DNA of 29,819 nucleotides from the IMG/VR virus record IMGVR_UViG_3300022200_003502, positions 1 to 29,819 of that record; one strand, given 5' to 3'. Positions 1-29,819 of this stretch are shown here, piece after piece (within the stretch, counting starts at the first letter, position 1; every line of letters begins with the position of its first letter). The translations under genes were made by a program, and so were the position numbers. The stretch comes from a virus. Below the pieces are notes generated by a model. That model was given only the letters and a program-made list of their open reading frames with translations. It made no database searches and was not told the origin of the DNA.

Positions 1-2
1 GT

Positions 3-533
3 ATTAATCCTACAGATAAAGCAGCTTTAATAAAAGAAATTCCTAAGCTGATGGAAGGTTACCAAGCCTTAAGAGACCCAGTCGTTACTGATATGCTTGG
101 GGCACGTATTAACCCTAGGTTATCTGCTTTAGAACGATCACCTTCAGCATCTATCGCATCTCTTATTGAGGGGAGAAGTCTCCGCACAGAGATTACAACA
201 GCCTTTAACATGAGCTTTATGGCAGATATGAGAGCAGCCTATGCAGACACAGGTTCCTTCCCTGTAGGTAGAGCCAAGCAAGAGATACTGTCAAAGAATA
301 TAGATAAAGCTGAAGCAGACTTAATGTTCAAAACCAAGCTTGAGAATCTACAGGAATTCGCTAATACAAATAGTGCTCCTACTCCAGCTACTCCAGCAGC
401 AGCTGCGCCTAAACCTAACGCAACAACCATAGCTAAACCTAAGGCTCCAACCAAAGGTGGTAAGACACAGGTAATGAAGCTTGATGGAACACCTATGTTA
501 TTCAATGGGGAGCCTGTGTATAAATATAACTAA
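3..533 (+). CDS. C-terminal part of internal virion (ejection) protein, cut by window start
   Basis: The reading frame is open from the first bases of the window, so the true start lies upstream; the ATG at 51 is internal. About 176 residues are visible. The middle is a polar helical-looking stretch, followed by an Ala/Pro/Lys-rich linker near residues 120-150 of the visible part, and a short C-terminal tail ending in KYN. I do not recognise a domain. Position is the main clue: it ends 12 bases before the gp16-like transglycosylase gene, the place held in T7 by gene 15, an internal core protein ejected into the cell. The function is therefore inferred from synteny. The Ala/Pro linker resembles the linkers in the next gene. 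Confidence 0.6.
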   Translation: MNPTDKAALIKEIPKLMEGYQALRDPVVTDMLGARINPRLSALERSPSASIASLIEGRSLRTEITTAFNMSFMADMRAAYADTGSFPVGRAKQEILSKNIDKAEADLMFKTKLENLQEFANTNSAPTPATPAAAAPKPNATTIAKPKAPTKGGKTQVMKLDGTPMLFNGEPVYKYN

Positions 534-545
534 TAAGGAATATGA

Positions 546-3500
546 ATGGCTATTTATGAAATAAAGGGTAGCTCCTATGAAATACCAGATAGTGTACAGG
601 GAGATGATCTTACAAATGCTTTCCAACAACTATCTGAGATGCCTAATCAAAGTAGTCCTTCAGTCGCTCCTTCAGTTAAACCTACACCTGCACCGAGACC
701 ACAGGTAGGAGCTAATAAACCTGATGCCCTAGCTTATCTTACAGAAACGGATAGAATCTTAGGTTATCCTAAGGGAACGTCAGCTGCTCAGATTCAACAG
801 GAGTCTAGTTTTCTAAGTGACCCTGCTGATGCAGGTGCAGGTGCTAGAGGTCTTGCACAGGTAATGCCAGCAACCTTGGCTTCCTTAGAGAAACGCTATG
901 GTCGTAAGTTTGACTTAACCAATGATAAAGATTCTCTATTCTTACATAGAGCATTAATGGTTGAGAACAATAATAAATATGGTAATCCACAAGATGCCCT
1001 AAGAGCTTATAACTCTGGGTGGGACAAGACTAAGTGGAACAATCCTGAAACTAATAACTATGTAGATAAGATATTGGGTATTAATCCAGCTCAGGCAGCA
1101 CCACCTCCACCTTCAGCTGTCCCCATGACAACTTTAGATAAAACTAAAGCTGCCTATGCTGAAGCCAAGAAAGCTTCTGAAGCTCCTCCTATAGACCCTG
1201 AGTATCAACCTTGGGCACCTATAAGAAAAGATATACCTTCTATGTCTCTTAATGATGATGAGGCATGGATTAGAGGTTCTGCACAGTTGTGGTCAATGAA
1301 GAATAGTACAGACTTTAAAGGTACTAACTCAGAGCTTGCTGAGTGGGGTAAAGATCAGATGGGTTACTTTACATATAACACTTTAGTAATGGCAAGTAGA
1401 ACAGCAAACCTAGTAGCCTATGGCACCCAAGCTGATAAAGAAGCTTACCTCTATATGATGAGAACCTACGAGAACATAGATATGTCGTGGGAAGGAACAG
1501 GTAGATTCGTCAAGGCTGTAGGCACTGACCCAATTACTTATGCAACCATTGAAACAGTAGGGTTCGGTAAATGGGCAGCAGTTATTGCAGCAAGAAAAGG
1601 TGCTGAGATAACAATACTAAAGTCCTTAGGTCGAACAGGTATTATTAGTGGTGTAGCAGGTGGTGTTCAAGAGGCTACTAGAAGCTCTGTCACTCAGAAT
1701 CTTGAGCTTGCTGTAGGTGAACGTAAAGAGTATAGCTATGGAAAGACAGCAGCTGATACAGGTATTGGTGTTGTTGCTGGTGTTGCACTTGGAACTGCTA
1801 TGGACTTTGGTCTAATGAAAGGTTCTGTACTACTTGGAGAAGGTAAAGATTGGATAGCCAATAAGTTTGGAAACATCTTCAAAGAGTATGGGATTAAACC
1901 TAAGGCTAACGTAGCACCTCCTAGAGTAGAACCTACAATGACACCTGAGGTATTACCACCAGTACCACCTTCAGCTCAACCTACAGTTACTCCAGCAGAC
2001 TCAGCTGTACCAGAGCCTATAGTAGCACCACAAGTCACTCCAGCTCCTACACCTGCTGTGGTGTCTGAAAGTCTACCTAAGGAACTCGCAGGGGCTAAAC
2101 CAAGGTGGAAGACTTCTACCATTGAGTTTGAATCTGACCTAGATAAAGCTCTGTTCATTACCTCACAGAAAACTAAGTCTAAGGCTGATGCTCAGTATAG
2201 GACATGGCTGAAGACACAGGGTCTTGATGATGCTCAGATAGATACCTTAGGTCAACAGGTAAGAGCAGGTCTTAAAGAAGCTATTACTGAAGAAGGTAAT
2301 GTAATTAGGTTAGGTAGAGTAGCACCTGAGAAAACGGCTGTCACAGAAGCTCCACAAGCTCCTAAAGTAGATGAACCTACACAAGTAGCAGGGGAGCAAC
2401 CTAGCGTGGCTTCAGAGGCTCCTACAGAGCGCACAGACCCCTTTGGAGAACCCTTGCCTAAAGATGATGTTAACCTTACGGTAGCAGAAGAGAAGGCAGC
2501 TATTGCTAGACAACAAGCAGGGAGACTACCTGAAGATAACATTGCACCTGTCCTTAAAGGAGAACCTGTACGCATAGAAACACCTAAGATGAACACAGGT
2601 CTTCGTTCAACTACCCCTACAGACTTTGAACTAACAGCTGGTGCAAAGGTTATTGCAGAGCAGTTCCGTAAGCTCATACCTGAAGACTTAGGTAAGGTGA
2701 TGGAACAGCTGAGGATGGGACAAGGAAGCTACTCCTTAGAAGAACAACGCTTCATATCTCTAGGTGTTCGCTTATATAGAGATGAACAACGCTTAGTTCT
2801 CGCAAAGCTTGAGAAAGCATTAAGCCTAGAGAAAGAACCACAGCTAGTTACTTCTTTACAGAAACAAATAGATGAGCATTTAGAAACCTTTAGACCCCTA
2901 TATTTAGCAAGTGATGCCTATGGTTCTTACTATGGTTCTGCATTACGTGACTTAAGGCTTGGCTCTTCTGTCAAAGAAACTGTTGAATCAATCATGGCAG
3001 AGAACCCTAAGCTCTCTAAAGAAGAAGCTAATGCAACCTTAGTTAAGATGTTGGATGATGAAATTAAAGCTAAGGATGCTCAGAATGTTATTGACAACCT
3101 TACCCTTAAGTATGACCAAGCAATTGTTAAGGGAGACTTCGTAGAAGCAGGGAAGATTGCAGCAGAGAAGTTTACTCACACACAGATTCTTGCAGGTGAG
3201 GTAGTTGCTGATGGTGCTGGGTTCTGGAGAAAACTAAATGAATGGGCTATTTCTATGGTGTTCTCTACCACCACAGTTATTATAAATATTATCCCATCTC
3301 TAGCTAAGACATTAGTTCTTCCTTTCACAAGAGGGATTAATGCTGACCCACTACAGAGGGCAACTAGGGTAGAGATTATGGCAACTTACTCAGCCATGCT
3401 CTCCACAGTGAATGGAACAGGTAGAAGTGCTTGGGCTGCTGCCAGTGCTGCCTATAGGTATGAACAATCCATTCTTACAAGAGATGGTATGAGATTACTA

Positions 3501-5267
3501 GAAAGTGAAATGGCAATTAAAGGTAAAAAAGGTGGTTGGATACGCTTCTTCCCTAGAGTTCTCAACATGACAGATGAGTTCTTAACCCAAGTTAACTACA
3601 CAGGGTATGTCGCAGGTAGAGCAGGGGCACGAGCCGCTTTAGATGGAACTGATAGAGGACTTAAAGGTAAAGCTTTAGATAAGTTTATTAAAGAAGAGGT
3701 GGCTAATGCAGTTGATAACGCCTTCCTTCCAGAGTCATCAGAAGCCTTGATACAACCCATCATTAACAAGGGTAAGAACCTTGGTCTCAAGGGAGAAGAG
3801 CTCACTACCTATGTAAATAAAGAAGTCACTAGAGGCACAGATGCTCTTAGACATGGCACTGATAAAGAGGCAATAGGTATTGCTCAGGATACGCTATATA
3901 AACGTAGGTTTTCTGGGGAAGGAACCACCTCCTTTATGGCTAAGAAGTATGAAGAATTTACAAACGGTATTCCAGCTTGGAGATTCTTGTGTGGACAACT
4001 ATTCTTTAGAACACCTATACGTGTATTTGAAGAAGGTATTAGGTTAACACCAGCATTGAACCTCCTAGCTCCTAACTTTGTAGCTGATCTATCTGGAAAG
4101 AATGGTACTGCAAGAATGTTAAGGGCTAAGTCTGAAGCAACTATCTCAATGATGGTCTTTGGGCAACTAGCTAACTTAATGAGTCAAGGCAGAGTTACTG
4201 GTGATGGGGCTTATGATAACTATAAGCAAGGAAATGCTGGTGACGATACAAATAAAGCACCTAAGTATTCTATTAAAAATGAAGATGGAAGCTATTGGTC
4301 ATACCGCTACATGGAGCCAATATCAACACCTTTTAAGATTACCTTGAATGCAATGGAACGCCTAGATACTCTTTATATAAGACAAGCACAGGGAGAAGAT
4401 ATTCCTGAGAGTGCCTTTGAAGAGATAGGACAATTCATGTCTATAGGGCTTGTCTCTATTGCAATGGCTCTTAAGAGTGCAAACCTCGTAGCAGGTGTTA
4501 GTGGTGCCTTCGATATTGCTGGTGCAGCTATAGACCCAGATGGGTCAGCCTCAACATCCCTAAGAATGCTTGGGGACAAACTCTCCCTCTTAGTTCCTAG
4601 GCAAGCAGTTAAGGTTGCTAAGACTATGAACCCTGAGATGATTGACCCTGTCACCTTTAAGCAGGTAGTCTCAGCCAAGCTAGACCCATTTAGTCTTGTA
4701 GAGGCACGTTTGGATGCAACAGGACACCACATGAAGGGACTTAAGTCTACCAAGGCTTATGATGTATTAGGCAACGCAAGGACTATGACCGATATAGGTG
4801 TGATGTGGAATGTCTTCTCTACTACCTCTCAAGAGGAGCTAGATAAAGGAAGGACTCCTACAGAACTATATGTCGTTGCGGAGCTTGATAGATTATCTAA
4901 AGAAACAGGTGCCTCCTTTATTCCTCCTATAAAACATCCTAAGCTTGGTTCATTAGACCTTAGGACTATAGAGACTCAAGATGGGAAGATGACTCTATAT
5001 GATAAGTGGCAAGAACTTTATAAAGCTACTAATCCAGCAGTAAAACTAGAGCCGATATTGAGAGCTGATATTCCTGATGGTACTAACCTCTACAAAGGTG
5101 TCAGGGTTACTGAGGTACAAAAGATGCTTCACACTCTACAGGAAGCAGCCTTCTCCGAACTGTTGGCACAGGAGGCGGTGCTAGTTAAAGCTTACCAAGA
5201 TCATATAATAAATAAAACTCAGGGTGAATTCGGACTTAGAGATAACCCTAGACCAAACCATAACTAA
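546..5267 (+). CDS. gp16-like internal virion protein with N-terminal lytic transglycosylase domain
   Basis: This 1573-residue protein is longer than T7 gp16 (about 1318). Residues about 60-175 form a soluble lytic transglycosylase domain: QQES with candidate catalytic Glu86, then GARGLAQVMPAT and AYNSG motifs. In T7, gp16 is ejected with the DNA, opens the peptidoglycan and helps form the trans-envelope conduit. Two Pro/Ala/Val-rich linkers follow (about residues 455-515 and 595-680), then a long helical region with hydrophobic patches around residues 900-930 that could insert in the inner membrane. The start at 546 has AAGGA six bases upstream; the overlapping ATG at 542 stops after five codons. 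It sits between the gp15-like gene and the tail fibre, as in T7. The family assignment is firm; the roles of the middle and C-terminal parts are inferred from T7. Confidence 0.9.
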   Translation: MAIYEIKGSSYEIPDSVQGDDLTNAFQQLSEMPNQSSPSVAPSVKPTPAPRPQVGANKPDALAYLTETDRILGYPKGTSAAQIQQESSFLSDPADAGAGARGLAQVMPATLASLEKRYGRKFDLTNDKDSLFLHRALMVENNNKYGNPQDALRAYNSGWDKTKWNNPETNNYVDKILGINPAQAAPPPPSAVPMTTLDKTKAAYAEAKKASEAPPIDPEYQPWAPIRKDIPSMSLNDDEAWIRGSAQLWSMKNSTDFKGTNSELAEWGKDQMGYFTYNTLVMASRTANLVAYGTQADKEAYLYMMRTYENIDMSWEGTGRFVKAVGTDPITYATIETVGFGKWAAVIAARKGAEITILKSLGRTGIISGVAGGVQEATRSSVTQNLELAVGERKEYSYGKTAADTGIGVVAGVALGTAMDFGLMKGSVLLGEGKDWIANKFGNIFKEYGIKPKANVAPPRVEPTMTPEVLPPVPPSAQPTVTPADSAVPEPIVAPQVTPAPTPAVVSESLPKELAGAKPRWKTSTIEFESDLDKALFITSQKTKSKADAQYRTWLKTQGLDDAQIDTLGQQVRAGLKEAITEEGNVIRLGRVAPEKTAVTEAPQAPKVDEPTQVAGEQPSVASEAPTERTDPFGEPLPKDDVNLTVAEEKAAIARQQAGRLPEDNIAPVLKGEPVRIETPKMNTGLRSTTPTDFELTAGAKVIAEQFRKLIPEDLGKVMEQLRMGQGSYSLEEQRFISLGVRLYRDEQRLVLAKLEKALSLEKEPQLVTSLQKQIDEHLETFRPLYLASDAYGSYYGSALRDLRLGSSVKETVESIMAENPKLSKEEANATLVKMLDDEIKAKDAQNVIDNLTLKYDQAIVKGDFVEAGKIAAEKFTHTQILAGEVVADGAGFWRKLNEWAISMVFSTTTVIINIIPSLAKTLVLPFTRGINADPLQRATRVEIMATYSAMLSTVNGTGRSAWAAASAAYRYEQSILTRDGMRLLESEMAIKGKKGGWIRFFPRVLNMTDEFLTQVNYTGYVAGRAGARAALDGTDRGLKGKALDKFIKEEVANAVDNAFLPESSEALIQPIINKGKNLGLKGEELTTYVNKEVTRGTDALRHGTDKEAIGIAQDTLYKRRFSGEGTTSFMAKKYEEFTNGIPAWRFLCGQLFFRTPIRVFEEGIRLTPALNLLAPNFVADLSGKNGTARMLRAKSEATISMMVFGQLANLMSQGRVTGDGAYDNYKQGNAGDDTNKAPKYSIKNEDGSYWSYRYMEPISTPFKITLNAMERLDTLYIRQAQGEDIPESAFEEIGQFMSIGLVSIAMALKSANLVAGVSGAFDIAGAAIDPDGSASTSLRMLGDKLSLLVPRQAVKVAKTMNPEMIDPVTFKQVVSAKLDPFSLVEARLDATGHHMKGLKSTKAYDVLGNARTMTDIGVMWNVFSTTSQEELDKGRTPTELYVVAELDRLSKETGASFIPPIKHPKLGSLDLRTIETQDGKMTLYDKWQELYKATNPAVKLEPILRADIPDGTNLYKGVRVTEVQKMLHTLQEAAFSELLAQEAVLVKAYQDHIINKTQGEFGLRDNPRPNHN

Positions 5268-5273
5268 CCCACA

Positions 5274-5306
5274 AAGCCCTTAGGTAACACTAGGGGCTTT
5301 TCTTTT
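5274..5306 (+). terminator. Rho-independent terminator after gp16-like gene
   Basis: A 10-bp stem (5274-5283 with 5290-5299, one G-U pair) encloses a 6-base loop and is followed by TTTTCTTTT. It lies between the stop of the gp16-like gene and the ribosome binding site of the tail fibre gene, so it would set the level of fibre transcript. Confidence 0.75.
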
Positions 5307-5317
5307 GGAGAAACACA

Positions 5318-6337
5318 GTGGCATATAGTTACGTTAACTACACAGGTAATGGAAGTACGCTTAATTATACATTTAGCTTCCCTTATCTTAATACTACCCA
5401 CATTACAGTAAGTGTCGAAGGTGTTATTACAACAGCTTATACATTCCTTAATAACAGCACCATCACCTTTACGAGTGCTCCTACAGGTCTCATTCAGATT
5501 CGTAGGTTCACACCTAAAGATACACCTATTGTTGACTTCCAAGATGGCTCAGTGCTCCTTGAGAAAGACCTCGATCTTTCAGTTACATACAACCTATATA
5601 TTGCCCAAGAGACTGATGACATTGTTAAGGAAAGTATCTTTACAGATACCGACTTTACGTTAACAGCCAGTGGTAAGAGAATATCTAACGTAGGAGACCC
5701 TGTTAATCAACAGGATGCTGTCACTAAAGACTGGGCAGAGAACAATGGTAGTTCTCAGGTAGCCCTTGCAATCATACAAGCTAACCTAGCGACAACCAAT
5801 GGTCAAGTCCAAGTGGCTCTAGCTACAACACAAGCTAATCTTGCGACAACCAATGGTCAAGCTCAAGTAGCTCTAGCGACAACACAGGCTAACTTAGCGA
5901 CTACTAATGGTCAAGCACAGGTAGCCCTAGCAACAACTCAAGCAACTAACTCAGCTTTATCAGCCTCAGCTTCAGCTCAAAGTGCTATTAATAGTCTAGC
6001 GGCAGTAGGTTCTAGTGTAACTAAAACAACCGCAACAGGTTCAGCAGTATTACCAGTAGGCACAACAGCGCAACGAGATGCAGGAACGCCTTTGGGCTAT
6101 CTCCGTTATAACTCCACACTCACTCAATTTGAAGGCTATGGTGTCACAGGCTGGGGTGCAGTTGGTGGCGGTGCTACAGGTGGAGGCACTGATGCAGTCT
6201 TCTATCTAAACGGTCAGACCGTAACCTCAAACTACACAATCCCCACAGGTCAAAACGCAGGTTCATTTGGCACAGTAACAGTTGCTGATGGAGTCTTAGT
6301 AACGATACCTGATGGTTCAACATGGAGTACAACTTAA
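5318..6337 (+). CDS. Tail fibre protein, T7 gp17-like N-terminal domain
   Basis: Residues 1 to about 130 match the T7 tail fibre N-terminal family: YVNYTGNGSTLNYTFSFPYL near the start, then VDFQDGSVLLEKDLDL. This domain anchors the fibre to the tail. A heptad-like segment with three 18-residue tandem repeats follows (residues 154-207), then a Ser/Ala-rich stalk and a Gly-rich end. The protein has only 339 residues against 553 in T7, and lacks an obvious large receptor-binding tip, so the distal part is probably supplied by the small proteins encoded next. The start is GTG, with GGAG seven bases upstream. The stop overlaps the next start (TAATG). The call rests on the N-terminal domain and on synteny. 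Confidence 0.88.
   Translation: MAYSYVNYTGNGSTLNYTFSFPYLNTTHITVSVEGVITTAYTFLNNSTITFTSAPTGLIQIRRFTPKDTPIVDFQDGSVLLEKDLDLSVTYNLYIAQETDDIVKESIFTDTDFTLTASGKRISNVGDPVNQQDAVTKDWAENNGSSQVALAIIQANLATTNGQVQVALATTQANLATTNGQAQVALATTQANLATTNGQAQVALATTQATNSALSASASAQSAINSLAAVGSSVTKTTATGSAVLPVGTTAQRDAGTPLGYLRYNSTLTQFEGYGVTGWGAVGGGATGGGTDAVFYLNGQTVTSNYTIPTGQNAGSFGTVTVADGVLVTIPDGSTWSTT
5777..5938 (+). repeat. Three 54-bp tandem repeats in tail fibre gene
   Basis: Three in-frame copies encode the 18-residue unit QANLATTNGQ(V/A)QVALATT. Protein copies are almost identical while the DNA copies differ at several third positions, so selection has kept the protein repeat. It is probably a coiled-coil or beta-helical stalk whose copy number sets fibre length. 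Confidence 0.9.
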
Positions 6338-6867
6338 TGGCTGTAATTATAAATGGAACGACAGGCGTAAGCCTTGTTCAAGACGGCACGATTACACCAG
6401 CGAAAACTACAGGTCAGCATGTATGCGCTCAGATAGTTACTTTTCAGACTGGGGCGGTGGCTACTGGTACAACAGTAATTCCTTTTGATAATACCGTCCC
6501 TCAGATTACTGAGGGGACTCAATTTCTGAGTTTATCTATTACACCAACAAACGCTTCTAGTACGCTAGAGATTACAGTTAGTACACAAGCAGCTCATTCA
6601 GACTTATCAGGGATAGCCACAGCTTTATTTCAAGACTCAGGTACTAATGCAATAGCAGCAATGGTGCAGCTTAATAGTGTAGTTAATGGGTCAGCCTCAG
6701 TAAATTTTACTCATTTTATGGCATCAGGTACAACATTATCAACTACTTTTAAGGTAAGAGTTGGGGCAGGTGGGCCAGGAACGCTTACATTTAATGGCAC
6801 AAGTGGCAGTCAGATACTTGGCGGCGTAATGGCTTCTCGCATAACAATTAAGGAGTACCTACCATAA
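6337..6867 (+). CDS. Putative tail fibre tip or fibre-associated protein 1
   Basis: This Thr/Ser/Val-rich protein of 176 residues begins MAVIINGTTGVSLVQDG, a start common in phage fibre and tip proteins, and ends in a beta-strand-rich C-terminal half that resembles trimeric C1q-like tips. An in-frame ATG at 6322 exists, but the ATG at 6337 overlaps the stop of the tail fibre gene as TAATG and has GGAG nine bases upstream, so I chose it. It lies directly after the short gp17-like fibre. Function is inferred from composition and position; no catalytic motif is seen. It could instead be a head decoration protein. Confidence 0.65.
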   Translation: MAVIINGTTGVSLVQDGTITPAKTTGQHVCAQIVTFQTGAVATGTTVIPFDNTVPQITEGTQFLSLSITPTNASSTLEITVSTQAAHSDLSGIATALFQDSGTNAIAAMVQLNSVVNGSASVNFTHFMASGTTLSTTFKVRVGAGGPGTLTFNGTSGSQILGGVMASRITIKEYLP

Positions 6868-7514
6868 TGGCTGGACAACTAAAAGTATCACAGATTCAAC
6901 TTGGCGACTCAGCCACAGCCACCAATAACTTTGTACTCCAAACTGCACTAGATGGCACTGCAAAGTTGTCAAGGGGTAATGTTGGGGCTACTACTCAAGA
7001 TGTATTGACTGTGGGGGCTGATGGCCTTATTAACACTACCAAGCAGTTAACAATGGGTACAGCACAAGCAACAACATCAGGCACTTCATTTGACTTTACT
7101 GGTATTCCTAGTTGGGCTAAGAGGATTACTGTGATGCTTAGTGGTGTTAGTACGAATGGTACTTCTTTTCTTATGGTTAAACTAGGAAATGGCTCTATTG
7201 TGTCGACTGGCTACTCATACGCAGGAGGCTATTATGGTGTAGGGTCTTATAACTCAATATTATCTACAGCAGGTTTTACAATAGTAGGCGGTGGCGCTCC
7301 CATGAGTCGTAGTGGCTCAATGGTTCTTAATCTACAGTCTAATAACACATGGATAGCAACTTTTACAGGAGCTACCGTAACTGGGGATTTAATAGGGTTA
7401 ACAGGTGGTGGTTCTGTAGCTCTATCAGGCACACTAGACCGCCTACGCCTTACCACAGCCAATGGCACAGATGTATTCGATGCTGGTTCTGTTAACGTAA
7501 TGTGGGAGGGATAA
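6867..7514 (+). CDS. Putative tail fibre tip or fibre-associated protein 2
   Basis: This protein of 215 residues is rich in Gly, Ser and Thr, with few charged residues. It begins MAGQLKVSQIQLGDSATATN, an N-terminal pattern (name-tag phrase followed by 'F.LQT..DGT..L.RGN') frequent in phage fibre tips. The C-terminal half has Gly-rich turns and short beta strands. It starts on the stop of the preceding gene (TAATG), with AAGGAG about a dozen bases upstream, so it is probably translated by coupling. Role in receptor binding is inferred from neighbours and composition. Confidence 0.62.
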   Translation: MAGQLKVSQIQLGDSATATNNFVLQTALDGTAKLSRGNVGATTQDVLTVGADGLINTTKQLTMGTAQATTSGTSFDFTGIPSWAKRITVMLSGVSTNGTSFLMVKLGNGSIVSTGYSYAGGYYGVGSYNSILSTAGFTIVGGGAPMSRSGSMVLNLQSNNTWIATFTGATVTGDLIGLTGGGSVALSGTLDRLRLTTANGTDVFDAGSVNVMWEG

Positions 7515-7517
7515 CCT

Positions 7518-7973
7518 ATGACCATAACATTTTCACCACGCACAGGTGTCAGCGGAATCCTCCAAGATGGCGTTGAGGTTGTCACCATAGGGGCAACTGG
7601 GATAACTGCTGGTATTCCTGCGGCTACAACTGCTGAGATTCAAGCTGGCACTATTACTAATAAGTTCGTGACTCCTGCAACCGCAGGGGCTTTGGCTTTA
7701 GGTGTTGGGCAGACTTGGCAGGATGTTACTGGTAGTAGGGTAAGCGGTACGACATATTATAACACTACTGGAAAACCAATTCAGCTTGATGTAATTGCAA
7801 CTAACCCGGGAACTCATAGTAATTTTATTATTACTATTAATGGCGTATCTCTTGGGTCTGTCTATGCAGGGGCGGTTGCAAGTCATGATAATAGAAATAC
7901 CATAGTTCCTAATGGGCAAAGCTATTTATTAACTACTTCAGGTTCTTTTTTTCAGTGGTCAGAACTACGTTAA
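7518..7973 (+). CDS. Putative tail fibre tip or fibre-associated protein 3
   Basis: This 151-residue protein has the segment AGTITNKFVTPATAGALALG followed by GQTWQDVTGSR and TYYNTTGKPI, a string I recognise from the distal ends of many phage tail fibres. Its N-terminus (TFSPRTGVSGILQDG) shares the TGVS..QDG pattern with the first tip-like gene, which suggests a shared attachment segment. GGGAGGG seven bases upstream supports the ATG at 7518. It completes a run of three small fibre-type genes and may act together with, or as an alternative to, the others. Confidence 0.68.
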   Translation: MTITFSPRTGVSGILQDGVEVVTIGATGITAGIPAATTAEIQAGTITNKFVTPATAGALALGVGQTWQDVTGSRVSGTTYYNTTGKPIQLDVIATNPGTHSNFIITINGVSLGSVYAGAVASHDNRNTIVPNGQSYLLTTSGSFFQWSELR

Positions 7974-7982
7974 GGAAACCCT

Positions 7983-8318
7983 ATGCCATACTTTAAAGAT
8001 ACACAAAACAACCTTCACCACCTAGATGACGCTCAATTCATCTACCTTTTACCCGAGGGTTCACTAGAGATTACTGATGAAGAAGCCGAAGCAATCCGTT
8101 TAGCTGCAATTCCTGTACTTCCTGAGCCTACCTATCAAGAGCTACGAGCCTTAGCATATCCAACCATCCAATCGCAGTTAGATATGCAGTACCACGATAC
8201 GTTAGACGGTACGACAACTTGGGAAGACTCTATTACTGCGGTGAAGCTGGAGTTTCCGAAGTCTGTTGAACCTACAGTTGAACCTCAGCCAGAGCCTCAG
8301 CCAGAGTCAGTAGCATGA
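7983..8318 (+). CDS. Putative tail fibre assembly chaperone-like protein
   Basis: This acidic 111-residue protein has a short N-terminal beta-like segment and a C-terminal helical part with the pattern YP.IQSQLDMQYHDTLDGTTTW followed by AVK.EFPK. That pattern recurs in small phage proteins placed just after tail fibre genes, including fibre chaperone and XkdW-like proteins. The tail is a Pro-Glu-Gln repeat (PEPQPEPQPE). AAGGAAA lies just upstream of the ATG. Its stop overlaps the start of the next gene. The chaperone role is inferred; it might be a minor virion protein. Confidence 0.5.
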   Translation: MPYFKDTQNNLHHLDDAQFIYLLPEGSLEITDEEAEAIRLAAIPVLPEPTYQELRALAYPTIQSQLDMQYHDTLDGTTTWEDSITAVKLEFPKSVEPTVEPQPEPQPESVA

Positions 8319-8851
8319 TGTATTTACAATGGTTAATCTCATGGCCTTTCTCATGGCTTGCTACGTTGGCTACTTGGGTTCTTGCGCCAATATTAGCCCT
8401 GCCTTTATTCATCACTAAGATTGATGGGCGTGAGTGGCTTATCCCACAAGTACGTTATTTCCAAACGCATGATGCACCAGTAGACGAGTGGTATAGATCA
8501 ACTTACTGGAAGTCATGTAACTGGCTTACATGGGATTTTACTAAGGCTACTCATCGCTACCTAGCTCGTTACTTTTGGATGTGTCGTAACCCTGCCTATG
8601 GCTTTGCTTATCATGTATTGGGGGTTAAACCTACGCAAGATAAAGTAGTTACAGGTTCAGTAGGTAAATGGGATAGCGGTGTTTCTAATTGGGAATTTAC
8701 AGATTGGGGATCAGCGTTCAACTTTAGGGCGCAATGGTTCTTCACGACTAACTTCTACCTGAGAATTAACATCGGCTGGAAACAGCACACTGGGTTTGCT
8801 AAGGTCATGCTCGCCACGTTTATTATGATAAGAAAATGGACAGCCGCTTAA
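8315..8851 (+). CDS. Conserved phage membrane-associated protein, function unknown
   Basis: This 178-residue protein is rich in Trp, Phe and Tyr. Residues about 5-35 form a long hydrophobic segment, probably one or two membrane spans, and the rest is an aromatic, basic region (YRSTYWKSCNWLTWDFTKAT). I recognise the general type as a conserved phage protein found near tail and lysis genes, but no function is known to me. It overlaps the previous stop by ATGA and ends in a terminator that covers its stop codon. Its place beside the holin-like gene makes a lysis or envelope role possible; this is only inference. Confidence 0.6.
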   Translation: MMYLQWLISWPFSWLATLATWVLAPILALPLFITKIDGREWLIPQVRYFQTHDAPVDEWYRSTYWKSCNWLTWDFTKATHRYLARYFWMCRNPAYGFAYHVLGVKPTQDKVVTGSVGKWDSGVSNWEFTDWGSAFNFRAQWFFTTNFYLRINIGWKQHTGFAKVMLATFIMIRKWTAA

Positions 8852-8863
8852 TTGCGGTTTTTT
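8842..8863 (+). terminator. Short Rho-independent terminator overlapping a stop codon
   Basis: AGCCGC (8842-8847) pairs with GCGGTT (8854-8859) around a TTAATT loop, and six T's follow. The stem contains the last codons of the upstream gene. The stem is short, so termination may be partial and let the holin and terminase genes be read. Confidence 0.6.
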
Positions 8864-8880
8864 AAGCCTAAAGGGTAAGC

Positions 8881-9042
8881 ATGGAACACGAAAACATAAA
8901 ACACATAATTGATACATTATCCATAGGAGGTGTAATGGCTACACTTGCAGGTTGGCTTCCAGCTATTGCTGCCCTAGCTTCTCTAGTATGGACAATCATA
9001 CGAATTATGGAAACTAAGACAGTACAAAGGTGGTTATCATGA
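8881..9042 (+). CDS. Holin-like small membrane protein
   Basis: This 53-residue protein has an amphipathic polar N-terminus (MEHENIKHIIDTLS), one clear hydrophobic segment with central TLAGWLPAIAALASLVWTII, and a basic tail. That plan matches small class II/III-type holins of T7-like phages, where gene 17.5 precedes the terminase genes. AAAGGG lies about six bases upstream of the ATG. It overlaps the small terminase gene by ATGA. As a holin it would permeabilise the inner membrane and control release of the amidase encoded at 20647. The call rests on size, one span and position. Confidence 0.7.
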   Translation: MEHENIKHIIDTLSIGGVMATLAGWLPAIAALASLVWTIIRIMETKTVQRWLS

Positions 9043-9308
9043 CAGTTAATAAGGCTGATGAGAAAGAACTTGGCTCCCTACATGGAGCATTGGCACGACT
9101 ATTAAAAGAATCATTACAACAAGAATATACTAATCCTGACACAGGGGAGAAAATACCCCCACCAGCTGCTATCCTTAACGTGGCTAGACAGTTTCTGAAG
9201 GATAACAAGATAGAAGCTATAGGAGTCGCTGGGTCTGCACTGCATGACCTATCCGATCTACCAGTGTTTGAGGACACAAACATAGTGAATCTTAGGAATG
9301 CTAAGTAA
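9039..9308 (+). CDS. Small terminase subunit (DNA maturase A), T7 gp18-like
   Basis: The 89-residue product equals T7 gp18 in length. It has a helical N-terminus (ELGSLHGALARLLKESL), a P-rich turn, then the ILNVARQFLKDN motif typical of the T7-type small terminase, and ends in a DLPVF-type tail. It would recognise concatemeric DNA and regulate the large subunit during packaging. The ATG at 9039 overlaps the holin-like stop; a GTG at 9030 would add three residues but has no better ribosome site. The large subunit follows after a terminator. Confidence 0.85.
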   Translation: MTVNKADEKELGSLHGALARLLKESLQQEYTNPDTGEKIPPPAAILNVARQFLKDNKIEAIGVAGSALHDLSDLPVFEDTNIVNLRNAK

Positions 9309-9344
9309 CACAACGCACACAATCGAGCTTTAACGCATTATAAG

Positions 9345-9383
9345 AGATGACCCTATGTGATTGCATAGGTGTCATCTTTTTTT
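9345..9383 (+). terminator. Strong Rho-independent terminator between terminase subunit genes
   Basis: A 13-bp stem with a single bulged A (9345-9357 with 9364-9377) has a TGATTG loop and seven T's. It lies in the 111-bp gap between the small and large terminase genes, and no phage-type promoter is seen downstream of it in the gap. Expression of the large subunit would then depend on read-through. Confidence 0.85.
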
Positions 9384-9419
9384 CGTCTATGAGGCTCCTA
9401 GACACCCTCTAAGGATTAT

Positions 9420-11099
9420 ATGGATAAGAACCAGACAGTCTTAACAGACTTCAGGGTCTTCGTGTATGTAGTGTGGAAACACTTAAACCTACCTGACCCT
9501 ACTCCAGTACAGTATGACATTGCTTACTACCTTCAGCATGGAGCTAAACGCTGTGTCATTGAGGCTTTCCGTGGTGTAGGTAAATCATGGTTAACTTCTG
9601 CATTTGTATGCTGGACACTATTAAACAACCCACAAAAGAAAGTATTAGTTGTATCTGCATCCAAAGAAAGAGCTGATGCTTTCTCTAGTTTCGTAAAGAA
9701 ACTCATTAATGAAGTACCTATCTTACAACATTTAAAGCCTAGAGATGGTCAAAGAGACTCTATGTTAGCCTTTGATGTAGGTGCTTCAGACCCAGACCAT
9801 TCACCCTCAGTGAAGTCTGTAGGTATCACAGGACAGATTACAGGTTCTCGTGCTGATCTATTGATTGCAGATGACTGTGAGGTACCAAACAACTCATTGA
9901 CACAGATGATGAGAGATAAGTTATCAGAATCCGTTAAGGAATTCGATAGTATTATTAAACCGCTACCTACTGCACGTATCATTTACCTTGGAACACCTCA
10001 GACGGAGATGTCTCTATATAACCAACTACCTGAACGTGGCTATGAAGTTCGTATATGGACTGCTCTGTACCCTGAGATAGCACAAGTTATCAAGTATATG
10101 GGCAAGTTAGCACCTATGATTACTAAAGGTCTTGAGGATACACCAGAGATATCAGGCGAACCTACAGACCCTAAGAGGTTTGATGCTGAAGACTTGATGG
10201 AACGTAGGGTATCCTATGGTAAAGCTGGGTTTGCTCTACAGTTCATGCTTGATACTGCACAAAGTGATGCCGACAGATACCCATTGAAGGTAGCAGACCT
10301 AGTTATACAGAACCTCAACCCTACTATGGCTCATGCCAAGGTAGCTTGGGCAGCTGCTCCTGAGCTATGTATTAATGATCTACCTAATGTAGCTTTAACA
10401 GGCGATAGATTCTATAGACCTATGTGGCATTCAGAAGAGATGTTTGAATACACAGGCTCTGTACTCTCAGTTGACCCTTCAGGTCGTGGTAAAGATGAAA
10501 CAGGCTATGCAGTAGTTAAGGCATTAGCAGGTAATCTCTATTTAACTGAAGCAGGTGGACTCACAGGTGGCTACGAGATAGAAACACTAGAAGCCCTAGC
10601 CTATGCAGCTAAGAGAAACCAAGTTAAGTATATTATTATTGAAGCTAACTTTGGTGATGGTATGTTTACTCAGCTACTTAAACCAATATTAGCTAGGATA
10701 TATCCTTGTACTGTAGAAGAAGTAAAACATAGTACACAGAAGGAAGCTCGTATCATTGATACCTTAGAACCTGTGATGTCTGGTCATAGACTTATAGTCG
10801 ATCAGAAGGTAATACAGAAAGACTTTGATACTGCTCCTGATATTAAGTATTCCTTGTTCTACCAGATGACTAGACTAACCAGAGATAGAGGAGCTATTGT
10901 CCATGACGATAGACTTGATGCTCTAGCAATGGCTGTTCACTACTGGGTAGAGACAATGGGTAGAGATAATAATAAAGCTACTAAAGAACTCAACAGTAAA
11001 GCTATGGATATAGAACTAAAGAAATTCATGGGTGGTATCTTAGGTACTAAACCTAAGCAAGCCTCATGGTTAGGTAAGAATGAAGGTACTAATAGATAA
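9420..11099 (+). CDS. Large terminase subunit (DNA maturase B), T7 gp19-like
   Basis: The 559-residue product is the packaging motor ATPase and nuclease. The Walker A motif is FRGVGKS (Lys55), the Walker B motif is LLIADDCE near residues 143-150, and a coupling motif region GTPQTE follows. The C-terminal RNase H-like nuclease shows SVDPSGRGKDETGYAV (Asp352), IIEANFGDGMF and a final acidic DDRLDALAMAV. Length is close to T7 gp19 (586). AAGGA five bases before the ATG supports the start. It is the last gene before the long non-coding region, as in T7, where the right genome end follows. Confidence 0.95.
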   Translation: MDKNQTVLTDFRVFVYVVWKHLNLPDPTPVQYDIAYYLQHGAKRCVIEAFRGVGKSWLTSAFVCWTLLNNPQKKVLVVSASKERADAFSSFVKKLINEVPILQHLKPRDGQRDSMLAFDVGASDPDHSPSVKSVGITGQITGSRADLLIADDCEVPNNSLTQMMRDKLSESVKEFDSIIKPLPTARIIYLGTPQTEMSLYNQLPERGYEVRIWTALYPEIAQVIKYMGKLAPMITKGLEDTPEISGEPTDPKRFDAEDLMERRVSYGKAGFALQFMLDTAQSDADRYPLKVADLVIQNLNPTMAHAKVAWAAAPELCINDLPNVALTGDRFYRPMWHSEEMFEYTGSVLSVDPSGRGKDETGYAVVKALAGNLYLTEAGGLTGGYEIETLEALAYAAKRNQVKYIIIEANFGDGMFTQLLKPILARIYPCTVEEVKHSTQKEARIIDTLEPVMSGHRLIVDQKVIQKDFDTAPDIKYSLFYQMTRLTRDRGAIVHDDRLDALAMAVHYWVETMGRDNNKATKELNSKAMDIELKKFMGGILGTKPKQASWLGKNEGTNR

Positions 11100-11489
11100 A
11101 TGAAGTAGTATTCACAGGTTGCTCAATAGGAAGAGGTAGTTAATATATCTCAACTGGGGGAATCTAAGGGTTACACCTTGGGTTGGTCGATAAGACCTAG
11201 CTGTGAATCCTTCCATGATGTATGTGATAGTCAACAATCATGGGAATATCTACAACTACAACTCTACCATATGAGTTCAGAACACTGATCTCTAAGAACC
11301 ATAGGATTATCTATGGGGGGTAGGGGGGTAACTGTAGATTTTCCTTTATGATATATATAATAGGTAAGTCAAGAGATAAATCTTAAGACTTAACTATAGT
11401 ATTCCTTAGGTAGCCACTAGTAACTTTAGCTCCTCTTAGTGATACGACCTTTAACTAATAATTAATTAATAAGTATAGTGAGAGATATT
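11100..11489 (+). other. Non-coding region after terminase: promoter, G-rich motif, possible genome right end
   Basis: No convincing gene lies in these 390 bases. They hold a phage-type promoter copy (11113-11133), a closing inverted repeat TTCACAG/CTGTGAA (11111 and about 11200) that could fold the transcript, a paired G6 motif (11315-11328) and an A/T-rich stretch at 11450-11475 before the next gene. In T7-type phages the right end and terminal repeat lie just after the large terminase gene. Confidence 0.6.
11113..11133 (+). promoter_or_regulatory. Candidate phage RNA polymerase promoter after terminase (phiOR-like position)
   Basis: The core AGGTTGCTCAATAGGAAG differs in three bases from the copies at 16627 and 19384. 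T7 has its phiOR promoter in the same place, just after gene 19. The first transcribed base would be about 11130. It is the least conserved of the four clear copies. Confidence 0.6.
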
Positions 11490-12029
11490 ATGTGCATGAC
11501 ACCTACAGGTGAACAACAGGTGTCACCAGCAGTATCCTCAGACTTACCAGAGATACCCCTAGCTACTTCTTTAGGTATTGCTAGTGGAAGTCCGCAGACA
11601 CCTCAGGTATCCATAGCTCCACCTACAGTCTTAGATAGAAATATGCAATGGGCAGACCCTTCATGGAAGGATAAGCTTACTGTTCTTAAGACCAGTGATG
11701 AAGCTAAGTACCAACAATGGGCACACGCTAATAAAGTACCACAGACAGCTGACTATGACATGAGAGGCTTCTGGAAAGACCCTACTATGTCCACTTCTGT
11801 AAACCAGAACGACCACAAGATTCACTATAATGACAAGTATAAGACTCCTCTCCATGAGAGCTTCTCTAATGAGAGTAAGTTTGTCACCCCAAGTCAACGC
11901 AATGAAGCCCCAAGGTGGAACAAAGCTGGTCTGAAGAAAGGGGAAGAAGCTTATCAACTCATGCTACCAAATGGTAGGGTCATTCTTGATGAGAAAGCTA
12001 GGGAGTCCCAAAGAAGTAAGTCAAAATAA
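11490..12029 (+). CDS. Conserved phage protein of unknown function, possible minor virion protein
   Basis: This 179-residue protein has a Thr/Pro/Ser-rich N-terminal third and then the run ADYDMRGFWKD, NDHKIHYNDKYKTPLHESFS and NESKF, ending APRW and a basic tail. I recognise the pattern 'DYD.RG..........H..D.YK.P.H..FSNES' from proteins encoded near structural genes in many tailed phages; no function is known to me. In-frame starts are GTG 11478, ATG 11490 and ATG 11496. I prefer 11490 because GAGAG lies at a suitable distance. It stands alone between two non-coding stretches and would be late if read from the promoter at 11113. Confidence 0.6.
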   Translation: MCMTPTGEQQVSPAVSSDLPEIPLATSLGIASGSPQTPQVSIAPPTVLDRNMQWADPSWKDKLTVLKTSDEAKYQQWAHANKVPQTADYDMRGFWKDPTMSTSVNQNDHKIHYNDKYKTPLHESFSNESKFVTPSQRNEAPRWNKAGLKKGEEAYQLMLPNGRVILDEKARESQRSKSK

Positions 12030-12130
12030 TTTAATAAAAAAATATGTGAAGGTAATCGTAAGGCGAAGGCTGGAGAATTCCCCCATGCCATCCTCTGCAC
12101 CCTTAAGAAATCAAGGGGGGTGGGGGGTAG

Positions 12131-12158
12131 TGCCACATAATATGCCACATATACCATG
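12131..12158 (-). repeat. Cluster of TGTGGCA-type sites
   Basis: On the minus strand this reads as three near-tandem units: a degenerate ATGGTATA, TGTGGCATA and TGTGGCA. The same units, in the opposite orientation, form the cluster beside attP (16383-16420), and single copies lie at 12682 and 16676. They are probably binding sites for one protein, either integrase or a regulator. Confidence 0.55.
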
Positions 12159-12165
12159 TAACCTA

Positions 12166-12196
12166 TTGATTTCATTTGGTTAACAATAGATATAAT
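12166..12196 (+). promoter_or_regulatory. Weak candidate sigma70 promoter
   Basis: A perfect -10 TATAAT (12191-12196) has TTGATT 19 bases upstream. The spacing is longer than ideal. Any transcript would meet the strong terminator at 12229 after a few tens of bases, so it would give only a short RNA. Confidence 0.35.
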
Positions 12197-12197
12197 A

Positions 12198-12220
12198 TAT
12201 GTTGCACAGTAATACAGCAC
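12198..12220 (+). promoter_or_regulatory. Degenerate phage-type promoter candidate (phiOL-like position)
   Basis: The bases TGTTGCACAGTAATACAGCAC share GTTGCACA and ATAC.(A/G)CAC with the copy at 21137. It sits at the start of the early side of the genome, where T7 has phiOL. The downstream half is poorly conserved, so confidence is low. Confidence 0.3.
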
Positions 12221-12228
12221 TAAACTTA

Positions 12229-12269
12229 GGGGTAACACTTAGCTTCTTTAGGTGTTATCCCTTTTTTTT
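12229..12269 (+). terminator. Strong Rho-independent terminator separating late and early regions
   Basis: A 13-bp stem (12229-12241 with 12249-12261, two G-U pairs) has a 7-base loop and eight T's. It would stop late transcripts before the early region, or stop transcripts from the promoters just upstream. Confidence 0.85.
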
Positions 12270-12675
12270 ACTTGGTAATCTAAATGATAATGGTTCTCAT
12301 CTACTATCTATTTAAGATTATCAGTCCGTTTTTTTCTTTAGACAACCTTTAGACTTCTTTAGCATTCGTCAAGAACACAAGAAGACATCTTGAAGACTTC
12401 CAAATGTTTACCTGTTCAGCACCTCTAATCGAGAGGTCGGAGCTAAAAACAGCTATATCAGTCCTTTTTTTACCCTTCAAATGACCAATATATGCTGTAA
12501 ATACACCTGTAACGCATTTTAATGTACCTTAGAGCGACTTTAATATGTTTCTGATATCCTTGCATTGACCTAGCATTTTAAATCAGCCGTAGCTCCTCAT
12601 ATTTTAGCTATATTCTGCCTATTCTCTTAAATTGGTTAAATATGCCAATTGATTACATTATTCTTAAGTAAATGG
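12270..12675 (+). other. Non-coding A/T-rich region, probable left genome end
   Basis: No gene is seen. The stretch holds three phased CTTTAG repeats, two copies of ATCAGTCC followed by T-runs (12320 and 12457), a 6-bp hairpin ACCTCT/AGAGGT (12421-12437) and an inverted repeat AATTGG/CCAATT near 12630-12655. Together with 11100-11489 it is where the ends of a T7-type linear genome would join. Confidence 0.55.
12336..12362 (+). repeat. Three phased CTTTAG repeats
   Basis: CTTTAG occurs at 12336, 12347 and 12357, at 11- and 10-base spacing, about one helical turn apart. T7 carries arrays of CCTAAAG next to its terminal repeats, the complement of CTTTAGG. The resemblance suggests a packaging or end-formation signal, but only three short copies are present. 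Confidence 0.4.
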
Positions 12676-12704
12676 TTGACGTGTGGCAAACATAAGATTA
12701 ATAT
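12676..12704 (+). promoter_or_regulatory. Host sigma70 early promoter with internal TGTGGCA site
   Basis: TTGACG (12676-12681), a 17-base spacer and TAATAT (12699-12704) make a near-ideal sigma70 promoter. The spacer starts with TGTGGCA (12682-12688), the repeated motif found near attP, so a protein binding there would repress the promoter. It lies 48 bases before the first early gene. Confidence 0.75.
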
Positions 12705-12751
12705 TGATTCTCTGCTTGATAACAAGTGGACAACCTAAGGAGTAAGTAACA

Positions 12752-12850
12752 ATGTATAGCGAAAATCAACTGTTTCTAATTATTGGTTACACGGCATTGG
12801 CAGTGTTCTTAATTTCAGTGGTAGTTCAAATATATATCTTAAATAAATAA
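12752..12850 (+). CDS. 32-residue single-span membrane peptide
   Basis: MYSENQLF is followed by a hydrophobic helix (LIIGYTALAVFLISVVVQIY) and a short LNK tail. AAGGAG lies nine bases upstream of the ATG, and the sigma70 promoter is just ahead. It is the first gene after that promoter. I do not recognise it. As an immediate-early membrane peptide it may alter the host envelope or exclude other phages; that is only inference. Confidence 0.65.
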   Translation: MYSENQLFLIIGYTALAVFLISVVVQIYILNK

Positions 12851-12866
12851 CTTAGGAGAAACAACT

Positions 12867-13022
12867 TTGGCACACACTAGATTAACCATGATTGACTATA
12901 AAAACTCAAAGTTACAAGTAGAAGAATCTACACCTAGTTTAACTTTGATGATTATAGAATCCATTGCATTCATTAGCACATTCATCGGATTGATGACCTT
13001 TATTTACCTATTACTTGACTAA
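12867..13022 (+). CDS. 51-residue single-span membrane protein
   Basis: The start is TTG with TTAGGAG eight bases upstream; an internal ATG at 12888 has no good ribosome site. The first 25 residues are polar, then residues about 26-50 form a hydrophobic span ending in LLLD. It follows the 32-residue peptide by 16 bases in the same early operon. No known family is recognised. Confidence 0.6.
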   Translation: MAHTRLTMIDYKNSKLQVEESTPSLTLMIIESIAFISTFIGLMTFIYLLLD

Positions 13023-13054
13023 AAGCAATATTAACCAACTGGAGATTAAACAAA

Positions 13055-13390
13055 ATGAAACAATCAGTAGACTTACACGACTTTCGCAGAGAGTTTGAAT
13101 CACACGGACGTGCTGAGCAGTTTAGCTATGAGGCACAAGAAATCATATTCAATTACTTAGAGGAGCTGGGAGACGACATTGGAGAAGAAGTAGAGCTGGA
13201 CGTAATAGCGATATGCTGCGACTACTCAGAGGAACACTACACGGACATTGCAAGTAACTATAACATTGACCTGAGCGAGGCTGAGGGCGATGGGGATGCT
13301 GAGTTTGAATTAGTTATGACACATTTAAATGATAACACCTCAGTTTTAGGAGTAGCGCAAGGTAAGTTCATTGTATATCAACCTTATTAA
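13055..13390 (+). CDS. Small, very acidic early protein of unknown function
   Basis: The 111-residue product has about 27 Asp/Glu against 5 Lys/Arg. Residues about 24-60 (AQEIIFNYLEELGDDIGEEV and ELDVIAICCDYSE) resemble a small conserved phage family that I know only as hypothetical. The C-terminal end contains NTSVLG and a hydrophobic strand. TGGAG lies upstream of the ATG. The early position and acidity are like DNA-mimic or host-takeover proteins such as T7 Ocr, but no sequence relation is claimed. Confidence 0.7.
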   Translation: MKQSVDLHDFRREFESHGRAEQFSYEAQEIIFNYLEELGDDIGEEVELDVIAICCDYSEEHYTDIASNYNIDLSEAEGDGDAEFELVMTHLNDNTSVLGVAQGKFIVYQPY

Positions 13391-13391
13391 A

Positions 13392-13454
13392 CCTTAAGAA
13401 TACCAATGGTTGTCCTTTGAAAATCTCAGAGGTTAGCCGTGGGCATTCTTAAGG
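13392..13454 (+). repeat. Inverted repeat CCTTAAGAAT flanking a folded spacer
   Basis: CCTTAAGAAT (13392-13401) is matched perfectly by ATTCTTAAGG (13445-13454). A second complementarity, TTAGCC (13433) with GGCTTAA (about 13470), overlaps it. The 108-bp gap between two acidic genes could thus fold as RNA in more than one way, for processing or translation control. Confidence 0.5.
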
Positions 13455-13498
13455 ACTAGCCACAGCCCTTGGCTTAACTTAGATGGAGATTAACTATC

Positions 13499-13768
13499 AT
13501 GAGCTACAACTTCAATAAACAGATACAGGTCGGCAAGTTTGACATACAGGTTGATGCACTAAAGCTCTATGGCTTCTTTGAACATGAGGTCTATGGTGAT
13601 GAGTGTGGGGGTGGTCTTTGGTTTGAGCATGATGGAGAGCTGTTGACCCTCGCAGACTATGACGGAGTGTTTGAGCTACCTAAAGAGGTTTGGCAAGGCT
13701 TAGAACAGCTGGGCTTCTTGGTCGCACCTATCTTTAAAGATGAGGAGGACAGAGCCTATGGCACGTAA
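13499..13768 (+). CDS. Small acidic early protein of unknown function
   Basis: The 89-residue product has about 18 Asp/Glu against 6 Lys/Arg. It contains a Gly-rich turn (GDECGGGLWFEHDGELL) and a DYDGVFELP segment. I recognise no family. GGAG lies 10 bases upstream of the ATG, downstream of the inverted-repeat leader. Its 3' end overlaps the next gene by 11 bases. Confidence 0.65.
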   Translation: MSYNFNKQIQVGKFDIQVDALKLYGFFEHEVYGDECGGGLWFEHDGELLTLADYDGVFELPKEVWQGLEQLGFLVAPIFKDEEDRAYGT

Positions 13769-13943
13769 ACACAACGCTCTCTTAGAGTGGGCACGTAGTC
13801 AACAACTACACCTACCTCAAGAATTCACTAGCCTACTAGCACAACGGAGGTATGCGCTGGCAACTCGTTGGCACTCGCAGAAGATGCGTGAGTACCACCT
13901 AAAAAATAGTCGTTTGTGCGTGGCTGACTTTAATTTAATTTAG
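13758..13943 (+). CDS. Small basic early protein of unknown function
   Basis: The 61-residue product is basic and Arg/His/Gln-rich (RKHNALLEWARSQQLHLP and QRRYALATRWHSQKMR), unlike its acidic neighbours, so nucleic-acid binding is possible. An ATG at 13740 exists, but GAGGAGG at 13742-13748 fits the ATG at 13758. It overlaps the previous gene. The 3' end carries one copy of a repeated element also found at 14436. Confidence 0.55.
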   Translation: MARKHNALLEWARSQQLHLPQEFTSLLAQRRYALATRWHSQKMREYHLKNSRLCVADFNLI

Positions 13944-13954
13944 GAGTTATCAAA

Positions 13955-14194
13955 ATGAAACAATGGACAGTATTACTAGGTTCTTTTAATTTTTATGAAG
14001 ACAGAATAGATGGGGTAGATAAAGCAGTCATAGAAGAGTCAAGGACTGTTTCCCTCTATGGAACTGAAGACCAAATCCTTGACCAATGCGAAGAGCTATT
14101 GGACACCGAAGATGGCTACTTAGTGCCTGAGCTCTATCATTTCCCAATCTATAACTATGACGAAAGTTTATATCACTTGGAGCTACACCCATGA
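13955..14194 (+). CDS. Small acidic early protein of unknown function
   Basis: The 79-residue product has about 18 Asp/Glu against 4 Lys/Arg. It begins with a beta-like segment (KQWTVLLGSFNFYEDRI) and has an acidic middle (EDQILDQCEELLDTEDG). AGGAG lies eight bases upstream of the ATG. The stop overlaps the next start (ATGA). No family is recognised; it probably acts with the flanking small early proteins. Confidence 0.65.
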   Translation: MKQWTVLLGSFNFYEDRIDGVDKAVIEESRTVSLYGTEDQILDQCEELLDTEDGYLVPELYHFPIYNYDESLYHLELHP

Positions 14195-14382
14195 TTACAC
14201 CACAGGAATTCGCTATACAGGAATACTTAGAGGAGGAGGAGGCTTGGTGCTTTGCCTCTCAATCCACCTATGAAAGCTATGAGGAAGCCAAGAGAGAACT
14301 ACTTAGCCATGTGTCTATCTACCCTGTCCTATTGATTGACTTTAGGATAGTTAAGGTAACCATTGGGGAGATACAACCATGA
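14191..14382 (+). CDS. Small acidic early protein of unknown function
   Basis: The 63-residue product has an acidic helix (QEYLEEEEAW) and a hydrophobic strand near the C-terminus (YPVLLIDFRIVKVTI). It is coupled by ATGA overlaps to both the gene before and the 19-residue reading frame after. No family is recognised. Confidence 0.6.
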   Translation: MITPQEFAIQEYLEEEEAWCFASQSTYESYEEAKRELLSHVSIYPVLLIDFRIVKVTIGEIQP

Positions 14383-14438
14383 CTAGACAAGAATACTTTG
14401 AGCGCATGAACCGCTTCAACAACCCACCTATCAAATAG
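14379..14438 (+). CDS. Possible 19-residue peptide
   Basis: MTRQEYFERMNRFNNPPIK starts on the stop of the previous gene (ATGA), with GGGGAG eight bases upstream. The signals for translation are good, but the peptide is tiny. Its stop codon lies in the second copy of the repeated element that also ends the gene at 13758, so it may be a broken remnant. Confidence 0.4.
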   Translation: MTRQEYFERMNRFNNPPIK

Positions 14439-14480
14439 TCGTATATACGTGGCTGACCTTACTCTAAATTAATCTAAAAG

Positions 14481-14513
14481 TATCTTGAGGGCACACTCTC
14501 TCAGGGTATTTTT
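14481..14513 (+). terminator. Rho-independent terminator ending the acidic-gene operon
   Basis: TATCTTGAG (14481-14489) pairs with CTCAGGGTA (14500-14508), with two G-U pairs, around a 10-base loop; five T's follow. It separates the early small genes from the regulator and integrase module. Confidence 0.6.
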
Positions 14514-14551
14514 GGCTGTAATTTTGCAGCACATTATGAAAAGCATTAAGG

Positions 14552-14650
14552 ATGCAGAAATCAAAGTTTTGGAATAAAGATGCAGGGTTGTTAATCTTAG
14601 CAGCACTCGCTGATATCGTTCTTATCATTAACATTATTCATCACTGGTAA
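14552..14650 (+). CDS. Possible 32-residue single-span membrane peptide
   Basis: MQKSKFWNKD is followed by a hydrophobic helix (LLILAALADIVLIINI) and ends IHHW. The layout is like the peptide at 12752. The ribosome site is poor (AAGG directly before the ATG), and a 13-codon frame starting at 14536 overlaps it, which could couple translation. Support is the hydrophobic composition only. Confidence 0.4.
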   Translation: MQKSKFWNKDAGLLILAALADIVLIINIIHHW

Positions 14651-14678
14651 ATGCTTTACAATTGATAAAGATTACCAA

Positions 14679-14707
14679 TTGACAAAGGATGGTAATGCGT
14701 TTATGCT
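14679..14707 (+). promoter_or_regulatory. Candidate sigma70 promoter upstream of regulator genes
   Basis: A consensus -35 TTGACA (14679-14684) is followed by a 17-base spacer and TATGCT (14702-14707). Direct repeats of CAATTGA (14660 and 14677) overlap the -35 and could be an operator. It would drive the 49-residue protein, the regulator and the integrase. Confidence 0.55.
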
Positions 14708-14754
14708 CAATCTCACGAGCTTTTCAAAAATAGTTAATAATAAAAACATTATAG

Positions 14755-14783
14755 TTGACATAAATGTTCATTTTGAACACTTG
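14755..14783 (+). promoter_or_regulatory. TTGACA promoter element with dyad operator
   Basis: TTGACA (14755-14760) is followed by the perfect dyad TGTTCA-TTT-TGAACA (14765-14779) just where a spacer would be. No good -10 follows at standard spacing. A protein bound to the dyad would block transcription into the genes at 14817 and 14990. The MarR-like product at 14990 is the obvious candidate. Confidence 0.5.
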
Positions 14784-14816
14784 TAGTTGGCGAATAACCT
14801 AGATAACAGGAGTATT

Positions 14817-14966
14817 ATGTACTTTAATATATGTAGTAGAGGATTCTGGCTTGAAATAGTTGACAGTAGAGGATTATTGCTTGACTATTATTTTAGCCTA
14901 AAGGAAAATCATATTTGGCTGTGGAAACTCCATATTTTGTGGTGTTTTGAAAACCCTAATATTTAA
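14817..14966 (+). CDS. 49-residue protein of unknown function
   Basis: MYFNICSRGFWLEIVDSRGL is followed by an aromatic segment rich in Trp, Leu and His and an ENPNI tail. AGGAG lies five bases before the ATG. It follows the dyad operator and precedes the regulator by 23 bases, probably in one operon. No family is recognised. Confidence 0.55.
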   Translation: MYFNICSRGFWLEIVDSRGLLLDYYFSLKENHIWLWKLHILWCFENPNI

Positions 14967-14989
14967 AATCGTTGGTTAGGAGAAAACTT

Positions 14990-15313
14990 ATGGAAGTAAA
15001 AGTAATATTGGGTGTCCTTGAAATGTTTAGGACACTGGATGCAGAGATGCCAATCGGCCAGATTACGGCTTTTCTCACGATTAGTGAATCTGGTGATGCA
15101 GGGGTGACCATGACTGATCTCAGCGAAAAGCTAGGTATTGGTATCTCCACTTGTAGTCGACACATCGGTGCCTTAGGTAGCATCAATAGGTATCATGAGG
15201 AAGGCCATAAGTTAATCAGCTCAGTTGAAGACCCTACAGAGCGTAGGCGTAAGATCATTACGCTTACCTTTGCTGGAAAAGCTTTTCTTAAGAGACTTAA
15301 AGAAAGGATATAG
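14990..15313 (+). CDS. MarR-like winged helix-turn-helix regulator
   Basis: The 107-residue product has a helical N-terminus, a helix-turn-helix (VTMTDLSEKLGIGISTCSRH) near residues 37-60, and a wing with the MarR-type pattern EDPTERRRKIITLTFAGKAF at about residues 77-97. The family usually represses transcription as a dimer on dyad sites. It is shorter than typical MarR proteins (about 140). An upstream TTG in frame (14972) exists, but TTAGGAG upstream of the ATG at 14990 supports the latter. It stops 3 bases before the integrase gene. A role as lysogeny or early-gene repressor is inferred. Confidence 0.7.
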   Translation: MEVKVILGVLEMFRTLDAEMPIGQITAFLTISESGDAGVTMTDLSEKLGIGISTCSRHIGALGSINRYHEEGHKLISSVEDPTERRRKIITLTFAGKAFLKRLKERI

Positions 15314-15316
15314 ATC

Positions 15317-16366
15317 ATGCCTATTTATGACCGCGGTAATAGTTTTGAAGTTTGTATTGGTAGCGGAGAGAATCGCTTCAGGAAGAGCTTTAAATCCAGA
15401 GATGAAGCAGAGAAAAGCTTTAACTTAGAGATGGCAATACGCAAGGGTGTCGTTAAGTCTTCACAATCGACTCAGGAGCGATGCAAAGCTACTACCGTAG
15501 GCAAACCTATAGGTAACACTTTAAAAGATGCCTATGACATCACAGTGAAAGACACATGGTCTCAGAATAAATCTACAGCACATGTGAAGACCGCTGGCTC
15601 AGTCTTGAAGTTCTTCGGTGGCTCTATTCCTGTTCAGTCGATCACCTCTATACTTATTCGTGAGATGGTAGAGGAATTTGAAGATGATGGTAATGCTGGA
15701 GGTACTGTCAATGCGAAAATATCAGCTCTATCTATGATGCTTAAGACTTCCGCAGCTGAGGGCTGGATTGATTCCATACCTTATATGAAACGGAGATCAG
15801 CAGGTACGCATAGAATCCGCTGGATGGATGCAGAGGAAGAGCTTAAGGTATTAGCTACCTGTGAAAAACTTGGGCTATACAGCCTAAGAGATTTTATTAT
15901 TGTTGCAGTTGATACAGGCTTCAGAAGAATGGAGTTACTAGACTTCCAAGTAAAGGAGTTTAGAAATGGAATGTTGGGGCTTCACCCAGATGAAACTAAG
16001 ACATCTAAAGCTCGAGCAGTACCAGCGACAAATAGAGTAGAGGCAATCATAGAAGAACGCTGGGATAACACTAGGTTATTTGATGATTTGACAGTAGCTA
16101 CACTAAGGTCAAACTGGGCATTACTTAGAGAAACCTTAGGTCTACAAGAAGATTCACAGTTTGTTGTTCACAGCCTTAGACACACCTGTGCAAGTCGAAT
16201 GGCAATGCAGGACAAGACTGCGGAGTTCATTCAGAAATGGATGGGTCATGCCTCTCCATTGACTACAGCACGTTACATGCACTTGGCTCCGAATAAATTA
16301 TTAGAAGGTAAATTAGCGTTAGATGCCTACAGAGAAAGCTTCAAACCAAGGCTTAAACTGGCATAA
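15317..16366 (+). CDS. int: Tyrosine recombinase integrase
   Basis: The 349-residue product has an N-terminal arm-binding-like domain (residues 1-45), a core-binding SAM-like domain (about 65-160) and a catalytic domain. Catalytic motifs are DTGFRRMELL (first Arg), VHSLRHTCASRM (His-x-x-Arg), WMGHASPLTTARYM (His and the nucleophile Tyr). AAAGGA precedes the ATG. It would recombine attP with a host tRNA gene; a tRNA-Leu 3' fragment lies 100 bases downstream. Integrases occur in some marine T7-like phages but not in T7 itself. The regulator just upstream suggests one operon. Confidence 0.93.
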   Translation: MPIYDRGNSFEVCIGSGENRFRKSFKSRDEAEKSFNLEMAIRKGVVKSSQSTQERCKATTVGKPIGNTLKDAYDITVKDTWSQNKSTAHVKTAGSVLKFFGGSIPVQSITSILIREMVEEFEDDGNAGGTVNAKISALSMMLKTSAAEGWIDSIPYMKRRSAGTHRIRWMDAEEELKVLATCEKLGLYSLRDFIIVAVDTGFRRMELLDFQVKEFRNGMLGLHPDETKTSKARAVPATNRVEAIIEERWDNTRLFDDLTVATLRSNWALLRETLGLQEDSQFVVHSLRHTCASRMAMQDKTAEFIQKWMGHASPLTTARYMHLAPNKLLEGKLALDAYRESFKPRLKLA

Positions 16367-16382
16367 TTAATGTGCCACAAAT

Positions 16383-16420
16383 GTGGTATATGTGGTATAA
16401 GTGGCATTAAAAGTGGCATA
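16383..16420 (+). repeat. Four direct repeats GTGG(T/C)AT(A/T), likely integrase arm sites
   Basis: Units start at 16383, 16392, 16401 and 16413, spaced 9, 9 and 12 bases. An inverted TGTGCCACA lies just before them (16371-16379) and another at 16676-16684, on the far side of the tRNA fragment. This flanking arrangement is what integrase arm-type sites around an attP core look like. Confidence 0.6.
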
Positions 16421-16466
16421 ATGCAGTAGTTAATACTTAAGAAACAAAGACTTAGAGTGTATTTAC

Positions 16467-16524
16467 AGACTTAAAATCTCTCGTTCGTAAGGACGTGCCG
16501 GTTCGATTCCGGCTCTGGGCACCA
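16467..16524 (+). other. attP core: 3' part of a tRNA-Leu(UAA) gene
   Basis: The bases read as the 3' half of a type II tRNA. There is an anticodon loop CTTAAAA inside AGA/TCT (16467-16479), a long variable arm, and a T stem GCCGG/CCGGC with loop TTCGATT (16497-16513). The acceptor strand TCTGGGC, discriminator A and CCA (16522-16524) follow. The 5' half is absent, so it is not a working tRNA gene. Its place directly after the integrase gene shows it to be the attachment site that rebuilds the host tRNA gene on integration. The host tRNA should begin GCCCAGA. Confidence 0.85.
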
Positions 16525-16562
16525 AAATTCTTAAGCAGTAAAAGACATAGATTAATCTCTTG

Positions 16563-16608
16563 TCTATAAACAACAGGGACTTAGCGATAACTTCCTGTTT
16601 TTTATAGA
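16563..16608 (+). terminator. Strong, probably bidirectional terminator after attP
   Basis: TCTATAAACAACAGGGA pairs with the complementary run ending at 16608 (one mismatch, one G-U pair) around a 12-base loop; the right arm contains six T's and the left arm A-rich bases. It would isolate the integrase operon from the RNA polymerase gene and, in a prophage, from host transcription. Confidence 0.75.
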
Positions 16609-16626
16609 TAATTAGTTGACCAAAGG

Positions 16627-16654
16627 CACAGGTTGCACAATTAGAAGCAGAGCC
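16627..16654 (+). promoter_or_regulatory. Candidate phage RNA polymerase promoter upstream of the RNA polymerase gene
   Basis: The core AGGTTGCACAATTAGAAG is identical to the copy at 19384, and both continue CAGAGCC. It resembles the SP6 promoter segment AGGTGACACTATAGAAG. With transcription starting near 16644, the RNA would begin GAAGC and fold back on GCTTC about 20 bases later. It would let the polymerase transcribe its own gene. Confidence 0.7.
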
Positions 16655-16758
16655 GAAAGTAAAGCTTCTGACAGATGTGCCACATTTTGGTGTCAGACAC
16701 TTGCCTTAAGTCCGACATCCGATATCTGTAGAAAATAGAACTAAGACTGTCCTTAGGA

Positions 16759-16792
16759 ATACATAAAGAAGACTTAAAGAATCCTTATGTAT
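16759..16792 (+). repeat. Inverted repeat in RNA polymerase leader
   Basis: ATACATAA (16759-16766) pairs with TTATGTAT (16785-16792), and flanking CTTAGG/CTTAAG extends it with a mismatch. No T-run follows, so it is not a terminator. It could be an RNase III-type processing hairpin, as found between T7 early genes. Confidence 0.5.
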
Positions 16793-16839
16793 CTTAAGAT
16801 TTGAACTAATAATTACCACTAAATAGGAATTATAAAATT

Positions 16840-19359
16840 ATGACCATAGAGATAGAAGATGAAGACTTAATGTCAACTCAGGTAAGACTTGAAGAAGAGA
16901 TGACTTCAAGAGGTGCTGAGAAGTACATTAAGAACAGCATCAGCTCAGTCAATAGAGGAGCAGAAGACAGTACAAGTTATGGTCAGACTATCGTTAGCCA
17001 TAGGGTTGCCTTAGTTGCTAAAGCTATAGATGCTTGGAAGCTAGATATGTCGATAGGCAATGCAGGTCGTAGGTATGCTTGTTATCCTCTTATTAAAGAT
17101 GTACCTAGTAATGTCCTAGCTTTCATTACTCTTAAGAATCTACTTGCAGGTATCTCTAGTGTAAGAACCTTACAGTTCGTAGGTGTCGCTATAGGTACAG
17201 CTGTCGAGGATGAGTTACGCCTAGCTGGTATCCGTAAGGATGAGAGAGCTAGATATGAAAGAATTATGATAGGAGCTAAGAAACGTAGTAGCTACCATTA
17301 CAAACATGTCTATGCTTTAAGACAGGCAGATAGGTTCACCACTTGGGATGCATGGACAAGAACAGATAGACTTCATGTTGGTATCAAACTCTTAGATGTT
17401 TGTGTCGAGACCATAGGTATCGTTGAGATCACTCATCAGAAAGTAGATAAGAACCAGAGTATAAAGTACGTTAAGGCTCTTCCTGAGACACTGGCATGGA
17501 TAGAAAAGAAGAACGATGTCATGGCTACACTACGCCCAGTATTTGAGCCTATGGTCGTACAACCAAGGGATTGGACTACACCACATGACGGTGGATACAT
17601 TAGCTCAAACATTAAGCCTCTACAGTTAGTGAAGACAGAGAATAGAAACTATATAGAAGAGCTTAACAATACAGATATGCCTATTGTTTATACAGCTGTC
17701 AACAAACTACAACACACAGCTTGGCAGATCAATTCCCAAGTCTTAGAAGTGATGCAGACAGTCTGGGACACAGGAGCTGAAGTTGCTGGTTTACCTCCTA
17801 GAGGAGGGCATGAGTTACCACCTAAGCCTTTCGATATAGCTACTAATGAAGAAGCTAAGAGGGAATGGAGAATCCAAGCAGCAAAGATGCACACACAGAA
17901 CCTATCCATTGCTGGACAGCGTGTTAGCTTCAGCATGGCATTGGGTATCGCTAAGAGATACGAGAGATATCGCAAGATTTACTTTCCGTATCAGCTAGAC
18001 TTCCGTGGTCGTATCTATGCAGTACCACAGCTTAATCCACAGGGTGCTGACTTTCATAAATCACTCCTAAGGTTTGCTACTGGTAAACAATTAGGTGCGG
18101 AAGGCTGGAAGTGGTTGGCATTCCAAGGAGCTAACGTGGCTGGCTATGATAAGGTTACCCTTGAACAGCGTGTAGAGTGGGTGCTAGACCATGAAGAAGA
18201 GATTCTGGCTATAGCAGCAGACCCATACTCTAACAAGGGGTGGCAAGGCACTATAGGGGATGTTGAGATTGATAAACCGTGGCAATTTTTATCCTTTTGC
18301 TTTGAATGGGCTGGGTATGTTGAACATGGGGACAGCTTCGTATCAAAGATTCCTGTTGCCTTCGATGGTTCATGCTCAGGTATTCAACACTTTTCAATGC
18401 AGCTACGAGATGAGAAGGGTGGCATGGCTGTTAATTTGATACCTACAGATAAACCTCAGGATGTCTATGGTCTAGTAGCTAAGAAAGTGCTGGAGCAGGT
18501 CAACCGAGATGTTCTTACAGGCACACCTGATGAGATCAAGCACTATGATGATGGCACAGCCTACGTTAAGGATGGCACGATGACCTTAGCAAAGCAGTGG
18601 TTGTCCTTTGGTATCACTCGCAAGACCTGCAAGAGGCCAGTAATGACGATGGCATACTCCTCTAAAGAGTATGGGTTTAAAAATCAGACGATGGAAGATA
18701 TCATTCGACCAGCTTTTCAAGTGGCTGAGAGAACTGGTGTTCCCTTTGACTTCAATGGTGATGGCTACCAAGGTGCTTGCTACCTAGCCAAAGCAATCTG
18801 GGTCTCAGTGAATGGTGTCCTCGTTAAAGCAGGGGAAGCAATGAAATGGTTGCAGTCCGCAGCTTCTATAGCAGCTTCAGAAGAACTCCCAGTTCGCTGG
18901 ACTACACCAATTGGTTTTCCTGTGATGCAGAGTTATCCTGATCTACAGCTACGCAGAGTTAAGACTTCTATCAGCGGTAAGTTGGTGTATCTAACGATGT
19001 ATAAAGAGAAGGATAAGTTAGATCGTAGACGCATGGGTTCAAGCATAGCTCCAAACTATATCCATTCCTGTGATGCAGCACACATGGGTCTGACTGTGGT
19101 GAGAGCGAGTCAAGAAGGCATAACAAACTTTGCAATGATTCATGATAGCTTTGGTACTACCGCTGGAGATGCACAGGAACTCTATAGAATCGTCAGAGAA
19201 ACTTTCATGGAGATGTATGACCAAGATGTCTTTGAAAACTTTAGAACAGAGATCACTAGCTATATGTCACCAGCTAAGAAGGCAACAGTGCCAGAACTTC
19301 CAGCAAGAGGAACTTTAGATATAGCTAATATCATTGATAGTCGTTATTGCTTTAGCTAA
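16840..19359 (+). CDS. Single-subunit T7-like DNA-directed RNA polymerase
   Basis: The 839-residue product is near the T7 enzyme (883). Palm and fingers motifs are intact: LDFRGRIYAVPQLNPQGAD, motif A VAFDGSCSGIQHFS with catalytic Asp509, motif B TRKTCKRPVMTMAYSSKEYG with Arg594, Lys598 and Tyr606, and motif C FAMIHDSFGT with Asp769. The promoter specificity loop follows RWTTPIGFPVMQSYPD. It transcribes middle and late phage genes. AGGAA lies 10 bases before the ATG. It stands after attP and its own candidate promoter, and the 3' end adjoins another promoter copy, as T7 gene 1 does. Confidence 0.97.
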   Translation: MTIEIEDEDLMSTQVRLEEEMTSRGAEKYIKNSISSVNRGAEDSTSYGQTIVSHRVALVAKAIDAWKLDMSIGNAGRRYACYPLIKDVPSNVLAFITLKNLLAGISSVRTLQFVGVAIGTAVEDELRLAGIRKDERARYERIMIGAKKRSSYHYKHVYALRQADRFTTWDAWTRTDRLHVGIKLLDVCVETIGIVEITHQKVDKNQSIKYVKALPETLAWIEKKNDVMATLRPVFEPMVVQPRDWTTPHDGGYISSNIKPLQLVKTENRNYIEELNNTDMPIVYTAVNKLQHTAWQINSQVLEVMQTVWDTGAEVAGLPPRGGHELPPKPFDIATNEEAKREWRIQAAKMHTQNLSIAGQRVSFSMALGIAKRYERYRKIYFPYQLDFRGRIYAVPQLNPQGADFHKSLLRFATGKQLGAEGWKWLAFQGANVAGYDKVTLEQRVEWVLDHEEEILAIAADPYSNKGWQGTIGDVEIDKPWQFLSFCFEWAGYVEHGDSFVSKIPVAFDGSCSGIQHFSMQLRDEKGGMAVNLIPTDKPQDVYGLVAKKVLEQVNRDVLTGTPDEIKHYDDGTAYVKDGTMTLAKQWLSFGITRKTCKRPVMTMAYSSKEYGFKNQTMEDIIRPAFQVAERTGVPFDFNGDGYQGACYLAKAIWVSVNGVLVKAGEAMKWLQSAASIAASEELPVRWTTPIGFPVMQSYPDLQLRRVKTSISGKLVYLTMYKEKDKLDRRRMGSSIAPNYIHSCDAAHMGLTVVRASQEGITNFAMIHDSFGTTAGDAQELYRIVRETFMEMYDQDVFENFRTEITSYMSPAKKATVPELPARGTLDIANIIDSRYCFS

Positions 19360-19383
19360 ATGTTGCCTAAAGGCAAACTTTGC

Positions 19384-19404
19384 CACAGGTTGCACAATTA
19401 GAAG
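19384..19404 (+). promoter_or_regulatory. Candidate phage RNA polymerase promoter after the RNA polymerase gene (phi1.1-like position)
   Basis: The core AGGTTGCACAATTAGAAG is preceded by a 33-base segment shared with the copy at 21137 (TTGCCTAAAGGCAA hairpin, then GCCACA). The start would be near 19401, giving a 32-base leader to the gene at 19433. T7 has its 1.1 promoters at the same place. Confidence 0.75.
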
Positions 19405-19432
19405 CAGAGCCATAAACTTTGAAAGGAACCAA

Positions 19433-19630
19433 ATGGAACAGTCAGATTGGGTTGATAAACTTATTGAAAAGGAAGATGAAATGGAAGCAATTGAAGAGTA
19501 TCGCAGTGCCTTAGGTCAGGCTGTCAGCATTTGGCAACGTGGGAATCATATCCCTCTTACTATGTATCATGAATTATTAGAAGCTGGCTATGACGTTCAA
19601 CTACTTGAATCACGCTACTTCACACATTAA
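19433..19630 (+). CDS. Small acidic protein of unknown function between RNA polymerase and SSB
   Basis: The 65-residue product has an acidic helical N-terminus (IEKEDEMEAIEEYRS) and a helix-rich C-terminus (MYHELLEAGYDVQLLESRYF). AAAGGAA lies six bases before the ATG; the frame is open further upstream, but that part covers the promoter. It is the first gene after the promoter at 19384. Similar small proteins occur at this place in T7-like phages, with no function known to me. Confidence 0.65.
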   Translation: MEQSDWVDKLIEKEDEMEAIEEYRSALGQAVSIWQRGNHIPLTMYHELLEAGYDVQLLESRYFTH

Positions 19631-19638
19631 AAGGAAAC

Positions 19639-20253
19639 ATGCAAATGGCAACAGAGAAAACACCAAACTTCACAACACCTAAGGGTATCGCAAAGTACCC
19701 TTGGTTAAACACCCCAGACACAAAGTTCAATCCAGATGGTGACTTCAAAGTCACTATCGTACTGGGTGCAGACGAAGCTGCTCCTATTATCAAGTTCTTG
19801 GATGAACGTCTCGAAGCTTCAATTGCACGAGCTAAGAAAGAAAATGTAGGTAAGAAGATTCGTGAGGCAGACCCTCCTTATAAAACCAATGAAGAAACTG
19901 GTGAGGTAGAGGTTACCTTCAAGATGAAAGCTAAGGTAAACATGAAGAATGGAGATAGCTTTGAACAGAAACCAGCAATCTTTGATTCAAAACTAACACC
20001 ACTTAAGAATGTAAATGTTGGCGGTGGTAGCACTATCAAAGTCAACTATGAGTGCTTTGGTTTCTACACCTCAATGATTGGTGCTGGTGTATCCCTACGT
20101 TTGAAAGCTGTACAAGTTCTTAATCTTATTGAATTCTCAGGTGGTGCCAGTGCATCAGCTATGGGCTTCAAACAAGAAGAAGGCTTTGAGCAAGACGTAG
20201 AAGACACACCATTTAATAGTGATAGCGGAACCTCAGATGAAGAAGACTTCTAG
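19639..20253 (+). CDS. Single-stranded DNA-binding protein, T7 gp2.5-like
   Basis: The 204-residue product has the T7 gp2.5 plan: TPKGIAKYPWLNTPDTKFNP at the N-terminus, an OB-fold core with VTFKMKAKVN and KVNYECFGFYTS, and a strongly acidic tail ending DEEDF. The acidic, Phe-ended tail is the part that contacts the polymerase and primase-helicase in T7. AAAGGAAA five bases upstream supports the ATG at 19639 over the one at 19645. The 3' end overlaps the endonuclease gene by 17 bases. Confidence 0.92.
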   Translation: MQMATEKTPNFTTPKGIAKYPWLNTPDTKFNPDGDFKVTIVLGADEAAPIIKFLDERLEASIARAKKENVGKKIREADPPYKTNEETGEVEVTFKMKAKVNMKNGDSFEQKPAIFDSKLTPLKNVNVGGGSTIKVNYECFGFYTSMIGAGVSLRLKAVQVLNLIEFSGGASASAMGFKQEEGFEQDVEDTPFNSDSGTSDEEDF

Positions 20254-20650
20254 TAGCTTAAGTAGGATAGCCCTCGCAAAGGGTTATCGCTCAGGACTAG
20301 AAGTTGAAATAGCAGAAAAACTCACCTCTCAGGGGGTGAGTTTTGTTTATGAGGGCATGGTCATTACTTACACAAGACCATCTAAAGACCATAAGTATCA
20401 CCCAGATTGGGAGCTACCGAATGGCATCGTGGTCGAGTCCAAAGGTAGATTTCTTACCGCAGATCGACAGAAGCATCTTCTAGTTAAAGCACAACACCCA
20501 GAGATAGACCTAAGGTTTGTCTTTTGGAATTCTAAACAACGTATCTCTAAACTTAGTCCAACTACTTATGGGATGTGGTGTAACAAACATGGTTTTATAT
20601 ATGCCGACAAGAGCATTCCAGATTCTTGGATAAAGGAACAAAAGAAATGA
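20237..20650 (+). CDS. Endonuclease I (Holliday junction resolvase), T7 gp3-like
   Basis: The 137-residue product keeps the gp3 active site: SGLEVEIAEKL with the first Glu, then HPDWELPNGIVVESKG carrying Asp, Glu and Lys. It cleaves branched DNA and helps break down host DNA and resolve concatemers. The ATG at 20237 lies within the SSB gene; a GTG at 20219 is in frame but has no better ribosome site, and only a weak GCGGAA lies before the ATG, so coupling is likely. Length is close to T7 gp3 (149). Confidence 0.9.
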   Translation: MKKTSSSLSRIALAKGYRSGLEVEIAEKLTSQGVSFVYEGMVITYTRPSKDHKYHPDWELPNGIVVESKGRFLTADRQKHLLVKAQHPEIDLRFVFWNSKQRISKLSPTTYGMWCNKHGFIYADKSIPDSWIKEQKK

Positions 20651-21123
20651 CAGGAGTAACAGTAGTAGGAACACCCTACGTCTCTAACACCAAGAAGCGA
20701 CCAGCTACCGACTTTATTGCAGTTCACTGTGCAGCGACTACAGACAAGATGGATATAGGCGCAGTAGAAATTAATGAGTGGCACCGTAAGCGAGGCTTTG
20801 CCTGTATTGGCTACCATTATGTAATTCGCAGGGAAGGTGTGATTGAAAGAGGTCGAGAGAAAGATGTGATTGGCGCACACATTAGTGGACACAACACTAA
20901 CTCAGTAGCAATTTGTATGGTTGGTGGTGTCAATGCTGATGATGTATCTTTAGCTGAGAACAACTTTACTGAAGCACAGTTTAAGACTCTAAAGGAATTA
21001 CTAATAGAGCTTAAGAGTATGTATCCAGATGCAGTCATTCAGGGACATAAGGACTTTCCTAATGTAGCTAAGGCTTGTCCAAGTTTTGAAGTAAAGGATT
21101 GGTTGAAAGAAAATGTTGTCTAA
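20647..21123 (+). CDS. N-acetylmuramoyl-L-alanine amidase (lysozyme), T7 gp3.5-like
   Basis: The 158-residue product is an amidase-2 domain. Zinc ligands are in AVHCAAT, GHKDFPNVAKACPSF (His and Cys), and GYHYVIRR gives the catalytic Tyr. T7 lysozyme (151 residues) cuts peptidoglycan and also binds and inhibits the phage RNA polymerase; the N-terminal segment before the domain makes the second role plausible here. The ATG overlaps the endonuclease stop (ATGA), with AAGGAA upstream. There is no signal peptide, so release needs the holin-like protein at 8881. Confidence 0.92.
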   Translation: MTGVTVVGTPYVSNTKKRPATDFIAVHCAATTDKMDIGAVEINEWHRKRGFACIGYHYVIRREGVIERGREKDVIGAHISGHNTNSVAICMVGGVNADDVSLAENNFTEAQFKTLKELLIELKSMYPDAVIQGHKDFPNVAKACPSFEVKDWLKENVV

Positions 21124-21136
21124 AGGCAAATATAGC

Positions 21137-21156
21137 CACAAGTTGCACAATTAGAA
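21137..21156 (+). promoter_or_regulatory. Candidate phage RNA polymerase promoter before primase-helicase (phi3.8-like position)
   Basis: The core AAGTTGCACAATTAGAA is preceded by the same 33-base block as at 19351-19383, here overlapping the last codons of the lysozyme gene. Downstream it differs: AATACGACACACTT follows, which itself resembles the T7 promoter AATACGACTCACT. The start would be near 21154 or at the GGGAGG further on. Confidence 0.7.
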
Positions 21157-21174
21157 TACGACACACTTATAACT

Positions 21175-21203
21175 GGGAGGGCTTCGGCTCTCCCTTCTTT
21201 TTT
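21175..21203 (+). terminator. UUCG-capped hairpin with T-run, terminator or 5' stabiliser
   Basis: GGGAGGGC (21175-21182) pairs with GCTCTCCC (21187-21194), one G-U pair, around a TTCG tetraloop; TTCTTTTTT follows. It lies about 20 bases after the candidate promoter start and 10 before the primase-helicase start. It may terminate upstream transcription, or protect the 5' end of the new mRNA. Confidence 0.75.
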
Positions 21204-21212
21204 AGAGGATAT

Positions 21213-22817
21213 ATGGAAGAACAATCAAGCAACTTTATCAGACATATACCCTGTGAGGGATGTGGTTCAAGTGATGCCAATGGCATTTATACAGATGGTC
21301 ACAGCCATTGTTTCTCGTGCGGTGTCACTGTGCAAGAAGCAGGGGATACCTCAGAAGCAGTGGTCAGCAAGAAGACAGCTTTAGGTTTAATCACAGGTTC
21401 TTATAAAGACATTATCAAACGCAAGATTAGAGAAGATACCTGTAGGAAGTTTGGATACCAAGTTGGTGAGTATCAAGGTAAGACTGTTCACATAGCTCCG
21501 TACTACTCAAAAGACGGAGAGCTAGTGGCACAGAAGATACGCTTTGCTAATAAGGACTTCAAGATTCTTGGGGATATCTCAAAGGCACAACTCTTCGGAG
21601 CCAAGCTTTGGAACTCAGGTAAGAAGATAGTAATTTCAGAAGGCGAAATCGACTGTTTAACCATAAGCCAAGCCCAAAACAATCGCTGGGCTGTAGTGAG
21701 TGTACCTAATGGTGCACAAGGTGCTAAGAAAGCAATCCAAAAGAATCTTGAATACTTCAATCAGTTTGAAGAAGTGGTATTCATGTTTGATATGGATGAA
21801 GTAGGGCAAAAAGCAGCACGAGAATGTGCTGAGTTGTTTGAAGGTGGTAAGGCAAAGATAGCAACACTCTCAATGAAAGATGCTAACGAGTTACTCATGG
21901 CTGGACAGGAACAGGAAATCATCTCTGCTCTATGGAATGCTAGAGAACACAGACCTGATGGAATCATCTCAGGTGCTGACCTATGGGAAGAAGTATCTAC
22001 ACAAGTTAAGGTTGATTCAGTTAAGTATCCTTGGGATGCACTTAATGAGAAAACCTTAGGAGCTAGGCGAGGTGAGCTTGTAACAATCACAGCTGGCTCA
22101 GGTATAGGTAAGTCAGCAGTAGTTAGAGAGATTGCCTACCACCTTCTAAACAGTGGTGAGACAGTAGGTATGTTGATGCTAGAAGAGAATCCTAAACGTA
22201 CTGCCTTAGGAATCATGGGTATCCACATGAATAGACCATTACATTTAAACAAGGAAGACATAGATGTTGAATTATATCGTAACAGCTTTGACGCTACTGT
22301 TGGTTCTGGGAGGCTTTTTCTTTATGACCACTGGGGTAGTAGTGACATTGAGAACCTTATTGCCAGAGTCAGATTCATGGCGAGGGGATGCTCTTGTAAT
22401 TGGATTATCCTCGACCATCTTAGTATTGTGGTTTCTGGTCTTGGCGATGGGGATGAGCGGAAGCTTATAGATAAAGCAATGACTATGCTCCGAACTCTTG
22501 TAGAAGAGACAGGCATAGGACTATTTGTTGTGTCACACCTTAAGAGACCTGAAGGTAAAGGTCATGAAGAGGGAGCGAAGACTTCCTTAAGTCAACTCCG
22601 TGGTAGCCATGCTATCGCACAGCTCTCAGATATGGTGATTGGCCTAGAGAGAGACCAACAATCTGAAGACCCTAACCTAACAACCATTCGTGTATTAAAG
22701 AATAGGTTCTCAGGAGATACAGGGGAAGCAGGTTACCTACGTTACGACAAAGATTCTGGAAGATTAACTGAAACTATTCAGCCTGTATTCACAGCTGAAC
22801 CAAATGGAGATTTCTAA
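21213..22817 (+). CDS. DNA primase-helicase, T7 gp4-like
   Basis: The 534-residue product has an N-terminal zinc ribbon (Cys14, Cys17, Cys33, Cys36), a TOPRIM primase domain (ISEGEIDCLT and FMFDMDEVGQ) and a RecA-like hexameric helicase with Walker A GSGIGKS (Lys300), IILDHLSIVV and a DnaB-type SQLRGS arm motif. It unwinds DNA and primes lagging strands at the T7-type fork. The frame is open to 21099, but the ATG at 21213 has AGAGGA close by and begins just before the zinc ribbon. Length is slightly below T7 gp4 (566). The next gene starts directly after its stop. Confidence 0.95.
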   Translation: MEEQSSNFIRHIPCEGCGSSDANGIYTDGHSHCFSCGVTVQEAGDTSEAVVSKKTALGLITGSYKDIIKRKIREDTCRKFGYQVGEYQGKTVHIAPYYSKDGELVAQKIRFANKDFKILGDISKAQLFGAKLWNSGKKIVISEGEIDCLTISQAQNNRWAVVSVPNGAQGAKKAIQKNLEYFNQFEEVVFMFDMDEVGQKAARECAELFEGGKAKIATLSMKDANELLMAGQEQEIISALWNAREHRPDGIISGADLWEEVSTQVKVDSVKYPWDALNEKTLGARRGELVTITAGSGIGKSAVVREIAYHLLNSGETVGMLMLEENPKRTALGIMGIHMNRPLHLNKEDIDVELYRNSFDATVGSGRLFLYDHWGSSDIENLIARVRFMARGCSCNWIILDHLSIVVSGLGDGDERKLIDKAMTMLRTLVEETGIGLFVVSHLKRPEGKGHEEGAKTSLSQLRGSHAIAQLSDMVIGLERDQQSEDPNLTTIRVLKNRFSGDTGEAGYLRYDKDSGRLTETIQPVFTAEPNGDF

Positions 22818-23015
22818 ATGACACAGCTCTCAATACTAAAGAAACATTTAATGACAACCAAAAGTATTACTCAGCGTGAAGCTATGGTTGACCACTCAAT
22901 CCAATCATTGACCAAGTGTATCTCTGAGCTACGCAAATTAGGCATGGATATCATAACAGTCTACAAGTATCACCCTATTACAGGGCAACGATACGCTCGT
23001 TACACCTTGGCATAA
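22818..23015 (+). CDS. Small winged-helix DNA-binding protein
   Basis: The 65-residue product has a winged-helix pattern: KKHLMTTKSITQREAM, then SIQSLTKCISELRKLGMDI and a wing ending RYARYTL. Such proteins are common in phages and plausibly bind DNA, but a target is not known. It begins on the base after the primase-helicase stop, so it is translated by coupling. It lies between helicase and polymerase genes, which suggests a replication or regulatory role. Confidence 0.65.
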   Translation: MTQLSILKKHLMTTKSITQREAMVDHSIQSLTKCISELRKLGMDIITVYKYHPITGQRYARYTLA

Positions 23016-23050
23016 ATACTTAAAACAGTTACTCGCTGGAGAGAACACGC

Positions 23051-24367
23051 ATGACACTACTATTCGATTTAGAAACCAATGGACTTCTCAATGAAGTCAC
23101 AGAGATACATTGTATTGTCGTTAAAGACACAACCACAGGTAAGGTAGATACCTTTACCAGTGCTGAGAACACCATTGAATATGGTCTAGACTTCTTAGTA
23201 AAAGCTCAGGATATGGGAGCATCCCTCTGTGGTCACAATGTAATCAAGTATGACATACCAGTAATCAACAAGCTGTATCCTCATGTTGATATTAAAGAGG
23301 CTGGTGTAATAGATACCTTAATCCTAGCTAGACTCCTAGAGACTACCGTTAAGGAAACAGATTTAAAATTAATGAAAGAAGAAATACTCCCAAAGAAATT
23401 CTATGGTTCACATAGTCTTGCTGCATGGGGTCACCGCTTAGGTAATTACAAGGGTGACTATGCTGGTGGGTGGGAGACATTCACCCAAGCTATGCTTGAC
23501 TACTGTATTCAAGACATTGAAGTTACCCATAGTCTTCTACAAAAGTTGACCAAAGATGACAATCCCCAAGATGCAATTAGTATGGAACATCAGATCGCAT
23601 GGCTCATGGCAAAGCAAGAACGTAACGGCTTCTGCTTCAATGAGAAGGGCGCAGTAGTTCTCTATACAACCTTAGCTAAACGCAGGGGTGAGCTTGATGC
23701 AGAGCTTAGGGAATACTTTGGTTCGTGGATAGTTAAGCTTCCTGACTTTATACCCAAGAGAGACAACAAGACCTTAGGTTATAAGAAGGATGTGCCTGTC
23801 CCTAAAGAGAAGGAGATTATGTTTAACCCTTCCTCAAGAGACCACATCTCCAACAGGTTAATTACCTTATACACATGGGTACCAACAGAGTTTACTGAAG
23901 GTGGTAAGCCACAGGTTGATGAGGTCATCTTAGGTAAGCTTCCGTATCCACCTTGTAAGTTACTAACCGAATACTTAACAGTCCAGAAACGTATCTCTCA
24001 GCTATCTGAGGGAGATCAAGCATGGATGAAACTATCTAAGAAAGGAAAGATTCATGGGAGTGTTAACACCAATGGTGCTGTTACTGGTAGGGCTACCCAC
24101 GCTTATCCAAATATTTCTCAGGTTCCTTCTGGTGGGTCACCTTATGGTAATGAATGTAGAGAGTTATTCGTAGTGCCTACAGGATGGACATTGATGGGCG
24201 CAGATGCTTCAGGCTTAGAGCTTCGATGTCTTGCACACTTCATGGCTAAATATGATGGAGGAGCCTACGGTGAAGCACTACTGAATGGGGATATTCATAC
24301 GACCAATATGGTAGCCGCAGGTCTCACCTCAAGACCACAAGCAAAAACTTTTATATACGGATTCCTT
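23051..24367 (+). CDS. DNA polymerase, exon 1 (family A, T7 gp5-like)
   Basis: These 439 codons encode the 3'-5' exonuclease domain (FDLETNG with Asp6 and Glu8, CGHNVIKYDI, YCIQDIEVT) and the polymerase palm up to motif B. Motif A is MGADASGLELRCLAHFM with catalytic Asp385. The reading runs into a stop at 24368-24370 in the middle of motif B (RPQAKTFIYGFL), so the gene is not complete without the second part at 25052. The mature protein would be 439 plus 160, that is 599 residues, shorter than T7 gp5 (704). The 5' exon ends in T, as group I introns require. TGGAGAG precedes the ATG. Confidence 0.95.
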
Positions 24368-25051
24368 TAATTTATGGAGGAATTAAAACTGTGTGAACTC
24401 AGGGAACATCTCTCGTAGACAATCCTGAGCCAAGCTTATACTCAGTCGCACTCCCCAACAAAGGAGAGCAGTGACAACAATCTATTTAAATAGGAATAGA
24501 AAGCAGTGCTTAATGACAGCCAATGCTTCTAAGTATCCACAAGGCTTTTTCAAGCCAAAACCCTGTAAAAAATGTAGTACAACTTTCCAACCCAATGCCC
24601 CATCACACAACTACTGTTCTCAAACATGTGCAGATTATGCACTTGTTTCTGCTTATCTAACTCGTAACTATGGCATAACTTATGGTGACTACCAGAGGAT
24701 GCTTGAGGAGCAGGGGGGTAGGTGTAAGTTATGTAATGGGGATGGCTTTGTTATGGACAAAAACAAACACAAATTAAAACTTGTTGTTGACCATTGCCAT
24801 AAAACTGGAGCGGTTCGTGGGCTGTTATGCCACAACTGTAATAGAGGATTAGGTTTATTTAAAGACAACCACAACACTTTACAGAGTGCGATTGAGTATT
24901 TGAAGGTGCAACGACTATCCCGAAAGGGAGTACACCCAAGTGGGTGGAAGCGCACAGCCTCAGAAATGAGTGATGAGATAGTCTGCTCTGCATAGTGATA
25001 TGCAGCTGCCGAAAGGCGGGGGAGAAATAACGACTCTCCTCGAACACAAGG
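24368..25051 (+). ncRNA. Group I self-splicing intron in the DNA polymerase gene
   Basis: The 684-nt insertion separates FIYGFL from YGAG, contiguous in T7 polymerase. The exon end ATTCCTT (24361-24367) pairs with GAGGAAT (24377-24383) to form P1, with the required U-G pair at the splice site; the intron ends in G (25051). CTCAGG/CCTGAG (24398-24403, 24424-24429) encloses AGACAAT, like the T4 td intron core. P7 is GACTAT/ATAGTC (24913-24918, 24978-24983). Hairpins CCC-GAAA-GGG (24919), CACCC/GGGTG (24933), GCATA-GTGA-TATGC (24990) and GCC-GAAA-GGC near 25007 fit P7.1, P7.2, P9 and P9.1 of subgroup IA. Introns in polymerase genes are known from SPO1-like and some T7-like phages. Confidence 0.93.
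24471..24995 (+). CDS. Intron-encoded His-Me homing endonuclease, endonuclease VII-like
   Basis: The 174-residue product has a treble-clef zinc finger at the N-terminus (CKKCSTTF with a second pair CSQTC) and an endonuclease VII/HNH-type domain. That domain shows YGITYGDYQRMLEEQGGRC, a CxxC pair, LVVDHCHKTGAVRGLLCHNC and NRGLGLF. The Asp-His-x-His core is the metal-binding catalytic centre. It would cut intronless polymerase genes and spread the intron. The start is GTG with AAGGAG five bases upstream; an ATG at 24513 is the alternative. Its 3' end runs through both strands of P7, so coding and ribozyme sequence overlap. Confidence 0.85.
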   Translation: MTTIYLNRNRKQCLMTANASKYPQGFFKPKPCKKCSTTFQPNAPSHNYCSQTCADYALVSAYLTRNYGITYGDYQRMLEEQGGRCKLCNGDGFVMDKNKHKLKLVVDHCHKTGAVRGLLCHNCNRGLGLFKDNHNTLQSAIEYLKVQRLSRKGVHPSGWKRTASEMSDEIVCSA

Positions 25052-25534
25052 TATGGAGCAGGAGATGGAAAAATTGGCTCAATCGTTAATGGAACTGCAA
25101 GTGTGGGAAAGAAACTCAAGGCTAAGTTTCTACGTTCACTACCTGCCCTCGGAAGACTTAGTGAAGCTGTCAAGGCAGCCGCTGGAAGAGGTTACCTCAC
25201 AGGGATTGATGGTAGAAGACTGCACGTTCGTTCTTCACACAGTGCATTAAACACCTTACTTCAAAGTGCAGGTGCTCTTGTCTGCAAGAAGTGGTTAATC
25301 ATCCTAGAGGAAGAACTGCAGAAACTAGGGTTGACCCATAGCTGGGAAGGGGACTATGCATTTTGTGCATGGAGCCACGATGAAGTACAGATCGCTTGCC
25401 GTGATGCTGAAATAGCTACAGTCGTAGCTGAAGTAGCAACAAGGTCAGTAGCCCTAGCAGGGGAACACTTCAACTTCAGATGTAAGTTAGCAGGTGAATC
25501 CAAGATAGGGAAAACATGGCGTGACACTCACTAA
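25052..25534 (+). CDS. DNA polymerase, exon 2 (family A, T7 gp5-like)
   Basis: These 160 codons resume with YGAGDGKIGSIVNGTAS, the second half of motif B, and go on to DGRRLHVRSSHSALNTLLQS and motif C AWSHDEVQ with catalytic Asp549 of the spliced protein. The order and content match the C-terminal half of T7 gp5 without loss. Without splicing no start codon with a ribosome site is seen here. It ends 14 bases inside the following small gene. Confidence 0.94.
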   Translation, partial: YGAGDGKIGSIVNGTASVGKKLKAKFLRSLPALGRLSEAVKAAAGRGYLTGIDGRRLHVRSSHSALNTLLQSAGALVCKKWLIILEEELQKLGLTHSWEGDYAFCAWSHDEVQIACRDAEIATVVAEVATRSVALAGEHFNFRCKLAGESKIGKTWRDTH

Positions 25535-25724
25535 GATATTGCATGAAGTCTACCTACGACCCAAGGCTGTATCTTCAGATTTCAGTAGGAAGAATGCTCC
25601 CAACATGGCAGCACTAGCCTCCTGTGGATACATTAGTACCAAGGAAGCAAGGTACACCTATGGTCGTCTATGGAGAATAACCTCCGATGGATATAAATTA
25701 TTAATAGAGGAATGTCTTATATGA
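25521..25724 (+). CDS. Small protein of unknown function, possible winged helix
   Basis: The 67-residue product begins at GTG, inside the last codons of the polymerase gene, with a weak AGGG upstream. It contains NMAALASCGYISTKEA, YGRLWRITSDGYKLLI, a pattern like a small winged-helix fold in which WRIT..G..LL forms the wing and last helix. I recognise the type from genes next to phage polymerases but not a function. Its stop overlaps the ThyX region. Confidence 0.55.
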   Translation: MTLTKILHEVYLRPKAVSSDFSRKNAPNMAALASCGYISTKEARYTYGRLWRITSDGYKLLIEECLI

Positions 25725-26404
25725 AAACAGCAGAACAGAAAATAACTTACCTAGATAGCATGGGGACAGACCTGAGTGTAGCTAATGCTGCACGAGTAAG
25801 TTTTGATAAGGTGAGTGAAGAGCTATCTAAGAATGATGAGAAGCTTATCTCCTTCTTAGCCAAGCACAACCATTGGTCTCCCTTTAGTCATACCTCAGTA
25901 TCCTTTCGTATCAAGGCTCCAATCTTTGTAGCAAGACAGCTAGCTAAACACCAAGTAGGCTTTGCATGGAATGAGGTCAGCCGTAGATATGTAGATAATG
26001 AGCCTGAGTTCTTCATCCCTCACAAGCTCCGCAGTCGAGCAGAGAATGTAAAGCAGGGTAGTGGTGCAGAGACTATTAAAGAAGTGCTACACCCAAGAGA
26101 CGAGGACATGAACGTGAGTGTTCTTGAAGCATTCATGTGGACAGCAGGGGATGCTTTAGAAACATACAACGCTCTACTTAAATCTAATGTATGTCCTGAG
26201 CAAGCACGTATGGTTCTTCCACAGAACACAATGACTGAGTGGATATGGACAGGCTCTCTCTATGGCTGGGCACGTATGTGTCAGCTACGGATGGATAGTC
26301 ATACCCAAATAGAGACTCAGGAAATTGCAAAAAAAATTGCATCGTATATGGAAAGCTTATTTCCAATCTCATGGAAGGCATTAGTAAATGATAGCACTCA
26401 TTGA
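25721..26404 (+). CDS. thyX: FAD-dependent thymidylate synthase ThyX
   Basis: The 227-residue product makes dTMP from dUMP using FAD and methylene-tetrahydrofolate. ThyX features are HNHWSPFSHTSVSFRIKAPI, then the signature region RQLAKHQVGFAWNEVSRRYV, a variant of RHRxxSxNExSxR with Lys-His-Gln in place of the usual His-Arg-x, and QARMVLPQ near the C-terminus. Of two in-frame ATGs I prefer 25721, nine bases after AGAGGA; 25712 is too close. It overlaps the exonuclease gene by 17 bases. It supplies thymidine for phage DNA together with the ribonucleotide reductase. Confidence 0.92.
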   Translation: MKTAEQKITYLDSMGTDLSVANAARVSFDKVSEELSKNDEKLISFLAKHNHWSPFSHTSVSFRIKAPIFVARQLAKHQVGFAWNEVSRRYVDNEPEFFIPHKLRSRAENVKQGSGAETIKEVLHPRDEDMNVSVLEAFMWTAGDALETYNALLKSNVCPEQARMVLPQNTMTEWIWTGSLYGWARMCQLRMDSHTQIETQEIAKKIASYMESLFPISWKALVNDSTH

Positions 26405-27143
26405 TGGGGACATATTAGTCTACCAAGCAGCAGCAGTCGCAGAGAAACCAGTGGATTGGGGTGATGGCCTATGGACTCTCCATGCAGAAGAAGAGGAGGC
26501 ATGGGCACACTTTCAGTCAGCACTGAATGTAACCTTAGAAGCTGTAGGAACGGAGACCTTTATCTTAGCCTTCACCGATAAGAAAAACTTCCGTAAGGAT
26601 GTCCTTCCTACCTACAAGTCTAATCGTACAGGTGTTCGCAAGCCAATGCTTCTACCCTACTTACGCAGTAGAGCTGAAGCTCGTTATGTATGCCAAACAA
26701 TGGAAGGTCTAGAGGGTGATGATGTACTAGGAATCATAGCCACCAAGGAACCCAAGGGTGACTATGTTATCTGCACCATTGATAAAGACCTAAAGACTAT
26801 TCCTTGTAAGCATTATAACTTTGGTACTAAAGAATTCTTTGAGACAGATGTAGAGACTTCAGATAAGTATCACCTCCTTCAGACACTCACTGGTGATACC
26901 ACAGATGGATATAAAGGTTGTCCAAGTATTGGCATTAAGACAGCTGAGAAGATTCTTCAAGATATTAAACCAGAAGATATGTGGGAAGCAGTGGTCTCTA
27001 CCTATGCTAAGGCTGGACTAGGAGAGGAAGAAGCTCTTACACAAGCTCGTGTTGCTCGTATCTTAAGAGCTACTGACTATAACTTTAATACTAAGGAAGT
27101 AATCCTATGGAATCCAACAAAGAAGATTACAAGCCCTGCGTAG
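26388..27143 (+). CDS. 5'-3' exonuclease, T7 gp6-like
   Basis: The 251-residue product is a FEN-like nuclease. Motifs are IDGDILVYQAA at the N-terminus, FTDKKNFRKDVLPTYKSNR, EGDDVLG, CTIDKDLKTI and the helix-hairpin-helix DGYKGCPSIGIKTAEKIL. These give the acidic metal ligands and the DNA-binding turn. In T7 this enzyme removes RNA primers and degrades host DNA. GGAAGG lies nine bases before the ATG. It is shorter than T7 gp6 (300). The next gene starts inside it. Confidence 0.92.
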   Translation: MIALIDGDILVYQAAAVAEKPVDWGDGLWTLHAEEEEAWAHFQSALNVTLEAVGTETFILAFTDKKNFRKDVLPTYKSNRTGVRKPMLLPYLRSRAEARYVCQTMEGLEGDDVLGIIATKEPKGDYVICTIDKDLKTIPCKHYNFGTKEFFETDVETSDKYHLLQTLTGDTTDGYKGCPSIGIKTAEKILQDIKPEDMWEAVVSTYAKAGLGEEEALTQARVARILRATDYNFNTKEVILWNPTKKITSPA

Positions 27144-27544
27144 CTTGTACCCACCACGAACCTGATTCAAGTCTTAGTGATACACCTCGTCATTGCTGGG
27201 ATTGCTTAGGTACTACAACACGTATTTACTTTGAACCTAGAGAACCTAAGGAAGAACAGATGACCCCAAACAAATACGCAGAACTACATTTTGCTATAGA
27301 TGATGAAGAGCAAGACGAAACATACTCTCCCTTAGATTCACAGGTAGGAGGAGATCACTACACCAAGCTTAAGATACAACCGATGGAATACTCAATGGCT
27401 AATAAACTAGACCCTTGTCAGCACACCATCATTAAATATGTCACACGCTGTAGAGATAAAGGTACGCCCATTGAAGACCTAGATAAAGCTAGTCATTGTA
27501 TAGACCTCTTAAAGGAGTTCATTCTAAATGAGCGATACCAATAA
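27107..27544 (+). CDS. DUF3310-family protein, T7 gp1.7-like possible nucleotide kinase
   Basis: The 145-residue product has an N-terminal Cys-rich segment (CVACTHHE and HCWDC, four Cys in a zinc-like arrangement) and a DUF3310 domain at about residues 75-140 (VGGDHYTKLKIQPMEYS, then IIKYVTRCRDK and EDLDKASHCIDLL). T7 gp1.7, a nucleoside monophosphate kinase, contains such a domain. A nucleotide-metabolism role also fits the neighbouring ThyX and ribonucleotide reductase. It overlaps the exonuclease gene by 37 bases, and has AAGGAA upstream. Kinase activity is inferred. Confidence 0.7.
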   Translation: MESNKEDYKPCVACTHHEPDSSLSDTPRHCWDCLGTTTRIYFEPREPKEEQMTPNKYAELHFAIDDEEQDETYSPLDSQVGGDHYTKLKIQPMEYSMANKLDPCQHTIIKYVTRCRDKGTPIEDLDKASHCIDLLKEFILNERYQ

Positions 27545-27704
27545 CATAACCTTAGATAAGATTGTGACTAAGGTTTCATCTAAAGAATACTTGGATAACT
27601 ACGATGCTATTTTTCGTAAGGGGAACACAGATAGTGTGGGGGGTAATGGTGTTTCCCCCAGTAAACCTGTGGTCACTCCCAAAGAAGTCAAAGGTTTAGT
27701 CTAA
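27528..27704 (+). CDS. 58-residue protein of unknown function
   Basis: The sequence has a polar N-terminus (SDTNNITLDKIVTKVSSKEY) and a Gly/Pro-rich, probably disordered C-terminus (GGNGVSPSKPVV). AAAGGAG lies 10 bases before the ATG, which is inside the previous gene. No family is recognised. Confidence 0.5.
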   Translation: MSDTNNITLDKIVTKVSSKEYLDNYDAIFRKGNTDSVGGNGVSPSKPVVTPKEVKGLV

Positions 27705-27715
27705 GAAATCATAAG

Positions 27716-27732
27716 GTTCACGTTACGTGGAC
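27716..27732 (+). repeat. Dyad GTTCACGT-T-ACGTGGAC
   Basis: Eight-base arms with one mismatch (a G-U pair as RNA) flank a single base, in the 65-bp gap before the gene at 27770. A one-base loop cannot form a normal RNA hairpin, so a protein-binding DNA dyad is more likely. No promoter is clear nearby. Confidence 0.4.
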
Positions 27733-27769
27733 ATTCTAAAAACATGAACAACAGTAACGGAGAACTAGA

Positions 27770-27940
27770 ATGCCTGACATTGCAATGTGTAAAGGGCTTG
27801 ATTGCCCAAAGAAAGAAAAGTGCTACCGATTCACAGCTACGCCGAGCGAGTATCAACAATCGTACTTTACGGGATTACCTACTGAACCTAGTGGTGAGTG
27901 TAATTACTATATAAAAATGGAGGTTTTGAAAGGTAAATAA
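27770..27940 (+). CDS. 56-residue Cys-rich, zinc-finger-like phage protein
   Basis: The sequence has four cysteines in the arrangement MCKGLDCPKKEKCYRFTA followed by a Cys at position 44 in SGECNYY, with a conserved-looking QQSYF between. I recognise this pattern from small proteins of phages and prophages, with no function known. CGGAG lies seven bases before the ATG. It is followed after one base by the next gene. Confidence 0.6.
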   Translation: MPDIAMCKGLDCPKKEKCYRFTATPSEYQQSYFTGLPTEPSGECNYYIKMEVLKGK

Positions 27941-27941
27941 A

Positions 27942-28157
27942 ATGGAAGCTATAGTAGATGCAAAGTCATTTCAGATGGGCTTTGATGCAGCGAGTGCAGA
28001 TGTAATGCAGGGGATTAAACACGATGCTGAACGGTATAAGTACGTTAGGCAATTAAGCCCGAATGAGTTTGCCAAGATATGTAAAGTAAATATTACAACT
28101 GGCGAGCATTTTGACACGTTGATTGACCGCAGGATTCACGGTGCTGGGTGGCGTTAA
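27942..28157 (+). CDS. 71-residue protein of unknown function
   Basis: The sequence contains DAERYKYVRQLSPNEFAKIC and ends FDTLIDRRIHGAGWR. The pattern 'DAERY.Y.R ... FD..ID.RI' recurs in small phage proteins of unknown role. AAAGG lies upstream of the ATG. The stop overlaps the next start (TAATG). Confidence 0.55.
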   Translation: MEAIVDAKSFQMGFDAASADVMQGIKHDAERYKYVRQLSPNEFAKICKVNITTGEHFDTLIDRRIHGAGWR

Positions 28158-28297
28158 TGAAATACCAATTAGTCCTACAGCTACAACTGGCAGCACTCGA
28201 ACGAGAATTTGAGAAACTTAGGGATAGATTTATTAAGTCCCTAGGTATTCCTAAAGATAACCAATACTTGACCAAAGACAACAATTACCCAAAATAA
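28157..28297 (+). CDS. 46-residue helical peptide of unknown function
   Basis: The N-terminal two thirds (QLVLQLQLAALEREFEKLRD) look like a short coiled coil; the rest is polar. It starts on the stop of the preceding gene and ends 18 bases before the ribonucleotide reductase gene, so it lies in the same operon. No family is recognised. Confidence 0.45.
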   Translation: MKYQLVLQLQLAALEREFEKLRDRFIKSLGIPKDNQYLTKDNNYPK

Positions 28298-28315
28298 ATA
28301 TAAGAGGAATAACTA

Positions 28316-29819
28316 ATGCAACTAGAGCCTTCACTACGTGCTCAACTAATAACAAGACGAACCTATAACCGACCTAAGGATGAACTAGGTAAAGACTTTG
28401 AAACATGGGAGGAAACTGTAGGTCGTGTCATTGGGCACCAAGAATGGCTATGGAATCGCTCAGGTACAGCAGACCTTGCTGAGCTAGAAGAACTTCGAGC
28501 CTTAATGTTAGAACGTAAGGTTCTTACCTCAGGCCGTACCTTATGGCTTGGTGGTACAGATGTAGCAAAGAAACGAGAAGCCTCACAGTTCAACTGTAGC
28601 TTCACCAATGTAGAAACAGTATATGACTGTGTGGATATTCTATGGCTGCTGTTACAAGGCTGTGGTGTGGGCTTCAGTCCTACTGTAGGCAGTCTCACAG
28701 GATTCATTAAGCCTCTTAAGATTGAGGTAGTAAATAGCGTACGAACAGTAAAGGGTGGGGAACAGAACAATGTTGAAACATTTGATAAAGACACTGGTAT
28801 CTGGACTATCAAAGTTGGTGACTCTGCTGAAGCATGGGCTAAATCCATTGGTAAACTTATGTCACACAAGCATCCAGCTACTACATTGGTACTGGACTTC
28901 TCTGAGATTAGACCTGCTGGAGATCGTCTCAAAGGTTATGGTTGGATTAGTAGTGGAGATGAAGCTATTGCAACCGCATATACAGCTATTGGGGAAATAC
29001 TTAATCGTAGGTCTGGGACTCTTCTCACTCGTATTGATATCCTCGATGTTGTTAACTGGCTTGGCACTGTACTCTCTAGTCGTAGGTCAGCTGAAATTGC
29101 TCTTTTTGTTTATGGAGAAGAAGAGTGGCAAGAGTTCGCTACTGCCAAGAAAGACTGGTGGGTAACTAATCCTCAACGTGCTCAGTCAAACAACTCTCTA
29201 CTGTTTAAGAGCAAGCCTAAGCCAGAAGAACTCAAACATATCTTTGATCTGATGGTGGAGTCAGGTGGTTCTGAACCAGCATTCATCAATGCCCAGACAG
29301 CAACCAAACGTGCTCCTTGGTTTAAAGGGTGCAATCCCTGTGCAGAAATCCTCTTAGGTAACAAGTCCTTCTGTAATCTAACAGAGGTAGACGTAGGTAA
29401 ATACAAAGGTGATTCCTCAGGTTTACGCAGGGCTATACATATAGCATCTCGTGCTAACTATAGACAAACCTGTGTCAATCTTATGGATGGCATCCTTCAA
29501 GAATCTTGGCACTTGAACAATGAGTTCTTACGCCTGTGTGGTGTAGGTCTTACTGGCTTAGTTCGTAGACCAGACTTAGGAAGCTATGACTTCTCAGAGT
29601 TACAACGAGCAGCTACCTCAGGTGCTTACTCAATGGCAGATGAGCTTGGTCTTCCACGACCTAAGAACATCACTACAGTTAAACCTAGTGGCACCCTAAG
29701 TAAGATTATGGATACCACAGAAGGTCTTCATAAACCCTTAGGTAAGTACATCTTCAACAATGTTAACTTCTCTAAGCATGACCCTTTGGTTCCCCTATGT
29801 AGAGCCTCTGGATATCGTG
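28316..29819 (+). CDS. Class II (adenosylcobalamin-dependent) ribonucleotide reductase, cut by window end
   Basis: The 501 codons visible encode a monomeric class II enzyme that makes deoxyribonucleotides with a B12 cofactor. Cys94 in SQFNCSF and Cys353 in SFCNLTE would be the redox pair; NPCAEILL gives Cys342 (radical) and Glu344. Cys342 and Cys353 are 11 residues apart, as in the Lactobacillus leichmannii enzyme. GCGVGFSP is also typical. AGAGGA lies about eight bases before the ATG. The frame is open to the end of the window. With ThyX it supplies nucleotides; the host must provide or import B12. Confidence 0.93.
   Translation, partial: MQLEPSLRAQLITRRTYNRPKDELGKDFETWEETVGRVIGHQEWLWNRSGTADLAELEELRALMLERKVLTSGRTLWLGGTDVAKKREASQFNCSFTNVETVYDCVDILWLLLQGCGVGFSPTVGSLTGFIKPLKIEVVNSVRTVKGGEQNNVETFDKDTGIWTIKVGDSAEAWAKSIGKLMSHKHPATTLVLDFSEIRPAGDRLKGYGWISSGDEAIATAYTAIGEILNRRSGTLLTRIDILDVVNWLGTVLSSRRSAEIALFVYGEEEWQEFATAKKDWWVTNPQRAQSNNSLLFKSKPKPEELKHIFDLMVESGGSEPAFINAQTATKRAPWFKGCNPCAEILLGNKSFCNLTEVDVGKYKGDSSGLRRAIHIASRANYRQTCVNLMDGILQESWHLNNEFLRLCGVGLTGLVRRPDLGSYDFSELQRAATSGAYSMADELGLPRPKNITTVKPSGTLSKIMDTTEGLHKPLGKYIFNNVNFSKHDPLVPLCRASGYR

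Follow-up and report, generated by a model that had tools for sequence, protein, structure and literature searches.

A group I intron carrying an Endonuclease VII-type gene in the DNA polymerase gene of an environmental T7-like phage

Introduction

Is the 684-base insert that splits the DNA polymerase gene of an environmental T7-like phage a splicing and mobile intron, or does it mark a broken gene? The insert lies in the IMG/VR virus record IMGVR_UViG_3300022200_003502, whose 29,819 nucleotides are referred to here as the window. A plus-strand block of the window encodes an integrase, a T7-type RNA polymerase, a gp2.5-like protein, endonuclease I, an amidase, a primase-helicase, the DNA polymerase, thymidylate synthase, an exonuclease and ribonucleotide reductase, and the T7-type RNA polymerase, gp2.5, endonuclease I, primase-helicase, DNA polymerase and exonuclease follow in the order that identifies a T7-like phage (phrog_414, 112, 945, 239, 107; PF05367). 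Among cultured phages, the RNA polymerase of the window comes closest to those of Bordetella phage BB8 (61% amino acid identity) and a Limnohabitans phage (51%). The integrase gene (15317–16366) lies upstream of that for the RNA polymerase and is of the tyrosine type (PF00589), suggesting that this T7-like phage can integrate.

Results

The insert lies within motif B of the polymerase

The polymerase gene and its insert are arranged as follows:
23051–24367, plus strand: DNA polymerase exon 1, 439 aa, comprising the exonuclease domain and the polymerase up to L529 in T7 numbering (PF00476 and RNase H-like matches)
24368–25051, plus strand: group I intron of 684 bases, opening with UAA and ending in G (RF00028, E = 1.6e-6; empty-site relatives; covariation)
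25052–25534, plus strand: DNA polymerase exon 2, 160 aa, from Y530 (PF00476; alignment with T7 DNA polymerase)

Exon 1 ends with the residues KTFIYGFL and is followed by the stop codon UAA (24368–24370), while exon 2 opens with YGAGDGKIG, the first residue of which aligns with Y530 of T7 gp5 (704-aa numbering). The insertion is located between codons L529 and Y530, at a point that we take to be equivalent to Y766 of E. coli Pol I. A sequence-only reading of this DNA had placed the stop after motif B; the joint falls inside the motif rather than beyond it. From the DNA, the exon/intron boundary is ambiguous by one base, with a T present at both ends, and the U·G and terminal-G rules select 24368–25051.

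The insert has the architecture of a group I intron

The following ribozyme elements can be assigned:
24360–24384, plus strand: P1, formed by exon nucleotides 24360–24367 and the intron guide 24377–24384, with the pair U24367·G24377 at the splice site (sequence; compensatory change in L016, a relative described below)
24389–24395, plus strand: 5′ strand of P3, partner 24951–24957 (96% paired in 86 cores)
24398–24429, plus strand: P4 enclosing P5, with P4 pairing 24398–24403 and 24424–24429 (P4 nearly invariant, P5 covarying)
24913–24983, plus strand: P7, P7.1, P7.2, the 3′ strand of P3, and P8 (RF00028 alignment; P7.2 covaries); P7 pairs 24913–24918 with 24978–24983 (GACUAU/AUAGUC), P7.1 is CCC-GAAA-GGG and P8 spans 24959–24970 with a GAAA loop
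24984–25051, plus strand: P9 region, with P9, P9.1 (GCC-GAAA-GGC, 25008–25017), P9.2 and the terminal G25051 (sequence; kept in L016)

The splice-site U·G pair, terminal G, P1, P7 and GNRA-capped hairpins listed in the sequence-only reading are therefore all found, with GAAA capping three of the hairpins (P7.1, P8 and P9.1). The intron, having P7.1 and P7.2, probably belongs to an IA2-like subgroup; no obvious P10 pairing was seen in the window intron.

The covariance-model search that the same reading had proposed gave a divided answer. In a relaxed scan of 901 bases, RF00028 matched 24358–25005 (33.1 bits, E = 1.6e-6), whereas an Rfam scan of the whole window at gathering score, which is 50 for RF00028, returned no match. 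With the same model, the introns of LUZ24 (40.8 bits) and Bas93 (43.9 bits) likewise remain below the gathering score, Vi06 scores 32.1 and L016 70.7 bits, and the intronless relatives L013 and L014 give no match. In the RF00028 alignment, the P6 region of the window intron contains 467 inserted bases. Because L016, from which most of the endonuclease gene has been deleted, reaches 70.7 bits and gene-bearing introns stay below 50, the low score of the window intron is probably due in large part to the big inserted gene; gene-carrying introns of this type drop below the Rfam cutoff.

For covariation, 86 related cores were drawn from public phages and from IMG/VR, in part with an RNA pattern overlapping P7 and P7.1. 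P3 is paired in 96% and has double changes in six of its seven pairs, and the covariation in P5, P6, P6a and P7.2 exceeds that of shuffled and slid controls by a wide margin. P4, P7 and P7.1 are nearly invariant, such that P7 and P7.1 contribute no covariation support. P8 is 59% paired in the alignment as given, where its register is off, and 90% paired when shifted by one base. P6a of the window intron has two U·U mismatches in the register used.

Relatives with and without the intron

Relatives in IMG/VR, obtained through exon-2 and RNA-pattern scans, include both forms of the site. L013 lacks the intron and runs through the site with a gap of 0 nucleotides, with 89% and 94% amino acid identity to exons 1 and 2, respectively, and the joined window exons are 90% identical to it across the 160 bases around the joint. 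L014, L015, L017 and many other IMG/VR relatives are also gapless through the junction, so that what is exon 1 and exon 2 in the window forms one uninterrupted frame, and the polymerase of BB8 is a single uninterrupted gene. The proposed 684-base insert, with an in-frame stop and resumption at the very next residue, is thereby borne out.

At the identical site, L016 (3666–4000) contains a 335-base version of the intron in which the endonuclease gene is cut to a short remnant. In its P1, one exon A and the intron U that pairs with it have changed to U and A, respectively, a compensatory exchange. The ribozyme parts of L016 are 96% and 91% identical to those of the window, whereas the exons reach merely 69–71%, a contrast that fits transfer between phages or strong constraint on the RNA. 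Related introns at the same polymerase site in L053 (3236–4000) and L102 carry endonuclease genes of other, non-Endo VII kinds, pointing to inner genes that were swapped or a site that was invaded repeatedly. An intact Endo VII gene at L529^Y530 was found in this record only, in a search that was not exhaustive. No co-conversion tract is visible at third codon positions around the insertion.

These comparisons bear directly on whether the polymerase is instead broken, or made as two separately translated halves that assemble, with the insert left unspliced. In such a transcript the stop would lie exactly at the junction, a GTG-started ORF does exist inside exon 2 (25103–25534), and several public records annotate the two polymerase parts as separate genes. 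However, a product starting at GTG 25103 would be without Y530 and the initial residues of the second half, removal of the insert restores the frame exactly as in intronless relatives, and the insert is filled by a covarying group I core. Moreover, both exons are under purifying selection, with dN well below dS relative to L013, and are thus kept as protein. On the grounds of restored frame, covarying core and purifying selection we reject the broken gene, and hold this whole alternative to be highly improbable. The preference of the sequence-only reading for a splicing intron is accordingly well founded, since intronless relatives with a 0-nucleotide gap and a same-site intron in L016 make chance resemblance or a broken gene very unlikely. 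Taken with RF00028 and PF02945, sequence comparison upholds the proposed intron with its endonuclease VII-like ORF and confirms 24368–25051 as a group I intron in a T7-type DNA polymerase gene.

The inner gene encodes a DHHRN-type endonuclease

Three further features concern the inner gene:
24471–24995, plus strand: Endonuclease VII-type (DHHRN) homing endonuclease gene, GTG start, 174 aa (PF02945, 4e-23; PHROG endonuclease VII families)
24445–24475, plus strand: hairpin pairing most of the Shine-Dalgarno sequence GGAGAG and the GTG start of the inner gene (−9.8 kcal/mol, z −2.7)
20219–20650, plus strand: T7-type endonuclease I gene, the candidate for the phage's own resolvase (PF05367, 4.5e-54)

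The GTG start lines up with an ATG in L016, and the 3′ end of the ORF overlaps P7, P3, P8 and P7′. PF02945 (Endonuclease_7, 4e-23) matches at residues 70–152 of 181, placing the motif in the C-terminal part of an ORF inside the intron. All hallmark residues of the DHHRN homing-endonuclease family, namely CxxC, DHxH, R and CxxCN (PMC6083498), are present (GRCKLC ... VVDHCHKTGAVRGLLCHNCN). We do not regard the tail past residue 152 as a real domain: the gene of Kpp-61 ends there, and the additional residues of the window protein probably reflect read-through of ribozyme core sequence.

The intron could also splice and yet not be mobile at present, the inner protein being mainly a Holliday-junction resolvase or an inactive passenger. 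This alternative would accord with the protein's membership of the Endo VII superfamily and with L016, where the endonuclease gene has decayed and the ribozyme has been retained. Against this, the inner ORF is intact and retains every catalytic residue, and the substitutions that separate it from homologues fall mostly at third codon positions. The alignment with T4 Endo VII is weak and restricted to residues 80–143 (E = 0.026); neither the full-length T4 Endo VII alignment nor the N-terminal motif by which an Endo VII resolvase is recognized was found. Instead, the motif occupies the C-terminal part, a position shared with the homing clade described previously (PMC6083498). Furthermore, because the phage also encodes T7 endonuclease I, homing appears likelier than resolution, and the argument that an own endonuclease I makes a resolvase role unnecessary has been applied to podoviruses before (PMC6083498). 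A resolvase role is rejected on the basis of the own endonuclease I, the C-terminal motif and the weak T4 Endo VII match, and we consider a currently immobile intron with either kind of inner protein to be unlikely.

A search of IMG/VR with the endonuclease gene found no relatives. The tree of these genes is mostly unresolved, with good support for two of its 12 inner branches, and gives no indication of which insertion site is ancestral. Endonuclease VII-like sequences were also seen directly upstream of intronless polymerase genes in three contigs (L018, 114–419; L049, 2356–2604; L062, 2425–2655), and these are possibly free-standing homing endonucleases.

A hairpin covers the endonuclease start

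The hairpin over the ribosome-binding site probably holds back translation of the inner ORF from the long transcript, by analogy with T4, where hairpins limit endonuclease translation and protect splicing and where the I-TevI ORF of td extends into the core (PMC2988022). Hairpins, though with other sequences, also lie ahead of the Endo VII genes in L016, Bas93, Kpp-61, Jarilo, LUZ24 and Ab02. In a wider survey with start sites chosen by a simple rule, a hairpin was present in 12 of 15 distinct cases, a rough count, and absent in L111, L116 and L173. We see about an even chance that Endo VII-armed and related introns have repeatedly targeted motif B of T7-type polymerases and that, at the same time, the ribosome-binding site of most such Endo VII genes is concealed in a hairpin with differing bases and the pairing kept. 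If so, hidden ribosome-binding sites would be a shared translational switch of the Endo VII homing family.

Discussion

Comparison with known polymerase introns

The sequence-only reading had suggested that a T7-like phage with an endonuclease VII-type enzyme may be a new variant. Rather, this combination is already known, T7-like phages included, because the published cases (PMC6083498) and the records of Jarilo, IME184, Kpp-61, Bas93 and Bas94 share the layout. In Yersinia phages Berlin and YpP-G and Pseudomonas phage LUZ24, as in the window, an Endo VII-motif protein is encoded within a group I intron of the DNA polymerase gene (PMC6083498), and those of Berlin and YpP-G were placed in the homing-endonuclease clade of that study. 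LUZ24 resembles the window in having a polymerase group I intron with an Endo VII-motif protein (gp35, 51% amino acid identity), but differs in that the insertion is inside the Tyr526 codon, 11 nucleotides upstream of the window site, and the ribosome-binding site lies under a longer, unrelated hairpin. Pectobacterium phage Jarilo (Studiervirinae), Klebsiella phages IME184 and Kpp-61 and Escherichia phages Bas93 and Bas94 also have DNA polymerase genes that contain an Endo VII-type gene (54–61% amino acid identity over the matched part), and the Bas93 polymerase is annotated as a joined CDS. The insertions in codons F524 (Jarilo, Vi06), Y526 (LUZ24, Bas93) and F528 (IME184, Kpp-61) and at L529^Y530 of the window all fall within 16 nucleotides.

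F-CphI of cyanophage S-PM2, the founder of the DHHRN family, shares the catalytic residues and the C-terminal motif, but is a free-standing gene beside the intron-bearing psbA, outside any intron. The polymerase introns of SPO1 (I-HmuI), Bastille (I-BasI), Pf-WMP3 (I-PfoP3I) and PhiI/W31 (I-TslI) similarly carry a homing gene, but of the HNH type and at other sites, those described earlier being 674, 676 and 881 in E. coli numbering (PMC3428280). The Pf-WMP3 intron opens with UAA, as does that of the window. T4 td/I-TevI shares the ORF reaching into the 3′ core and the ribosome-binding site in a hairpin, and differs in its GIY-YIG enzyme, its thymidylate synthase gene and its T4 late promoter.

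Proposed mechanism

We regard the insert as very probably a group I intron that is mobile and most likely splices itself, with a DHHRN homing endonuclease. From the anatomy, the empty and occupied sites, the covariation and the catalytic residues, all read from sequence, we infer splicing, cleavage with homing, and translational control as follows. The transcript would fold, with the U·G pair of P1 defining the 5′ splice site; a guanosine bound at P7 would attack after U24367, and exon 1 would then attack after G25051, thereby joining 24367 to 25052 and giving back YGFL-YGAGD. In an unspliced transcript, translation would end at the intron-opening UAA before Tyr530, and no complete polymerase could therefore be made. 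In mixed infections the DHHRN enzyme probably cuts intronless polymerase alleles near the conserved motif, and repair of the cut allele would copy the intron in. Restraint of inner-ORF translation by the hairpin would keep ribosomes off the 3′ half of the ribozyme that the ORF overlaps, comparable to T4 td/I-TevI.

The window provides another clear example of an Endo VII-armed intron in a polymerase gene. Since one close relative lacks the intron and a sister intron at the identical site has lost most of its endonuclease gene, intron gain, loss of the endonuclease gene and the empty site are all visible in environmental phages. The additions are modest: the exact insertion site, the natural deletion derivative and the recurring hairpin over the endonuclease ribosome-binding site.

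Several phage records list such interrupted polymerases as two genes; in public records L002, L003, L004 and L006, the exons are annotated as separate DNA polymerase genes. We also note five IMG/VR contigs (L207, L211, L143, L147 and L101) that each contain two related group I cores within approximately 0.5–2 kb.
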